IMG/VR virus record: IMGVR_UViG_3300029922_000086
Coordinates: 1-55,327 of that record
DNA length: 55,327 bases
Source of the DNA: a virus
Direction: 5' to 3' (one strand)
Part shown: one piece after another, positions 1-55,327 of the stretch
How the letters are laid out: each line of letters opens with the position of its first letter
Numbering within the stretch: the first letter of the stretch is position 1
Position numbers and translations under genes: made by a program
Notes under the pieces: generated by a model
What the model saw: only the letters and a program-made list of their open reading frames with translations
The model's database searches: none
Told to the model about the DNA's origin: nothing

Positions 1-127
1 GTGTTAGTTCCGTCTGTAAAGGAGGAATTCCAGGCAGTCCCATTAACTTGGAATTGACTATTTACTCCAACCCGTGAAGTTTCATTTACAAGAAGAACTC
101 CACTAATAGCTGCCCCATTGGTTGGTG
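1..127. repeat. Terminal overlap, left copy
   Basis: The first 127 bases are identical to 55201-55327. An open reading frame continues across the join when the two copies are merged. The simplest reading is an assembly overlap from a circular or circularly permuted molecule, not a biological direct terminal repeat, because the repeat lies inside a tail-fibre coding region. The true genome length would be 55200 bp. Confidence 0.9.
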
Positions 128-2084
128 CTACTGTTCCAGATGCAAAACCGACATTTAATCCCCCTAGGACAGACAGCTTAGAACCTGGAGCGGCATCACC
201 AATTCCTACATTACCCGCTGAAGTCAGGGTGATACCAGTACCAAATGATATTGCACTTCCTGAAGTCACAGAAGCATAGTCTATCTCAAAAAGATTAGAT
301 GTTTTTGCAAACCTAAAGTTACCATTAGAAGAGTTGCTGATAATACTTGTACCGTTGTAGTAGCAATCCCAAAACATTTCTATATTGTCACGGGTAAAAA
401 CTTGAGCTATTAAATAGGCATTGGAACCACTTCCACCAACACTCCAGCCAGTGCAATTTATATTACCGGCAAAATCTGAAATTGATCCTGTGTCAGGAGA
501 AGCTAAACCCACCCCTAATTTTCCAGGCATGATCAATCCACCGTTAGGGGGTGTCGTGCTTTGGTAAGACCCTATACTTATACCATTTGGTAATGTTAAA
601 GTTACATTACCAGTTGTTGAGCTGGCAGATATTTGGTTAGCTGTTTGAATTATCGAGGTTACTGTTCCGGCAATACCGCTTGCTTGCCAAGTTGGAAGCG
701 CGGATGCGCCGTTACTGGTTAATACCCATCCGGCATTTGACATTCCAGTCGTAGCTTGTTGAAAATTTCCGGTGCTCGTAGTTCCTGCGCAAATTGGAGC
801 ATAGGTGGTAAAAGTAGCCAATCCAGTTCCACCGCTCCCTGCTACCAGTGTTCCAGTTAAAGAGACCACACTTCCGGATCCGGCTGTTGTTAATCCTGTC
901 GATCCTCCCGTGATACTCAATACATTTGTGGCGGGTATGGCATTTCCCGAGTTTGTCGTGAAACTTGTTGGAACGGAAGCCGCTATTGAAAGAGTTGTTG
1001 AACCTCCTAGGCTAACAGTTCCTCCTCCGCTTAATCCTGTGCCCGCTGTGATAGTGAAACTTGGAATTGTCCAAGTCATCGCATTCGTTGAACCGCCTTG
1101 GGAAGTTAACAAATATCCCACTGTACCCGCTGTGATTGGCAAGTTAAAATTATAAGTTCCCGCCGCTGCTTGACCAAGAATAGAAACGGCTCCAGAAGAG
1201 CTACCCGCGATTAATAATCCTGTGAAAGTTGGAGATGATCCTGTGCCAATAGGCTGTGGTGTTGTGAATACCAAAACCCCGTTTTGTGGTGTCCCGGACG
1301 TACCATTTATTAAAACTTCATTCGCGGTACCTTGAGCAGAAACCACCCCAAAACTAGAAAGAGCAGACCATTGAGCATTCCCAAAATTATCTGCCGAAGT
1401 CATCACATAGCCAGTCGTCGCGCCTGTGGCAAATTGAAATGTGCTCGTTGCTTTTATTCCTAAGAAAACAACATTCGACCCAGTAGTAATCTCTTGAACT
1501 GTATCAATTGAACTGCCTGAAAAAACTAAACTTGCGCCGAGGGTAATTCCCTGAGCATTTGCAAGTGAACCTGTTGGATTTCCTAAAAGTGATGATGCAA
1601 CAACTTGTTGAAACTTGGCATAGGTAACCGCATGTGCGGCAATTGCAGTTGTCCCTTGTGGTCCTGTGACATCGCCTGCCAAGTTGCCGGTAAAACCCGA
1701 AGAGGTTCCAGTGGTATTTTGATTTAAAGTCGGAAAATCTGCCGCAATTGCGATGCTGGGCGCACCTGTGCCAGTGGTATTTTTTAAAATCCCCGTCCCT
1801 AGAGCCGCCAGAGAAATTCCGTTAATTCTAACAACCGTCGCGGCTGCAACTCCTCCGACCGCTGCCGCTGTTGTAACGTCTCCAGATAGTGAAGAGATCC
1901 CGCCTCCAGCCGCTGAGCTGAATGTATTCCAATCTGCTGATGAAAGCCAACCACTTGTAGTTCCGCTTGCTTGTGTCATTGCAATATTATTTGCAGTTAT
2001 CGCCAAGGGTAAACTTGCCGTTAAGCTACCGCCGGACCCTCCCGAAAATGGAGGATAAACCCCACTATAAACTCCAATAGTCAT
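1..2084 (-). CDS. Long tail fibre, N-terminal part (crosses the circle junction)
   Basis: Starts at ATG 2084, with an AGAGG about 10 bases upstream and an ATGA overlap with the preceding gene. It reads without a stop to base 1 and continues in the same frame from base 55200 to 53856, giving one protein of about 1142 aa. The sequence is rich in Gly, Thr, Ser and Ala, with recurring low-complexity beta patterns such as TAGTGLSGGG and a NVGIGDAAPGSKLSVLG segment typical of phage fibre shafts. It probably forms a trimeric receptor-binding fibre. An annotation that treats the window as linear would break this gene in two. Confidence 0.85.
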   Translation of the reverse strand, partial: MTIGVYSGVYPPFSGGSGGSLTASLPLAITANNIAMTQASGTTSGWLSSADWNTFSSAAGGGISSLSGDVTTAAAVGGVAAATVVRINGISLAALGTGILKNTTGTGAPSIAIAADFPTLNQNTTGTSSGFTGNLAGDVTGPQGTTAIAAHAVTYAKFQQVVASSLLGNPTGSLANAQGITLGASLVFSGSSIDTVQEITTGSNVVFLGIKATSTFQFATGATTGYVMTSADNFGNAQWSALSSFGVVSAQGTANEVLINGTSGTPQNGVLVFTTPQPIGTGSSPTFTGLLIAGSSSGAVSILGQAAAGTYNFNLPITAGTVGYLLTSQGGSTNAMTWTIPSFTITAGTGLSGGGTVSLGGSTTLSIAASVPTSFTTNSGNAIPATNVLSITGGSTGLTTAGSGSVVSLTGTLVAGSGGTGLATFTTYAPICAGTTSTGNFQQATTGMSNAGWVLTSNGASALPTWQASGIAGTVTSIIQTANQISASSTTGNVTLTLPNGISIGSYQSTTPPNGGLIMPGKLGVGLASPDTGSISDFAGNINCTGWSVGGSGSNAYLIAQVFTRDNIEMFWDCYYNGTSIISNSSNGNFRFAKTSNLFEIDYASVTSGSAISFGTGITLTSAGNVGIGDAAPGSKLSVLGGLNVGFASGTVAPTNGAAISGVLLVNETSRVGVNSQFQVNGTAWNSSFTDGTN

Positions 2085-3358
2085 GTGTTTGATACCTCTT
2101 CTAAAAAGATTTTAACGATTTCTGTCGAGGTAGAACTAACGATTTGAATTTGAAAACTTTGATTTGTAAGTCCAAGCGGCGCATCGAAATAGCAGTAATT
2201 TGTATTATTCCCAAAAACTCCCGTGTTGGTTACTTTTCCAGAAACAATAGTCCAGGTATCAAGAGGAATTCCATTCTCATCAAGCAGATTTACTGTTGCG
2301 CCGGCTGTTGAAGCAGAAGGAAACATTGCAAGAATTTTCAATCGTCCTTGGTAAAATCTGTAAATATTTTGAGAAGTTTGTGTGCCTGTTCCCCATGTGT
2401 AAACTTTTTCATATTGTTTAACGATTGTTGCGGAAAGGCCTGCTCCCACAATGAAACTCACGCCATCGCTTGTCACATCAAAGCAAGAAAGGCCGGAAAA
2501 ACTTTGATTCCCTAAAGCACTTGCGCGGGAAAAAGAAGTCATGGTATTTGAGCTTGCGCTGAAATTACCCACTCCATTTCCTAAGGAAAGTGCCACAACA
2601 CTTGATTGAGAATTCGTAAGATTTGAAATCGTATTTGCACCTGAAACATTCAAGTTTTGAAGTGAAGTGACAGTTTGTACGCCCGTGTTAATCGTGCTAA
2701 TTAGTTCTGTGTAAATATTTTTATGTTCAGATCCGACTATATAACCATTATTTACAACAACTTCTCTAAAGAGAAATGCGGCTGCAATCGCGTTACTAGC
2801 AATTGTGAAAACTGGACCTGTGAAATTATAAATTCCGTATCCATTTGTTTTAAATCCTAAAAAAACTCTTGTCGCGTCAATGGCTGCAAGACTTAAGACG
2901 TTATTATTTTGAAAAATTCCGCTTTGAGTAAGAACAGCGGAAGCACCAATAGAAAATTTATAGACCATTCCAAGGGTAGCAACATAGAGCGTGGTACCAG
3001 TGAGATCCATTGCAACAATATTGGAATCAAGAGCATATGTATTGGTTACTGTGGAACTTCCTGTGGAGTATAATCCAATGGTATTTCCTGTTGCGTAGTA
3101 AAAATAATAAACAGACGAAGCGCTGTACTTGAGTACTTTTGTAGGAGCGACCGTCAAAGGAACACTTACAAAAGAAAAGTTTGTCGTTTGAGAATTCGCA
3201 AGGTCGGTTGCAAAAACCATTCCTTTATTCGTAGCAAGAGCACAATAGAAAGTTGGCGTGACGCCACTGCTTCCCACGGCTATTTCCTGGATTGCCACGG
3301 CATTCACGCCGCCAAAATAAGGCAGTCCCAAGAAATTATTTAACACATAATTAATCAT
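2081..3358 (-). CDS. Tail fibre or tail-associated beta-propeller-like protein
   Basis: 425 aa, beta-rich, with repeating Gly/Ser/Thr blades such as YYFYYATGNTIGLYSTG and LYVATLGMVYKFSIG. The spacing suggests a propeller-like fold, but this is inferred from the pattern only. It lies between the baseplate/fibre genes and the long tail fibre and overlaps the latter by ATGA, so it is probably a distal tail or adhesion component. The C-terminus (TSTEIVKIFLEEVSNT) may be a small beta domain. I do not recognise a specific family. The facing plus-strand gene has its promoter region right at this start codon. Confidence 0.7.
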   Translation of the reverse strand: MINYVLNNFLGLPYFGGVNAVAIQEIAVGSSGVTPTFYCALATNKGMVFATDLANSQTTNFSFVSVPLTVAPTKVLKYSASSVYYFYYATGNTIGLYSTGSSTVTNTYALDSNIVAMDLTGTTLYVATLGMVYKFSIGASAVLTQSGIFQNNNVLSLAAIDATRVFLGFKTNGYGIYNFTGPVFTIASNAIAAAFLFREVVVNNGYIVGSEHKNIYTELISTINTGVQTVTSLQNLNVSGANTISNLTNSQSSVVALSLGNGVGNFSASSNTMTSFSRASALGNQSFSGLSCFDVTSDGVSFIVGAGLSATIVKQYEKVYTWGTGTQTSQNIYRFYQGRLKILAMFPSASTAGATVNLLDENGIPLDTWTIVSGKVTNTGVFGNNTNYCYFDAPLGLTNQSFQIQIVSSTSTEIVKIFLEEVSNT

Positions 3359-3402
3359 GTTTTTTTATGCCTCTCTTAAAATTTATTTTTCTCACTTTAT
3401 GA

Positions 3403-3408
3403 TATACT
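3403..3408 (+). promoter_or_regulatory. Extended -10 promoter candidate for the isolated plus-strand gene
   Basis: TGA-TATACT at 3400-3408 is an extended -10 element about 40 bases before the start codon at 3447. The -35 region (TTTATT near 3380) is weak. It would give the lone plus-strand gene transcription independent of the surrounding late operon. Confidence 0.4.
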
Positions 3409-3446
3409 ATGACTATATTTTATCAATAATTTTTGAGGTCATAACA

Positions 3447-4160
3447 ATGAAAAGTGTAATGATTGAGGCAAACGATAAAGAAAATGTAAACTGGAAAAAA
3501 GAAGCTTTGGCTATTTATTTTTGGCTTTTGAAATTAGAAGAAGAAAAAAATTCAGAAATTGAAGCTAAATTCAAAGAATTTGAGAAGAAAATAAAACTAT
3601 TGGAAGACTCGCCATCTATTTTCAGAGACCCCATTTTTACGCATCTTCAAAACGAACTTTATGAAGAATTTTCAAATGATGCTTCCATACGAGAAAATCT
3701 TGTGATTTTTATCTTGGTTCAAAAGATGATGAATTCCTTTAAAGAAGAATACAATTCTCTTTTGAATGATAAAACAGAAATGGAAAAATTAGTTTCTATT
3801 TCAAATGATGAAGGAATCATCAAGGATCTGACCAAGGAAATAATTGTAAATGAAAAGAAGTTAGAAAACATTTTTTCAAAGTATCAAAATCGGTCAGAAC
3901 TTATTTTTTCCACGGAGACTTTCCGCTCTGTTAATCAAAAAAGGTGGGAAATTTTTAAGGAAATGGGATACAAATACAAGACCTCGTATATGATTGATGA
4001 CGATCGTACTTGCCTTGATTCGAGGTATTTTAATTCTCTAAAGCAAATAAGAAAAATGGATGAGAATTTTGAATATGTTTGGGATGGGAAAATAAGGAGA
4101 TTTTTGTATCCGCCTGACCGACCAAATGACAGAAGTATTTTAATACCTCACGAGATTTAG
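3447..4160 (+). CDS. Lone plus-strand gene, coiled-coil with a MuF-like C-terminal signature
   Basis: 237 aa, starting at ATG 3447 with GAGG 8 bases upstream; a longer start near 3357 lacks an SD. Residues about 10-140 are charged, helical and probably coiled-coil. The C-terminus holds DDDRTCLDSRYF followed by YPPDRPNDRSILIP. This recalls, but does not prove, the DDR-C ... PP-R-DR pattern of the MuF-type head morphogenesis C-terminal domain. It is the only plus-strand gene in the late structural block, and its composition (Lys/Glu-rich) differs from its Thr/Ser-rich neighbours. It ends convergently on the next gene, sharing TTAG at 4157-4160. It could be a moron or an injected protein. Confidence 0.7.
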   Translation: MKSVMIEANDKENVNWKKEALAIYFWLLKLEEEKNSEIEAKFKEFEKKIKLLEDSPSIFRDPIFTHLQNELYEEFSNDASIRENLVIFILVQKMMNSFKEEYNSLLNDKTEMEKLVSISNDEGIIKDLTKEIIVNEKKLENIFSKYQNRSELIFSTETFRSVNQKRWEIFKEMGYKYKTSYMIDDDRTCLDSRYFNSLKQIRKMDENFEYVWDGKIRRFLYPPDRPNDRSILIPHEI

Positions 4161-5215
4161 GCTATTCTTAGAGCTTGAAGGGAGAAATGACCAGATAAAT
4201 TAGCTATTCCTGTATTCATTTTCAAATAAACTGGAATACCTGATGAAAAAGCAGAACTTACATTATAATATAATCCTGCAATAGTAACAGATGTTTGTAT
4301 AGTTGTATCCACTAAAAAACTAAGAGCATTTAATGAGAGAGCTAAGTCAGCCGTAGAAGAACCTGAATTTTCACTAATAAATAATGTACATTCAGCTTGC
4401 GTTCCCACTCCAATAGAAGTAGCGCTTCCAGTGAACATACCAGTTAATATCCAATATCCTGGTGGTAATGCAGTTAACGTAAGAATTACTTGATAAGATA
4501 CATTCGCCGAAATTACAGTGGGTCCTCCTGTAAAAATCTGTTTAAGTTCTCCTATAAACCCTGAGCCAATATCTGATGAAAGAGATTTATATCCTACCAA
4601 TTTTCCATTGGCATTAAAGGATACATTTGAATTTATTTGATTTAAAGTTGATCCACTATTTGAAAATACGGGTTGAAGTCCTTGATAAATATTTAAATCA
4701 TAATCTCGATTAGTAAATGGCGTAAAATCAAAAGAAAAACTACCAGAATAAGTAATTAAACAAATTTTAACATGGATAGCAGGATTATAAGAACCAGTTG
4801 CAATGTGCGAAAGTAAACCAGTAATTGTGTATTGATATGCATTCGGTGCGGTGGGAGAAATACCAAAAGTTGCTACCACGTATCCGCTGGCAATTCCTGT
4901 TGAAAGTAAAACAGTATTATTATTGTCAATGTTACTGTTTATATCGATATAACAAGGATATTGAGCTTCATAAGTATTTGTCGGCAAATAAGTATAGGTT
5001 GAAGTCAATAAATCTTGGCAGCGAGCTACCCCAGGATTCAAAGTAAGAATATTTGTTCCAGAGTTGAAACTGTTGAATGTTAATCCATTATAAATGCAAG
5101 GCAAATAATCAGCGGGTGAGCTCCAAGAATTTGTCTGAGTTATTGCCGTGAAATCTGCCATATCAACTTGTGCAACGAGCTGGCCAGTTTGCCATCCTTG
5201 AATTACGCGTGCCAT
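4157..5215 (-). CDS. Tail fibre/collar-like structural protein
   Basis: 352 aa. The N-terminus MARVIQGWQTGQLVAQVDM is followed by a beta-rich region full of Asn, Thr and Ser. Residues about 190-230 read like the end of a fibre shaft (GSTLNQINSNVSFNANGKL), and the C-terminal part resembles a jelly-roll-like head with alternating hydrophobic strands. It sits in the fibre gene cluster, 13 bases downstream of the preceding minus-strand gene. A role as a minor fibre or baseplate-tip protein is inferred from position and composition. No specific family is recognised. Confidence 0.7.
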   Translation of the reverse strand: MARVIQGWQTGQLVAQVDMADFTAITQTNSWSSPADYLPCIYNGLTFNSFNSGTNILTLNPGVARCQDLLTSTYTYLPTNTYEAQYPCYIDINSNIDNNNTVLLSTGIASGYVVATFGISPTAPNAYQYTITGLLSHIATGSYNPAIHVKICLITYSGSFSFDFTPFTNRDYDLNIYQGLQPVFSNSGSTLNQINSNVSFNANGKLVGYKSLSSDIGSGFIGELKQIFTGGPTVISANVSYQVILTLTALPPGYWILTGMFTGSATSIGVGTQAECTLFISENSGSSTADLALSLNALSFLVDTTIQTSVTIAGLYYNVSSAFSSGIPVYLKMNTGIANLSGHFSLQALRIA

Positions 5216-5228
5216 TTAAATAACCTCT

Positions 5229-5570
5229 TTAAGCTGGCCACCAAGAAGATGTCGTTGCATTATACTGATATTTATAATTAGTTCCAACTGCTAAAGAAGT
5301 TGGTCCAGTTCCCACGACTGTGCCCGTGAGTGTCAAAGTAGTGACAATTTGGGAAGAAACAAAACTGCAAACTTGGTCAGCTTGAGGATTCGTTGGCAAA
5401 ACAATTGTCAAAGCCGCAATTGTTCCCGCTGGATTGATAAAAGAAATGCTGTTCACAAGTGTGATTGAGTTGGTTGTCACAGGCGTGAAATAGTCACTTT
5501 TTCTAAAGAATTGACCTTGCAGTTGCAAAAAAGGGACTTGCACATTGCCAGGAATATAGTTATTAGTCAT
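5229..5570 (-). CDS. Small fibre-cluster structural protein
   Basis: 113 aa, beta-rich. It contains NSISFINPAGTIAALTIVLP and a terminal YKYQYNATTSSWWPA motif. Phage tail fibre tips and small virion proteins often show this pattern: repeated strands with a W-rich end after a short Gly/Thr linker. It is co-oriented with and close to its neighbours (11-13 base gaps). Probably a virion protein; the exact role is unknown. Confidence 0.65.
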   Translation of the reverse strand: MTNNYIPGNVQVPFLQLQGQFFRKSDYFTPVTTNSITLVNSISFINPAGTIAALTIVLPTNPQADQVCSFVSSQIVTTLTLTGTVVGTGPTSLAVGTNYKYQYNATTSSWWPA

Positions 5571-5581
5571 GTTTTTTTTCC

Positions 5582-5953
5582 TTACACGCTTTGTTTAGTG
5601 GTAATAGCGGCATATGTCCAAACACCGGTGCTAGAACCAAAAACATAATTCACTTGCACACTCAAGAAATCTCCAGCGGGAACAGTAAAAACGAGGCTTC
5701 CGGCTGCACCACCAGCGGCGGCTAAAGGATTGGAAGTGGCTAACAAAGTTGCATTATAATTGACACCGTCAGTACTACCCAATATTTGGAAATTTCCCAC
5801 AGGTGTTCCAGTCCAGCGAATTTCAATGAGACCACTGGTTACTCTGCTGAGATCTAGGGGTTGGCAAGATAAGTTTTGGGTCATTGTTGTGCTAGCAGCC
5901 CCGGACGATGTGATAAAGGTCGACGCGACTTGGACATTGGAATTGATTGTCAT
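5582..5953 (-). CDS. Small beta-sandwich virion protein
   Basis: 123 aa. Alternating strands include GLIEIRWTGTPVGNFQILGS, then DGVNYNATLL, and a C-terminal LSVQVNYVFGSSTGVWTYAAI. The layout resembles a carbohydrate-binding-like or discoidin-like beta sandwich, but that is only a fold impression. A strong AAGGAG-type SD precedes the start. It is encoded between the baseplate-attached protein and the other fibre genes, so a fibre tip or decoration role is plausible. Confidence 0.65.
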   Translation of the reverse strand: MTINSNVQVASTFITSSGAASTTMTQNLSCQPLDLSRVTSGLIEIRWTGTPVGNFQILGSTDGVNYNATLLATSNPLAAAGGAAGSLVFTVPAGDFLSVQVNYVFGSSTGVWTYAAITTKQSV

Positions 5954-6015
5954 ATTATTCTCCTTGGATTGACTGGTTTAATTGTACATGATGATTCAAG
6001 AAACAAAAAGAAAAA

Positions 6016-7410
6016 TCAAGTTACCGTGTAATTATTTGACCCTTTGAATATTCCATAGTTGAAATTAATTGTTACACTTCCCGCTGAATTTGCGGACAAT
6101 GTTCCTAAAGACGGAATTGTCATAACAGTGTCATTTGACGAAGAAATTGTTGAAAATAGAGTCAAATCTCTGGTAGCTCCTGTGTAATAGGTACCCGTAA
6201 TCGTATATGATGAAGTCCCAGGACTAAAAGATGTTCCTGTTGCAGGACTCATGGCAACGCTAACGAGCGCCGGATTTCCTATTGGATTTACGTAACCATT
6301 TGCTTGAGCCACATTTGTCGAAACAAATTCAATTGCAAAATCTTTTAATCGTGGATCATATTTCCAAGTTTGACCAAGGCTCACACTCAGTCCCAAATCA
6401 GACAAACTTTTATTGAAAATAACGCTGTATCCATATCCTTCGGGTAAAAGTTTAGCAGGAATTAAGTTGGTAAGTTCTTGCTGCAAGTCTAAAGTAATTG
6501 TTCCGCTCTGAGGAATAACGTAGATGTTCACTTGATAAATTACAGGAGTAATTCCACCGGTAAGAACAGTGGTTGCCCCTAGAGCTGATGTTCCTAAAAT
6601 CCAAATTGGAGGAAGAGCGTTCACCACTTCATTGATATAAACATAGGAAGAAATTGTTTTATTGCTTCGGTACCAAAGATATTTGCTTACAAAAAAACAT
6701 ACATCGAATTTATTTCCAGTCCTATTAACCAATAAAGAATAAAGCATGTCTAAAATCAAAGCGTAGTATGGGTTTTGGGAAGTGGGCGAAGAGGGTACGT
6801 TTGAAAGAAGACCCACGCTATTATTCAACGTGAATTCCCAATTTGATGACCCACCCGTGGGAAGAATGTTTTGATAAATTGTATTCAAATCGCCATACAA
6901 TGTTTCGAAAACTTCGGCGGTTGATTCCACATCGACGTATTCATTGGTGTATTTAGTATTGCCAAATTTATCCACATAAGATTGAAGTTGAGTGTATACA
7001 CCTTGGGGTTCGTTTCTCTTAATTAAATTATAAATATCCGTCGTTTGTGGTAATAATAAAGGTAAAATTGCTTCAAAACTAAGATAATTTGTATACGTTA
7101 TATTCGGCGAAACTCCCGTATCTGTATAAGAAATTAAAAAAGTATAATTTCCATTCTGAAGAATATAAAAATAATTCGCGTTATTGGGATCAATGACATA
7201 TGAATTAGATTGAGGAGATTGTTCGACTGTAATGGTTGCGGATGAGGAAACATCTGTTAGACTGACAGTAGGTGCTAAGGCTTGATTAAAATACCCCGTA
7301 ATAATCGAAATCGAAGCAGGAACAAAGATCGCAAAATTTCTTCCTGGTTCCGATCCGTGCCCAGTATTAAGAAAACTTTGAATATAATTTTGCGTTGTCA
7401 GCATGCTCAT
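6016..7410 (-). CDS. Baseplate/tail protein with a C-terminal Ig-like domain (gp48/I-like position)
   Basis: 464 aa. By gene order directly after the J-like protein this occupies the position of Mu gp48 or P2 gpI, which join baseplate and fibres, but it is longer than those. Residues about 120-350 are the probable structural core. The C-terminal ~80 residues (VSVAMSPATGTSFSPG ... TMTIPSLGTLSANSAG) look like a bacterial Ig-like (Big-type) domain, a common surface-adhesion add-on in tail proteins. Its start overlaps the upstream gene by ATGA. Confidence 0.7.
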   Translation of the reverse strand: MSMLTTQNYIQSFLNTGHGSEPGRNFAIFVPASISIITGYFNQALAPTVSLTDVSSSATITVEQSPQSNSYVIDPNNANYFYILQNGNYTFLISYTDTGVSPNITYTNYLSFEAILPLLLPQTTDIYNLIKRNEPQGVYTQLQSYVDKFGNTKYTNEYVDVESTAEVFETLYGDLNTIYQNILPTGGSSNWEFTLNNSVGLLSNVPSSPTSQNPYYALILDMLYSLLVNRTGNKFDVCFFVSKYLWYRSNKTISSYVYINEVVNALPPIWILGTSALGATTVLTGGITPVIYQVNIYVIPQSGTITLDLQQELTNLIPAKLLPEGYGYSVIFNKSLSDLGLSVSLGQTWKYDPRLKDFAIEFVSTNVAQANGYVNPIGNPALVSVAMSPATGTSFSPGTSSYTITGTYYTGATRDLTLFSTISSSNDTVMTIPSLGTLSANSAGSVTINFNYGIFKGSNNYTVT

Positions 7411-8678
7411 GAAAGCACCACATTCACATTAGAATAAGATGACTGCACATCATAAATAACTTTGGCGTATCCATTTCCTGAATCAAAAAGGTCATTTGTT
7501 GCAATACTTGGCAAAGGAATTGGTTGAAAATTTCCGTTATAAATTACATCTCTATCGATTAATATTCCCGCATAAATTCCCGTTTGAACTGCACTTGCGG
7601 AAAGACCTGCATCCAATGTCTGAGAAATTAAACTCATAGGAATTACTTGTGCATTATCCACGGTAATTCCACCGGGTGGAACTGAAAGAATGGCACGACG
7701 CACTTCCCTTTGAATCAATTGTTGAACTGTAAGCCCTACTGTTGGCACATTTGTGCTCAGAGTATAACCAGGAATTAATGTCACAAAAACCGTGATAGTA
7801 TTTGGAATTAAATAAGTTTCCGTTGTGGTCACGACGACAGTGTTGTTGATTGGCCGAACACTTTGAATGTAATTTGTCACAGAAGGAATTAGGGCAGCGG
7901 CTGCACGCGTGTAGGAGCCTGGAGCTTCCGTATTGATAATTGTTGTCGGATCTCCAGAGCCGCCAAAAATAACCACGTTGATTTGATTTATTCCCGCGAC
8001 AATTGTGATGTAAGTTTGAGCGAGTGTCACGCCAGACGTTTGCATCGCCCAACCGATGAAATCTTGCGCGCTTCCTCCGCCGGCAGGATTCTGAAAACCG
8101 AAAATAATTCTTGCAGCCACTTCGGAATCTGATTCAGAATTAACCCCATCCGACATGCTTTGCACAGTAAAATTAGAAACTGTTCCAATGGGGGCAGATA
8201 CAGTCAATATTGCAGCGGCTGGCACGGCAAAACCAGTTCCTAATTGAGTGCACGCGATTGGAATCGGAGTCGTGGCATAGTCTGCTGTTGTCACTACTGT
8301 CGTTTGCGTGCATTGATATGTGACGTTGGTCGTTGAATAAGTAAAAATTTGTCCTTGTGCGACGGTGACAGTGCTCCCGGGTGCGCTGGCAAATACGATT
8401 AAACCAGTTGCGGGCAAATTTGCTTGGCGCGGAGTTAAGTTTAAAGCTGCAAGTTGAGAATCGAGGTTACTTCCGCTCGCTGTTTGAGCAAATATTTGTT
8501 TTTGAAGGATGTACATGTCTTGGGATAAACCTGCACCCACGGACCCAATTGCGTTCGCTTTGAAAAACCAATCGCCCGGATTGCGCAAATCAAGAGCATT
8601 ATTTATGGCAAGAGCTGCATCTGTGTAAATGGTGGCTACTTGCTGTTGAGTTCTGAAAGGCACAATTGGTGATGACAT
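7407..8678 (-). CDS. Baseplate J-like protein (Mu gp47 / P2 gpJ family)
   Basis: 423 aa. The N-terminus, with ALAINNALDLRNPGDWFFKANA, then GSNLDSQLAALNLTPRQANL and a VTVAQGQIFTYSTTNVTYQC strand region, matches the general layout of baseplate J proteins. These form the wedge ring around the hub. A central GGGSAQDFIGWAMQTSGVTLA segment also fits the family. It lies just after the gp25/W-like gene and before the gp48-like gene, the order seen in Mu and P2 baseplates. Confidence 0.85.
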   Translation of the reverse strand: MSSPIVPFRTQQQVATIYTDAALAINNALDLRNPGDWFFKANAIGSVGAGLSQDMYILQKQIFAQTASGSNLDSQLAALNLTPRQANLPATGLIVFASAPGSTVTVAQGQIFTYSTTNVTYQCTQTTVVTTADYATTPIPIACTQLGTGFAVPAAAILTVSAPIGTVSNFTVQSMSDGVNSESDSEVAARIIFGFQNPAGGGSAQDFIGWAMQTSGVTLAQTYITIVAGINQINVVIFGGSGDPTTIINTEAPGSYTRAAAALIPSVTNYIQSVRPINNTVVVTTTETYLIPNTITVFVTLIPGYTLSTNVPTVGLTVQQLIQREVRRAILSVPPGGITVDNAQVIPMSLISQTLDAGLSASAVQTGIYAGILIDRDVIYNGNFQPIPLPSIATNDLFDSGNGYAKVIYDVQSSYSNVNVVLS

Positions 8679-8684
8679 AGGGCT

Positions 8685-9053
8685 TTATCCTTGCACGGTG
8701 TACGCAAAAGTAAACGTGTTAGCTTGGGAATCCGTTGCATTTAATTCAATAGAAAATCCGCTAATTCCTGTTCTTAATAAATTGAAATCAATATTAATTA
8801 TTCTTGAAGAATTAACCATGGGCTGAAGTGATTGAATCACTCCATTCTTTATCAAATTGACTGTTATGATTTGTCTATTCTGAACAAGTCCTGGGAAAAT
8901 GCTTCCAATATTTGTATCATATCGACATGTGCCGATGGGAGTTGATAATCTGCAATATGATTCGCCAATCCTCGAATTTTGATTGACAAGTTGTCCGCTT
9001 GAATCTGTCATCAAGTCCTGAGTATTTTGATCGAAAGCAATTCCTAAGCTCAT
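8685..9053 (-). CDS. Baseplate wedge protein, gp25/W-like (Mu gp46 position)
   Basis: 122 aa, the usual size of the gp25-like family. It starts GIAFDQNTQDLMTDSSGQLV and contains the LSTPIGTCRYDTNIGS region, where the family's conserved L-t--Ge-----GS-l segment normally lies. It forms the wedge core with the J-like protein and is followed by it after a 6-base gap. Its start overlaps the spike gene by ATGA. The identification rests on size, motif resemblance and order. Confidence 0.75.
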   Translation of the reverse strand: MSLGIAFDQNTQDLMTDSSGQLVNQNSRIGESYCRLSTPIGTCRYDTNIGSIFPGLVQNRQIITVNLIKNGVIQSLQPMVNSSRIINIDFNLLRTGISGFSIELNATDSQANTFTFAYTVQG

Positions 9054-9718
9054 AAAGTTGTCCCATTATTATCAATAAAACCATGATTTCCAGTTAAATA
9101 AGTCTGATCAGTCGCAAGAGGAAAAGATTCTGTATAAGGGGTAAAAACATTTGGTGGATTCGGAGTTCCAGTTGGACTACCAGGAGTTGCACTCGTATGC
9201 GTATGAAGATTATAAATTGCTACTATATTTGTATTAAAATAACTGAAATAGTCAATCAATTCTCCAAGGAGATCCAATAAAATTTTATTGGTCGAATCTC
9301 CATTCATTATTTTGCAAGAAATCGAATGAAATTTTGCTCTCATTTCGGTCAATTTCATTTCCAAAGCCAACCCTGGATTGGGAGATGTGCCAACGCTAAA
9401 AATTCCACTCTCACCAGGCTGAAGATCAAGAGCAGAATCGGCGCGAATTGTATTGGAATATCCTAGGACAATTGGTTGCTGGCTTCGTATTCCCATATTG
9501 CCAACGGCAGCAATATAATTTGAATCAGGAATTCCTATGAAACCAAAAGGAGATACAATTGGACAGCTTGTCACTATATCCGTTGTTCCTGTGTATCCCT
9601 GGATATTTGTCAAAAGATTGCAACTGTTTCCAATAGAAAAAACAGTGTTTGCGCCCGCGATCGAGCTTTTGAGTGAAACGCTATAAAGTGAACTGCTATA
9701 CGCTGACCAAGGGTCCAT
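9050..9718 (-). CDS. Baseplate spike/assembly protein (Mu gp45 / P2 gpV-like)
   Basis: 222 aa. Gene order (hub, spike, W-like, J-like) places it as the central membrane-piercing spike. The sequence shows Gly-rich beta repeats and a LHTHTS motif near residue 165, followed by a Pro/Gly-rich segment (TPGSPTGTPNPP). An H-x-H pair binding a metal ion is known at the tip of gpV-type spikes; that this LHTH plays that role is inference. The start overlaps the upstream hub gene by 23 bases. Confidence 0.75.
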   Translation of the reverse strand: MDPWSAYSSSLYSVSLKSSIAGANTVFSIGNSCNLLTNIQGYTGTTDIVTSCPIVSPFGFIGIPDSNYIAAVGNMGIRSQQPIVLGYSNTIRADSALDLQPGESGIFSVGTSPNPGLALEMKLTEMRAKFHSISCKIMNGDSTNKILLDLLGELIDYFSYFNTNIVAIYNLHTHTSATPGSPTGTPNPPNVFTPYTESFPLATDQTYLTGNHGFIDNNGTTL

Positions 9719-11153
9719 TTACCCAGTAACTCCCGCCTGTCAAAGGTTTGCATAAATTTAAAGTGACGATTGTGCCGTTTGTAGAATAACTCAGATTGTA
9801 CCCTCTGCAAAACAAATTCGATTTTTCTAGAATACCATCATCCAAGTAGACATTAACAATTTGATTAATAGGCAGTGGAAGTAAATTTCCACTGACATCA
9901 ACTTGTGACACTCGAGGGGTTGTGATGGCGACTTTTGTTTCTTCCAAAAGAGCTTCTGCCAATATACGAGAAACATAATTGTATAAAATAGCTGAAACAT
10001 CCTGCCCTCCGCTAGAATTTGTAAGAGGAATCTGTTGAGGAAAAAAAGAGGGAGTCTGATTCAAAACTGATATAGTTGTCGCGATACTAGATGATACTTT
10101 CAATCCTTGAATCAATTCTGAAATGTTTACAAGGGTTTGGTCTAATTTATTTGGATCGGAAATCACATCTTCAATTGTGATATCGGTCATAGTGAAGTTA
10201 CCAGAATTGTACAACTGAGTTAATCTTTGGAAATAAGTAGAACTTGGAGAAAATGCGCACGCAAATCCTTGAAGATTAAATTGCTGAATGCTAGCAGGAC
10301 TCAGGGCAATTGGAATATTAAATAGAGTTCCATATCCTTGATTATAGCTTCCACCCGCATTCTTTTTTACGGAAATATTTAGGTATGGAAACAAATCACT
10401 TGTTTCATTATTATCGTCATTTACTTGGTCAAATTGCCATATAAAATCGTTATATAATGACAACGGAGCAATCACAATGCTGCCTGTACTATCTTGATAA
10501 ATGAACCTTTGATAAGGAAAAATGATTTTATTGATTGACTGTAAAATGCTCATGTATGCCGTAATTGTAACAAAAACAGTATTACTGGCATTTAAAATAG
10601 TGGAGGAATTTTCCCCTTGTCCTGATAAAAATTTGAAAGGAACATTTCCGGAAATTGAAGTGGAAGCACTGATAAGTGTATTCTTAATGACTTCTGAGAG
10701 AAACTGAGAAAATTTGAAACTCTGCGCAATTTGCAGTGTGTTAATGATATTACCAAATATTTTTGAGACTGATATTTGTTGAATTAAGTTTACAAAATTG
10801 ACAACTATTGTTGTCCCATTTGCACCTAAATCGATATCCATTGATTCGATGTATCCCGAAAAAATATTCTTATTGTTCTCAGTTATAAATAATAAGTCTG
10901 CTTCTTTTACGTATTTAAAAAAATCTATCGTTTTGTATTGCATTAAAATTATTCTAGCAGAACCTTTTTGAATAGGTTCAAATATGTCATTGCTAAAACT
11001 AAATGACTCCAACCTATAAACTGGGGAAAATTGTCCTCCAGAAATTAAGTTTGAATTGTTGGATATGATGACAGGAAATTTACGATTGCTGTCCGCAAAA
11101 GGATATATTGTAAAATTGTATTCAATTGGCTTATTACTAACTTGATATGTCAT
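9696..11153 (-). CDS. Baseplate hub protein (Mu gp44 / P2 gpD-like)
   Basis: 485 aa. The N-terminal region, with FEPIQKGSARIILMQYK and LLFITENNKNIFSGYIESMD, matches the beta-barrel start of gpD/gp44-type hub proteins. The C-terminal region, with PLPINQIVNVYLDDGIL and YNLSYSTNGTIVTLNL, resembles the last hub beta domain, which reports a linear operator on tail-tip loading. It lies between the circularisation-like protein and the spike gene, as expected. The overlap of 23 bases with the spike gene and 17 bases with the upstream gene suggests translational coupling. Confidence 0.75.
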   Translation of the reverse strand: MTYQVSNKPIEYNFTIYPFADSNRKFPVIISNNSNLISGGQFSPVYRLESFSFSNDIFEPIQKGSARIILMQYKTIDFFKYVKEADLLFITENNKNIFSGYIESMDIDLGANGTTIVVNFVNLIQQISVSKIFGNIINTLQIAQSFKFSQFLSEVIKNTLISASTSISGNVPFKFLSGQGENSSTILNASNTVFVTITAYMSILQSINKIIFPYQRFIYQDSTGSIVIAPLSLYNDFIWQFDQVNDDNNETSDLFPYLNISVKKNAGGSYNQGYGTLFNIPIALSPASIQQFNLQGFACAFSPSSTYFQRLTQLYNSGNFTMTDITIEDVISDPNKLDQTLVNISELIQGLKVSSSIATTISVLNQTPSFFPQQIPLTNSSGGQDVSAILYNYVSRILAEALLEETKVAITTPRVSQVDVSGNLLPLPINQIVNVYLDDGILEKSNLFCRGYNLSYSTNGTIVTLNLCKPLTGGSYWVNGPLVSV

Positions 11154-12513
11154 TTGGTAAAATCACCTGGACTCCAGGGGGAATCACGTTTAAGCTCGTA
11201 AAAGTTCCGGGATTTAATGAAATAACAGTTTGTATGTTAGAAGCATTATTGAAATCAATGTTGTATTTGAAAAATATTTCTTCAAGACTTATTGTTTCTG
11301 TTGTAACAACTGTCGTCGTACTATTCAAGAAATTTTGTAAAAGAGATTGGCCAACATTATTCAAGGCAACCACGCCGGCTTCCAAATTTGAAATGACGGC
11401 TTGAAAACTGCTTTGTTGTCCTGAATTTTGAATGGTATTAATTGTATTTTGTACGCTTGTCGCATATAGAGAAATTACCTGCGTAACCCCATTTATAAGT
11501 CCTGTGTTGAAAACTGTATTATAAGAAGATAAATCCACATTGACAAATCCAGTTAAGGGAAGTTGACTTTGTTGACTGCTCGAAACTGACGACGGATAAA
11601 GCGGCGTTGCTGTGCTACCCACCGTCAAATTCACTGTGGAAATATTAATCCCTTCAAGAGATGGGTTCACGAATGAAACTGGCTTTAAGTTATTATACAT
11701 CAATTTAGACGCGCCAATTAAAGTCGCAGCGTTTATCTTTGAATTGCTATAATTCTGTTGAAATTGAGACGTGATAATATTTTTACCAGCCGTAAAAAGA
11801 CTGCTTGCAAGGGCCACAGAAGAATTAATGGCGTTATAAACCGAAACGGCTGTATTAAAAACAGTCGCCAAAGTTGATAGATTAGGTGTTGAAACCGATA
11901 GAACAGGCGCGGAAGTTTCAAAGACAAATTCATAAGAAATTGCTTTATAATATTCACTCGAATGGATTCTTTTGTAACTTGTCAAAAGTACGTTTCGGAT
12001 AGTCCCCAAAACTGGATGAACTAAAACATTTCGGTTTTGAATCGAAACTATCGAGGGATTTATCATCACATTGAAAAGATTGTTATTCGCTTCCAAGGAA
12101 GATGAACCGAACATAATTCCAATCACGCGAATTTGTTCACCATCCCATCCCAGGTCTTCCAAAACATTTTGATTAGAATTCGGAAGACGATGCCTAGCAA
12201 ATTTTCGAGAGCCTGAGTCTGTAATATTTTTCGAAATTGTTGAAGTGCCATAAGGTAAATTATCATTTGTCGGAGGAAGTAAATTACCAATTAACCCTGC
12301 TTTTGAAAGGAGACCTGAGACTTGAGAAATAGCTCCAGCGGCCGGATTAAATCGATTTAAATTTCCTAATATTCCTGAAACAACGAGATGAAATTTAACG
12401 CCATTATAGCTTCCTGGTTCCAATTGCCAATTATTTAGGCCAAGGATATTTGCCACGGTTGAAGCATAACCGACATTTTTAGCTAAGCTGGGATCTGCAA
12501 GTGGATTAGCCAT
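11137..12513 (-). CDS. DNA-circularisation-like tail protein (Mu gpN/gp43-like), with LysM-like end
   Basis: 458 aa. Residues about 30-170 contain GSYNGVKFHLVVSGI, GSRKFARHRLPNSNQN and EDLGWDGEQIRVIGIMFG, which follow the G-f-v--- P---E-LG----- v-gflvG layout of the Mu N-type DNA circularisation N-terminal domain. The C-terminal ~55 residues (EEIFFKYNID ... VISLNPGTFTSLNVIPPG) look like a LysM-type domain, as in many tail baseplate-proximal proteins. Located directly after the tape measure gene, consistent with a tail/baseplate connector. Confidence 0.75.
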   Translation of the reverse strand: MANPLADPSLAKNVGYASTVANILGLNNWQLEPGSYNGVKFHLVVSGILGNLNRFNPAAGAISQVSGLLSKAGLIGNLLPPTNDNLPYGTSTISKNITDSGSRKFARHRLPNSNQNVLEDLGWDGEQIRVIGIMFGSSSLEANNNLFNVMINPSIVSIQNRNVLVHPVLGTIRNVLLTSYKRIHSSEYYKAISYEFVFETSAPVLSVSTPNLSTLATVFNTAVSVYNAINSSVALASSLFTAGKNIITSQFQQNYSNSKINAATLIGASKLMYNNLKPVSFVNPSLEGINISTVNLTVGSTATPLYPSSVSSSQQSQLPLTGFVNVDLSSYNTVFNTGLINGVTQVISLYATSVQNTINTIQNSGQQSSFQAVISNLEAGVVALNNVGQSLLQNFLNSTTTVVTTETISLEEIFFKYNIDFNNASNIQTVISLNPGTFTSLNVIPPGVQVILPNDISS

Positions 12514-12514
12514 A

Positions 12515-14278
12515 TTATCTCGGTACTCCGTGATAAGATTTTTTGATTAAATCGATATCCGTTTTGGCTGCATTGAAAAGAGATTGGCCCAAAGATCCTT
12601 GACCAGCTTGCATTTCTTTAAAAAGATCCACCACAGGCCGCATTGCATCTCCAAGCGCAGAAAAAGCACTGGTAGAATTTTTGATTTGATTAATCAAATC
12701 GGCATCGATACTCTCAGGACTTCGGCCTCCCAAACCTTTCTTGAGTGCTTCTTGTTGAGCATTAATTGTTGAGTTTTGTAAATTACTCAACCCGGTAAAT
12801 CCACTTGCAGAAGTTCCAGCGGACTGAGTCACACCGGTAAGGCCTGCCATCCTTAAAATTTGAGATTTGAAAACGGAAGAATCAGAATAGTTCTTGTGAG
12901 AAATTGCAGTGCGAGCACGTCCAAAAAGTCCGTTTGCTTTTGAAATTTCTCCCTTATCCCCACCAAAATAACGCTCAATATCCACGCCTGCAACTTGGCC
13001 GAGAAGCTGAGATTGAATTTGTTGAAAAGGGCTTCCTCCAAAATATCCTTGCTGACCCGCAATAAAATTTCCATTTGCATTCGCAGTATTCTGAACTGTC
13101 CTTTGAGCCTGCGAAACGCTCATGCCGCTTTGAATCATGCTCAAAATTCGTTCAGCGCCCTCGATGGGATTAACACCTGTGCGATTTAAGCTTTCATAAA
13201 CTTTACCGGTACTTTCAGAAGTTTTTCCCGTAAACTTTGCGATTTGTCCAAGCACGGAACCTAGCGAAGAGAGATCGGAATAACCGCCAAGGCCCTGCGA
13301 ACTCATGGAATTGATAATGCTTCCCGTAGTGCCTGGAGATAAATTTTGATTTGAATATCTCGAAAATGAACGACCGAACGCAACTTTAGATTCCAAATAG
13401 GGATCTAGAAAAGCCGAGGACGATCCTAGGCCACCACCATATTGAGAATTAACAAAGTTTCCGAAACGCGGTTGTTGACCTGCAAGATTAGCATAAAAAT
13501 CTTGACTAATTCGTCTTTGAAATGTTGGAACTTCAGTAGCTAATTTATAATTGTTGTATGTGCTTGAGGCATAGTTTCCGACGCCTGCACCAATTGCAGC
13601 ACCCACAGGACCACCAATAAGACCTATAAGTCCACCCACACCTGTCGCCAACGCGTTTTGAGTGCCAGCAACACTTTGTTGATAATTTTGGACTAAATTA
13701 CCAGTTACTTGCGTAGGATTCGAAATCACGTTTGAGCCTATAAGCATACCTGTATTGCGCGCAGGTGAAACGATATTTGCATCAGTGATTTGCTTTACTA
13801 CCGCGCCAATTCCCACGGCAGCAAGAATTGTTTTCACGTCTTTTAAAATGCGTTCATTGCCAGACGATTTTTCTTTTTGTTCTGGTTTTTCCGACACTGG
13901 AGTTTTAAACGAAGAAATTTTTAAACTTAGTTTATCGATAGAGTCTGAAAGTTTATTGATTCCTGAATACAATTTAGCTTCTGAATTTTTTTGAAGCTGA
14001 ACTTTCTCCGCTGATTTTTTTTTGTCTTCCTCAGTTTGTTGAGAACCCGGATTAGATTTTTGAGGAGAAATTAACCCGCGCTTAATTAAATCTGAAATCA
14101 TTTTTTCAGATTCGCTCATTCTTTTTGTGTAACTTTCAGCGGCAGAAGCGGCAGTTTTTAAATTGTCGGCAAGTTTTTTGAGACTGTCTTGAAAAGATGT
14201 CGTGTCGAGAGCGCCGAGCATTCCACTTTCTGCTCCGGTTCCCATTTTCACGTTGATGTCGAAACTATCACTAGCCAT
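12515..14278 (-). CDS. Tape measure protein
   Basis: 587 aa, short for a tape measure, so the tail tube would be short. It starts MASDSFDINVKMGTG, has helical Ala/Lys/Glu-rich stretches and a Gly-rich hydrophobic segment (LATGVGGLIGLIGGPVGAAI) near residues 205-235, the kind of membrane-active stretch seen in tape measures. It directly follows the frameshifted tail assembly chaperone, the canonical order. Its ATG overlaps the stop of the -1 frame product (TAG at 14271-14273). Confidence 0.85.
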   Translation of the reverse strand: MASDSFDINVKMGTGAESGMLGALDTTSFQDSLKKLADNLKTAASAAESYTKRMSESEKMISDLIKRGLISPQKSNPGSQQTEEDKKKSAEKVQLQKNSEAKLYSGINKLSDSIDKLSLKISSFKTPVSEKPEQKEKSSGNERILKDVKTILAAVGIGAVVKQITDANIVSPARNTGMLIGSNVISNPTQVTGNLVQNYQQSVAGTQNALATGVGGLIGLIGGPVGAAIGAGVGNYASSTYNNYKLATEVPTFQRRISQDFYANLAGQQPRFGNFVNSQYGGGLGSSSAFLDPYLESKVAFGRSFSRYSNQNLSPGTTGSIINSMSSQGLGGYSDLSSLGSVLGQIAKFTGKTSESTGKVYESLNRTGVNPIEGAERILSMIQSGMSVSQAQRTVQNTANANGNFIAGQQGYFGGSPFQQIQSQLLGQVAGVDIERYFGGDKGEISKANGLFGRARTAISHKNYSDSSVFKSQILRMAGLTGVTQSAGTSASGFTGLSNLQNSTINAQQEALKKGLGGRSPESIDADLINQIKNSTSAFSALGDAMRPVVDLFKEMQAGQGSLGQSLFNAAKTDIDLIKKSYHGVPR

Positions 14279-14914
14279 AATTGCTTTCGTCTGCCTTTAT
14301 TTGATAATAGCGCAAAAGTTTACCTGCGATAATCTCGTAGACTACTTGCCCGTGAGTTCTGTGAGGATGGTTAAGCAGAGAAAGAGAACCTTTCGCAATT
14401 GCCATGGCGTAAAATTGTTCGCCTGAATTGGGTTTTTTTTTAACTCTTCATAGAGCGAAGTGATCTCGTCGTCTGACATATTATCAACCACAGGACAGCA
14501 TTCCTTATTAAAATCAGCCCACACGCGCATAAGACATTCTTGTTGATCTGGAGTCATCATATCAATTGTGTCTTCAGACAATTTTGGTAGGACATCTTCA
14601 GGACAAGAAGTGGTTGCTTTGGATAAAATCTTTCGTGTGTAGAGATAGGCCTCAAATCCGGGATATCTCAATTCTGTCGGAGTTTTGTTTATATCGTCGC
14701 GCACATCCATATTTATTTTATGGATTTCTTTTTGACTTAGAAGACGAAGATTTAATAAGAGACCATCGAAATCAATTTCAAGTGACGAGTGAACTCCGTT
14801 ACGCATGCTCTCTAATTTATCATACTGGACGCGCATTCTTTCGAATTTTGAATCCGCCGATAAATTATTCACGTTTGCCATGAGTTCTTTTTTATTCATC
14901 ACTTTTTTAGTCAT
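14271..14914 (-). CDS. Tail assembly chaperone, -1 frameshift product (gpGT/E+E'-like)
   Basis: The 190-aa chaperone frame and a -1 frame run on from a run of nine A at 14433-14441 (minus strand). After -1 slippage at A-AAA-AAC the frame continues with PNSGEQFYAMAIAKG and ends at TAG 14271-14273, just inside the start of the tape measure gene, giving about 214 aa. The unbroken second frame that stops exactly at the tape-measure start is the classic layout of phage G/GT and Mu gp41/gp42 proteins. The reading is inferred; no experiment was available. Confidence 0.7.
14342..14914 (-). CDS. Tail assembly chaperone, short (unshifted) product
   Basis: 190 aa, Lys/Glu/Asp/Leu-rich, helical throughout. 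It starts MTKKVMNKKELMANVNNL, 1 base into the tube gene stop region, and ends at a stop at 14342. Position between tail tube and tape measure is that of the chaperone that coats the tape measure during tail assembly. The A9 slippery run lies about 30 codons before its stop. Most translation would give this form and a minority the longer product. Confidence 0.75.
   Translation of the reverse strand: MTKKVMNKKELMANVNNLSADSKFERMRVQYDKLESMRNGVHSSLEIDFDGLLLNLRLLSQKEIHKINMDVRDDINKTPTELRYPGFEAYLYTRKILSKATTSCPEDVLPKLSEDTIDMMTPDQQECLMRVWADFNKECCPVVDNMSDDEITSLYEELKKNPIQANNFTPWQLRKVLFLCLTILTELTGK
14432..14441 (-). other. Putative -1 ribosomal slippery site
   Basis: On the minus strand the sequence reads GTT-A9-CCC; in the zero frame TTA AAA AAA AAC CCA. 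A-AAA-AAC is an X-XXY-YYZ heptamer. Slippage links the two tail-chaperone frames. I saw no clear strong pseudoknot directly downstream, although such signals are often modest in phages. Confidence 0.65.
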
Positions 14915-15342
14915 TAATAAATAGTCCTAGTTTGAGCAACGAAAGTATAGCCAGTTGTTCCAGTGCTACCCACGCCAGCGAAGTTAGAACTATCATCCGC
15001 TAAAACAACTCCTGTGTAAACCTTCGTCGGGCCTTCATAAGTGTGCGGTCCAAACGATTTTGAAGATGCCTGTACCGTGACAGTGACATTAGTATTTTCA
15101 TAATCAAACTGACTAAAGTCAATTGGAGCAAGTGCATTGTTATTAGGAATAAATGAACTCAAATTGAATCCAAAGTCATTATTTCCTTTTGTAAATCCTG
15201 GGACATTTCCGTCTGTGCTCATGCCTTCAACACGACGAACGTTGCCGTTATAAGAATCAGAAAACGCACTGATATTACCAGGAGGAATAATGTTAACACC
15301 GTTAAATGAAAACAAAATTCTGTCTGAATACATTATAGCCAT
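14914..15342 (-). CDS. Tail tube protein
   Basis: 142 aa, close to the usual Mu/P2 tube protein size. It has beta-rich composition with RILFSFNGVNIIPPGNIS, SVEGMSTDGNVP-like turns and a NDFGFNLSSFIPNNN segment. It lies directly downstream of the sheath gene and upstream of the chaperone, the fixed order in contractile-tailed phages. Identification is mainly by order, size and composition. Confidence 0.75.
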   Translation of the reverse strand: MAIMYSDRILFSFNGVNIIPPGNISAFSDSYNGNVRRVEGMSTDGNVPGFTKGNNDFGFNLSSFIPNNNALAPIDFSQFDYENTNVTVTVQASSKSFGPHTYEGPTKVYTGVVLADDSSNFAGVGSTGTTGYTFVAQTRTIY

Positions 15343-15359
15343 AAGAAAAATCCTCCTTA

Positions 15360-17267
15360 TTATTGACTAACGCTAATCAGACTTGAAATAAGTCCTACAT
15401 TCACAAAGGCGCTAGCAAGTTCAGGAATGACCTGAACAGGTACTTGAATTAAAATCGTGTCGGGAATATTGCTTTGAGTTACTGTTACAAGTTTAGCCCA
15501 ATGGCTTACATTTTCAAACATTCCTTGGTTCTCAAATTGTTTCATAATTCCGATGACAACCCCTTTAACATTCGTCAGAACTTGAGGACTTTGTCGAAGT
15601 TGTTTTACGCCGGCAGCAATTAGACCTACATAAATTTCTTGTTGGAATGCTGTGACAATTTGCCAGGTCGTAACTGGGAAAAATTCTTCGTCCACAACAT
15701 TCGTATTAGGAATTGTCACTTGTCCCGTGATTAAACGTGCTGGAAATACTGTACCCGATGCACTCACGCACAAAGGAGACCATCCAAGATCGAGCGCAAC
15801 TTCGCTGCAAGTCGCACCGGTAACTCCATAGACCACACGGTTTTGAGTGTTGGCCGAAGAAAGCACAGAGGGAATTGTCATCAAACTTTGCGGATTGAAA
15901 GGAATACTGTTGCAACTCGCAAAAGAAGCCATGGCCGCAGCAATTACAGCGGAACTCTGTGGATATTCCCCAACCAACGGCACATAAGGATAATAAACAG
16001 GAAAATGCCACTGAGCGGGAAGTACCGAATTCACAGCGGTTGGAAGTGTGGAAATTTGAAATGCATTGATAGAAGTATTTGCGAAAACTCCGAACACACC
16101 GTAGTGGCCTTTTTCAACTTCTGTCGGCTGATTTACAGACGCAATATAATTGAAAAAAGTTGCTTGGGCTGTGGTGATATCTGTGTTAAGTGCGACATCG
16201 TACGGATCCACAATGCAAGTAAAACTCAAATTATCCATTAAAACGAAAACATTTTGTGTCGTATCCAGAACCATGCCAGTAGCATGCGTCGTATCAAAAG
16301 GAGTTGTGGTTGTTCCCACATGAATAACGAAATTACATCCGATAATTGTTTGAGCGGGTAATACTCCTAATAATGTCGCGCTAGCCGTAGAAGTTGTTTG
16401 ACTAATAATGGTGTTGCCTAATTGTTGCAAAGGCACGTATACCCCATTTGCAGGCACCGACGCGTATCCAATATAAGTACTCCCGTCAGTTTGGACGGCT
16501 GTAGAAGTCGGAGTTCCTAAAGTAAGCGAAGCAGGATTTGGAGCAAAAGAACCGCTTGTTTCTCTGTCCGTTAATACAGAAAGAAAAACAGAAGGCTTGA
16601 TAAAATTGAATTGGCTTCCTCCAGAAATATCATTCATAACCTGATAAATATAGAAAACTTGCATGCAAATTTCTTCTGTTCTGTTTGGATCTGGAAGACC
16701 TAAATTATTATTTATATATGAAAGTGTTATTATATCTGCGGAAGTTGTTACGAAAGTACCCGAAACTCCGCTAACAATAATGTTTGCGGGATAAGTTGTG
16801 GAACTAAAAACTAAATTATTAGCAGCACTTGCAAAAACACCTGCCGCTGAAGAACCAGTTTGCGCAATTGAGGCAGTAAATCCGGTTTGAGCCAAAATAT
16901 TATAATTAGCTGGCACGGCAGAATAACTCAGAGTTACTGTGCTGTTTGCATTTACAGTTACTAAAGTTGGCGCAGGAAAAGTTAGGGTGCCAGATAAACC
17001 AAAATTCACGGTGAATCCCAGATTTTTCATGTAACTCAGAGCTTCGTATCCTGAGCTAAAAGTAGGCAAAATAAAAGGGAAAAAATATTGAAGTGTTGGA
17101 TATCCAGGTTGTGGCACAAGGGGAGTTAAAGATCCTCCGATTGCGGTGCGATGTCCAACGCAAGCAATTGTCGCTTGAATGCTGGGCAATGCACCCACTT
17201 GTTGAATCGCGGTTTTAATGGCGACGTGTGGAGTTTTATAAAAAGGTAAAACAATTGGTGAACTCAT
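15360..17267 (-). CDS. Tail sheath protein
   Basis: 635 aa, in the usual sheath range. The start MSSPIVLPFYKTPHVAIKTA, a middle Ala/Thr-rich beta region, and a C-terminus with ITGQVTIPNTNVVDEEFFPVT, TTWQIVTAFQQEIYVGLIAAG and VGLISSLISVSQ fit sheath architecture, where the C-terminal arm links neighbouring subunits. It precedes the tube gene. The contractile sheath is the main evidence that the particle is a myovirus. Confidence 0.85.
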   Translation of the reverse strand: MSSPIVLPFYKTPHVAIKTAIQQVGALPSIQATIACVGHRTAIGGSLTPLVPQPGYPTLQYFFPFILPTFSSGYEALSYMKNLGFTVNFGLSGTLTFPAPTLVTVNANSTVTLSYSAVPANYNILAQTGFTASIAQTGSSAAGVFASAANNLVFSSTTYPANIIVSGVSGTFVTTSADIITLSYINNNLGLPDPNRTEEICMQVFYIYQVMNDISGGSQFNFIKPSVFLSVLTDRETSGSFAPNPASLTLGTPTSTAVQTDGSTYIGYASVPANGVYVPLQQLGNTIISQTTSTASATLLGVLPAQTIIGCNFVIHVGTTTTPFDTTHATGMVLDTTQNVFVLMDNLSFTCIVDPYDVALNTDITTAQATFFNYIASVNQPTEVEKGHYGVFGVFANTSINAFQISTLPTAVNSVLPAQWHFPVYYPYVPLVGEYPQSSAVIAAAMASFASCNSIPFNPQSLMTIPSVLSSANTQNRVVYGVTGATCSEVALDLGWSPLCVSASGTVFPARLITGQVTIPNTNVVDEEFFPVTTWQIVTAFQQEIYVGLIAAGVKQLRQSPQVLTNVKGVVIGIMKQFENQGMFENVSHWAKLVTVTQSNIPDTILIQVPVQVIPELASAFVNVGLISSLISVSQ

Positions 17268-17278
17268 TCTTCTTCTCC

Positions 17279-17938
17279 TTAGCTGGAAATATTTTCATTA
17301 ACGCTTTGTAGTTCCATTTCAACCTGATAGCCGGCAATTAATGGATACAAAAATTCACATGGATCAAAAACATTATTTCCAAGCACAGTTTGTATATAAT
17401 CCCACCATTGAACAGTATCGATAGTATAGCTTACTTTCATGGAAAGTTTAACACTATCGTGTTGTTTCACCTGGGAATTAACATCGGAATAATCAACTTC
17501 GATGCGTTCTCCAAATTCTACAAGTGCCGGGCAAACTCCCCATGTTGGCTGTCCTTGATTATTAGGAACACCATATTTTAAATAATCAAAAAAGTTCTGA
17601 TTTTTTAATATCAAATAGACAATTGATTCGGCCATTACATTTGCAATTTCTGTGCTTCTTTCGCGAATCATTGCTCCGCCAGGAAATGAAAAATCAAAAT
17701 TCAAGGTTGATTTTCCGTACCAAGATTCTCCCAAAAATCTGTTGGAAGCAGGATAAATCGCGAGAGAAGGAAGCGCAGTAGAAGATAAATCCACGCGCTT
17801 ATAGGGATAAATATTCTTTTCAAATATTCCAAAAACTTTTGGATATTGAATTGGAAAAATCTCACACAGTGATCTACATAGAGATGCACTGGGAAGATTG
17901 TTGCAATAATAAGAATATCCAAAGCTGTCCGTTCTCAT
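17279..17938 (-). CDS. Tail terminator/head-tail joining protein
   Basis: 219 aa. Sits directly upstream of the sheath gene, where the tail terminator or neck protein normally lies. The C-terminal half (RIEVDYSDVNSQVKQHDSVK) is beta-rich with an aromatic MKVSYTIDTVQWWDYIQ. It overlaps the preceding gene's stop by ATGA-type contact at 17935-17938. Assignment by position only; sequence resemblance to known terminators is not obvious to me. Confidence 0.6.
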   Translation of the reverse strand: MRTDSFGYSYYCNNLPSASLCRSLCEIFPIQYPKVFGIFEKNIYPYKRVDLSSTALPSLAIYPASNRFLGESWYGKSTLNFDFSFPGGAMIRERSTEIANVMAESIVYLILKNQNFFDYLKYGVPNNQGQPTWGVCPALVEFGERIEVDYSDVNSQVKQHDSVKLSMKVSYTIDTVQWWDYIQTVLGNNVFDPCEFLYPLIAGYQVEMELQSVNENISS

Positions 17939-18351
17939 AAAATACTTTCAAAGTGTTTTTGCACTGTTTCCTTGCAAACGAGGATTAATAGTTCTTTTTC
18001 TTCATCGCTAAATGTGACATAATTTCTATCTTCATTTCTACGATTTGCGTAATTAATAACCATTCTATCCGTGTCCACAGAAAGACTTAATTTTATTTCG
18101 TCATTAAAATAAGTGGTTTCAATTTCAAATGCTTTGTCCAGAAGTGACTTTAAAAGTTCTTCGTAGAGCATGTTCATTGGATAGATTTTTCCGATTGCTC
18201 TATATTTTTCTTGTTTATATCTATCTGTTAAATCGGGCCAATCTCTTCCGTATATCGTGCCGTTAGAAAGAAAAAGGTCTGTCTTCATTTCTCTAAATTT
18301 TTCTATGATATTTTTCTTTAAAACTTCTACGAGAGTATTAATATCTTCCAT
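17935..18351 (-). CDS. Head-tail joining (neck) protein
   Basis: 138 aa from ATG 18351, which has GGGGACC 8 bases upstream; an upstream in-frame ATG at 18384 has no SD. Lys/Glu-rich, with MEDINTLVEVLKKNIIEKF and a C-terminal SDEEKELLILVCKETVQ, probably helical. Mu-like phages carry a gpG-type tail-completion or neck protein of similar size here. Assignment by position and size. Confidence 0.55.
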   Translation of the reverse strand: MEDINTLVEVLKKNIIEKFREMKTDLFLSNGTIYGRDWPDLTDRYKQEKYRAIGKIYPMNMLYEELLKSLLDKAFEIETTYFNDEIKLSLSVDTDRMVINYANRRNEDRNYVTFSDEEKELLILVCKETVQKHFESIL

Positions 18352-18898
18352 TGAATGGTCCCCAAAATAAAGATTGGGTAACATTATTTACGTGCTTATT
18401 CGCATATTCAAAACTGTTAACACTGTTTCCTAGGAGAGCTGGAATTGGTCCAGGCAGCAAAGGAGAGTTCCAAGTCGAATTTGCATTTAGTGCGAGACCT
18501 GGTAAAGGAGGTAAATCGAAAACTCCGGTTGCTCTTTTTCTTTGCAAAGGATCTAAAAGATCGTGATATAAATCGGCAATAAATTTTAAATAATTATCCC
18601 CTTTATTCTCACCGGTTTTTCCAAAGAATAATTTCAACACATTATAAATTGAACGATAAAGACAAAGTGATTTTATGATTTGAACTGTCATTTCTGACGT
18701 GAGTTGTTGAAAAGTGACATTGTTATATCCCTGAAAAGGAACAATGTACTTATTAGACAAATCGAGTTCTACTTTTGCTTCACCTTGTTGAATGAGGAAG
18801 ATAAGTTCTGTATTTGAAATTTGACTGTCGGAAGGGCCATACGACACCTTCGATTCAGTCATTGTCTTGACTTCAATGTCAGAAATATATCTTCCCAT
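18338..18898 (-). CDS. Head-tail connector (Mu gp36-like position)
   Basis: 186 aa. N-terminal helical region (TELIFLIQQGEAKVELDL, LTSEMTVQIIKSLCLYRS) fits a connector/adaptor with helices packed under the portal. The C-terminus is Pro/Gly-rich (FDLPPLPGLALNANSTW). Located between the capsid genes and neck proteins. Its 3' end overlaps the downstream start region. Role inferred from order. Confidence 0.6.
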   Translation of the reverse strand: MGRYISDIEVKTMTESKVSYGPSDSQISNTELIFLIQQGEAKVELDLSNKYIVPFQGYNNVTFQQLTSEMTVQIIKSLCLYRSIYNVLKLFFGKTGENKGDNYLKFIADLYHDLLDPLQRKRATGVFDLPPLPGLALNANSTWNSPLLPGPIPALLGNSVNSFEYANKHVNNVTQSLFWGPFNGRY

Positions 18899-18900
18899 TT

Positions 18901-19359
18901 TTATTCATCTTCTTCTTCTGTGACTGTAGGATATAAATCGTATTTCGACGCTTCAAATCTGTCGATAACTTCATTCTTTTCGTTAACTTTTAAAACATAC
19001 GGAATTTTTCTCATTCTTGTCTTTGCGGACGGAACTTCAATTCCATTTTTGACGTCTGGTTTAAATTCACCAAACACAGGATTAAAAGTTTTGAAAGTCT
19101 TTTGTGACAACTTCTCGAATAATTCCTCAGAAATATTTTCACAAGTTCCCGCTTTGAAAAAAGCTGACGGCGTGCTGAAATCAATTTGACGTTGATAGAA
19201 GTACGCATCCGTTCTAGATTTCTCTTCGACTTTATCAATCGCCTTAGTGAAATTGTAGAAAGGGTTTGCAACATCAACATTAAATTTCACGCGCACAGTT
19301 TTTGTCTGCGCGCCTGGTTTTTCTTTTGTATACTTGATTCCGTGTATAGTTTGCTCCAT
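18901..19359 (-). CDS. Small head/connector protein
   Basis: 152 aa, with charged mixed sequence: MEQTIHGIKYTKEKPGAQTK, then TVRVKFNVDVANPFYNF, ending in an acidic EEEDE tail. It directly follows the major capsid gene, so a head completion or minor head role is likely. I do not recognise a family. SD GAGG precedes the start. Confidence 0.65.
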   Translation of the reverse strand: MEQTIHGIKYTKEKPGAQTKTVRVKFNVDVANPFYNFTKAIDKVEEKSRTDAYFYQRQIDFSTPSAFFKAGTCENISEELFEKLSQKTFKTFNPVFGEFKPDVKNGIEVPSAKTRMRKIPYVLKVNEKNEVIDRFEASKYDLYPTVTEEEDE

Positions 19360-19373
19360 TTAAACCTCAAAAA

Positions 19374-20735
19374 TTAAGCTAAAGTATTTAGAACGAATAA
19401 ATCGTTTGGACGTTTAACGCGTGGCATCGAGTTCGATCCGCAAAGCAATTTAATGGAAGGATTTTCATATCCACCAAAAGTTCCTGCTTTGGTTAAATCT
19501 TCCATGACCATGAAAAGACCAGGGCGCGCGTCTAAGAAACTCATTCCATTTTGAATTGCAGGCGTGTAAACGTAGTCAACAGTTTGACCGCCGTAGCTAT
19601 TCAAGTCGAACACAAAAAGCACGTAACCGTCTGGAATGAAATAGTTCACAGTGTTTGCGGCATTTCCGACAGGGTCATTGGCATCTGCGAGATATGTAGA
19701 GTCATCCACAATCACGCCAATTTTGATATCACCACCAAGGAAGTACTCAATCATGCCTTCCATGGTTGCGCCGCGTGGCTCTTTTTTGATTACATCAGGA
19801 TTCGCCATGTAACCGTATTGGATCAATTGTTGAACTTCTGGGTTCGTGTAGAACCAGCTGTGCGTGTTTCTATTCATAGCCACCCCTTTAATAAAGGGCT
19901 TTAATCTACGAAGAGCGGCATTGTTAGAAATAAAGTATCTAATGTCAGTTAAGGGAAGAGCCGCAGGGTTCATTAAATAGATACCCCCTTGGTTAGTTGC
20001 CCAAGGCTGACCAGAAACAGGAACTAGAGTATTTTGGGAAGGAACACCAAAGCTAAAAGTTTGGCCGTACCAAGAATATTGACCTTGGAAAATTGCTTGT
20101 TGAATTAGCAATTGTTTCAAAGTGTAGGCACGAACTGCAAGTTGTTCTGTCCAGACAGCAAGATATTGAGCAATTCCACGGATGGAAAAGTTATTCACTC
20201 CGATTTCGCGAAGATACAAAATGTCTTGTTCAGTAACATCGATTTTGTCTCCCCAATAACCGGGAGTAAAGTCGGCGGATTGGTTTCCAAGTTTTTGAAC
20301 AACGTTAAAAGGTTGTCCTAATTTTCTAGGAAATTGTGCTCCGGCAATTGGATTAATCGTTTCAACAACGACTGTTGCAGCTTCGGTCAAAACATCAGGA
20401 ACCCAGTGAGAAAAAAAGCTCATAGGATCCATTACGGTCCCGATTTCGCGAAGTAAGTCGGTCACAGCAACAGTTGTGGAGTTCACAGGAATTCCAGAAC
20501 CAGTTTGGTTAAATTGTGCAAGACGGTTAGGTTTTGCATCCAAACTTGTGAACATAGGAGTTCCAGGTTGACGCCCCCAGCTCAAAAAGTTTCCATTAAA
20601 AACATCCTTGGATTGGGTAAATCCAAAAGCTGCGATTGCGTCCACATAAAAATCAACCAAATCCGAGGTTTTGATTTTTACTGACGGATCGTCCTTTAGT
20701 CCATAGACTAAGTTTTTAGAAAGAGTAGCAGACAT
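19374..20735 (-). CDS. Major capsid protein (lambda E-like)
   Basis: 453 aa. Order (portal, protease/scaffold, decoration, capsid) and sequence fit an E-like capsid protein: VTEQDILYLREIGVNNFSIR, ALRRLKPFIKGVAMNRNTHS, FDLNSYGGQTVDYVYTPAIQ and a C-terminus GSNSMPRVKRPNDLFVLNTL. It assembles the icosahedral shell after scaffold release. The decoration-protein gene sits just upstream. No frameshift or truncation seen. Confidence 0.85.
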   Translation of the reverse strand: MSATLSKNLVYGLKDDPSVKIKTSDLVDFYVDAIAAFGFTQSKDVFNGNFLSWGRQPGTPMFTSLDAKPNRLAQFNQTGSGIPVNSTTVAVTDLLREIGTVMDPMSFFSHWVPDVLTEAATVVVETINPIAGAQFPRKLGQPFNVVQKLGNQSADFTPGYWGDKIDVTEQDILYLREIGVNNFSIRGIAQYLAVWTEQLAVRAYTLKQLLIQQAIFQGQYSWYGQTFSFGVPSQNTLVPVSGQPWATNQGGIYLMNPAALPLTDIRYFISNNAALRRLKPFIKGVAMNRNTHSWFYTNPEVQQLIQYGYMANPDVIKKEPRGATMEGMIEYFLGGDIKIGVIVDDSTYLADANDPVGNAANTVNYFIPDGYVLFVFDLNSYGGQTVDYVYTPAIQNGMSFLDARPGLFMVMEDLTKAGTFGGYENPSIKLLCGSNSMPRVKRPNDLFVLNTLA

Positions 20736-20752
20736 GTGTTAAATTCCTTTCT

Positions 20753-21184
20753 TTATAGTCCATAGATTAAGTATTGACCGGCAGAATTATAGTCAAAAAC
20801 TGTTTTGGCGTTACGTTGTGTAATAGCAGCGGCAACATCTGCAATTTGTGTGTATTGAAGAGCAGATTTGTAAAATGCTCCTTTTGTCAATTGGACAATA
20901 ATTTGAACTTGTCCTGTGACTGTGGTTCCGTTGACGATTAAATCATCATACAAAACGCCTACGAAAACATTTTGTCCGTTCGTTCCAGAAACAGAATCGT
21001 AGTTGACAAAAAGTCCGATGCTTGGGCCGGCGGTATATTGCGCAAGCAAAGTACCGGATTGATAAACAACTCCGCCCGTAGACGCAGCCAAAGGAGCCAT
21101 TGTATAAATTGGGCTCGAATCTGTGGTGACAACGGGAAAAGCAATTGATCGTATGTTGGTATTGACTGAAGGTCCGATAGCCAT
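20753..21184 (-). CDS. Head decoration protein (D-like)
   Basis: 143 aa. GlyAlaThr-rich with ending ITQRNAKTVFDYNSAGQYLI; a segment NVFVGVLYDDLIVNGTTVTG is reminiscent of the AGVL-D region of lambda D-type decoration proteins. It lies between the protease/scaffold and the capsid gene, the normal D position. It would trimerise at the three-fold sites to stabilise the expanded shell. The family call is moderate. Confidence 0.65.
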   Translation of the reverse strand: MAIGPSVNTNIRSIAFPVVTTDSSPIYTMAPLAASTGGVVYQSGTLLAQYTAGPSIGLFVNYDSVSGTNGQNVFVGVLYDDLIVNGTTVTGQVQIIVQLTKGAFYKSALQYTQIADVAAAITQRNAKTVFDYNSAGQYLIYGL

Positions 21185-21200
21185 GAGTTATTTCCTTTCG

Positions 21201-21671
21201 TTATTTCTCAACGTAATTGATGATTTTGTTAAACAAAGCGCGAGTTTCTTCATTGTTCTTTGACAAAATTCCAAGCTGAACGGCAATTTCATCGTTTTGC
21301 TTTTTCAACTGAGAAGTCTCGTCTTTGATTTTTTGAATGCTGTCAGAAAATTTAGCTTTTTCTTTTTCTTCTTTTTTCTTAGCGTCTTCGTCTTCATCTT
21401 CAATTTCTTCTTCAGAACAAAAAGCAGAAAGATATTTTCCCATTTCTTCCATGTCGCCAGATTCCGCGAGTTTCATGGCATGTTCTTTATCTTTCTTTTT
21501 AAACTTCATAGCCTTTTCATCGTCTTTTTTAATTTGCTTTTCAATTCTGTTCTTTTCATCTTCGTTATTATCTTTTGGCTCGTGCTTCTCCATTTCTTTT
21601 TTTCCCTTTTTCAGGGCAGCCGCGAGCGCAATTAAACCGGTATCTATTTTCTCAGTATTTTTGTTTGACAT
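21201..21671 (-). CDS. Nested scaffold (core) protein, internal start in the protease gene
   Basis: An in-frame AAGGAG sits directly before ATG AAC ATG inside the protease/scaffold reading frame. Starting at ATG 21671 the product is 156 aa: MSNKNTEKIDTG, then a Lys/Glu/Asp-rich coiled region with KKEEKEKAKFSDSIQKIKDE, ending IINYVEK. This is the C/Nu3 type arrangement, in which one frame gives a protease-scaffold fusion and an abundant free scaffold. Spacing of the SD to this ATG is 9 bases, against 3 for the preceding ATG. Confidence 0.55.
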   Translation of the reverse strand: MSNKNTEKIDTGLIALAAALKKGKKEMEKHEPKDNNEDEKNRIEKQIKKDDEKAMKFKKKDKEHAMKLAESGDMEEMGKYLSAFCSEEEIEDEDEDAKKKEEKEKAKFSDSIQKIKDETSQLKKQNDEIAVQLGILSKNNEETRALFNKIINYVEK

Positions 21672-22520
21672 GTTCATACTCTCCTTGATGTCGATGGCGA
21701 TGTTGTTCTTAGCTAAAACCTTGTAATCAATAACATTCACCATGTTTTCATTCAGTAGATTGAATGCAGCAAGACGCGATCCCTTGTCTGGAATATTTTT
21801 TAAATCTTGTCTGACTCTTTCGACTTGTACTGGTAATATCTTGCTATTGATTTGTAAATTAATCAACATTTTTTCAATTTCGTAGTCAATTTCTTTATTA
21901 TTTATTATCTCTAAATTATTTTGATATCTAGATAGAAGTACTGAGCGGAGTTGAACAAGGTTTGCTTGAGAGTAAGAATTCTCTCTCACCATGGTCGATA
22001 TTTTTTGTTCTGCGCTAAAGGAAATATTTTGAGCATTTGGAATGGCTCCATTTACAACCCAAGAAATCTCGTAGGACTTATGAGTTTTTGGATCAAATCC
22101 AATAGAAACTTTTGACCAAAGTCTTTTTTTGACTTTTTCAACATTTTCTTTTCCTTTGACTCGCAAATTTGCAAAAAGATAAGGACCTCCTTCTCCTTCA
22201 AGAAGTTCATATTCACCAACAACATGACCCACAGTATTATCGACTGTTTGTTGATGATCCTTTTGATTTGGAATTGCTTCAACATCTTTGAGAGGAATTG
22301 TTCTACCCATGCGTGTGACGCGATTCCAAAGCGACCGTACTTCTGTATTGTGTTGTTTAAAAATGGCGCGCACATCTTTATCTTTAATGTCAAAAGAATT
22401 TCCGTTGGCGTCGGCTTCGACAAAAAACGGATAAAGAACGAGAACTTTGACATCGATCTCATCTTCTTTTTTTTCATCAAGACTTGTGATTTCTGAATTA
22501 GGAACGGAGAGTTGAATCAT
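21201..22520 (-). CDS. Prohead protease-scaffold fusion
   Basis: 439 aa. Residues about 20-170 form the probable protease domain; KKRLWSKVSIGFDP followed by SYEISWVVNGAIPNAQNISF matches the S-iGF ... EiS-V--GA-pnA pattern around the catalytic serine in Mu-I/XkdF-like proteases. Residues from about 285 are Lys/Glu-rich, coiled-coil scaffold (KKKDKEHAMKLAESGDMEEM). The start overlaps the portal gene stop. Processes scaffold and capsid during maturation. Catalytic assignment from pattern only. Confidence 0.75.
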   Translation of the reverse strand: MIQLSVPNSEITSLDEKKEDEIDVKVLVLYPFFVEADANGNSFDIKDKDVRAIFKQHNTEVRSLWNRVTRMGRTIPLKDVEAIPNQKDHQQTVDNTVGHVVGEYELLEGEGGPYLFANLRVKGKENVEKVKKRLWSKVSIGFDPKTHKSYEISWVVNGAIPNAQNISFSAEQKISTMVRENSYSQANLVQLRSVLLSRYQNNLEIINNKEIDYEIEKMLINLQINSKILPVQVERVRQDLKNIPDKGSRLAAFNLLNENMVNVIDYKVLAKNNIAIDIKESMNMSNKNTEKIDTGLIALAAALKKGKKEMEKHEPKDNNEDEKNRIEKQIKKDDEKAMKFKKKDKEHAMKLAESGDMEEMGKYLSAFCSEEEIEDEDEDAKKKEEKEKAKFSDSIQKIKDETSQLKKQNDEIAVQLGILSKNNEETRALFNKIINYVEK

Positions 22521-24172
22521 GAGGATGATCCTCCTTTAGGGAGGTTGTTTTGTTTTTTGTAATGTGAATCTGTGGATTTCACATCTGTTTTTCCCGTGGT
22601 GTCTTTAGGTTTCATATTCATTTTTTCAAGTTCTTTTTGAAGTTCTTTGATTTCTTTTTCGGAGAGTTCAGAGTCTCCAACGAGCTGACGATATTTGTTA
22701 ATGTCGTTGATGATCGTTGGACCGGTCAGGCCGCAAGCTCTCATGGCCTCATATTGTTTAACGACATTTGTTTTGTCTTCGGTGTTTAAAAGTTCTGCCT
22801 CAAAATATCCCATGGTGTTGTTGTGCGCACGTTGGGGGAAATTGAAACGAACAAGATCAGAAACAAAATCTTTGATTATCGTTCTACAAACTGAATTTCG
22901 TATAGAAGATAAAAGCTTGTTGTGAATTGAATTTTGAGACGTTCCGAGAGCGTAGCTTTGTCCTGTACCCCCTGAAAACATGGACGCAGGAATCAAAAGA
23001 GCCTGTTGCATCGAATCATCGCAGTATCTTAGAGTGTCCGTGAAAATTCTAAGGTCCGCGCCAATGTCCGCTACTTGAAAATCAAAAGCAGTTCCCTTCA
23101 TGCCAGGAAGCAAAAGCGCTGAATCGCCGCGAAGACGGGATAGGGCCAGTGTCAGAGCTGAAATAGCAGTCTGTGCCATGTTTGGAGAATTCACCGCAGG
23201 GTCAGGATTCTGAACGCTCGTTTGTGAATACGTTGTCATGGATGCAGGATCCGCGTAGCCAATCAACAAAGGCGTGGACTTTCTATCTCCCACGACCGCT
23301 AGGAACTGCAAAAAAGCAGACTTAAGAATGTAGAAATTATACGCACTTCTGAGCATGGAACGCCCGTATGGATTTAAAAACCCATCTTGCCCCTTGCGCA
23401 CATAGTGAATTACTTTTTTGCGAGGAACTGGAATCATGCCCACGGTTTGAAGTTGAGTCGTGCGAATTGGGTAATCTGCATCCCCGATAAATGAAAGTCC
23501 GTCGGGAGCCCCTTGGTTATATCCTAGATTTTGATTACCAAACTCACCGCCAAATCCGTAGCCTGGAAGCAGATAGGAAAGCGAATTTTGAATGCCAGGG
23601 TTTTGAGCAAAATAAACGTATTGATAGATAAAATCGTCGAGCTGTCCCGCGCGATTCGTTCTGAAAATTACAGACGTCGGAGGATAAGCAACAACGCTTT
23701 TTATCCAAACCTTCCCGTCAATGTATTCGCTCGGGCGGCTATATTCTTTTTCGCCCACGTAGAATCCCGCCCACATTGAAGTGAGCATGTCACGAATTAA
23801 TCCTGACTTCCCTTCGTCAAGTAAGTCAAAAGCCTTCCTAACAAATTTCTGAATTTCTTTATTTTCGTGGTAATAGTCGCCAACCGTATTGGAAATGATG
23901 GCTGTATTATATTCCAAACTTGAAGAAATAACAGAGTCAATGTAAGCAATGCGTTGGAAAGTGCTGATAGATACAGTGGAAGGATTAAGCAGCCAACTCC
24001 CAAGCATGTTGTAAACATACGGGATCGATGTTCCGCGAACTTCTTCAAAAGAAGGCTCGTTATCTTTTTCGTAGACATTCAAAAACTCATTCAATATGTT
24101 ATTTTGTCTGTCGATAAATTGGTTTAAATCCGGTTCATCTTTTTCTATTTTTCGATTGTCAATGACGGCCAT
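22517..24172 (-). CDS. Portal protein
   Basis: 551 aa, the usual portal size. Contains MLGSWLLNPSTVSISTFQ early, then RKKVIHYVRKGQDGFLNPYG and SMLRSAYNFYILKSAFLQFL, GVGDRKSTPLLIGYADPASM, and a C-terminal Lys-rich tail. The pattern P-G-S-LR-AY------K is usual for phage portals. It forms the dodecameric vertex where the terminase docks, and its gene order before protease and capsid is standard. The terminase genes lie on the opposite strand 1.1 kb away. Confidence 0.85.
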   Translation of the reverse strand: MAVIDNRKIEKDEPDLNQFIDRQNNILNEFLNVYEKDNEPSFEEVRGTSIPYVYNMLGSWLLNPSTVSISTFQRIAYIDSVISSSLEYNTAIISNTVGDYYHENKEIQKFVRKAFDLLDEGKSGLIRDMLTSMWAGFYVGEKEYSRPSEYIDGKVWIKSVVAYPPTSVIFRTNRAGQLDDFIYQYVYFAQNPGIQNSLSYLLPGYGFGGEFGNQNLGYNQGAPDGLSFIGDADYPIRTTQLQTVGMIPVPRKKVIHYVRKGQDGFLNPYGRSMLRSAYNFYILKSAFLQFLAVVGDRKSTPLLIGYADPASMTTYSQTSVQNPDPAVNSPNMAQTAISALTLALSRLRGDSALLLPGMKGTAFDFQVADIGADLRIFTDTLRYCDDSMQQALLIPASMFSGGTGQSYALGTSQNSIHNKLLSSIRNSVCRTIIKDFVSDLVRFNFPQRAHNNTMGYFEAELLNTEDKTNVVKQYEAMRACGLTGPTIINDINKYRQLVGDSELSEKEIKELQKELEKMNMKPKDTTGKTDVKSTDSHYKKQNNLPKGGSSS

Positions 24173-24182
24173 AATGTTTCAC

Positions 24183-24461
24183 CTATGAAGGAAGGGTGTA
24201 GACAAGCCAGTCAGTTGCTGTCGTAAAATCTGTTGCAACAAAAGGGAAAGAACACGAGGCATAATTATAAAGATTGAAAGCAAAATCGATGGTGTTCACG
24301 CTGATAATTGGCAGAACTAAAAATGGAAGTTGGCCGCTAGAATTTGCGACCAAGTTTGCATAGGTCTGCCGCGTAATATAGACAGACGTGTTACTTGTGC
24401 TTGTGACGCTCGAGGAAGCAATCGCAATCATAATATTTTGAAATGTGTACAGAGTTGCCAT
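24183..24461 (-). CDS. Small head-region protein, unknown
   Basis: 92 aa, beta-rich: MATLYTFQNIMIAIASSSVT then SVYITRQTYANLVANSSGQL and VNTIDFAFNLYNYASCSF. Short, no recognised family. It precedes the portal gene with an 10-base gap and follows another small gene, so it is co-translated with the head operon. Probably a minor virion or assembly protein. Confidence 0.55.
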   Translation of the reverse strand: MATLYTFQNIMIAIASSSVTSTSNTSVYITRQTYANLVANSSGQLPFLVLPIISVNTIDFAFNLYNYASCSFPFVATDFTTATDWLVYTLPS

Positions 24462-24467
24462 ATGGAA

Positions 24468-24815
24468 TTATTTCTTTTTTCCCATTTTCGGTTTCATTTC
24501 TTTACCGCATGGAACCGCGCCAAGTTTAGGCATATTTTTAGCCATCATTTTGAAATCGTTTTTTCCTTCATGATGTCCGTGATGTGCGTGTTTTGGTTTT
24601 GCAAGATGTTCCTTTGGAATTTCTTTGTGATGCACACCCTTTTTAAACATTTCTTCTGCCATGCCGCCGTCACCCATTTTAATCTCCTTTTTTTTGTTTT
24701 CTCGTTGCTTTGAATAACCAATTGCAACTGCTTGTTTTGGATCTTTGCCGTGCGCAATTTCCGTTTTAATATTTTTTTCTCGTGCTTCTTTTGAACCGGA
24801 AGAATCAAGTGGCAT
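24468..24815 (-). CDS. Small Lys/His-rich head-operon protein
   Basis: 115 aa, very basic. Contains the HGKDPKQAVAIGYSKQRE segment often found in small phage structural-operon proteins of unknown function, then an Ala-Lys-His-rich tail (KHAHHGHHEGKND) and a KMGKKK end. A metal- or nucleic-acid-binding role can be suggested from composition only. Preceded by an AGGAG-like SD. Confidence 0.6.
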   Translation of the reverse strand: MPLDSSGSKEAREKNIKTEIAHGKDPKQAVAIGYSKQRENKKKEIKMGDGGMAEEMFKKGVHHKEIPKEHLAKPKHAHHGHHEGKNDFKMMAKNMPKLGAVPCGKEMKPKMGKKK

Positions 24816-24828
24816 TAGCTCTCACTCC

Positions 24829-25179
24829 TTATTTAGAAGTTCCTGCAACAGTTATCGATCCCGCTGGCGTACCCGATGGTGTCCAGATTAAATCGACAAG
24901 AACGGCAGGTTGAGACGCCCCGCTACTCCAAGTGAAGGTAGAACTTCCGTTTAAAAACAATCCGGCGTTCACAGGAATTGTGATGGAAGATGCCACGGCG
25001 GAAACTGTATCGAGAGCGGTGTTCAACATTTTTGCTGTTAAAGTTCCGGTTGGAGTTCCAGTCGCGATGTTAATATTGACTGAAAAAGATTTCCCACCCA
25101 CTGTAAATTGGGTGCTACCTGCCGCAGCGGTACTGGGAATGCTCGCTATAATTGCGTTAAAAACTGCTGTTGATGCCAT
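24829..25179 (-). CDS. First gene of the leftward late operon, beta-rich small protein
   Basis: 116 aa starting MASTAVFNAIIASIPSTAAA, then TQFTVGGKSFSVNINIATGT and a beta C-terminus. The N-terminal Ala/Ser-rich stretch is weakly amphipathic. It is the first minus-strand gene after the divergent control region at 25.2 kb. Possible virion decoration or head-fibre protein; no family recognised. Confidence 0.55.
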   Translation of the reverse strand: MASTAVFNAIIASIPSTAAAGSTQFTVGGKSFSVNINIATGTPTGTLTAKMLNTALDTVSAVASSITIPVNAGLFLNGSSTFTWSSGASQPAVLVDLIWTPSGTPAGSITVAGTSK

Positions 25180-25295
25180 GTGTTAATATTCCTTTTTAAA
25201 GTTTGACTAAACAAATTTAAAAAAATAATGTATAGTCAAATTAGGTTTTATGTTCTGAAATTAGTCTATCAAAAAAAAACAAATAAGGAAGCAAA
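25180..25295. promoter_or_regulatory. Divergent control region between late operon and terminase
   Basis: A 116-base A+T-rich gap between leftward late genes and rightward terminase genes. It contains an 8-bp inverted repeat TTTGACTA (25202-25209) and TAGTCAAA (25233-25240), and a TTGACT ... TAATGT candidate promoter on the plus strand (spacing 17), starting at 25203. TTTGACTA also occurs at 36679. SDs AAGGA/AAGGAAG sit near both starts. Probably the late promoter region. Confidence 0.5.
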
Positions 25296-25679
25296 ATGAA
25301 AGAATACTCCCCAAATCACGCCATCGATTTAAAAAATCATTGTCGCGAGGGAAAATCTCTTGAGACGTATTGTGCTCACATCGGTGTGACACCTGCGATT
25401 ATTTCGCACTGGTATAATGAATATTACGATTTTAAAGAGGCTGTTGAAATGGCACCATGTTTAGAATTATTATTTTGGGAAGAAAGTTTGCTTACTGCAC
25501 TTAATAATAATCAAAAAGAATTCGCCACGGTAATTAAGTCTCGCATTGACACACTTATGAAAGTCGTTATTTCTCCTATTCGTAACGACATTTACTCGTC
25601 TTTAAAGGATGATGATAAGAAGAAATTAATCAAGAAAAGTGAAGATTTACTCAACGACTTTAGACTTTTAGGAATATAA
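25296..25679 (+). CDS. Terminase small subunit
   Basis: 127 aa, start ATG with AAGGAAG upstream. N-terminal helix-turn-helix: SLETYCAHIGVTPAIISHWY, followed by FKEAVEMAPCLELLFWEESL. This is the usual DNA-binding motor-adaptor layout of TerS. It is 4 bases from the large subunit. It would recognise packaging sequence in the concatemer, probably close to this gene. Confidence 0.75.
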   Translation: MKEYSPNHAIDLKNHCREGKSLETYCAHIGVTPAIISHWYNEYYDFKEAVEMAPCLELLFWEESLLTALNNNQKEFATVIKSRIDTLMKVVISPIRNDIYSSLKDDDKKKLIKKSEDLLNDFRLLGI

Positions 25680-25683
25680 AAAA

Positions 25684-27426
25684 ATGTCCATCATAGATAT
25701 TCCAAGAGATATCATTAAAAGAGAAGAACTTTTCAAGAATTATTCTTCAGATCGTCTCTTAGAATTAAAAGGAAAAATAGACCAAAGAATTATCACCCCG
25801 CACGAGAGAAATGAATTCACGCAACTTCTTTCTTTTGAGCAGATAAGAACCTATGGGAACTACGTCAAGTCGATGGATTATCCAATTCCTTGGCAGTGGT
25901 TTCACCATGTTGTCATGGAAAAAATCGACAATGTAATTGCCTCGCCAATTTCCAGACGCGTCATGATTGAAATGCCGCCCCGCCATTGCAAAACGTTGCT
26001 TGCAGGCCAACTTCTTTCAACATACCTTTTCGGTAGATTCCCTAATAAGTCTATAGTGTACGCGACAAATGTGAACTCGAAAGCAGTGGACGAGCTAAGT
26101 GCCATGCGAAAAATCATCACGTCCGACCGCTATCAGTCACTTTTTCCAGGCGCAAAGGCCAAGACTTCCTTTGAAGATATTTCGGTTATCGACAAAAGTT
26201 TGAGAAAAAACAAAAAAGATACGGCAAACGTGCTTTCAAATGTTTACTCGGACCGAGGAGGTTTACGCACGGTTGGAATGGGCGACATCCTTACTGGTCA
26301 CCCGTTCCACGTGGGAATTGCGGACGACTTGTACAAAGGCTACGCAGAAGCACAGTCCGAAAAAGTACGTGAAAATATTTGGAACTGGTTTATGAAAGTG
26401 TTTTGTACGCGCGTGGATAAAATGACAATTGGTGGAGTTTCCCACATTATCGTTTTCTTCACGCGCTGGCATGATGACGATATTTGCGGACGGCTTCAGA
26501 GAATTCAAAAGGAAAGATCCTATGAGATTGAACAGTTTGAAAAACTAGGAATTCCTTGGTACGACTGGGAAATCCTCTCCTTTGAGGCCGTAAAAACGGA
26601 AGATAAGCCTTCGCACCCTGCGGACCCTCGCAAAGTCGGTCAACCACTCTGGCCACTTTATGAAGCAGAATATCATCAACAAAAAATCCTAGACCCCGTT
26701 GGCTTCGAATCTCTTTATCAGCAAAATCCTATGAACAAATACGGTCAGTTATTTCAAAGAGATTATTTCCAACACTATTCAACTTTGCCCGAAAATATCA
26801 CACATATCGTAGTTTCAATTGACCCCAATTTGAAAGAAGGCAAAAGCAATACCACTGGAGTTTCAGATAATTTCGCAATTCTCGTCATGGGACTTGGACG
26901 CGGTGGGAATATTTACCTTCTTGATTTTGTCGCGCATTCAAAGGATTACAACTTTCTAAAACTTGAAACGCGCCGCATTCTTAGAAAATATCCACACCAC
27001 TGGCAAGTCGTCATCGAACAAACTGCCGTTGGGCCTGCACTCACGTCTGACTTGAAAATCTCGGGATTCTACCGAGTGACTGAGTTCAATCCTGGATCAA
27101 AGTCCAAATTCGAGCGCGCAAGTCTTATCGTGCCGGAACTCATTTCCGGAAAATACTTCATCCCCTCTCGTCATATGCGCCCAGATATTGACAACTACGT
27201 GAATCAATTGGTTAACTTCACTGGACAAAAAGGGCGCAAAGATGACTTGGTTGATGCAACAGTTATAGGAATTCTATACTATATGAACCACCGCACACTC
27301 GCGGACATCAGCTACGTGACCACCATGAGCAATCCACTTCTTGCCCGCACACTGGGACAACCGCAATCTTTTGGCCTGGGAAGACAATTGCCGCCCGGAA
27401 AAAATAGAAGGACCATGGAACAATGA
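25684..27426 (+). CDS. Terminase large subunit
   Basis: 580 aa, the typical TerL length. ATPase motifs: P-loop-like PPRHCKTLLAG (residue about 97), Walker B region around HVGIADDLYKG (about 209). Nuclease acidic residues: VSIDPNLK (about 376), VVIEQTAV (about 443) and the GRKDDLVDAT region (about 517). It drives packaging ATP hydrolysis and cuts the concatemer. Ends 4 bases into the next start, an ATGA overlap, so its expression is coupled to the helicase gene. Confidence 0.9.
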   Translation: MSIIDIPRDIIKREELFKNYSSDRLLELKGKIDQRIITPHERNEFTQLLSFEQIRTYGNYVKSMDYPIPWQWFHHVVMEKIDNVIASPISRRVMIEMPPRHCKTLLAGQLLSTYLFGRFPNKSIVYATNVNSKAVDELSAMRKIITSDRYQSLFPGAKAKTSFEDISVIDKSLRKNKKDTANVLSNVYSDRGGLRTVGMGDILTGHPFHVGIADDLYKGYAEAQSEKVRENIWNWFMKVFCTRVDKMTIGGVSHIIVFFTRWHDDDICGRLQRIQKERSYEIEQFEKLGIPWYDWEILSFEAVKTEDKPSHPADPRKVGQPLWPLYEAEYHQQKILDPVGFESLYQQNPMNKYGQLFQRDYFQHYSTLPENITHIVVSIDPNLKEGKSNTTGVSDNFAILVMGLGRGGNIYLLDFVAHSKDYNFLKLETRRILRKYPHHWQVVIEQTAVGPALTSDLKISGFYRVTEFNPGSKSKFERASLIVPELISGKYFIPSRHMRPDIDNYVNQLVNFTGQKGRKDDLVDATVIGILYYMNHRTLADISYVTTMSNPLLARTLGQPQSFGLGRQLPPGKNRRTMEQ

Positions 27427-29060
27427 ACAGCTTAAAAGCCAAAATTAAACAATATCTAGCTTATGAAGGTGTCAAAATTACTCCAGATTTGTACGTCGAA
27501 CCTGCCATAATTAACAATTTAAAAATTAGATTTGACTCCCTTTTCAGTGATTTTGACAAATATTCCTTGGAAGATTATACCTTTGCACTTTGGGAACTCA
27601 TCGCAGAAAGCGATAATTCAGAAGATAAATTGGAAACTATTCTTAAAGAAAAAGAAAATGGTTTATTAAAAGCTAAAAATGAAGCACTTGAACTCTTAGA
27701 ACATCGCGCATTTCGTCTTGAAAAAACCTCAAACAAATTGCTTGTGAAAATCGTCGCAAAGGGCAGATTGCTTCCTGGATATTTTTCCTTGAACTTTTAT
27801 GAAGAAGCCCTTTCGAAGTTTCAACATAAGGGTAAAAATTGGTGGGATATTTTTAAAGATGACATCATGCACGCGGTCCCAGTTTACAACCCGCGTGATG
27901 AAAGATTGTGGTGGTTTTCTGAAAATAATCATTGCTTTTTAAACACATATGTGCGCCCGGACCATTCAAAAATGTTTCCCATGACCTATGAAGAAGCTGA
28001 TCCACTCCTTAGAAATTTCCTAGAACACCTTTTCGTTTCTAAAGAAAATGTGATGCAGATTTTGAAGTGGTGCGCGTATTCTTCTTGTCAAAATCTTCAA
28101 ACTTATCTGACCCTCATCGGACATCCGGGCATCGGAAAGACCATCTTTGTGCACGACTTTTTAGCTTTTTACCATGGAGCTGAGAATTTCAATCTTGCCG
28201 CGCGCATTGAAAATTTGCACCAAGGCGTGTCCCATCAATCCACACTCATCTATCTTGATGAAATGGTAATGAATAAAACGGAGCATTATAACATATTAAA
28301 GCGATTTACCAATGATTTAATAGCTATCGATAGAGGTGGTAAATGGGAGTCTGAAGCAACTTCGCGGAACTTTGCAAACTTGGTTTGGTCCTCGAACACT
28401 CGCGAGAACATGGGAGCGCTGACAACTGAGGACCGACGCTTCAAAATTGTTAAAATTACAGATACGCCGCTCAATACTATTTTTTCTGCCGAGGAGATTC
28501 AAAACCTTCGTGAAAATCCTCTATTTAAAAATCAGTTTGTCGGTATTCTTCTTTGGATATTATCTAAAAATGAGGACACTTCTGACGTTAATCAAGTGGA
28601 AGATACCTACGAGAAATTAGAAGTCCTTCTTGCTTCCCGCAGCCTAGAAGTCAAAGAGCTATTCAAGTTGTTCTTCAATATCGTCAATGACTTTGATATG
28701 GAAAATAAAAAGCCCATTCGTCATGAAGAATTTTCTGATGAGATAAAGGAAACCATTGGCTTACCTTTTATAGATTACATGCCACTAACTGCTTTTATTC
28801 TTCCCCGCGCGGGTGGCCCGTATACCCTTCGCATTCCTATGAAAATTCTGCGGTTAATTCTTGATAAAAAGAAGACGCATGAGAAATTTTCACTCACGTA
28901 CAACCGTCTGAGATTTCACCTCATGCAGATTTCGCCCAAGTTCTGCAAAATAAAGCATGTAAATGGTACGCCCAATTATGATTTGGAAATCTATATGCCC
29001 GATGTGAAACAAGAATATGTGGATATCATACGGCTACATGGCCATCGATTTAGCTTGTGA
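27423..29060 (+). CDS. SF3-like/DUF5906-type helicase
   Basis: 545 aa. Walker A GHPGIGKT (residue about 232), a Walker B-like STLIYLDEM (about 277), and RRFKIVKITD further on match the D5/NrS-1-like helicase group (DUF5906). N-terminal ~200 residues could be a primase-like or adaptor region, but no primase motif is seen. Probably unwinds the replicating genome and, unusually, sits behind the terminase genes. Its 3' end is followed by a perfect 16-bp hairpin. Confidence 0.75.
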   Translation: MNSLKAKIKQYLAYEGVKITPDLYVEPAIINNLKIRFDSLFSDFDKYSLEDYTFALWELIAESDNSEDKLETILKEKENGLLKAKNEALELLEHRAFRLEKTSNKLLVKIVAKGRLLPGYFSLNFYEEALSKFQHKGKNWWDIFKDDIMHAVPVYNPRDERLWWFSENNHCFLNTYVRPDHSKMFPMTYEEADPLLRNFLEHLFVSKENVMQILKWCAYSSCQNLQTYLTLIGHPGIGKTIFVHDFLAFYHGAENFNLAARIENLHQGVSHQSTLIYLDEMVMNKTEHYNILKRFTNDLIAIDRGGKWESEATSRNFANLVWSSNTRENMGALTTEDRRFKIVKITDTPLNTIFSAEEIQNLRENPLFKNQFVGILLWILSKNEDTSDVNQVEDTYEKLEVLLASRSLEVKELFKLFFNIVNDFDMENKKPIRHEEFSDEIKETIGLPFIDYMPLTAFILPRAGGPYTLRIPMKILRLILDKKKTHEKFSLTYNRLRFHLMQISPKFCKIKHVNGTPNYDLEIYMPDVKQEYVDIIRLHGHRFSL

Positions 29061-29066
29061 AAAGAA

Positions 29067-29110
29067 AAATGTGTGTCCACTTCATCTTGCGGAAAAGTGG
29101 ACACACATTT
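29067..29110 (+). terminator. Perfect 16-bp hairpin after the helicase gene
   Basis: Arms 29067-29082 (AAATGTGTGTCCACTT) and 29095-29110 pair perfectly around a 12-base loop. On the plus strand it is followed by TTTCTTCTTC and on the minus strand by TTTTTCTTTT, so it could act in both directions. It is likely a transcript end for the terminase-helicase unit. Confidence 0.65.
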
Positions 29111-29228
29111 CTTCTTCAGGAAGTTGTCATTTACTATGAGGTTTATGACCTTTGCAAGGTATTCTATTCTCGTAAAACAGTCAAGAGAAAATAGATATAA
29201 AAGTTTTTTATACCTTGGAGAAGTGGAA

Positions 29229-29351
29229 ATGCGAGAGGTAAAATTTTTTATGTATGGCGTGAAAGAGGAAAATGTTGCGCGACATAGTGACATGCACAAA
29301 CCCGCGCTCAATCAAGGTATCAAAGTTTTTTATAGGTCGCAAGGGAGATGA
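29229..29351 (+). CDS. Small basic protein (40 aa)
   Basis: ATG 29229 is preceded by GGAGAAG 6 bases upstream. The product MREVKFFMYGVKEENVARHS continues with DMHKPALNQGIKVFYRSQ. Short, net basic, no family recognised. It lies between the hairpin terminator and the next small gene, in the same direction. Support comes from the good SD and the amino acid mix, not from homology. Confidence 0.4.
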   Translation: MREVKFFMYGVKEENVARHSDMHKPALNQGIKVFYRSQGR

Positions 29352-29358
29352 TATTGTG

Positions 29359-29622
29359 ATGCAATCTGCACTCAAAGCTTGTTATGAAACATTACCATTT
29401 CCAAAATTATCCTTGGATTTTAAAAAGTTTGAGAAATCAAAATTAGAAAAATTATATGACACAGAAGGAAAACCATATTTTGATTATAAAACTGATTGGA
29501 AAGGGAGGGATTATGAAAATAATCGTTGGATGTCTGTTGAGAGGATGCAAGAAGCCCGTGAGGCTATTCGTGACTTTGAGAAAATGATGTACGAAAAAGA
29601 GTTATTCTTTTTTTCAAAATAA
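29359..29622 (+). CDS. Small Lys/Glu-rich protein
   Basis: 87 aa from ATG 29359 (GTG 29356 is also in frame), with GGGAGATG upstream. Sequence MQSALKACYETLPFPKLSLD then YDTEGKPYFDYKTDWKG and ERMQEAREAIRDFEKMMYEK. No recognised domain. Ends over a minus-strand intrinsic terminator, so transcription in this direction meets the ncRNA unit. Function unknown. Confidence 0.6.
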   Translation: MQSALKACYETLPFPKLSLDFKKFEKSKLEKLYDTEGKPYFDYKTDWKGRDYENNRWMSVERMQEAREAIRDFEKMMYEKELFFFSK

Positions 29623-29625
29623 AAA

Positions 29626-29648
29626 AGCCCCAGGCAAAACGTGGGGCT
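29626..29648 (-). terminator. Intrinsic terminator of the large ncRNA
   Basis: Reading on the minus strand: AGCCCCA-loop CGTTTTGCC-TGGGGCT followed by TTTTTTATTTT. The stem is 7 bp, perfect, GC-rich; on the plus strand no U-run follows, so it points leftward only. It is the natural 3' end of the RNA unit and overlaps the end of the small gene on the plus strand. Confidence 0.75.
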
Positions 29649-29690
29649 ATCTATCTGCACACTCGGTACAGTAGCGAATAAAAGTTATTA

Positions 29691-29763
29691 CTTTTGAAAA
29701 AGGGAATTGAACCCTAAGTCTCGTCGATACTATCCACGCGTTCGCCTCGAACCGTTTCAAAAA
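29691..29763 (-). ncRNA. 3' tRNA-like cloverleaf within the large ncRNA
   Basis: TTTTGAAA and TTTCAAAA close a stem; inside are GTTCG-AGG-CGAAC, a CGTGG-ATAGTAT-CGACG arm, and AGGG-TTCAATT-CCCT with a canonical 7-base T-loop. It is 73 nt. It differs from a normal tRNA: one G-G mismatch in the anticodon-like arm, a 5-base or shorter D-loop, a T-T mismatch at the T-stem base, and no CCA encoded. Might be a degenerate or mimic tRNA. Confidence 0.4.
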
Positions 29764-30123
29764 CTATTAAAATCTCTGTCTTCCCAGAGTGCCCATGGCT
29801 ATTGTCAATATCTCTTTCGAGTCTGTCGATCGCAGCTAACACTACCATATCGCGGATAATTTCACCTTCTAAGTTTTACATCATTGATAATTATCAAGGG
29901 AGGATGGCCCTGTCTTTCCAGGTGTCACATCTTTTTTTTTATTTGCCAGGAATGAGCCGGCAGAAGCTACAGTGCGGAGTCATCGCTTAGCTCTTTACTC
30001 GTCCGCAGTGGGTTCTTAACCAATCATCTCGCTAAATAGTTTAGGCCGTGAATTGAGAGTTATGGGCCAAGGTCTTCTATCCCCAATACTGGAGCTTTTT
30101 ACGAGTATCCATCCATCTCGTTC

Positions 30124-30280
30124 GTTTGATTATCCAGAAGGATTCGAACCTTCGTGGAATTCCCGTTCTCACTCCAGCAAGAGTATTTGGAATTCTTATA
30201 GTTGCTGTTCAACTTTAAACCGGGTCTCACTCCAGACTCCTCCCTCACATTGCTGTGGGCTCAGTCATGGATAATCAAAC
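30124..30280 (-). ncRNA. 5' tRNA-like domain of the large ncRNA
   Basis: The 5' end pairs with a downstream segment through 13 perfect bp (30268-30280 with 30124-30136). A T-arm stacks directly on that stem: GAAGG-TTCGAAT-CCTTC at 30137-30153, with the full T-loop consensus. Between them, in place of D and anticodon arms, lie about 115 bases including a hairpin with GCAA tetraloop (about 30242-30262), an AGTTG-AACAG-CAACT hairpin and GAATTCC/GGAATTC pairing. It is too long for a normal tRNA. Confidence 0.5.
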
Positions 30281-30286
30281 TGTTGA

Positions 30287-30315
30287 AGTTTAGTGAGAAT
30301 AGAACAGGAAGTCAA
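30287..30315 (-). promoter_or_regulatory. Promoter of the large ncRNA
   Basis: Minus-strand TTGACT (30315-30310), a 17-base spacer, and TAAACT (30292-30287). The start expected about 7 bases downstream falls at G 30280, which is exactly the first base of the 13-bp closing stem. That agreement between promoter and fold is the best support for the unit. Confidence 0.6.
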
Positions 30316-30660
30316 GAAAGAAAAAATTTTGTCAGGGGGGCAATCAGTATTTTAAAAATGATATAAACTAGATTTGGGGTGCTCATGTTTGGTATCTTTG
30401 TACTACTATGACATGACAAATGACACATAAGTACGCTTATGTGCCTCATAAATGCCTCGATTATGCCTATCCGCAATGGCACGACCTATAAGCAAAAGTT
30501 ATCGATATCACGAAATCGATAAGCTTAGTTTATCGGGTAAGCTAAAAATATCTACCCATTTCATCTATAAACTGCATATCGTGTACTAATATACTAAGAA
30601 TGTAAACTTTCACAGCCATAATGTAAAAACAGCTAAAAGCCAACTATAAGAAAAAGCTAT
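30316..30660. other. Intergenic region rich in inverted repeats
   Basis: Holds three dyads: CACATAAG/CTTATGTG (30424-30431 and 30436-30443, 4-base spacer), TTATCGAT/ATCGATAA (30499-30506 and 30515-30522) and AGCTTA/TAAGCT (30522-30527 and 30538-30543). Each has operator-like geometry. No gene with an SD was recognised here. They could be repressor sites for the flanking promoters or small RNA hairpins. Confidence 0.4.
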
Positions 30661-30666
30661 TGATAT

Positions 30667-30745
30667 AAAAAAAAGGGCATTGCGCCCAGGTAGGTAAAAA
30701 AGCAGAAATGTGATAGGCTTAAAAAAAAGGTAGGAAACTAGCAGA
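30667..30745 (-). ncRNA. Candidate small RNA, about 80 nt
   Basis: A near-perfect promoter (30752-30779) fires leftward, and GGGC-GCAAT-GCCC followed by eight U ends the transcript at about 30667. The body is pyrimidine-rich and carries CCUACC twice, each beside a long U-tract. CCUACC could pair with GGUAGG or SD-like purine-rich RNAs. No open reading frame with an SD fits. It could be an antisense-type regulator or a decoy; target unknown. The terminator stem is only 4 bp, so readthrough into the large ncRNA is possible. Confidence 0.5.
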
Positions 30746-30751
30746 TATTTT

Positions 30752-30779
30752 ATTATAACGCGTTCAGTTCGATTGTCAA
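30752..30779 (-). promoter_or_regulatory. Consensus sigma70 promoter of the small RNA
   Basis: Minus-strand TTGACA (30779-30774), 16-base spacer, TATAAT (30757-30752). Both hexamers match the consensus exactly, which makes it the strongest promoter seen in the window, yet no protein gene lies downstream of it. Confidence 0.7.
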
Positions 30780-30907
30780 CATCAACAATTTGTATGATAA
30801 TCAAATAATTGACGATAATAATTGATATCAAATTCCTTTTCTCTAGATATTCAATAGTATAAATTATCACTTTGTATATGTTATCGATTGAACTGGGAGA
30901 GAAAGAT

Positions 30908-31405
30908 ATGTACAACCGCTTAAAAGAATTGGTAATTATTTCATCATTATTATTGGTTAGTTGCGGGCAAGTGCCACACGACATTGACCCCTATTTCATT
31001 CCCCTGATAAAAAGATTTGCGCTTGATGCACAGATGGCAGGACTCACTACAGGCGGTTTTGCAGAAATCACGCAAATCACATTCGATTCAAACATGCCCC
31101 CCGGGCGCGAGGGCACATGCGCCTACAATCACCCATATATTATTTCTCCAAAGATATTCAGTGATTTTTATAAAACAATTCGTATCAATCCGGACGTCAA
31201 AGTCCCGCGCGCGAACCAAGACTATGCCTATCTTGTCTTTCTTCATGAACTTGGACATTGTGCGTATCATTTAGCGCACACATCGAATCCCACGGACATC
31301 ATGTATCCGACTCTCGACGAGCAATCGTTGCAAATCGCAGAAGCAAACTATTTCGAACAAGCCGCAGAGAGTGAAAATTCTTGGTTTTCCACCGACCCTC
31401 CTTAA
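30908..31405 (+). CDS. Lipoprotein metzincin-like zinc protease
   Basis: 165 aa from ATG 30908 with GGGAGAG upstream. Residues 1-20 are a type II signal peptide with lipobox LLVSC; the mature protein would be anchored to a membrane facing outside the cytoplasm. A zinc motif HELGHCAYHLAH lies near residues 113-124 (HExxHxxxxxH), and DIMYP follows, matching a metzincin Met-turn. Phage-encoded outer-membrane-type lipoprotein proteases of this form are unusual. Possible roles: superinfection exclusion or surface processing. The gene stands alone before the origin region. Confidence 0.75.
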   Translation: MYNRLKELVIISSLLLVSCGQVPHDIDPYFIPLIKRFALDAQMAGLTTGGFAEITQITFDSNMPPGREGTCAYNHPYIISPKIFSDFYKTIRINPDVKVPRANQDYAYLVFLHELGHCAYHLAHTSNPTDIMYPTLDEQSLQIAEANYFEQAAESENSWFSTDPP

Positions 31406-32088
31406 AAAAGCAAAAAAAGCAAACGAAAGCAAACTCCTGCTTTTAAAGTTTGCGCGTGAAATAAACAAACAATCTCCTCAGAAGCAAAAAAGCAAGAAAT
31501 CTCAATTTCCCCATCTCACAGGCCTTTTTCCCCCGCACGCAAAAAAAAACGCAAGAACGCAAGCCACCGCAAGTGCCTGCGGCTAAAGATATCCGCATAT
31601 TTACAGGACAAAAACCACTTAGCCGCAAAAACGCAAAAAATTCCTATAAATGAATAATAAAAAAGCCAGAGAAAGGATTGAGAAAATGACAAATGGTTTA
31701 TGACTTTTATGTATTTATATATATATATATATATATATTATAAAAATATTATATATAGGGATGCGTTTTTGCTCCACGCAGAAATTGATATCTACATGAT
31801 TTTTTGCGTTTTTGCGTTTAATTCATTATAATCCTTATTTAACGCGACATAATTTGTCCGCAAGCGTTTGCGTGCCCTTGCGTTTTTGCGTTTTTTTTGC
31901 GATTTCCTAAGAAAAAACCTTGCGGCTACTTTTTTGCGTTCTAAAATTTGCATCATTTTTGTGCTTATTTGATATAAAAACGTAAAGAGGATTTCACATT
32001 TCCCAATAATGGAAATCAATATAAAAAAACAATGGAATTCTAAAATAAACGCAAAACTCTTCTCTCCCAAGCTCTCACCTCCTAAGCA
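31406..32088. other. Candidate replication origin
   Basis: No gene is seen in this 680-base stretch. Left part (31400-31640) carries many GCAAAAA/CGCAAAAA repeats in one direction, also ACGCAAGAACGCAAGCC. Right part (31799-31945) carries TTTTTGCGTTTTTGCG in the opposite direction. Between them is a TA-repeat and A+T-rich run (about 31711-31757). Facing iterons around an A+T-rich element look like an origin, and the replication genes start immediately downstream. TAGCCGCAA occurs on both sides as a mirrored pair. Confidence 0.6.
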
Positions 32089-32193
32089 ATGCCTAAAAAA
32101 CCAATGAAATCACAAATTTATGACGCCGCAAATTTGATTTTATTTCTAATTTTCAATAAGATAATTTTACTATTCACCCCGAGAAACTTTTAT

Positions 32194-33792
32194 ATGACTG
32201 TAAATTTGTCGCTTGTTGAGAAAAATGAAAATATAATCGCGTTGTCCTCGTTCATCTCCACGGAATCAGTCGAAGACTCCGAATATCCGAGCATCGTGCG
32301 TCTCGAATATGACCGAGATATCACTACTCTCTCACGCAAGTGCCTTGAGTTGCTCCCTATCTCGCTTTCCGAGGCCATTGAAGAAGCACAATCGGTCACA
32401 GACACAAGCCGGGAGATGTGCCTCATGAGTGCACTCCACTGCCTAAATTTTGCAGCCATGGGCCACGCAAACGTTTTTACGGGCCATAATTCCTCACCCA
32501 TCTCACTTTTCCTTTTGAACGTCTGTGATTCGGGCGAGCGAAAGAGCCGAGTGGACGCAGTGTTCACCAAACCGATTCATCAATTCCAAGAGATTTTACA
32601 AAATGAAGAATCCAAGAACTTGGAGAATTATCAAAATGAATTTGCGCTTTGGAATAAGAAAGTAAAACAATTAGAGAAAATAAATATCAAGTTTGATCAG
32701 TCGAGCGGGGAAGATTATTTACAAAAACTTTCAGAGCTCACAGCCGTCTGTCCTGTTCAACCCGCTGACACCATGCTTTTTGTTTCAGATTTCAACATTC
32801 CCTCGCTCAAGCAATTATTAAAATCCAACGGCAAACCAATTCTCTCGATAAAAACAAATGAAGGTGCATCTCTTTTTCTGACTGATTTTTTTAAGAAAAA
32901 TGGCACAGAGCTCATGGCGATTTTGAACGGACTTTTTGATAATGAAGGAATATATCTCACGCGCGTTGGAACGGGAAAAGTCACAATCAAAGACAAACGA
33001 TTCAACTTTTTTATCCAAATTCAGCCCAATGTGTGGGAAAAAATGATGAAAAATAACGAATTAATCAAAGCGCTTGGATTCACTGCTCGTATTTTAGCTT
33101 GTCGACCGCGAGAGAGAAAAGGCACACGATTAATCTCAGAAAGTCAACCATTTTCGTGTGAAACTCCCGCGATAGATATGTTTAATAAGCGCATATTTTC
33201 GCTTCTTCAAAAAGAGCTGCCACTTAAAAAAATCAGAATAGGAGACAAAATGAAAATTACAAACGAACTTGAGCCCCCTGAAATTTCTTTTACACCTGAA
33301 GCTTACAAATTATGGCTATCTTTTTACAATTCTATCGAGATTGAATTAAAAATTGGTGGCAAGTATCGCAGTATTCATGAGTTCGCTTCAAAAATAGGTA
33401 ATATCTGTGCACGAATCGCGGCGAACTTTCACATTTTCGAAGGAAAAAACGAGGGTGAAAATATCAGCGAAAAATGTATGGAAGGCGCGATTGAGCTTTC
33501 TAAGTTTTTTCTGCAAGAACATTTTATCGTCATGGGAATAAAAAATGTGGATGACCAAGCAGCCGCTGCGATTATTCTTTTTGAAGATTTAAAGAAAATA
33601 ACAGATGGAAATATATTTAGCTTTGATAATAATCTTACGAAGAGATTGACAAAGAACAAAAACATCAATCTTAGAATTAAGAAAACATATAGTCCTGCAT
33701 TAGATTTACTTTTGCAAAACAATTACATTATCAAATCTAGAGAAGGTAAATACTTATTGAATCCGCGCCATGAACAAAGAGAAATGATATGA
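32194..33792 (+). CDS. DUF3987-like replication/primase-helicase protein
   Basis: 532 aa from ATG 32194 (an upstream in-frame ATG at 32089 reads through A+T-rich origin-flank sequence that does not look coding). LFLLNVCDSGERKSRVD, about residue 109-125, resembles the modified P-loop of DUF3987 proteins; TPEAYKLWLSFYNSIEIELK and RIAANFHIFEG are typical of the C-terminal region. It is followed by the DnaG-like primase gene. Likely a replication protein of the phage; the biochemical role of the family is not settled. SD is weak. Confidence 0.7.
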   Translation: MTVNLSLVEKNENIIALSSFISTESVEDSEYPSIVRLEYDRDITTLSRKCLELLPISLSEAIEEAQSVTDTSREMCLMSALHCLNFAAMGHANVFTGHNSSPISLFLLNVCDSGERKSRVDAVFTKPIHQFQEILQNEESKNLENYQNEFALWNKKVKQLEKINIKFDQSSGEDYLQKLSELTAVCPVQPADTMLFVSDFNIPSLKQLLKSNGKPILSIKTNEGASLFLTDFFKKNGTELMAILNGLFDNEGIYLTRVGTGKVTIKDKRFNFFIQIQPNVWEKMMKNNELIKALGFTARILACRPRERKGTRLISESQPFSCETPAIDMFNKRIFSLLQKELPLKKIRIGDKMKITNELEPPEISFTPEAYKLWLSFYNSIEIELKIGGKYRSIHEFASKIGNICARIAANFHIFEGKNEGENISEKCMEGAIELSKFFLQEHFIVMGIKNVDDQAAAAIILFEDLKKITDGNIFSFDNNLTKRLTKNKNINLRIKKTYSPALDLLLQNNYIIKSREGKYLLNPRHEQREMI

Positions 33793-33884
33793 AAAAAGCC
33801 ACGTGTATGGAGCCACGTGACCAGGGGACAAACCCTACATAAAATATAGAGTACGATAATAATAAAAGCAAGAGGGGACAAATT

Positions 33885-35006
33885 ATGCAGCTAAAAATAA
33901 GATGGGAAAAGGAAAATGTTAGAGAAATATTAGAAAAAGTGGACTGTTTAGAACTGGTGGCAAAATTAGGTTACGCTCTGACGAGTCATAGTAAAATGTC
34001 GTGCGTGTGGCATTTGGATAAAACTCCTAGTCTTCAAGTGCACAAAAATAAATTCCATTGTTTTGGATGTGGAAAAAATGCAGATGCAATTGATTTTCTA
34101 AGGCACATAAAACAATTTAATTTTAAAGAATCATTGGAATATTTATCAAACGGGAAATTCATTTCCTCAGAAGCTGCAAATATGCAATTTCAAAATGTTA
34201 ATTTTGAAAAGTGCATGGAGAATGAAAACTTTGTAACGCGACTTAAATGCTTACAACATATTGAAGAATTTCTAAATGATGTCACACAAAAAAAGATTCA
34301 AAATAGAAAGACTCCACGTGACTTATATAAATGGATGGAAAGACGTGGATTTAATATTGAATTATTGTTTTTAAATTATACTGAACATAATTTATTATTC
34401 GTATGCGAAATAAAGAAATTACATCAATATGTAAAGCAAAAAGTTCCTAAGTTTATGAATTCTAATTTATTCAATAAGAATCAGGAAATAAAATGGTTTT
34501 CATATGACTATGGACTTGCTTTTCCAATTTGGAATGAGCATGGAATTACAAGCATGAGAGTTCGCAATCTCATAGGAGAAAATCCCAAAGATGTAGAACT
34601 GCCGGGAATTGTAGGAATGCCAAGTGGGTTTGGGTGGATGGGTTACAAATATTATCAAGAGCATTCTCTTCCCTCACAGGATAAAAAAACAATTATGCTT
34701 GTAGAAGGCGCGCCAGACATGCTTGCAGGCATGGAACTTGCCCACGGTAATTACAACATTGAAGTATTGAGTACAGGCAACGTTAAAAAAGCTGAATTAG
34801 TTTGCAATTTAGAAATGATTAAAAACTGTGAGCGTTTGATCTTGTGTTTTGATGATGACCCAATTGGCCATGAAACAACAGAGCGCGTTGCATACGCTGC
34901 AAAAATGATTGGTATTAAGAATATTGAGAAGGCGAATTTGGAAGGTGCCAAAGATTTGAATGATTACCTAATAACTAAGAAATTGACTCAGCCCAAAGTC
35001 ATTTGA
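33885..35006 (+). CDS. DnaG-like primase
   Basis: 373 aa with SD GAGGGG before ATG 33885. Zinc finger CVWHLDKTPSLQ ... FHCFGCGKNAD (residues about 41-66) is CHC2-type. The Toprim core is VEGAPDMLAG (about 274) and LILCFDDDPIGHETTE (about 320). It synthesises RNA primers on the lagging strand. It ends convergently with the helicase gene, overlapping it by 19 bases. An inter-gene segment 33793-33884 holds two direct repeats, GCCACGTG and GAGGGGACAAA. Confidence 0.85.
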   Translation: MQLKIRWEKENVREILEKVDCLELVAKLGYALTSHSKMSCVWHLDKTPSLQVHKNKFHCFGCGKNADAIDFLRHIKQFNFKESLEYLSNGKFISSEAANMQFQNVNFEKCMENENFVTRLKCLQHIEEFLNDVTQKKIQNRKTPRDLYKWMERRGFNIELLFLNYTEHNLLFVCEIKKLHQYVKQKVPKFMNSNLFNKNQEIKWFSYDYGLAFPIWNEHGITSMRVRNLIGENPKDVELPGIVGMPSGFGWMGYKYYQEHSLPSQDKKTIMLVEGAPDMLAGMELAHGNYNIEVLSTGNVKKAELVCNLEMIKNCERLILCFDDDPIGHETTERVAYAAKMIGIKNIEKANLEGAKDLNDYLITKKLTQPKVI

Positions 35007-36589
35007 TTAAACTCACTCATCCGTACATTTTCTACAAAATCACTGGCTCCTTTTCCTTCTTTCACAAGAATTTCAATTGGTAATTTAAAGCCAAAGACTG
35101 AAAATGTGGGAGGAAACAACGGTCGAAGTCTATCATAAATGCGCTTCGAAGGAGAATCATACGGAGACACATACAAAAAGTATTTATGATTGCTCTTATT
35201 CTCATACGTACTAAATTCCATTCTCATCCATCCTCTTTCGCCAGCTTTGGTAATATGTGGTGCAACTGAAATGCTACTGACTTTTTTCCAAACTTCACGC
35301 GACTCTCCGGTGTAAAATTGGCCAGAAGAATGATTAAAGAAAACAAAATCGCAGCCGTAGCATTTCGTTTGAGACGCATAACATTTTTCAGCACATTGCG
35401 GACATTCTTTTTTTGGAATAGAACCTTTTTTCTCTTCTGAAACTCCAGCAAGCGCGCGTTCTTTTTTCTCATTTCCACGGAGATTCGGATTGTCACAATC
35501 TCCAAAGCGTTCAAAGTTTCCAGCCATGTCGAGCACGAGAAAATCCTTTTTATCTGCGGACAGACGAGAGCCACGCCCAATCATTTGTACAAATAAAGAT
35601 GGAGAACGTGTTGCACGAAGCAAAACAATGCAGTCAATATTTCTTATATTCACTCCAGTTGTCAAAACATTGACATTAACAAGAGCTTTGTAGTTTCCGG
35701 CCTTTGCTTTCTCAATTATTTGTTCACGTTCAGCGGTCGGCGTGTTTCCATCGATGTACGCACAACTGATATCTCGCGTTTTCAAATGCAACATTACCGC
35801 TTCCGCATGTTTGATAGAACAGCAAAAGAACAAGGATAATTTTCTATCATTTGCATGCTCATTCCAACTTTCTAAACATTGATAAATAGCCAAATCAGTC
35901 ATCGAAATTGATTCAAGTTCCGGGATATTATAATCTCCAGTCGAATCAATTTTGATATTATCCGCATTGATAATAGTTTCGTGACCGTATTCAGGAAATA
36001 TCATTCTCGAAAGATGCCCTTGTCTCGTAAGTTCGTCTTGCGTGATTTGAAAAGACAATTTCTCGAAAAATCGGTCCTTGATTTTGGCGCGATTATAAAT
36101 GAGTTCCCGCTTGCGAAAGGGAGTAGCAGTCAAACCGATAATAATAGTTGTGGGCTTTTGAGCTTTGAGAATGCGCGCGTAGTTTCCGTCTGCATCTTCC
36201 TTGATATCTGTCACATTCAGAAGATGACACTCATCAATTAAAATCAAATCAAATTGTCCTGCACTTGTTGGATTTCTTCCCAGAGAATCGCGTGAAGCAA
36301 AAACAACAGATTTGTTAAACTCTTTGCGGTCCAACTTTGCACAAACAATGCCAGTATCCAGTTGTGGCAAAATTTGCAACAGCTCATTTTCGTTCTGTTC
36401 TAACAGTTCTGACTGATGTGCTAGTACAAGAATACGTTTGTTTTTAGCAATTGCCCGAGCGCATAGCGAAGCCATGACGAGACTTTTACCGCTGCCCGTA
36501 GGCAAAGAGACACACAGACGCTTAAAACCGCGCTTGAGGTCATTATAGAGAGATTCGATACATTCACTTTGATACTGTCTCAGTTCCAT
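34988..36589 (-). CDS. SF2 DEAD/DEAH-type helicase
   Basis: 533 aa, minus strand. MELRQYQSECIESLYNDL start (Q-motif like), Walker A SLPTGSGKS (about residue 30), DECHLL (about 118), LTATPFRKRE motif III, ALVNVNVLTTGVNI and MIGRGSRLSADKK motifs V-VI. A C-terminal zinc ribbon (CPQCAEKCYAS ... CYGC) at about residues 402-425. It likely aids replication restart or DNA unwinding. Converges on the primase gene (19-base overlap), so one strand could act as antisense to the other. Confidence 0.85.
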   Translation of the reverse strand: MELRQYQSECIESLYNDLKRGFKRLCVSLPTGSGKSLVMASLCARAIAKNKRILVLAHQSELLEQNENELLQILPQLDTGIVCAKLDRKEFNKSVVFASRDSLGRNPTSAGQFDLILIDECHLLNVTDIKEDADGNYARILKAQKPTTIIIGLTATPFRKRELIYNRAKIKDRFFEKLSFQITQDELTRQGHLSRMIFPEYGHETIINADNIKIDSTGDYNIPELESISMTDLAIYQCLESWNEHANDRKLSLFFCCSIKHAEAVMLHLKTRDISCAYIDGNTPTAEREQIIEKAKAGNYKALVNVNVLTTGVNIRNIDCIVLLRATRSPSLFVQMIGRGSRLSADKKDFLVLDMAGNFERFGDCDNPNLRGNEKKERALAGVSEEKKGSIPKKECPQCAEKCYASQTKCYGCDFVFFNHSSGQFYTGESREVWKKVSSISVAPHITKAGERGWMRMEFSTYENKSNHKYFLYVSPYDSPSKRIYDRLRPLFPPTFSVFGFKLPIEILVKEGKGASDFVENVRMSEFNQMTLG

Positions 36590-36705
36590 AGTTACTCCTA
36601 TTTTCTTAAACTGTTTTAGTATACTATTGAATCACACCAAGATCCAGCAAAATTGCAGATATTTTATGTGTTCTATTTTTTGACTAAATATTTTTATGAA
36701 AATAG

Positions 36706-36734
36706 TTGACACGTTTTTGTAAAGAGGGTACATT
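36706..36734 (+). promoter_or_regulatory. Rightward promoter with operator in its spacer
   Basis: TTGACA (36706-36711), 17-base spacer, TACATT (36729-36734), just before the small plus-strand genes. The spacer holds ACGTTTTTGTAAAG (36711-36724), which recurs inverted at 39620-39633. A regulator bound there would block polymerase at the -35/-10 core. Confidence 0.65.
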
Positions 36735-36785
36735 GGTTTTAGTGCAGTAGCGGAACTGCCGATTTTTAAACTTCAGGAGGTTTTT

Positions 36786-37277
36786 ATGGAATGCACAATT
36801 AGATTTGTAGAAAAAGTTAATACATGGGATGGAATTAAAAAAGTTAATAAATGGGGAAGAGTAAGAACTACTAAAAAAATTCCTAATTTATATGATGTCG
36901 ATTTTGGATGGGGAGAGTGGTTATTCAAAAAACCTCAACAAATTCCCTCGATAGATTCTATTTTAAGAGTATATAAAATTTTTAAAAAAATAGATGAAAA
37001 AGCATATGATAATAAATTTAATTATGAAAAAAAATTGAGAGAACGGTTAGATGAATATGATACTTCTATTCTAAATATGTGGGATAAATATTTAAATACA
37101 GGAGATTTTATTGTTGGTTTCTATTTTATCGTAACATATTTAGGGTATGATATAGAAAGAAATTCATTGGCAGAGTGGGATAACTATATTTTAAATACTA
37201 TATTATTTACATTTTTTGGACAAAAACTTGTGAAGTGTAGTTATTCGTATTCTTCTAATGCTCCCTATAGTGTTTAA
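36786..37277 (+). CDS. First gene of the rightward early operon, unknown
   Basis: 163 aa, SD CAGGAGG 5-6 bases before ATG 36786. Starts MECTIRFVEKVNTWDGIKKV, Lys/Tyr/Trp-rich, with WDKYLNTGDFIVGFYFIVTY near residue 100. No family seen. Being first after the strong repressible promoter, it is a candidate early host-takeover gene. Mostly helical by eye. Confidence 0.6.
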   Translation: MECTIRFVEKVNTWDGIKKVNKWGRVRTTKKIPNLYDVDFGWGEWLFKKPQQIPSIDSILRVYKIFKKIDEKAYDNKFNYEKKLRERLDEYDTSILNMWDKYLNTGDFIVGFYFIVTYLGYDIERNSLAEWDNYILNTILFTFFGQKLVKCSYSYSSNAPYSV

Positions 37278-37301
37278 TTAATTATAAGAAAGGAGGTTTT
37301 T

Positions 37302-37523
37302 ATGTATAAATTAAATTTAACGCGTGGAAGCTGCACAACAACAATTGAAACTGATTCGGTTGATAAATGTGAGTTGAAAATTACTATATTTTTACACGAA
37401 AATAAAAACAGCTTAGAAAATTGCAGCTATACAATGGAGGGTTATGATCCGGTTGAACAATTAACTCATTATAAAGAAGAGTTTTATGGGAAAGAATATC
37501 GTATTCCACGGGAGAAAAATTAA
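37302..37523 (+). CDS. Small early protein
   Basis: 73 aa, AAAGGAGG upstream. MYKLNLTRGSCTTTIETDS with beta pattern and Lys/Glu later, ending YRIPREKN. No recognised domain. Followed directly (1 base) by another 73-aa gene, in the same operon. Confidence 0.55.
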   Translation: MYKLNLTRGSCTTTIETDSVDKCELKITIFLHENKNSLENCSYTMEGYDPVEQLTHYKEEFYGKEYRIPREKN

Positions 37524-37745
37524 ATGAAAATAGAAATTGATTCCAATATGTATTTTGTAAATTTCAAAAATCTATTATGGATTAATATTATAAATACGAC
37601 TATAAGTCCATACATAGATTTTATTTTTACTAAAAATTCACTACGGCTATCTAAAGATCAAATGGAGGATATAGAATGGAATAAAGCGATCGGAATTATA
37701 GATTCTTGGAATAAACAAAATGACCCTACGCGGCCACTTAACTAA
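37524..37745 (+). CDS. Small early protein
   Basis: 73 aa starting MKIEIDSNMYFVNFKNLLWI with an acidic middle. Shares its junction with the preceding gene (no gap). No family recognised. Its end overlaps the start-adjacent region of the following gene. Confidence 0.55.
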   Translation: MKIEIDSNMYFVNFKNLLWINIINTTISPYIDFIFTKNSLRLSKDQMEDIEWNKAIGIIDSWNKQNDPTRPLN

Positions 37746-37761
37746 TAAAGGAAAATTAAAC

Positions 37762-38241
37762 ATGCAAAAATATAGCAAGACTTCTTACAATACAGTTCAA
37801 ATAAAAAAAGCTGAGGAAAATTACAAATTCGTCAGATTTCTACGCTCACAGGCCGAAGGTGGCAGAGGCAGAAGCGGCACTTTTGGAATTACGATAGACA
37901 AATTCAAAATTACTTTTAGCGGAAATTGCGTGCGAGAGGCGGTAGGAGACAAAGAAACGGGCAACGAATACTTTGTTGAACTGTTTTTTGATCAAGAAAA
38001 AATGTTACTTGGTTTCAAGTTTCACAAGAATAAAAAACCAAATGTTGATTGTTATAAATTAGTGCAGACAAGTGATAGGCAACATTTCATAAGCTGCACA
38101 ACATTTATCAAAAATAACCCATTTGTTAAACCATACACCAACAAGTTTTTCGCAGTCCCGGAGAAGAAATATATCAACAATGAAATTGGAGAATTGTCGA
38201 TTATTAAATTGTACTTACCAAAGGGATTATTGATTTCTTAA
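37762..38241 (+). CDS. Early operon protein with RGRSG segment
   Basis: 159 aa from ATG 37762, with AAAGGA 8-9 bases upstream. FLRSQAEGGRGRSGTFGITI then beta pattern and Lys-rich mid part, ending LSIIKLYLPKGLLIS. No family match from memory. Converges with the minus-strand annealing gene, whose 3' end is 66 bases away. Confidence 0.55.
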   Translation: MQKYSKTSYNTVQIKKAEENYKFVRFLRSQAEGGRGRSGTFGITIDKFKITFSGNCVREAVGDKETGNEYFVELFFDQEKMLLGFKFHKNKKPNVDCYKLVQTSDRQHFISCTTFIKNNPFVKPYTNKFFAVPEKKYINNEIGELSIIKLYLPKGLLIS

Positions 38242-38306
38242 ATCTGTGACTTGAACTGAAATAGGATATTTGAAGTGTTCTGTCAGAAGAGCTTCGTATT
38301 TGTTTT

Positions 38307-39026
38307 TTATTCCGTAGATTTCTTCGCGCCTTCTGACATCAATTTTCCCAAGCAAGCTTTTATTTCTCCTTCGACTTCTGTCACAAGTGGCTTTTTTTGC
38401 ATCACTTCTTTCCAAAGTTCACGGGCAAGCTGTGTTTTATCTTTTAGTTCGGTCTCTTTTGGATCAATTTCTTTCTCTATGACTTTAAAAATGAGCTCTT
38501 GAAAGAATTGCTTTTTATCGGGAGTGTCTGGTTTGAAAAGCAAATCTTCGTAGGTCTGTTTAATTTCCACATTTTTAAGTTGACTCGGGAGAACAACAAC
38601 TTCGTCGCGATGGGGTTCATTATCTGACTCAGGGATAAGAAATGTTGTTTCAAAAAGTGTGCGTTGTGCAGTGGTATTTGCTCCTTTGCAGGCTTTTGCT
38701 TGATTCGTTTGGTCACATCCTTCCGTAGGGATTTCAGTGTCCAAAGTCGTGCCGTCTTCGATATCCACCCACGTGAATTTTTGCACATAAGAGACGTGTT
38801 GATACTCGGTAATTTCTCCAGTCGTGGCCTTACGAACAGTTAGCTTTCCAACAGTAAAAAACTTCACTTCGCTCGGAAGCAAAAGCACCTTGAACTTTTC
38901 AAGGAGGGGGAGTACTTCTTTGAGAATATCCTCAAGTTTTCTATATTTTATGTTCCCGCGCACAACTGCACTTTTTAATATTGCGGGCATTTCTTTTCTT
39001 ATTTCATAAAGTTTTTCATAAATCAT
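38307..39026 (-). CDS. ERF-type single-strand annealing protein
   Basis: 239 aa. The segment CDQTNQAKACKGANTTAQRT followed by LFETTFLIPESDN matches the conserved AkG-a-TyA-R--L---F core of ERF-family annealing proteins. N-terminal half has VLPLLEKFKVLLLPSEVKFF. Anneals complementary single strands in recombination and concatemer formation. It is downstream of the SSB-like gene and faces the exonuclease unit, as in Red/RecET-like systems. Confidence 0.75.
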   Translation of the reverse strand: MIYEKLYEIRKEMPAILKSAVVRGNIKYRKLEDILKEVLPLLEKFKVLLLPSEVKFFTVGKLTVRKATTGEITEYQHVSYVQKFTWVDIEDGTTLDTEIPTEGCDQTNQAKACKGANTTAQRTLFETTFLIPESDNEPHRDEVVVLPSQLKNVEIKQTYEDLLFKPDTPDKKQFFQELIFKVIEKEIDPKETELKDKTQLARELWKEVMQKKPLVTEVEGEIKACLGKLMSEGAKKSTE

Positions 39027-39040
39027 AAGTTTTTACCTTT

Positions 39041-39535
39041 TCAAAATGGAATGTCGGTATCGTCAACAGGGCTCCAGGCGGGGGAGGGGGTATTTTTATT
39101 ATAGTTCTTAAAATGATGGTCAAGTTCATTCACAAATACTTTTTCAGCGGCTGTCAAAGCTTTGCGATATTTGATTTTCTCTTGCAGTTCGCCAGCATTT
39201 TTAAAGTGGGGCTTATGATCAATTTCGATGACAAAAGGTTTGTGAAGCAATTGATTCGCATCTTCAATCTCTGGTCCGAGTCCAACAGCTTTTGAAATTT
39301 GGTCCATAATCCATGCAGCAATTTTTCTAGTTTGCACATTTTCATGTTCGAGACAAATCATTTCAGAAACAACACGTCCGCGAAATTCAAACGGATGGAG
39401 GATTTCATAAGTAAAAAATGCTCCACGTCCCCACGCTTTGATAACTTCTTCGATTTTCACAAGCTGCGTGTAATAAGTTCCAACCGGTAAAACTTCGCCA
39501 CTGGCTTGGGTATTTTCTTGTCTGTAAAAAACCAT
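39041..39535 (-). CDS. SSB-like protein (DUF669 type)
   Basis: 164 aa. Features FYRQENTQASGEVLPVGTYY at the start, the AFFTYEILHPFEFRGRVVSE core, and an acidic C-terminal tail SPVDDTDIPF that matches the DD-IPF tip of SSB proteins, a known docking site for partners. Single-strand DNA-binding in replication or recombination. Paired with the ERF-like gene 14 bases downstream. Its promoter lies in the shared control region at 39.6 kb. Confidence 0.7.
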   Translation of the reverse strand: MVFYRQENTQASGEVLPVGTYYTQLVKIEEVIKAWGRGAFFTYEILHPFEFRGRVVSEMICLEHENVQTRKIAAWIMDQISKAVGLGPEIEDANQLLHKPFVIEIDHKPHFKNAGELQEKIKYRKALTAAEKVFVNELDHHFKNYNKNTPSPAWSPVDDTDIPF

Positions 39536-39590
39536 TATTCATATCTCCTCATAAATTTATTAAAAAGCACATTCATTTGTACTTTTAAGC

Positions 39591-39649
39591 ATTATACACC
39601 AAAAATTTGTATAGTCTATCTTTACAAAAACGTAAGATGGCGTTATTAT
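39591..39649. promoter_or_regulatory. Divergent promoter/operator region
   Basis: Minus strand: TATAAT at 39596-39591 (-10 for the SSB-like gene). Plus strand: TTTACA (39621-39626), 17-base spacer, TATTAT (39644-39649), for the Cro-like gene. CTTTACAAAAACGT (39620-39633) is the inverted copy of the site at 36711 and includes TTAC-N6-GTAA. It overlaps both the plus-strand -35 and its spacer. Confidence 0.6.
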
Positions 39650-39676
39650 TTAGACAAATAGGAGGTTTTGAAGAAA

Positions 39677-39925
39677 ATGAACATAAGAACCGAACAAATA
39701 AAATTGGCAGACGCAATTATTGCCTACCTGGGAACAAAGGAAATTGTAGAAAGTCTTGGTATCTCCCGACAGACAATCTATTCGTGGCGACGGCGTGGCT
39801 ATGTGCCTTTTAAAGCAGCTCTTCGGATGCAAAAGATTTTTGGTGACCGCGTGCGCGCTATCGAAATGACGTCGGCCCTTGAAACAGAATTCCTCAATCA
39901 AATACGAGAATCAGAAAATGAGTGA
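39677..39925 (+). CDS. Cro-like helix-turn-helix regulator
   Basis: 82 aa from ATG 39677, SD AGGAGG 11 bases upstream; TTG 39668 is an alternative. Helix-turn-helix: EIVESLGISRQTIYSWRRRG. It is placed next to the shared operator and just before the exonuclease gene, which it overlaps by 8 bases. The natural guess is that it represses promoters at 39.6 kb and 36.7 kb through the 14-bp site. No CI-like partner was seen. Confidence 0.75.
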   Translation: MNIRTEQIKLADAIIAYLGTKEIVESLGISRQTIYSWRRRGYVPFKAALRMQKIFGDRVRAIEMTSALETEFLNQIRESENE

Positions 39926-40814
39926 TTATTTTCAACACTCCGCTATCAATCAATCTCTCCTCAAGCACATTCTGGAATCCGAAGAAGCATTTGGACTTGC
40001 GAAGAAAGAACCTTTTGCTCCCACCGCGAATCAAATTTTAGGAACCGCCGTACACCGCTTGATTCTTGAACCGCATTTATCGCATACATTATTGAAGCTT
40101 CCGAAACTGGATATGACAACGCGCCTAGGAAAAATGTGGAACTATGTCTTCAAAGAAAAAAAACCAGACGATTTCTTTTTCGTCTTTGATAAAGATCGAG
40201 CTCCCCGTGGAAAAAAGACCAAGCCAGTTATTGCTGACAAATATGTCATTACGCCTGACGAATTTGATGAATTTCAAGAGATTAAAAAAGATTACATGCA
40301 CCTTCTCTCATTCGAAGACGAAAAAGACATTTTATTCTTAAATGAGGAGCAATTTGACACCGCCCACGCGATGGCTCAGAAGATTCGACAAAACACGGAC
40401 GCGGCTTTTCTCCTCGAATGCTGTTCTGCTTTTGAAAAAGAATACTATTTCGAATTCCAAAATATCCAAATGAAGGCAAAAATTGATGCAGAAGGTTTAC
40501 TTCCTACACGCAAAAGCTTTTTGTTAGATTTGAAAACCACCGGCGAAACTAAGAAATCAAAACTTCCGTACGTCATAGATGACTGGAAATACGCATTTCA
40601 AGCGGCTTTTTACCTCCTTGCAACCGGCGGCCGTGATTTATTTTTCATAATTTTTGTTTCGAGTAAAAAACCCTATACCGTTTTTCCCGTGCAAATCAGT
40701 CAGAGCAGAATTCAAAAAGCTTTCGAAGAGATTCTATTTGCATGCAAAAAGTACAATGACTGCCTCATTAATAACCCTGAATTTATTACCAATAACAAAA
40801 TAGAATTGATATGA
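39918..40814 (+). CDS. PD-(D/E)XK exonuclease, RecE/DUF3799-like
   Basis: 298 aa from ATG 39918, overlapping the regulator stop. N-terminal: DYFQHSAINQSLLKHILESE, LGTAVHRLILEP; nuclease core around residues 187-206: KIDAEGLLPTRK then LLDLKTTGET (D...D-x-K). Then KYAFQAAFYLLATGG (QxxxY motif). It is likely a 5'-3' exonuclease that makes 3' tails for the annealing protein across the divergent promoter. Confidence 0.8.
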   Translation: MSDYFQHSAINQSLLKHILESEEAFGLAKKEPFAPTANQILGTAVHRLILEPHLSHTLLKLPKLDMTTRLGKMWNYVFKEKKPDDFFFVFDKDRAPRGKKTKPVIADKYVITPDEFDEFQEIKKDYMHLLSFEDEKDILFLNEEQFDTAHAMAQKIRQNTDAAFLLECCSAFEKEYYFEFQNIQMKAKIDAEGLLPTRKSFLLDLKTTGETKKSKLPYVIDDWKYAFQAAFYLLATGGRDLFFIIFVSSKKPYTVFPVQISQSRIQKAFEEILFACKKYNDCLINNPEFITNNKIELI

Positions 40815-40864
40815 TTTAAAAATGATATTAAAGAACTTGACAGAATTAATCAAACATGAGAATC

Positions 40865-41035
40865 TAATGAGGTGAGCAACTAGGCGCGAAAAAACACCGA
40901 AAGCTCTAATCACCCCCTACGGATGGGTTAGGCTGTCCTCAATGGATGGAGCGGGCAAACAAGCTGACATGGTGATGTTGAGAAAAATAAAAAAGTAAAG
41001 GTTGGACAAACCCTTAACATTTTTATTTTCGAGGA
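40865..41035 (+). ncRNA. Structured leader before the repeat/HNH gene pair, possible switch
   Basis: Between a TTGACA candidate promoter (40848) and the gene at 41045. Competing pairings: GGTG/CACC (40871-40874/40911-40914) with GAGC/GCTC inside, or CTAA-CCC/GGG-TTAG (40906-40915/40925-40931); they share bases. Then CTCAA/TTGAG (40938-40942/40978-40982). A weak AAGGTT hairpin (40998-41015) followed by TTTTTATTTT looks like an attenuator. The layout resembles a riboswitch or attenuation leader; ligand unknown. Confidence 0.4.
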
Positions 41036-41044
41036 AAGAAATTT

Positions 41045-41530
41045 ATGAAAAGTAATTTTAGAAAAAAAGTGCCGTTGTGGTTACTAGATCTTCCCCCTGG
41101 AGATTACACGCTCCAAGAAATTTGCAAAAAGTGCCAATACATTCCATCCAAAAGAAATTTTATGAAGAAATCAAATTTCAATTATTCGAATGTGTACGCG
41201 CGGTTGAATATTTTGGAAGTTGAGAAAAGCCCGTCTGCCAAGGGATCTATTTATCATTGGAAAGGGGCTGAATTTTACGAAGAAAAGTTCAAGGAAGCCA
41301 ATCTTTCAAATGTGAAAAACTTCAAGCACTCGGTGCCTGCGTGGCTGCAAGAACTTCCCGAAGGGATGTATTCACTCAAGGATATTTGTGCCCTTTGTAA
41401 CCAAAAATACAACAACGTTTATTTCTATTTTATTAAAAAGATGAAACTTAAACCTACATTTTTAGAACAAGGCCAAATCTTTGTAAGATACTATGAGTGG
41501 CTTGGAGTAGACGCGCATGAAAAAAAATGA
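41045..41530 (+). CDS. Tandem-repeat DNA/zinc-binding-like protein
   Basis: 161 aa with two copies of one motif: VPLWLLDLPPGDYTLQEICK at the start and VPAWLQELPEGMYSLKDICA around residue 100, each followed by CxxC-type cysteines (CKKC; CALC). Pattern P-WL--LP-G-Y-L--IC--C----NVY. It probably pairs a helix-turn-helix-like fold with zinc-binding, function unknown. It overlaps the HNH gene by 14 bases, so the two are likely co-translated. Confidence 0.6.
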   Translation: MKSNFRKKVPLWLLDLPPGDYTLQEICKKCQYIPSKRNFMKKSNFNYSNVYARLNILEVEKSPSAKGSIYHWKGAEFYEEKFKEANLSNVKNFKHSVPAWLQELPEGMYSLKDICALCNQKYNNVYFYFIKKMKLKPTFLEQGQIFVRYYEWLGVDAHEKK

Positions 41531-42041
41531 TGGCAGCGTCTATGTCAAGAAAAACTACTATTTTCAAATGTTCAAAGTCTGTCGCGAACATTGGTCATTT
41601 CGCAGTCCATTGAAAAAAGCGTGCATGAAAAATGCGCGTCAAAATATCGATGGTTTAGAAAAATGGCAATGCGCAGACTGCTACAATTTTTTTGCTAAAT
41701 CAGAAGTCGCCTGCGACCACATTGATCCGATTGCAATTGAGCCAACAAATCTGGACGAATTCAAAATTGCAATTGAGAGACTGGATAGCTCGAAATTACA
41801 AAGTCTTTGCAAAAAGTGCCATCAACTCAAGACAAAAAACGAGATGAATGGCAGAAATTTAGCTTATTACAAAAAAATCATTGACTGCGAGAATATTTTT
41901 TCTATTGATTTGCTCGCCAATTCAGATTATAAATTAGTTAAGAGAATTTACGATTATGTTATAAAATATAAAAACGCCCAGTTTTCCAAGGAAAAAGACT
42001 CTTACAAAAAGAAAATCCTTAAGATTGTGGGTGAAATTTAA
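41517..42041 (+). CDS. HNH endonuclease
   Basis: 174 aa. CADCYNFFAKSEVACDHIDP, then LQSLCKKCHQLKTKNEMN gives the treble-clef HNH layout (C-C, DH, C-C, H). Compact, no intein or intron neighbours seen. Could cut host DNA or act as a homing-type or defence nuclease. Starts inside the end of the previous gene (ATG 41517), and downstream comes AAGGAG for the next gene. Confidence 0.75.
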   Translation: MKKNDGSVYVKKNYYFQMFKVCREHWSFRSPLKKACMKNARQNIDGLEKWQCADCYNFFAKSEVACDHIDPIAIEPTNLDEFKIAIERLDSSKLQSLCKKCHQLKTKNEMNGRNLAYYKKIIDCENIFSIDLLANSDYKLVKRIYDYVIKYKNAQFSKEKDSYKKKILKIVGEI

Positions 42042-42050
42042 GGAGAGATT

Positions 42051-42188
42051 ATGAAATATTTTTTACTGTTCCTGATTTTAATAGGAATTTTGTACAAATA
42101 TTACCAGAAAAAGAAAAGGTTTTATGACCTCAAACGACGAATCATAGGACTGAATAAGAAAAATTACCGCGCTTTCAAGAATATCTAA
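42051..42188 (+). CDS. Tiny single-helix membrane protein
   Basis: 45 aa, SD AAGGAG 6 bases upstream. MKYFLLFLILIGILYKYYQK forms a hydrophobic helix followed by a basic tail (KKKRFYDLKRRIIGLNKK). No homologue recognised. Part of a run of tiny membrane proteins in this operon. Confidence 0.55.
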   Translation: MKYFLLFLILIGILYKYYQKKKRFYDLKRRIIGLNKKNYRAFKNI

Positions 42189-42250
42189 ATAAATTTCCTC
42201 AAAAATAAAAATAGTTGCCCATTCACTTTTAGAAAAGGAGAAATAATTCA

Positions 42251-42319
42251 TTGGAACTTTTTGCCATTTGGATCGGCTACATGTTTTTAGTTGTGATAGT
42301 AATTATAATTACAGAATAA
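42251..42319 (+). CDS. Minute membrane peptide (TTG start)
   Basis: 22 aa, TTG start with GGAG about 10 bases upstream. MELFAIWIGYMFLVVIVIII plus TE*, one hydrophobic helix. Small and weakly supported, but the SD, spacing and stop just before the next SD argue for it. Confidence 0.35.
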   Translation: MELFAIWIGYMFLVVIVIIITE

Positions 42320-42332
42320 GGAGATATTTCCT

Positions 42333-42845
42333 ATGTTTATCCATTCTTCGCGACGTTTAAAATCTATTAGAGAGACCGATGAGCTTCTACCTTTTCCTAA
42401 AAGTAAACTGCCAATTTCTTGTGAGGGAGAAAAATTTACCACTGAATTTTTAACACCAGACTATCAAGGACGCCACGACCAAATTAGAGGACCGCACCTC
42501 AGTCTTTATTCCGAATCTGTGGTGGTAATTACCAGCCGAACCAATTCAAAAGTAGTGGGCTATTTGATAGATACAAATTTTACAAATCTTGATTATTTTT
42601 ACCAAGGAGGATATATGCTAGCGATTCCAAAATCTTATTTGGCTCCCGTGCGAAGATTGAAACAAGGAAAAATAGAAAAGATGGTTGAGAAGAATCGATT
42701 TTTTTCTTTTCACAATCGTCCTTTTTTGCTGGAAAATAGAGTAGGGTCAGCGGATAAAAATGGGGAATACATATTAACAAATGGCTCGAAAGTTGTGGGT
42801 TATTTGATTCGCGGTGAATATTTTAACATGTGGAGATTAGACTAA
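42333..42845 (+). CDS. Protein with duplicated KVVGYL module
   Basis: 170 aa, SD AAGGAG. Two KVVGYLI segments: NSKVVGYLIDTNFTNLDYF and GSKVVGYLIRGEYFNM, each after a short polar lead-in. A third relative is at 50765. Ends with TAATG shared with the next gene. Probably a beta module; unknown function. Confidence 0.6.
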   Translation: MFIHSSRRLKSIRETDELLPFPKSKLPISCEGEKFTTEFLTPDYQGRHDQIRGPHLSLYSESVVVITSRTNSKVVGYLIDTNFTNLDYFYQGGYMLAIPKSYLAPVRRLKQGKIEKMVEKNRFFSFHNRPFLLENRVGSADKNGEYILTNGSKVVGYLIRGEYFNMWRLD

Positions 42846-43087
42846 TGAAATCGGTGGAAGAATTAAGAAAGATATGTCGCATAAATTCCGACAGAAATTT
42901 AAAAAATAAAATAAAAGAGATAGAAAAAATGATAGAAGATTCTGCAAAAGATGGAGAATATTTGACCCTCGTAGAAATAAAAATAAACGAGCCAGAAATT
43001 ATCGAACATTTTGAGAATAAAGGGTTTAAATTTAAAAAGGTAATTGAAGGGTCACGCTTTTATCAAATTTCGTTAGGATTAATATAA
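42845..43087 (+). CDS. Small charged protein
   Basis: 80 aa, starting MKSVEELRKICRINSDRN, Lys/Glu/Ile-rich with IEKMIEDSAKDGEYLTLVEI and FKFKKVIEGSRFYQIS. Start overlaps the preceding stop (TAATG). No recognised family. Confidence 0.6.
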   Translation: MKSVEELRKICRINSDRNLKNKIKEIEKMIEDSAKDGEYLTLVEIKINEPEIIEHFENKGFKFKKVIEGSRFYQISLGLI

Positions 43088-43088
43088 T

Positions 43089-43280
43089 ATGATACGTTTT
43101 GAAGACATTTTAAAAATGATAAAAACTTGCTCTATGAAGAAAAGTTTCAAGTTTCGGTCAAAAAATCAGGATGGCTATTACATTTACAAAAATGGAAAAG
43201 TCTTCGATTATTTTGACAAACCTGTGCAAAAAATAAGCTTTTACAACATTATTTTTGAGGAATGGGAGGTCGTTGAATGA
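43089..43280 (+). CDS. Short degenerate Tad2-like protein
   Basis: 63 aa. RFEDILKMIKT at the start and FEEWEVVE at the end echo the F-e-al--l--G and DDWE-- ends of the Tad2-like (DUF2829) fold, but without the conserved arginine-tryptophan middle. Next to the better match at 43277, which it overlaps by ATGA. Likely a paralogue, degraded or specialised. Confidence 0.5.
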   Translation: MIRFEDILKMIKTCSMKKSFKFRSKNQDGYYIYKNGKVFDYFDKPVQKISFYNIIFEEWEVVE

Positions 43281-43675
43281 AATTCGAAGAAATTTTGCCT
43301 CAATTGCGAGAAGGACGGCGATTTAAAAGAAGCTGTTGGGATGATGATATTTACATAACATATACTGAAAATATTTTATGCAGCAACAAAGAAGGAATTT
43401 TACTTCAATATAGTTTATTAGATGAAGAGATTTTTTGTGACGACTGGCAACTCCATCGATTTGAAAATTCGACTACTCTCAGAAAATTTGAATTAAATGA
43501 GATATTTCTCGGCGAAGAACCTGAAAATAGAATTAGATTTGGAGATTCAATTGATCCTATTGAAATTGCATTTGGTCATACATTAAGTTTATTTTGCCTT
43601 AGTCGCAAAGATGTTTCGCAATATCAAAAAATTTCAAAATGGAAATTAATCCTGGAGGAACTTCCAAATGAATGA
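43277..43675 (+). CDS. Tad2-like (anti-Thoeris) N-domain fused to a C-module
   Basis: 132 aa. Residues 1-65: MKFEEILPQLREGRRFKRSC then W--D-YI... ending FCDDWQLHRF, the pattern of DUF2829/Thoeris anti-defence 2-like proteins. Residues 66-132: RKFELNEIFLGEEPE ... KISKWKLILEEL, a second module whose relative occurs C-terminally in the gene at 49079. So two modules are fused here but separate in the right-hand cluster. Role in countering Thoeris signalling is inferred from family, not shown. Confidence 0.6.
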   Translation: MKFEEILPQLREGRRFKRSCWDDDIYITYTENILCSNKEGILLQYSLLDEEIFCDDWQLHRFENSTTLRKFELNEIFLGEEPENRIRFGDSIDPIEIAFGHTLSLFCLSRKDVSQYQKISKWKLILEELPNE

Positions 43676-43763
43676 CGACGGAGACCTAGACTGGGACGAA
43701 GCCATTGCCAATGGCGGTTTTATTTTCTTAAGCGGAGAACAAGAAGAGAATGACGATAATTGA
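43668..43763 (+). CDS. Very acidic 31-aa peptide
   Basis: MNDDGDLDWDEAIANGGFIF then LSGEQEENDDN. Eleven acidic and no basic residues. It overlaps both neighbours (start 8 bases into the previous gene's end, end 14 bases into the next). The SD CTGGAGG lies 10 bases upstream. May be a real DNA-mimic-like peptide, but it is short. Confidence 0.4.
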   Translation: MNDDGDLDWDEAIANGGFIFLSGEQEENDDN

Positions 43764-44124
43764 TGAGCTCCTTGCTCAAAAGAGTGCGCAAGAGGCTGCC
43801 CTTGGAGACGAAACACGGCTTGAGCCACGAAGTCGTTATTGCTACGAAACGACGATTCTAGGGCATTTGGCGCGTTATGCTCTAAACAAGCCAAAGAACA
43901 TTGGCAAAGAAGCCTTTGAAAAACTAACCAAAACATATTTGATGATTCTTCTTGAGCAAGAAATTGTGGAATTGGAAGAAGAATTGTTTTTCTGGACAGA
44001 AGACGGCTATCGAAATTCAAAAATGTATGACCCTGAAAAAGCTTTGGAAGAACTTGCAGACTGTGCTGCAACGTTAACGGGAATTCTTGTAAAAATAATG
44101 AAGGAAATAAAAGAAGATGACTAA
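43750..44124 (+). CDS. MazG-like nucleotide pyrophosphohydrolase
   Basis: 124 aa, helical. LLEQEIVELEEELFFWTEDG and ALEELADCAATLTGILVKIM give the E-ExxE ... ExxD arrangement of the all-alpha NTP pyrophosphatases. Such enzymes hydrolyse (d)NTPs or (p)ppGpp-like alarmones in phages and can blunt stress or defence. Start at ATG 43750. Confidence 0.65.
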   Translation: MTIIDELLAQKSAQEAALGDETRLEPRSRYCYETTILGHLARYALNKPKNIGKEAFEKLTKTYLMILLEQEIVELEEELFFWTEDGYRNSKMYDPEKALEELADCAATLTGILVKIMKEIKEDD

Positions 44125-44398
44125 GGAACTTACCATATTAGAAGTCGCAGAATATTTAAAAAACGAAGATCATTTTCGCACTATACAAAAAGGGATAGGT
44201 CCCACAAATCAAATTGTATGGCGCGATTTTGATGAATTCGAACCTCACTCTTTCTGGATTATTCAGGACTTCCGTTGGAGATTTAAACCGATTAAAGAAG
44301 AAATAGATGATTTAAAGGAGCGTATTTCCATTCACGAGGACCTGCTGAGAAAAAATAAAAATAAGTTAAAATTATTAAATGGAGTTAAAGATGAGTAA
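44117..44398 (+). CDS. Small protein, paralogue of the gene at 45654
   Basis: 93 aa: ELTILEVAEYLKNEDHFRTI ... RFKPIKEEIDDLKERISIHE, ending in a Lys-rich coiled coil. The FRWRFKPIKEEI segment, followed by a coiled coil, matches IRFKPLAKQI and coil in the gene at 45654, suggesting duplication in the operon. Overlaps the previous gene by 8 bases. Confidence 0.6.
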   Translation: MTKELTILEVAEYLKNEDHFRTIQKGIGPTNQIVWRDFDEFEPHSFWIIQDFRWRFKPIKEEIDDLKERISIHEDLLRKNKNKLKLLNGVKDE

Positions 44399-44489
44399 CG
44401 CTTGCATGTATTACACAATCGTAGCACTTATTTTAGTTATAACAATTCCAATCTTGGTGTGCAGTTATGCCATGATGCACTTGAGGTGA
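44391..44489 (+). CDS. Tiny membrane protein 1 of 3
   Basis: 32 aa: MSNACMYYTIVALILVITIP then ILVCSYAMMHLR, one hydrophobic helix. Starts inside the end of the previous gene. Two further tiny membrane proteins follow directly, each introduced by the same TTGAGGTGAGAGATGGA sequence or its variant. Confidence 0.5.
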   Translation: MSNACMYYTIVALILVITIPILVCSYAMMHLR

Positions 44490-44492
44490 GAG

Positions 44493-44612
44493 ATGGAATT
44501 ATTGAGATTTTTAATAGAATCTATTTTATGTATTATCTTTACTTGTTTTATAATTCTTATTATTTATTGTTTTTTGTATGGTTTATTCAAGTTTGCATTG
44601 TATTTGAGGTGA
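44493..44612 (+). CDS. Tiny membrane protein 2 of 3
   Basis: 39 aa: MELLRFLIESILCIIFTCFI then ILIIYCFLYGLFK. One helix, Leu/Ile/Phe-rich with short basic end. SD GAGG inside the duplicated 17-base sequence at 44482-44498. Alternative overlapping frames in this stretch are not supported. Confidence 0.45.
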   Translation: MELLRFLIESILCIIFTCFIILIIYCFLYGLFKFALYLR

Positions 44613-44615
44613 GAG

Positions 44616-44771
44616 ATGGATGAATTAATTTATTTTATACGCACGATTTCAACTTTATTTTTAATAATTTTATTTGGATTAGGTATATCTATTTTATATA
44701 TGTTACCTCCTATTTTAATAGGATTATTTATATTTTTTATGATGTATTCCTACACACATTGGATGAGGTAA
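44616..44771 (+). CDS. Tiny membrane protein 3 of 3
   Basis: 51 aa with two hydrophobic stretches: LIYFIRTISTLFLIILFGLG and ILYMLPPILIGLFIFFMMYS, then HWMR. Starts after the second copy of TTGAGGTGAGAGATGGA (44604-44620). Placement suggests local duplication followed by divergence. Confidence 0.5.
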   Translation: MDELIYFIRTISTLFLIILFGLGISILYMLPPILIGLFIFFMMYSYTHWMR

Positions 44772-44775
44772 TAAA

Positions 44776-44988
44776 ATGAACCACGAACTAGATATACTTC
44801 AACTCATAAAACTTCAAACGGAATATTTTTTAGCTAAGGAAACAGTTGTTAACAAATTGATCCAATTGAAATTAACACTTGAATTTATGTTGGAAAATTC
44901 AAGTGAACAGGACGAAAATAGACAGTTTTGGATTAACTATAAAGAATGCATAGATTCATTTTTAAATAAATTTGAGGTGAAAGAATGA
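44776..44988 (+). CDS. Small helical protein
   Basis: 70 aa: MNHELDILQLIKLQTEYFLA, Leu/Glu/Lys-rich throughout with heptad-like spacing. It overlaps the next gene by ATGA. No domain recognised. Confidence 0.6.
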   Translation: MNHELDILQLIKLQTEYFLAKETVVNKLIQLKLTLEFMLENSSEQDENRQFWINYKECIDSFLNKFEVKE

Positions 44989-45206
44989 CTGACCTAGAAA
45001 TAATACAAAGAATCCAAAGACGGGAAAAACTACATAGCCTTTTAAAAGATTTAGAAGCTGAAGGATTTAGAGACTCAGAAGTGTGGCAAATAATTTGTAC
45101 TCGTTTCTATGATTCATATGAAGAATTTCCTATAAAAGAAAAAGAGAATAAACAACCCAAAAAAACCTCGGGAAATTCCATAGTCCCTACATCCGGGAGT
45201 TTTTAA
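44985..45206 (+). CDS. Small charged protein
   Basis: 73 aa: TDLEIIQRIQRREKLHSLLK then DLEAEGFRDSEVWQIICTRF, with a Lys/Glu-rich C-terminus. Overlaps neighbours by one base or ATGA. No family seen. Probably co-translated with adjacent genes. Confidence 0.55.
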   Translation: MTDLEIIQRIQRREKLHSLLKDLEAEGFRDSEVWQIICTRFYDSYEEFPIKEKENKQPKKTSGNSIVPTSGSF

Positions 45207-45460
45207 TGACTGAACTAGAAAAACTCTACAATCGACAACGACATTATGCGCGCCTAAGAAATAAAATATTTGATTCTTGGTGGCGATATGCACTTTATAA
45301 GTTTGGATTCTATGCTGACTTAATGTTTAGACTTGAGTATAGAATAGATAGAATTGAATTAAAAATGTATGAAATTCGAAAAAATACGCTTTATGCTCAT
45401 ATACCAAAAGATGGATTGATTATGACTGGGCCAATAACACAATCGGAAATTAAAAAATGA
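45206..45460 (+). CDS. Small basic/aromatic protein
   Basis: 84 aa: MTELEKLYNRQRHYARLRNK, then IFDSWWRYALYKFGFYADLM and RIDRIELKMYEIRKNTLY. Arg/Tyr-rich and mostly helical. No family recognised. Confidence 0.55.
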   Translation: MTELEKLYNRQRHYARLRNKIFDSWWRYALYKFGFYADLMFRLEYRIDRIELKMYEIRKNTLYAHIPKDGLIMTGPITQSEIKK

Positions 45461-45657
45461 TTGATACAGAAGAAGATGACAAATGGTTAAAAATATATCT
45501 TGAAATGGATAAATTAGGCAGCGAATTAATTCAATCAAATATTGAACATTATTATTTTCTTACTGCTGAAGAAAAAAGAAAACGCTGGGAGGATTATTTG
45601 AAATCTCAGAATGATTCTATAAATAAGCTTATTGATAGTTGGAAGGAAGATAAATGA
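45457..45657 (+). CDS. Small acidic protein
   Basis: 66 aa: MIDTEEDDKWLKIYLEMDKL, with Lys/Glu-rich rest and WEDYLKSQNDSINKLIDSW. ATGA overlaps on both sides. No recognised domain. Confidence 0.55.
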   Translation: MIDTEEDDKWLKIYLEMDKLGSELIQSNIEHYYFLTAEEKRKRWEDYLKSQNDSINKLIDSWKEDK

Positions 45658-45932
45658 TTAAAAAATATTTAACTATTCAAGAAGCAGTAAAATTAACCAA
45701 CGACCCCACTAATATTCGTGACATCGAGATTGAAAATAAGCTTGCACACGGTGGTACGATACCATTTTATATTAGTGATACAATTCGTTTTCACGAAATA
45801 GATGACGTAAAAATAAGATTTAAACCACTAGCTAAACAAATAGCAGAGACTGAAGAAGTGATATCCAACTACGTATTTCAAGTTGAAATGCTACAGAAGA
45901 AAATTGCAAGGTTGAAGGAGATTAAAGAATGA
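45654..45932 (+). CDS. Small protein, paralogue of the gene at 44117
   Basis: 92 aa: LTIQEAVKLTNDPTNIRDIE then DDVKIRFKPLAKQIAETEEV and a coiled-coil C-terminus (VEMLQKKIARLKEIKE). The T-I-x-E-A start and RFKP mark it as a relative of the 44117 gene. Its stop overlaps the next start. Confidence 0.55.
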   Translation: MIKKYLTIQEAVKLTNDPTNIRDIEIENKLAHGGTIPFYISDTIRFHEIDDVKIRFKPLAKQIAETEEVISNYVFQVEMLQKKIARLKEIKE

Positions 45933-46219
45933 AATTTAAATTAGATAAATCTGGCGCCGTTATTATGAATGGAAAAGAATGTGTTCCATATGAACATGTG
46001 GGCAGTTTATTTTGGAATGAAAAACTATACCAAATAGGAGATTTATTAGAGCAAACTTGTCGTGTACGTCGTGAAGGTTGGTTGGTTGAAAAAGGAGGCT
46101 TAATTACTATTTTAGGATTTATAGGGCTTTCATTAAAGGTTGAACTATCTTTCCCAGAAATAACATTCATTTTAGACTCGTCAGATTTGAAATATTTTAT
46201 TCATCATGGGGAAGAATAA
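45929..46219 (+). CDS. Small protein, unknown
   Basis: 96 aa: MKFKLDKSGAVIMNGKECVP, YEHVGSLFWNEKLYQIGDLL, RVRREGWLVEKGGLITILGF. Beta-containing, no family recognised. Its end shares a base with the next start. Confidence 0.55.
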   Translation: MKFKLDKSGAVIMNGKECVPYEHVGSLFWNEKLYQIGDLLEQTCRVRREGWLVEKGGLITILGFIGLSLKVELSFPEITFILDSSDLKYFIHHGEE

Positions 46220-47283
46220 TGAAACTTAAAGTTGGTGATAGTGTTAGATCCATACTTCCTCCGCATAGGGGGTACCTAACTGTTGGAAAAATATATAAAA
46301 TTATTAAAATAAAAAACTATGAATATCAAGAATTCTTCATAATTGATGATAAAGGCAACGAAGACGGTTGGGGTTTTCCAAATTCTTATTTTGAACTTAT
46401 AGAGCCATTCAAAGATGAAGAAGGCGATGTACATGAGGATAAACCTACAAGAGGGTATCAATGTGGTAATACTAAAGATGCTAAAGCCCAAATATATGAT
46501 GGTAAAAAATGGGTAGAACCTTGTAAACATAAGCAGATTCCAGCTTTATGTAAGGAGTGTATCGAGGAGGATTTGGAGGATTTAAGAGAAAAAGGACTTT
46601 GTGAACATCAAAATATCAATGGGGAATGTGACGAGTGTGAGAAATCCTCTTCTTTGTTTTCAGCAGGTTGGCCTAAATGTAAAAAATGTAATCAATACTT
46701 CAATATCCCTTCTCATGAAGAAAATGTTTGTAGGGTTTGTTCAAAAGAGTTTCCACTTGAAGAATCTCTAAAATCGGCAGGTATGAGCTTACATATTGGA
46801 ACACCTAAAATAAAACAATGTGGGTGTGCTTACTACCCTGAGTGCGACTTAATTTTTAAATGCTCTGAATGCACAGATAAACCTCTCAAAGCAGAAGATT
46901 TAAAAGTTGGTATGGTGTTTGAGGATAAAGAAATTTATTACAAGTTATTGTTTTATTATTTAGATTATTTTTTTGTTGCTCGGAACCACAAATTTTATGA
47001 ACCTCAACTAAAAGCCGATTCAATACATAAAGATTATTTTATAAAACATTGCAGACTCATCGACAAAGTACCACCTAAAATTGTTGAGGTTGAAGAGGAA
47101 GTAGAAGTATTTTGCCCTGTTTATGATTTATCCGAATATTCTGTAAAACCTTATATACAAGCTTTCAAAAGAACTCCTAATGGTATTCCTGCCGATAAAG
47201 AAAAAGAATTTGAGCTCTGCAAAATAAAAAGAAAATTTGAGAAAGAGCTTAATTGGGATTGGGAGATGGGACAATGGAAATGA
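46219..47283 (+). CDS. Multi-zinc-finger protein with SH3-like N-terminus and C-module
   Basis: 354 aa. N-terminal KLKVGDSVRSILPPHRGYL then TVGKIYKIIKI is SH3/KOW-like. Middle has several Cys clusters: CKHKQIPALCKEC, CEHQNINGECDEC, CKKCNQYF, CRVC, CGCAYYPECD ... CSEC. C-terminal module (LKVGMVF ... IDKVPPKIVEVEEEV ... ELNWDWEMGQW) recurs in the next gene. It could bind nucleic acid or scaffold other proteins; no enzyme signature seen. Confidence 0.65.
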   Translation: MKLKVGDSVRSILPPHRGYLTVGKIYKIIKIKNYEYQEFFIIDDKGNEDGWGFPNSYFELIEPFKDEEGDVHEDKPTRGYQCGNTKDAKAQIYDGKKWVEPCKHKQIPALCKECIEEDLEDLREKGLCEHQNINGECDECEKSSSLFSAGWPKCKKCNQYFNIPSHEENVCRVCSKEFPLEESLKSAGMSLHIGTPKIKQCGCAYYPECDLIFKCSECTDKPLKAEDLKVGMVFEDKEIYYKLLFYYLDYFFVARNHKFYEPQLKADSIHKDYFIKHCRLIDKVPPKIVEVEEEVEVFCPVYDLSEYSVKPYIQAFKRTPNGIPADKEKEFELCKIKRKFEKELNWDWEMGQWK

Positions 47284-47705
47284 AACCAGAAGATTTAAAA
47301 GTGGGAATGGTGTTTGCATGGCGCCTGAACAATGAACAAATTAGTTTTTTTAAAAAGTTTATTTGCTTCTATAAAGATAAAGTTTTCTTAGAAAATATTA
47401 AATTTATGCATGAATGTGATAAAATTATAGTATCCGAACCAGAATTAGAAAGCCCACAGTGGTTTTTTCACAACTTTAAACTCATTGATAAAGTACCTCC
47501 TAAAATTGTTGAGGTTGAAGAAGAAGTTCCTTTATTTGTTTCTTCGGATTATTTAAAACTTTTACAAGAAGGTACTTATAGTTCTATACAAGCCTATATT
47601 ATATCTGGAAATGTTTTGGATGAAAACCCAGTCCAACTCTGCAAAATAAAACGCACAGTCAAAAAAGAACTCAATTGGTGCTGGGAGAGCGGGCAATGGA
47701 TTTAA
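47274..47705 (+). CDS. Paralogue of the upstream C-terminal module
   Basis: 143 aa from ATG 47274, overlapping the previous stop. Starts MEMKPEDLKVGMVFAWRLNN; IDKVPPKIVEVEEEVPLF and KKELNWCWESGQW mirror the preceding protein's C-terminal part. Tandem duplication with independent expression. No function recognised. Confidence 0.6.
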   Translation: MEMKPEDLKVGMVFAWRLNNEQISFFKKFICFYKDKVFLENIKFMHECDKIIVSEPELESPQWFFHNFKLIDKVPPKIVEVEEEVPLFVSSDYLKLLQEGTYSSIQAYIISGNVLDENPVQLCKIKRTVKKELNWCWESGQWI

Positions 47706-47932
47706 GGCCTAAACACAATAGAGAACTAACACTTACACAGAAAAGATATTTGAAAGAGTTTATAGATTCGGAAGAATTTATTAAAAGAATAGAAATACTA
47801 GAAAATCAAGATCATATCCTTCAATTAAAACCGGACATAGATGTATTTTACTACTATACACAACAATTAAAAGAATTAGGGGAATTGTTTTATCAAAAAT
47901 ATAAACTTTCAAAATATTGGGAAGAGGAGTAA
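47696..47932 (+). CDS. Small helical protein
   Basis: 78 aa from ATG 47696: MDLRPKHNRELTLTQKRYLK, then a helical middle (IKRIEILENQDHILQLKPDI) and QLKELGELFYQKYKLS. Overlaps the end of the previous gene, where GGGCAATGGATTTAA repeats the stop-start layout of the upstream pair. No domain seen. Confidence 0.55.
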   Translation: MDLRPKHNRELTLTQKRYLKEFIDSEEFIKRIEILENQDHILQLKPDIDVFYYYTQQLKELGELFYQKYKLSKYWEEE

Positions 47933-47935
47933 AAG

Positions 47936-48196
47936 ATGGAAATGACAATCTTTGTATTAATTCAATCAGACCATAAAGGCCAACAAGATATTTCATTTCA
48001 TGAGAAATATGAAGATGCTTTACATAGTGCAGAAGTTTTCCCATGGGGTAATAGTTATCGCATTGAAAAACATCAGTTAGGAAGCCACACTTTAATAGAA
48101 ACAATAAATATGGACGGTCATAAATCAGGACCATCACGTCCTGCAAAAGTCGGTAGGCCTCATACGTACGGGCTTTGGATAGATGAGGAGAAATAA
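47936..48196 (+). CDS. Small protein, unknown
   Basis: 86 aa: MEMTIFVLIQSDHKGQQDIS, then FHEKYEDALHSAEVFPWGNS, ending THGL-type with YGLWIDEEK. Overlaps the RNA ligase start by 1 base. No family seen. Confidence 0.55.
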   Translation: MEMTIFVLIQSDHKGQQDISFHEKYEDALHSAEVFPWGNSYRIEKHQLGSHTLIETINMDGHKSGPSRPAKVGRPHTYGLWIDEEK

Positions 48197-49089
48197 TGAA
48201 AATAAATAGCTATACCAGTTTGTACAATATTGGCCATAGGCAATTAGAGAAGCTCTTTGAGGGTGAAGTTCTCATAGAAGAGAAAATAGACGGTTCTCAG
48301 CTATCTTTTGGACTCATAGAGGGGCAACTTCAAGTTCGTTCTAAAGGTGGTCCTTTGAATATTGAACAGCCTGAGAAAATGTTTGCCAAAGCTATCGAAG
48401 TGATTAAGGCGCTCCCGCTTCAAGAAGGATTAATTTACAGAGGTGAATATCTCAAAAGCCCGCGACACAATTCTTTGTGCTACGACCGAGTGCCAAAAAA
48501 TCACATCATGATTTTCGATATTTCCAACGAAGAGGGAAAATATCTGAACAATATGCAGAAGAAAAGAGAAGCTGAACGCTTGGGTCTCGAGTGCGTCCGT
48601 GTCTTTAGCAAAGGAGTTTTCAATTTCTCAGCTCAAGAATTACAAGAATTCTTAGAAAAAGAATCTATCTTGGGGGGGCAGAAAATTGAAGGAATTGTAA
48701 TCAAAAATTACAATCAATTTAACGACGAAAAGAAGATTTTAGTTGGAAAACTTGTTTCAGACAGCTTTCGAGAAGTTCACAAAAAGAATTTTAAAGAAGA
48801 GAATAAGTCTAATACTGACATAATTCAATTAATTGCTGAACAATATAAAACTCCTGCGCGCTGGCAAAAAGGGATTATTCATCTGCAAGAGAAAGGTATA
48901 TTGACCAATACTCCTAAAGATATTGGCTTATTGTTTAAGGAAATTAATGAGGATATTTTGAAGGAATGCAAAGAAGAAATACTGCAACAATTTTTTGAAT
49001 GGGCATGGCCTAAAATGTTTAAAATTATTATGAAAGGATTTCCTGAGTGGTATAAAGAAAAATTGGAGGGTTTGAAAAATGATAATTGA
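48196..49089 (+). CDS. ATP-dependent RNA ligase
   Basis: 297 aa, SD GAGGAG upstream. Nucleotidyltransferase motif I: EVLIEEKIDGSQLSF with Lys about residue 30 (KxDG); motif III around LIYRGEYLK; motif IV KIEGIVIKNY; motif V KILVGKLVS. Size fits Rnl-type ligases. It seals RNA, for instance cleaved host tRNA. No polynucleotide kinase gene was recognised in the window, so its partner may be host-encoded or absent. Confidence 0.8.
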   Translation: MKINSYTSLYNIGHRQLEKLFEGEVLIEEKIDGSQLSFGLIEGQLQVRSKGGPLNIEQPEKMFAKAIEVIKALPLQEGLIYRGEYLKSPRHNSLCYDRVPKNHIMIFDISNEEGKYLNNMQKKREAERLGLECVRVFSKGVFNFSAQELQEFLEKESILGGQKIEGIVIKNYNQFNDEKKILVGKLVSDSFREVHKKNFKEENKSNTDIIQLIAEQYKTPARWQKGIIHLQEKGILTNTPKDIGLLFKEINEDILKECKEEILQQFFEWAWPKMFKIIMKGFPEWYKEKLEGLKNDN

Positions 49090-49501
49090 TAAATTTGGAA
49101 TATATAAAGCAAGAAATGGTGAACATTATGAAGTAGTTTACTTATCAAAGAAGGATAAAAAATATTCTATCATTGCTGTAAATCTAGAAAGTAACTATGA
49201 ATATGCATTTACTAAAAATGGGAATTATGGTCCCAATCATGACCATCCTTTGGATTTAATCGAATACATTGGCCCAGAATTACCAAAAGACCCACGTAAA
49301 TTTGAATTTGAAGCTTATTTGGGAGAGCACGAAGATGAACATGCTCAGATATATTATTCCTTAGAAAATCAAGTAGGGCATTTAACTTCCCCTTTATACA
49401 CTGAAGATGGGATTAAAAAAATGAAATCGATGTCTATAGGTGACTGGCCAAAATATTCAAAATGGAGGGTCGTTATGGAGGAAATTTTAGATGAAGTTTG
49501 A
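49079..49501 (+). CDS. Two-part protein sharing a C-module with the 43277 gene
   Basis: 140 aa: N-terminal beta module (MIIDKFGIYKARNGEHYEVV); C-terminal DPRKFEFEAYLGEHEDEHAQ ... YSKWRVVMEEI matches the second half of the 43277 gene. Start overlaps the ligase gene, and its end overlaps the next gene by 11 bases. The domain swap between clusters is unusual. Confidence 0.6.
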   Translation: MIIDKFGIYKARNGEHYEVVYLSKKDKKYSIIAVNLESNYEYAFTKNGNYGPNHDHPLDLIEYIGPELPKDPRKFEFEAYLGEHEDEHAQIYYSLENQVGHLTSPLYTEDGIKKMKSMSIGDWPKYSKWRVVMEEILDEV

Positions 49502-49856
49502 AGACGCTTTACCCCTTCTCAGGGAATGTAAAAGGATTCGTAGAAGATTTTGGGATAAAGAAACTTATATAGAAATTGTTGAAGAGAAAATTGCTGTTCA
49601 CGTGCCTCATCATCGTTTTAATCCTGGTGAATGGGTGGGCGAAAGGGCCGACCTTCTTTCAGACGATTGGGAAGTATTTGAAGAAGTAAAGAAGAAAGTT
49701 AAAAAGTATTTAGTACTTTATATTGGTACTTCCTACGGCGGAACATGTTTTGCAACTAATTTATATTATAAGTCAAAAGAAGATTTCAAAAAGATACACC
49801 CAGATCTTATTTTTATACAACTAATTGAAGACTCGGAAAAGGAATTTGAGGAATGA
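49491..49856 (+). CDS. Tad2-like (anti-Thoeris) protein
   Basis: 121 aa. MKFEDALPLLRECKRIRRRF, W--ETYI and a LLSDDWEVFE close to residue 60 are the pattern of DUF2829/Tad2-like proteins. Then a C-terminal unit: KKYLVLYIGTSYGGTCFATN. Second of the three related genes. The family is known to sequester signalling nucleotides of Thoeris; this protein's activity is not shown. Confidence 0.65.
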   Translation: MKFEDALPLLRECKRIRRRFWDKETYIEIVEEKIAVHVPHHRFNPGEWVGERADLLSDDWEVFEEVKKKVKKYLVLYIGTSYGGTCFATNLYYKSKEDFKKIHPDLIFIQLIEDSEKEFEE

Positions 49857-50134
49857 GCCATGAAGATATAAAAACGATTTGTGTAATTGCTATCTTCATC
49901 ATAGCATTAATAGTTTATGTAATTGGTTATCATATAACTTACATAATAAGCTGGAGAAAAGATAAAAATACATATTTTCCATGGCCTAATGATAGACATG
50001 ACTATGCTTCATTAAGTGCAATTTTCTGGCCAGTATTTTTGTTATGTTATGTAATATCTTTTAATGCTTTTATCTGGGAAAAGATAATACTTGCGTTACC
50101 CATTTTGATAATTAAAAAACTAAGAGGACCGTGA
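49853..50134 (+). CDS. Small two-helix membrane protein
   Basis: 93 aa: two hydrophobic stretches (AIFIIALIVYVIGYHITYII and AIFWPVFLLCYVISFNAFIW). Sits in the same operon before more tiny membrane proteins. No family recognised; could alter envelope properties. Confidence 0.55.
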   Translation: MSHEDIKTICVIAIFIIALIVYVIGYHITYIISWRKDKNTYFPWPNDRHDYASLSAIFWPVFLLCYVISFNAFIWEKIILALPILIIKKLRGP

Positions 50135-50159
50135 ACATTACAAAAAGAGGAGATTACAT

Positions 50160-50258
50160 ATGAAACACAAAATACTTAACGCAGGGGCCATTTTCATATT
50201 GTTTGGATTGGCTATAATTTTAAACGCTAAAGATGTGATGAAAAGGGAGAAGAAATGA
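50160..50258 (+). CDS. Tiny membrane protein
   Basis: 32 aa, SD AGAGGAG, start ATG 50160: MKHKILNAGAIFILFGLAII then LNAKDVMKREKK. Hydrophobic helix with a basic end. Overlaps the next gene by ATGA. Confidence 0.5.
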   Translation: MKHKILNAGAIFILFGLAIILNAKDVMKREKK

Positions 50259-50434
50259 GCATACGTTTATGGCTACTACCCTTATATTTTTTAGTGATTT
50301 CTATTCCACTAGAATTAGCATTTGCAAAGGATATACGTTATCGCACTACAAGTTTTTTATATATTCATATGAAACTTAGTTTTTATTATTATATATTTTT
50401 AATTGGATACCATTTTGTATCCAAATTTTGGTGA
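50255..50434 (+). CDS. Small two-stretch membrane protein
   Basis: 59 aa: MSIRLWLLPLYFLVISIPLE then TTSFLYIHMKLSFYYYIFLI. Hydrophobic N-terminus plus a second aromatic-rich stretch. Co-translated with the tiny gene upstream. No family seen. Confidence 0.5.
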   Translation: MSIRLWLLPLYFLVISIPLELAFAKDIRYRTTSFLYIHMKLSFYYYIFLIGYHFVSKFW

Positions 50435-50447
50435 AAGGACTAAAGAA

Positions 50448-50768
50448 ATGATTGATTACTGGGATGGTATTTTCAAAAGAGATACTCAATTAAAAAATCC
50501 GCGTGGATGGATACAATGGAAAGGAACTGACGTGTGTATTGATTTGCACTGCGATTGTGGATTCGAGGGACATATTGATGCAGGATTCTTTTATCACTAT
50601 GAATGTCCTTCATGTAAAACAAAATATGCAGTGGGTCAAAATATAAAGCTCATAAAACTGACTACAGAAGAAATAGAGCACGGAGAAAAAGAAGGATTTA
50701 CATATGAGACGGACGACCTTACAATGGAAAAAGAATGGGAAATTTTATTGATGGAGAAAGAGAAATGA
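50448..50768 (+). CDS. Small zinc-ribbon protein
   Basis: 106 aa from ATG 50448 with AAAGGAC upstream. CDCGFEGHIDAG then ECPSCKTKYAVGQ form two C-x-C / C-x-x-C pairs; acidic C-terminus. Probably zinc-binding; function unknown. Overlaps the next gene by ATGA. Confidence 0.6.
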   Translation: MIDYWDGIFKRDTQLKNPRGWIQWKGTDVCIDLHCDCGFEGHIDAGFFYHYECPSCKTKYAVGQNIKLIKLTTEEIEHGEKEGFTYETDDLTMEKEWEILLMEKEK

Positions 50769-50995
50769 TTACAACAATACAACCAACACAAAGCAGATTA
50801 AACAGATACTTTAACACGCCTCGGCTGAAAGAAGCGCCGCAGCTACAGTTCTTTGCAGTTAAACAAGTTTTTCATGAGTCGCAACTCTTTGGTCTGGGAT
50901 ATTTAACTTCAAAACAGTTTCTGTTGACTGATGGAACTAAAGTTGTGGGATATGTAAATGATGGGCGAATTACTGATTTAAGTGAGCATTATTAA
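50765..50995 (+). CDS. KVVGY-module protein
   Basis: 76 aa: TQSRLNRYFNTPRLKEAPQL, FFAVKQVFHESQLFGLGYLT and TDGTKVVGYVNDGRITDL. The KVVGY segment matches the two repeats in the 42333 gene, giving a three-member module family in this operon. Confidence 0.6.
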   Translation: MITTIQPTQSRLNRYFNTPRLKEAPQLQFFAVKQVFHESQLFGLGYLTSKQFLLTDGTKVVGYVNDGRITDLSEHY

Positions 50996-51194
50996 GGAGA
51001 ATATTATTATTAATCAAGACTATATTAATGTAGTAACAATAATAACAGAAAGAGATTGCAAACCAATTGACATTAATTTATTTGAAGAATTAGTTAATTC
51101 AATTTTGCCTTTGAGAGAAAATAATTTAGATTCTATATACTTTGATTGCAAAATAGTGGATGAATATTTTAAGCACGAAAGGAGAATTATATGA
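50982..51194 (+). CDS. Small protein with unclear start
   Basis: 70 aa from GTG 50982; the rest reads INVVTIITERDCKPIDINLF, then EELVNSILPLRENNLDSIYF. GTG lacks an SD. AAGGAG at 50994-50999 precedes three ATT codons in frame, so an ATT start just downstream (about 65 aa) is possible. Overlaps the next gene by ATGA. Confidence 0.5.
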   Translation: MSIIKENIIINQDYINVVTIITERDCKPIDINLFEELVNSILPLRENNLDSIYFDCKIVDEYFKHERRII

Positions 51195-51388
51195 AACTAA
51201 CTATCATTTATTTTTGTGGGGTATTCATTTCCCTGTACATTCATTTCTCTTTCTGGAAGTGTAAGGGCTTTTGGCATGCTGTTTGTAACTTTTTTCTAAG
51301 TCTTATGTGGCCGTTACTCATTCCAACGTTGCTCCTTTCATGCCTTTTTTCTGCCGTCATTCACTATTCCACTAAAAATTGGAAATAA
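51191..51388 (+). CDS. Holin candidate
   Basis: 65 aa with two hydrophobic stretches: IIYFCGVFISLYIHFSFWKC and FFLSLMWPLLIPTLLLSCLF. It is 39 bases before the lysozyme gene, where class II holins often lie. Small size and two helices fit; family not recognised. Its timing role is inferred. Confidence 0.55.
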   Translation: MKLTIIYFCGVFISLYIHFSFWKCKGFWHAVCNFFLSLMWPLLIPTLLLSCLFSAVIHYSTKNWK

Positions 51389-51427
51389 TGAATTTTGTGA
51401 TATTCTACCAGAAAGGAGAAAAATCAC

Positions 51428-51901
51428 ATGGAACAAAAAAAAGTATGGGCTCTCGAATTGACCACCTCTTGTGAAAACGAAGAACTTGTAGCCTACAAGG
51501 ATACTCGCGGAATTTGGACGATTGCCATTGGTCTTGCGCGACATTATCTAGATGGCACACCTATCCAAGAAGGTGACACCTGCACCCATGAACAAGCACA
51601 AGAATGGCTTGAGCAATATATGGAGAAAAACGTTTATCCAGTCGTTGATAGTTTTCAAAGGACCTATGCTTTTAATGACCGAATTTATGCAGCCCTTTGC
51701 TCATTTGTATACAATGAGGGAGCAAGTGAATTAAAAGCTAGTTCCTCGATTCGCATGGCACTTCAACAATCTAGTCTCATTGGTTTGCAAGTTGCGTTTA
51801 GAAAATTCATTTACCAAACTATCGATGGTCAACTTAAACCTTGCGAGGGTCTTAAAAATCGCCGCGAAAAAGAAATTACATTTTTTATGAAAGGAACCTG
51901 A
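51428..51901 (+). CDS. Endolysin, T4-type lysozyme (GH24)
   Basis: 157 aa with SD AAAGGAG. The catalytic triad has the T4 lysozyme spacing: E16, D25 (AYKDTRG), T31 (WTIAIG), 9 and 6 residues apart. It cuts peptidoglycan glycan strands. No signal peptide is seen, so a holin is needed. The tail shows NRREKEITFFMKG. Followed by spanin-like and convergent late genes. Confidence 0.85.
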   Translation: MEQKKVWALELTTSCENEELVAYKDTRGIWTIAIGLARHYLDGTPIQEGDTCTHEQAQEWLEQYMEKNVYPVVDSFQRTYAFNDRIYAALCSFVYNEGASELKASSSIRMALQQSSLIGLQVAFRKFIYQTIDGQLKPCEGLKNRREKEITFFMKGT

Positions 51902-52090
51902 ATGTTCGAAACAGAATTTGACGAATTTTACTTTGATTTTATAAATTTAAAAAATATGACACCCGAAAATAAAGAGCAATATAAGAAAAACTCAGAGCAG
52001 TATTATCGTTGCAAAGCTGCCTGGGATAAGGGATGCAAAATCACGGAACTTTATTTGAGATTGGAAAAGGAAGAAAGTGAAGCAGCTTGA
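51902..52090 (+). CDS. Small lysis-cassette protein
   Basis: 62 aa, acidic/aromatic: MFETEFDEFYFDFINLKNMT. Starts at the lysozyme stop and overlaps the next start. No domain recognised. Confidence 0.5.
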   Translation: MFETEFDEFYFDFINLKNMTPENKEQYKKNSEQYYRCKAAWDKGCKITELYLRLEKEESEAA

Positions 52091-52613
52091 ATTTTTAGAT
52101 GAATTCTTTTCTAAGAATAAAACTGGACTCTTCATCGGTGGAATCCTGGGAGTGGCGATTTCCCACATCATTTCTCCCGCGTTTTCTTCCAAAACTGTCG
52201 AAACAAAAACCGTTCAGAGAACAGAACAAAAAACGCAGGCTGTAGAAGTATCCCAGGTCCAAAAAGATTCAACCACGGGGCAGCAAACGAGTTATGTCGA
52301 GAAATCCTTTAATAATAAAGGTATTTTGATCCATGAAGTGATTTCTGGACAAAAAATCGATACTTCTACCCAACTTGCTCAAAATGATGTCAAAAAAACT
52401 GAGAGTGCAACTGTGTCGACTCTTTCTCAAGAATCTAAAACTACGATCGAAAACCGTCCAAATTGGGAAATGGGATTTTTAACCTCATATCCTTTTCAAA
52501 TGCAAAAAATAACTCCTCTGATCGGCTATCGGCTTTTCGGAGGAGTCCATTTAATCGGGAGCACCGACTTAAAATTTTCTCAGTTTCAGGCAGGAATTTT
52601 GCTGGAGCTTTAG
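52077..52613 (+). CDS. Membrane-anchored spanin-like protein
   Basis: 178 aa, GTG start with AAGGAAG upstream. A hydrophobic helix at about residues 16-34 (TGLFIGGILGVAISHIISP), a Gln/Ser/Thr-rich linker, and a C-terminal beta region (NWEMGFLTSYPFQ ... LIGYRLFGGVHLIGST). An inner-membrane-anchored protein reaching to the outer membrane fits a spanin-type role after the endolysin. Its stop shares TTAG with the convergent gene at 52610. Confidence 0.55.
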   Translation: MKQLEFLDEFFSKNKTGLFIGGILGVAISHIISPAFSSKTVETKTVQRTEQKTQAVEVSQVQKDSTTGQQTSYVEKSFNNKGILIHEVISGQKIDTSTQLAQNDVKKTESATVSTLSQESKTTIENRPNWEMGFLTSYPFQMQKITPLIGYRLFGGVHLIGSTDLKFSQFQAGILLEL

Positions 52614-52909
52614 GAAGGAACGGCTTCAACCACGGGAGCCGCTGCTTCAACAGGTAGAACATCTTGGACCGCAGCGGATTCAACAATAGGGGCTACTGGT
52701 GCCGGAGCAGCCGCAGCTTTTTCATTTTCAGTTTTAATATATATGTTCATAAACATTTCAATATAATCGAGAACTTTTTTAGCTTGAGAATGAACCGTGG
52801 GAAGCTCAAACCAAGGTTGATGGTGACGAATAAATTTAATTCCATTCAAACATTCTTCGGCGGTAAGAATTTGTTGTTGTGGCTGTTGTGGAGCAACTGG
52901 TTCTGACAT
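52610..52909 (-). CDS. Small Ala/Pro-rich protein at the late operon end
   Basis: 99 aa from ATG 52909 (AAAGGA 6-7 bases upstream). MSEPVAPQQPQQQILTAEEC, a helical middle (VLDYIEMFMNIYIKTENEKA), then an Ala/Val/Pro-rich tail. No family recognised. End of the leftward operon, convergent with the spanin-like gene. Confidence 0.55.
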   Translation of the reverse strand: MSEPVAPQQPQQQILTAEECLNGIKFIRHHQPWFELPTVHSQAKKVLDYIEMFMNIYIKTENEKAAAAPAPVAPIVESAAVQDVLPVEAAAPVVEAVPS

Positions 52910-52980
52910 AAAAAATCCTTTCGAGATTGGCGAAATTGCCTTCATTAAGATTAATTGATTTTTAGAATTAATCAAGAAGC

Positions 52981-53238
52981 CTACTTAAGACTTTCCTTGA
53001 TGTCCTTCAGAAGTGAAATGACCTCACTTAATTTACTTGTATTATCTTGAACATTAGAAGAAAGGACAGTAATTTTGTCAATAAGAACGGGAGTGAATTT
53101 ATTGATGAAATATCCTACTCCCAAAACAATAATTAAAATCAAAACAAACAACGGATTCTTGACTCCATTTACAAAATTTTCGCCGGCTTCTAGCGTTTGC
53201 GCAACATCCATTCCTAATTTTGGTTTGTTTTCTTTCAT
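52981..53238 (-). CDS. Small single-span membrane protein
   Basis: 85 aa: MKENKPKLGMDVAQTLEAGE then NPLFVLILIIVLGVGYFINK as a hydrophobic helix, followed by a coiled coil (LSEVISLLKDIKESLK). Could be a second holin or an antiholin; placed within the late operon after the tail genes. Confidence 0.55.
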   Translation of the reverse strand: MKENKPKLGMDVAQTLEAGENFVNGVKNPLFVLILIIVLGVGYFINKFTPVLIDKITVLSSNVQDNTSKLSEVISLLKDIKESLK

Positions 53239-53241
53239 AAT

Positions 53242-53493
53242 TTAGCTACCGAGTGTAGGTTCGGCAGGAAAATTAGTAATAAAAGTATTTATCGCTGATT
53301 GGGCATTCAATAAATAAGTTTTGAACCCAGGCATATCGTTAGGAAATGCAGCGGCAAAAACTGTGTCACCATATAAAACAGTACCAGCGGCTATAACAGC
53401 GGCCAGCGCAGCTTTAGCATTTGCCAACGAATTATCAAAAGCTGTTTTTTCTGGGACAATTATTGTTTGCATTTGTGTGTAAGAGACAGTCAT
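53242..53493 (-). CDS. Small Ala-rich protein
   Basis: 83 aa: TVSYTQMQTIIVPEKTAFDN, then LANAKAALAAVIAAGTVLYG and PGFKTYLLNAQSAINTF. Helical. No family seen. Late operon member; could be a fibre chaperone or virion component. Confidence 0.5.
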   Translation of the reverse strand: MTVSYTQMQTIIVPEKTAFDNSLANAKAALAAVIAAGTVLYGDTVFAAAFPNDMPGFKTYLLNAQSAINTFITNFPAEPTLGS

Positions 53494-53496
53494 ATA

Positions 53497-53859
53497 TTAT
53501 TTCTCCCAAAATTCTAAAAGTTGTTCAGGTTTCAGAGCTATTAATTCATCAACTGTCTCAACATGAGATAAGTCAATGCTTGATAGAGCTTTTAATTGTT
53601 TTCTTTGCGCGAGAAGCTGTTTTCTAAGTTCATCTTCCCCATCTTCTTCGGCTGCTTCTATTTTTTCTGTAATATCTTTTAGAGCTTTTTCAAGTGCCAC
53701 ATTGAGTTTTAACATGAAAAACTTTTTGCAACCCTCCATGTCATGCTTAGGTGAGGATGCATGGTCAAATTGAACTGCATGGACAAAATCAGGGTATTTT
53801 CTATTTAAATCCCAATACTCATTAATGAGTGGGTCATCATCAGAAGTTGTTGTTATCAT
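53497..53859 (-). CDS. Tail fibre assembly-like chaperone
   Basis: 120 aa, overlapping the fibre gene stop by ATGA. DDPLINEYWDLNRKYPDFVH and a coiled coil (EKALKDITEKIEAAEEDGED), ending SHVETVDELIALKPEQLLEF. Small, coiled-coil proteins just after a long fibre are often fibre chaperones; family assignment is not certain. Confidence 0.5.
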   Translation of the reverse strand: MITTTSDDDPLINEYWDLNRKYPDFVHAVQFDHASSPKHDMEGCKKFFMLKLNVALEKALKDITEKIEAAEEDGEDELRKQLLAQRKQLKALSSIDLSHVETVDELIALKPEQLLEFWEK

Positions 53860-55200
53860 GGGTGATATGCTCCATAAATTGCAATTGTCATTTTGGCAAT
53901 ATTACCTGTGCTGCATAATAATTTGAATGCATTGTAACCAGTGGTTGAACTGGCTTGGAAAGATGAAACTAATTGTTGAGAGCCATTTATGTGAAAGACA
54001 CCAGTGAAATTTGCGTTTGAACTGGCTGTGCTAAAGTTACCCATATATAAGTAACCAAATTGTACTGAACCAGTACTTGTTACTCCTAGGTTTACATTTA
54101 CTGAGGCTGCAATATTACTCCAGCCATTTCCTGCCGATGCATCATTGGATGTTACGCCGCCGATATATCCAGTACTGTAATAAGTAGATCCACTATTATT
54201 TGAAACTTGTAAAAATAAAAAGTCCCCATTAACTACTGGTTGAAAGTTTTCTATCAAGATAAATAGGGTTTGGTATTGGTCAAAAGAATTTGTATTGCTT
54301 AACACAAACGAAGCACTAGCCACGCTAGTTACTGTGGAAGATGCGATAAGATTAAATCCTGCTAAAGATAACCACTTTGAACCATTGAAAAATTGTGGGG
54401 TAATAAGTGTCGTGTTGTGTACTTGTAATCCAGTCGCAGGTGAAGAAATGTTTGTAGCTGGAGCGGAGTTAGTGGGTGGCAAAAATCCTTTTGTCGCACT
54501 GACGAGAGTCAATTGTGCACTGGCATTTGGAATTGCAGTCCCAGACGCAATATTCCCAAAAACTAAAAGGTCATTAGCACCAATGGAACCTAAGTTTGAA
54601 CCATTAAATCCTAATGCGAGGTTATCAAAATATCCTGCTACTTTATAAGTCCCAAAAGTTGGAGCTTTTACATATAGTCCATAGACGTTTCCAAAACTAC
54701 CAGACCTAACATACCCATCATCGATATAATGCATCGCCACATTGGAAAGTGTACCCGCATTGCTAGGGAAAGTAATTGAACTATAAGTCCCAAAAGCATA
54801 GGTCATTGTTTGACCTGTAGCCACTCCAAGACTTGGGTAATTGATAATACCTGCTACCATCCCACCTGTACCTGTTGCGGGAACTACAGAAGTGTTAAGA
54901 TATAAACCTGTGGCACTTGCTGAAAATGGAAAAGATGTAAAGCCCGTGGTAGTCGTAATACTGCCGGCAAGGTGGGCTTGGGTAGAAGTAAATGGTCCAG
55001 ATGTTCCGAATCCTGAAATTCCAGGAATAATTACACCGCCAGCGGGAGGGGTATTTCCTGCATTTGCATAACTTCCAAATGCAACACCATTATTAGTTGC
55101 AAGAGTTAATTGAGTACCACCATTATTTGTGAAGAAATTCAATCCCACATTGTTAAAAGTACCGAGCCCACATTGTCCAGTATTTAAATAAATACCTACC
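53856..55200 (-). CDS. Long tail fibre, C-terminal part (continues from base 1)
   Basis: In frame with the N-terminal part at 1-2084. This segment contains the receptor-end region: VGLNFFTNNGGTQLTLATNN, Gly/Thr/Ser-rich repeats, TGTGGMVAGIINYPSLGVAT, and ends with TIAIYGAYHP. It has no visible intramolecular chaperone/peptidase S74 domain at the end. The next gene is likely its assembly helper. Confidence 0.85.
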
Positions 55201-55327
55201 GTGTTAGTTCCGTCTGTAAAGGAGGAATTCCAGGCAGTCCCATTAACTTGGAATTGACTATTTACTCCAACCCGTGAAGTTTCATTTACAAGAAGAACTC
55301 CACTAATAGCTGCCCCATTGGTTGGTG
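55201..55327. repeat. Terminal overlap, right copy
   Basis: Identical to bases 1-127. It repeats the same fibre codons, so it should be counted once. See the left copy. Confidence 0.9.

Follow-up and report, generated by a model that had tools for sequence, protein, structure and literature searches.

In our judgement, an RNA gene is likely to be present on the minus strand of the phage contig analysed here, the IMG/VR virus record IMGVR_UViG_3300029922_000086 (55,327 bases, referred to below as the window). A non-coding, self-terminated minus-strand transcript carrying tRNA-like modules is well supported by the sequence features. The best explanation appears to be an orphan non-coding RNA of the phage that contains two tRNA-like modules and acts as a tRNA mimic (probability about 0.4), the modules being somewhat more readily taken for mimics than for relics. 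The proposed unit and its elements are the following:

29620-30280, minus strand: proposed non-coding RNA transcript of about 661 nt, delimited by a promoter and a terminator of its own, the lack of a coding signal and a shift in GC and purine content
30287-30315, minus strand: putative promoter TTGACT-17-TAAACT (9/12 consensus matches), expected start at 30280
30124-30280, minus strand: 5' tRNA-like domain of 157 nt with a perfect 13-bp closing helix, defined by minimum free energy, z score against shuffles and helix probability
30137-30153, minus strand: T-arm GAAGG-UUCGAAU-CCUUC, whose 3' strand passes straight into that of the closing helix
29763-30123, minus strand: middle segment of 361 nt, not demonstrably structured (z score against shuffles, composition, no coding signal)
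29691-29762, minus strand: degenerate tRNA-like element (tRNA-Thr with anticodon AGU according to ARAGORN), detected by ARAGORN and the Rfam tRNA model
29619-29647, minus strand: putative intrinsic terminator GCCCCACGUUUUGCCUGGGGC followed by U6, detected by the stem-plus-T-run scan and the fold of the 3' segment
30752-30779, minus strand: alternative upstream promoter TTGACA-16-TATAAT (12/12), the sole perfect one in the window

The window encodes a terminase operon, a portal, a major head protein, baseplate proteins, replication genes, an RNA ligase and an endolysin, and the phage is therefore probably contractile-tailed. Its terminase and portal are about 35% identical to those of the nearest relatives found, which are L024, a phage from IMG/VR, and prophage-like loci found in metagenome bins of Neisseriaceae/Burkholderiales. 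Since the nearest terminase and portal relatives are located in these bins, the host is probably a betaproteobacterium of the Neisseriaceae/Burkholderiales group. About 1.3 kb with no coding signal separates the end of the terminase operon (29622, plus strand) from a small plus-strand gene (about 30908-31405), and the minus strand of this gap holds the promoter, the 13-bp inverted repeat, the tRNA-like unit recognized by ARAGORN and the terminator. The small gene (30908-31405) encodes a secreted-looking protein with a lipobox-like start and an HELGH motif, which matched matrixin metallopeptidases weakly. The absence of a protein from the RNA unit, already suggested in the initial annotation, was confirmed by codon usage: the ORFs of the unit scored −0.29 to −0.03, compared with 0.10-0.34 for real genes. 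A coding-region reading was rejected on this basis, including the 44-residue ORF 29848-29714 (−0.03). The unit (GC 0.44, purine 0.55) is also distinct from the upstream intergenic DNA (GC 0.32, purine 0.45), and in composition its middle segment (GC 0.44, purine 0.57) goes with the rest of the unit and not with the upstream DNA.

The 13-bp stem, which had been supposed to close the whole RNA, was found to enclose only its first 157 nt (30280-30268 paired with 30136-30124). The domain closed in this way has a minimum free energy of −52.7 kcal/mol and a z score of −4.2 to −4.3, none of the 200 shuffled sequences being equally stable, and the pairing probability of the closing helix is 0.83. The 5' domain has the geometry of a tRNA, as no gap separates the T-arm from the 3' strand of the stem, just as none separates the T-arm from the acceptor stem in tRNA. 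When the RNA was shuffled 8000 times with its dinucleotide content preserved, no shuffle had a T-arm with an abutting stem of at least 12 bp; relaxing the requirement to a 7-bp stem gave 3 of 8000. With the 3' element recognized by both ARAGORN and the Rfam tRNA model, the tRNA-like ends claimed previously are real and even stronger than stated. The predicted arms inside the stem, the strands of which are 131 nt apart, are not tRNA arms: a GNRA-type hairpin takes the position of the D-arm and an anticodon arm is not recognisable. The repeated CTGGAGTGAGA motif of the 5' domain was considered as a family signature and rejected, as it is present elsewhere only by chance or in tRNAs.

The 3' element (29762-29691) scored 28.1 bits with the Rfam tRNA model, just under the cut-off of 29 (E = 0.0014 over all families), and this significant similarity identifies it as a tRNA-derived element. 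It does not qualify as a functional tRNA, the score being below the Rfam cut-off and the cloverleaf not intact: there is a G-G mismatch in the anticodon stem, the D-loop is very short, the first acceptor pair is U-A and CCA is missing. According to the established identity rules of threonine tRNAs, it is not expected to be a normal threonine acceptor. The element is best called a degenerate tRNA. A pairing of about 13 bp was also predicted between its D-arm/anticodon side (29747-29734) and the 5' strand and loop of the terminator (29644-29632, minus strand). Because of this pairing, the tRNA-like fold together with the terminator on the one hand and the antiterminator-like pairing on the other would be mutually exclusive.

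Both tRNA-like units could be relics, which is a point against the mimic and the core of its main competitor. A small phage tRNA operon may have degenerated here, leaving a transcript without a role of its own; 29762-29691 would then be a pseudo-tRNA, and 30280-30124 would derive from a tRNA gene that acquired insertions and pairing of its leader with its trailer. We consider such a decaying cluster a real possibility, though one that falls well short of even odds. The low score of the 3' element (28.1 bits) and the middle segment devoid of detectable structure are in agreement with it, and so is the T-arm core in the 3' part of the 5' domain, which is identical over 20-21 nt to the 3' ends of phage tRNA-Arg genes. 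With a relaxed threshold, ARAGORN also reads the 5' domain as an intron-containing tRNA, but this call is unspecific since the opposite strand is called as well. Moreover, other contigs contain intact phage tRNAs with acceptor stems extended to 19 bp. These are tRNA genes (Asn, Pro) in the phage tRNA arrays of L136 (8124-8233) and L142 (443-540 and 691-800), in which all 19 base pairs are perfect and the extensions arise by leader-trailer pairing. Like the 5' domain, L136 8124-8233 and L142 691-800 have a T-arm directly next to a helix that far exceeds 7 bp; however, the L136 and L142 genes are complete tRNAs with an anticodon arm, whereas the window domain has 131 nt between its strands and no recognisable anticodon arm. 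A relic would also be expected to lose a perfect 13-bp stem and a perfect T-arm early, the predicted fold of the 5' domain contains neither a tRNA-like D-arm nor an anticodon arm, and the promoter, the stem and the terminator are in register. If true, the decaying tRNA cluster would be of minor interest. A 157-nt tRNA-like element was also observed in the GC-rich phage contig L010 (1939-1783, minus strand); its acceptor stem has 9 bp and its D- and T-arms are good, but the place of the anticodon arm is taken by some 100 nt of different structure, and Rfam gave no match.

The register of the promoter with the stem was confirmed: the seventh base after the −10 element is 30280, which is the first base of the 13-bp stem. 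Promoter sites of the 9/12 grade are common in this AT-rich sequence (76 on the minus strand of the 55-kb window), and the chance that one of them lands so precisely at the stem was estimated from the local site density at about 1-2%. The claimed terminator also stood up to analysis. The sequence GCCCCACGTTTTGCCTGGGGC-TTTTTT is located at 29647-29627, the segment 29690-29619 folds with a z score of −3.3, and this is the only minus-strand site in the 55 kb which passed the stem-plus-T-run scan. The initial annotation omitted a consensus-perfect promoter at 30779-30752 (minus strand), which is located about 470 nt upstream of the unit and reads toward it.

Since the sole consensus-perfect promoter is situated there on the same strand, the transcript may be about 1.1 kb long. 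The unit would then lie at the distal end of a regulatory RNA or leader, within which the tRNA-like hairpin would be an internal element for processing or stability. We regard this as quite unlikely. It is favoured by the 12/12 promoter and by the upstream intergenic sequence 30652-30641, which is perfectly complementary over 12 nt to 30204-30193 in the 5' domain (minus strand) and could compete with the domain fold in a longer transcript. However, a short terminator-like hairpin with T8 (30687-30675, minus strand) intervenes about 65 nt past this promoter and before the RNA unit, and the upstream part is unstructured (z = +0.4), AT-rich and free of a coding signal. The promoter 30779-30752 and the hairpin 30687-30675 together could give rise to a small RNA some 70 nt long, or to an attenuated leader for the RNA unit. 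The weakness of the 9/12 promoter next to a perfect one upstream also argues against the tRNA mimic as delimited here.

The unit had been described as a large structured RNA with many local hairpins. This description is supported for the 157-nt 5' domain and for the 3' end but not for the 361-nt middle, which gave a z score of +0.21 against shuffles and a mean of +0.6 in sliding windows. The hairpins between the tRNA-like modules are thus not above chance and, as the middle is no more stable than shuffled sequence, they are no evidence of an ornate RNA; a middle not structured beyond chance is also a point against the tRNA mimic. The middle may nevertheless have long-range or tertiary structure. 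The full-length unit folded with a z score of −2.5, two of the 200 shuffles being as stable.

The proposed identity with ROOL, GOLLD, tmRNA or OLE was not borne out. Searched with the unit, Rfam gave no match to any of them at its gathering thresholds, and none when E values up to 10 were allowed; the only matches in this looser search were the sub-threshold tRNA and chance matches to terminators. The GOLLD covariance model did not match at either setting, nor did the ROOL model RF03087 in the looser search. A second search, for ROOL alone, returned nothing either, but none of its 14 control genomes was positive, so the Rfam search is the one to rely on. A tmRNA was rejected, as ARAGORN called none even at the relaxed threshold and there was no Rfam match. 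A very divergent member or a functional analogue of the GOLLD/ROOL-type ornate RNAs, forming one folding unit and maybe an RNA cage, would share with them a similar size, the phage-borne and non-coding character and, as reported for GOLLD, a pseudo-tRNA inside, and the z score of the full-length fold is in line with it. Such an RNA is nevertheless very unlikely here, given the absence of any Rfam match to either family at E up to 10 and a middle segment no more stable than shuffles.

GOLLD is a giant RNA of phages and prophages that sometimes has a tRNA or a pseudo-tRNA embedded in it, the pseudo-tRNA being documented in PMC6582537. The proposed RNA is similar to GOLLD, as described in PMC12286853 and PMC6582537, in being a large phage non-coding RNA with an internal pseudo-tRNA. 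In contrast to GOLLD, it has no covariance-model match, carries a tRNA-like unit at the very 5' end, is located outside any tRNA island and has a middle that is not demonstrably structured. It is similar to ROOL in length and in being phage-borne and non-coding, but it does not match the ROOL model, and tRNA-like modules are not among the features described for ROOL in the extracts consulted. Phages carry abundant large non-coding RNAs, and ICP1 makes an abundant non-coding transcript of about 800 nt (PMC7567579); the unit is of a similar size and likewise found in a phage without a tRNA array. Unlike the ICP1 RNA, the proposed RNA has no DNA similarity to any phage record. In tmRNA and the bacterial Y RNA (YrlA), a tRNA-like domain is joined to a non-tRNA body. 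The proposed RNA has the same arrangement but matches no Rfam or ARAGORN tmRNA model, and no conserved family motif was found in it.

The search for homologues, also called for in the initial annotation, found none, whether among cultured phages and plasmids, by limited pattern scans of IMG/VR or in about 800 genomes of the host group; this counts against the tRNA mimic. Comparing the unit by blastn with cultured phages and plasmids at E up to 10 gave only T-arms of tRNAs and chance matches. The IMG/VR scans (the repeated motif; the motif with the T-loop; the D-arm and T-loop of the second element), which used exact patterns and would miss diverged homologues, returned only an identical contig, tRNAs and coding sequence. 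The sole other copy found is in IMGVR_UViG_3300030044_000748, which is identical up to its contig end at 30252. The RNA is absent from the family-level relatives detected with terminase and portal profiles (L024 and L167-L171), the approximately 800 host-order and phylum genomes yielded a single chance match of 25 nt, located within a coding frame, and a covariance model built from the 5' domain as its single sequence detected nothing but weak matches and tRNAs whose acceptor stems are long.

It is highly improbable that the region is a DNA feature and not an RNA gene, either a phage attachment site that includes a host tRNA gene's 3' end or a chance sequence. The relative L024 does have the same T-arm sequence near both contig ends, and one copy is part of an intact tRNA-Met gene, which is what integration at that gene would lead one to expect. 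However, no integrase was recognized among the window proteins scanned, the 26-nt core with up to 2 mismatches was absent from all 300 host-order genomes, CCA is missing, and an attP site needs no matching 5' stem or promoter.

In the tRNA-mimic explanation, for which transcription, stability, binding partners and function are what we infer, an RNA of about 660 nt would be transcribed from 30280 to about 29620, convergently with the terminase operon. Its first 157 nt would form a tRNA-like cap in which the 13-bp helix buries the 5' end and the T-arm stacks on the 3' strand of the helix, and a second, degenerate tRNA unit would be placed before the terminator. The tRNA-like domain would presumably escape maturation into a tRNA, because its acceptor-like stem is 6 bp longer, CCA is lacking and there is no tRNA-like D-arm. 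The acceptor extension may discourage RNase P, the binding of The RNA ligase of the phage fits an RNA-level conflict but proves nothing.

A further-reaching claim, that the RNA represents a new class of phage non-coding RNAs which have tRNA mimics at both ends, act on the host tRNA machinery and resist tRNA maturation by their extended stem, seems rather unlikely. Such RNAs might serve, for example, as decoys for tRNA-cutting defences or for tRNA-modifying or tRNA-binding proteins. Phages make abundant large RNAs with mostly unknown roles, and phage tRNAs are now linked to the evasion of tRNA-cutting defences. An RNA that combined the two, having its own promoter and terminator and a tRNA-like 5' domain that cannot be matured, would be a directly testable tRNA mimic.

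Several other features were observed in the window. The RNA ligase gene (48196-49089, plus strand) belongs to PF09414 and phrog_548, and a role in the repair of tRNA or other RNA is possible. The Tad2-like (Thoeris anti-defence) Pfam domain was found in two proteins (49491-49856 and 43277-43675, both plus strand), clearly in one and at the cut-off in the other. The non-coding region 31400-31900 contains many short TTTTTGCG / CGCAAAAA repeats in both orientations, which are possibly the iterons of a replication origin.

Follow-up and report, generated by a model that had tools for sequence, protein, structure and literature searches.

Compact, divergent Tad2-like domains with different C-terminal modules in a tailed phage genome

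Introduction

The best described member of the Tad2 family is SPO1 Tad2 (gp34.65; structures 8sme, 8smf, 8smg and 8wje), a gcADPR sponge of 89 aa that has the motifs GWNGK and WVPSQTDVLAEDW and, between strands 2 and 3, about 24 inserted residues. Its gcADPR pocket is formed by the beta1-beta2 loop, the beta3-beta4 loop, beta4, the beta4-alpha3 loop and alpha3, while helix alpha2 of the Tad2 sponge provides a dimer interface and carries the cyclic dinucleotide site of some members (PMC12043709). Further solved members are ModTad2 (9eib, 8v3e; hisADPR), HgmTad2/AcrIIA7 (8kbi-8kbk) and SptTad2 (8wjd; cGG). SPO1 Tad2, ModTad2 and HgmTad2, for which complexes have been solved, all retain GWNGK and W-x-[PA]-S-[QV]-x-D-x-L-A-x-D-W. 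There are also compact DUF2829/Tad2-like proteins of 60-66 aa, for example A0A2K9VAK2 of Klebsiella phage KpS110 and A0A1L2CVD1 of Pectobacterium phage CBB in the viral model library BFVD.

The DNA analysed here (the window, 55,327 nucleotides) is the whole of IMG/VR virus record IMGVR_UViG_3300029922_000086, a tailed phage genome that encodes TerL, portal, major head protein and a baseplate J-like protein. Megablast of the 36.7-52 kb part of the window found no close relative among 50,697 phage records, and a search for the host by means of TerL found no relative of this protein in genome contigs. We describe three genes of the window, A, B and C, that are divergent members of the compact form, about 60 aa long, of the Tad2-like (DUF2829, PF11195) fold, and compare them with the canonical sponges.

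Results and Discussion

Three compact genes and their family membership

All three genes are on the plus strand. Gene A (43089-43280, 63 aa) is a stand-alone compact protein, while gene B (43277-43675, 132 aa) consists of a compact N-terminal domain (residues 1-61, 43277-43459) and a C-terminal module. An earlier note on this DNA had reported these two adjacent genes as Tad2-like, and both reading frames exist as given; the ATG of B overlaps the stop codon of A (ATGA) and lies 7 nt downstream of a good Shine-Dalgarno match, GGGAGG (43264-43269). Gene C (49491-49856, 121 aa), situated outside the coordinates of that note, combines a compact N-terminal domain (residues 1-64, 49491-49682) with a C-module unlike that of B, and it is the strongest Tad2 match in the record (PF11195, 38 bits, E 1.3e-10). 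The profile search with PF11195 that the note had proposed gave a divided picture beyond C: B lies at the curated Pfam cut-off of 25 bits (25.0 bits, E 2.9e-5; 25.6 bits in a scan of the whole record), and A gave no match in the Pfam search.

Compact relatives were gathered from other phages and prophages by degenerate DNA patterns, and twelve compact sequences, none of them from the window, make up profile A6. In the record A6 matched exactly three proteins, namely C (E 1.4e-15), B (E 4.6e-15) and A (E 5.5e-5). Searched against PDB sequences, the same profile placed all seven Tad2 sequences on top (E 5.7e-7 to 0.012), followed by noise, and it recovered SPO1 Tad2 from its genome (E 2.1e-7). 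A canonical profile of 68 canonical Tad2 domains, again free of window sequences, was searched against all six-frame ORFs and found C (E 2.7e-7) and B (E 9.4e-5) but not A; its sequences had been retrieved with the pattern W-x-P-[ST]-Q-x-D-x-[LF]-A-x-D-W and their trimming relied on R..W, which makes these columns conserved by construction. Single sequences were less informative: BLAST-type searches with B and C revealed no close sequence relative in the 50,697 phage records, single proteins gave chance matches only against PDB sequences, and SPO1 Tad2 as a query found no relatives.

The predicted fold of B points in the same direction. B was modelled (AF2) from nine compact rows (alignment A4) that included no canonical Tad2 rows, and its N-terminal domain reached a pLDDT of 90-96. 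In a Foldseek comparison of this domain with 350,542 PDB chains, ranks 1-23 were all Tad2 proteins (SPO1 Tad2, ModTad2, AcrIIA7/HgmTad2 and SptTad2) with probabilities of 0.99-1.00, and the next rows shown had probabilities of at most 0.33. Alignment with 8wje_C (VIA) gave Z 9.0 and an rmsd of 2.5 Å over 61 residues, the first non-Tad2 entry following at Z 5.4, and many of the top BFVD matches are named DUF2829 or Tad2-like, some of them being just 60-66 aa long, i.e. of the length and fold of the B and C domains. The domain of C (pLDDT 88-97 for residues 1-40, 68 for 41-50 and 94 for 51-60) has 8smf_G at Foldseek rank 1 (probability 1.00) and aligns with 8wje_A (VIA) with Z 9.7 and 1.9 Å over 62 residues; as C was folded from compact and canonical Tad2 rows together, its fold match is less independent than that of B. 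The elements of the compact fold follow the order helix, strand, strand, strand, short helix, strand. On the strength of profiles and predicted structures, the membership of B and C in the Tad2 fold family is well supported.

The assignment of A is less direct, since A is linked to the family through profiles only and the fold evidence covers B and C. In a simple pairwise alignment A is not significantly similar to B, as 147 of 2000 shuffles reached the same score. However, with two closely related compact profiles, akin to A6 and again without window sequences, A exceeded all 1000 of its own shuffles (18.7 vs 7.6 bits and 24.7 vs 9.3 bits), and we regard its membership in the Tad2 fold family as likely. 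The motif that the earlier note had drawn for both genes, F-e-a/iL--l--G followed by DDWE, is present in part in B (FEEILPQLREG ... DDWQ rather than DDWE) and only weakly in A (FEDILKMIKTC, without the G, and EEWE). The description of one copy as degenerate fits A, the most divergent of the three, in which R..W after strand 1 is missing and EEWE replaces DDWE.

It might thus be asked whether A, B and C are decaying remnants of an ancestral canonical Tad2, with A pseudogene-like and B captured by fusion. Decay would fit the loss, in A, of R and W behind strand 1 and of the DD of the common core, and also the greater length of canonical Tad2 proteins. Against this, the compact form constitutes a separate lineage: in independent phages and prophages it has the same length and the core M-K-F-E, G, R..W and DDWE, of which MKFE and DDWE were fixed by the search pattern, while G and R..W were left free. 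Moreover, the frames of B and C are intact, with good ribosome sites and N-terminal domains that fold with high confidence. We consider decay improbable; A, B and C appear to be genuine small phage proteins that are translated.

The canonical pocket

The core fold of SPO1 Tad2 is the same as in B (Z 9.0 over 61 residues) and C (Z 9.7 over 62), and the common core F..aL..l..G....R..W with D-W near the end is found in all of them. The difference lies in what surrounds this core, as the B and C domains are 61-64 aa long, lack the insert and the motifs, and have C-modules added. ModTad2, HgmTad2/AcrIIA7 and SptTad2 have the fold of B and C as well, but they too are longer proteins with the insert, unlike the domains of the window.

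We defined the pocket from the structural elements given in the review (PMC12043709) and mapped it at the level of sequence; in SPO1 Tad2 the elements correspond to GWNGK, the region around ADNK, HAW, PSQ and TDVLA. At the positions of the two motifs B has CWDDD and YSLLDEEIFCDDW, whereas C has FWDKE and a partial second motif, WVGERADLLSDDW, in which W48 and D54-L-L of WxPSQxDLLA are retained and PSQ and A are gone. A has neither G-W-N-G-K nor W-x-[PA]-S-[QV]-x-D. In all three proteins the stretch that links strands 2 and 3 falls short of its SPO1 Tad2 counterpart by about 24 residues, and the models of B and C have no helix alpha2 in this shortened region. Because the pocket-forming segments are shortened or changed in A, B and C, the canonical gcADPR pocket is judged, by this sequence mapping, to be absent from them. 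Since the alpha2 insert and the pocket-lining loops are missing or replaced, sequestration of gcADPR in the manner of SPO1 Tad2 is most improbable for the three proteins, although another pocket may be present in the compact domains, most likely in C.

These results bear differently on the various proposals of the earlier note. The Tad2-like nature of the genes is upheld by the PF11195 score and the fold of B and by the A6 match of A, but sequestration of Thoeris signal molecules finds no backing, the gcADPR pocket segments being shortened or changed and alpha2 missing from the compact models. The structure prediction and pocket comparison suggested there thus gave a Tad2 fold for B and C and no canonical pocket residues; as the note had regarded the lack of an HMM or fold match, or of pocket residues, as evidence against its idea, the outcome is split, with the match present and the canonical residues absent.

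One could argue that B, C and perhaps A are nevertheless true signal sponges with remade pockets, each binding a different immune nucleotide and together covering a wider Thoeris/CBASS range. This would agree with the Tad2 fold of B and C and with the partly retained motif of C, which could allow small-molecule binding through other residues. It would also agree with the fact that the ligands of solved Tad2s differ (gcADPR, hisADPR, cGG), i.e. that the family changes ligands, and both points count against our preferred reading given below. The number of copies can be cited as well: there are three here, whereas among 32 virus records A6 had two matches in five (one pair within one ORF) and three in none. 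On the other hand, Lactobacillus phages Semele and Iacchus have three BFVD matches each, so multiple copies are not unheard of. What speaks against remade sponges is that A and B lack both G-W-N-G-K and W-x-[PA]-S-[QV]-x-D, of which little is left in C, that the insert and helix alpha2 are gone from the compact domains, and that no Thoeris host is known for the phage. We think this explanation unlikely, though it deserves to be taken seriously. The earlier note had suggested that two or three copies reflect adaptation to several signals; three copies there are, with C as the third that it had missed, but the several signals are not supported.

C-terminal modules and their exchange

The second gene had been described in the earlier note as fused to a C-module, and this is clearly so. 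Residues 68-132 of B (43478-43672) match residues 73-139 of gene D in a local alignment (score 66, 0 of 2000 shuffles). Gene D (49079-49501, plus strand, 140 aa) carries this module in its C-terminal half (49289-49498) and adjoins gene C upstream, overlapping its start. The N-terminal half of D has only a sub-threshold PF20294 match (E 0.0048), and no relatives were found with D as a query. AF2 confidence for the C-module of B is low (about 52 or less per block of ten residues), which makes this part of the model unreliable. The C-module of C (residues 66-121, 49686-49853) is predicted to be beta-rich, with a pLDDT of mostly 58-76; matches to YkzG (Z 3.6) and phage p56 (Z 3.2) are within the noise range and were rejected.

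Other compact loci (L155, L156 and L158-L162) resemble A, B and C in length and core motif but have different C-modules. At L155 (13054-13392, minus strand) the compact Tad2-like domain is fused to a Lar zinc ribbon (PF14354, E 2.1e-10), a partner for which the C-modules of B and C show no match. L159 and L161 combine the compact domain with a KVKLRDLT module; in L159, a prophage-like stretch, two compact genes (1489-1866 and 2523-2930, minus strand) lie about 650 bases apart and both have the same KVKLRDLT...DLYSDxFLDQE module. In L102, finally, one protein (804-1229, minus strand) joins a compact Tad2-like domain to a canonical Tad2 domain on its C-terminal side. The annotated neighbours of the compact genes have mostly ordinary phage functions (SSB, MazG, DUF1064, DUF551, methylase, lysozyme) and give no particular pointer to defence.

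The Lar fusion brings up a further alternative, namely that compact domains inhibit another defence by protein contact, like AcrIIA7 or like the Lar partner. AcrIIA7, a Tad2-family protein named as a type II CRISPR-Cas inhibitor in its PDB entry, is among the Tad2 matches to the fold of B (8kbi, 8kbk), and Lar relieves restriction. Yet the host is not known to possess Cas9 or a restriction system, and zinc ribbons of the Lar type are frequent modules in phages and may have been joined to the compact domain by chance. This mode of action seems to us very unlikely for A, B and C.

Our preferred reading, to which we give a probability of about one half, is that A, B and C represent a compact fold scaffold that is not an SPO1-style sponge, carries exchangeable C-modules and serves takeover or counter-defence. 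The modules are taken to be exchangeable because B shares its module with D and relatives carry others (Lar, KVKLRDLT); the tandem domains of L102 and the mosaic gene row around A, B and C agree with this. From the domain order alone we infer that the compact domain would be an N-terminal scaffold to which phages attach interchangeable C-terminal modules; A would then be the scaffold only, without a C-module, and B and C would act in host takeover or counter-defence, with the C-module setting the target. A broader speculation is that the compact domain is a widespread takeover scaffold without the known pocket, that the nucleotide sponges arose from it or were reduced to it, and that most PF11195 proteins lacking GWNGK and WxPSQ are therefore mislabelled as Thoeris inhibitors; we put this forward tentatively and with some doubt. 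The current database name of these proteins is 'Thoeris anti-defense 2-like', and the presence or absence of the known pocket offers a clean, testable split in the family. Should the compact form turn out not to bind signals, numerous automatic annotations as anti-defence proteins would be incorrect; should it bind them, a scaffold of 60 residues would offer a second mode of binding.

The gene row and other observations

The earlier note had also placed these genes in an early operon. We could only infer the time of expression, and this placement could not be substantiated: in a promoter scan, promoter-like sites were not commoner than in shuffles, and an endolysin is encoded on the same strand and in the same gene row as A and B. 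The row is mosaic in character and contains further paralogue pairs (46219/47253, 44117/45654 and 42333/50735), and A, B and C can be regarded as a usual case of phage mosaicism in a known family, of which they are distant members.

Several other genes of the window may be mentioned. The neighbours 46219-47283 and 47253-47705 share a strong paralogous C-terminal region (LIDKVPPKIVEVEEEV ... ELNWxWExGQW, score 222). The small proteins encoded at 44117-44398 and 45654-45932 are paralogous too (score 58, 0 of 300 shuffles), with LTI.E ... RFKP and a probable coiled-coil tail. The product of 43750-44124 has two acidic helix motifs (EQEIVELEEEL ... EELADC) and resembles an all-alpha NTP pyrophosphatase (MazG-like), with no match in Pfam. 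Directly upstream of genes D and C lies the gene of an RNA ligase (48196-49089; PF09414, E 1.4e-15; phrog_548), which might mend RNA that a defence nuclease has cut. Adjoining TerL there is a protein of 545 aa (27423-29060) with a weak, sub-threshold match to the nSTAND3 NTPase (E 0.0018).
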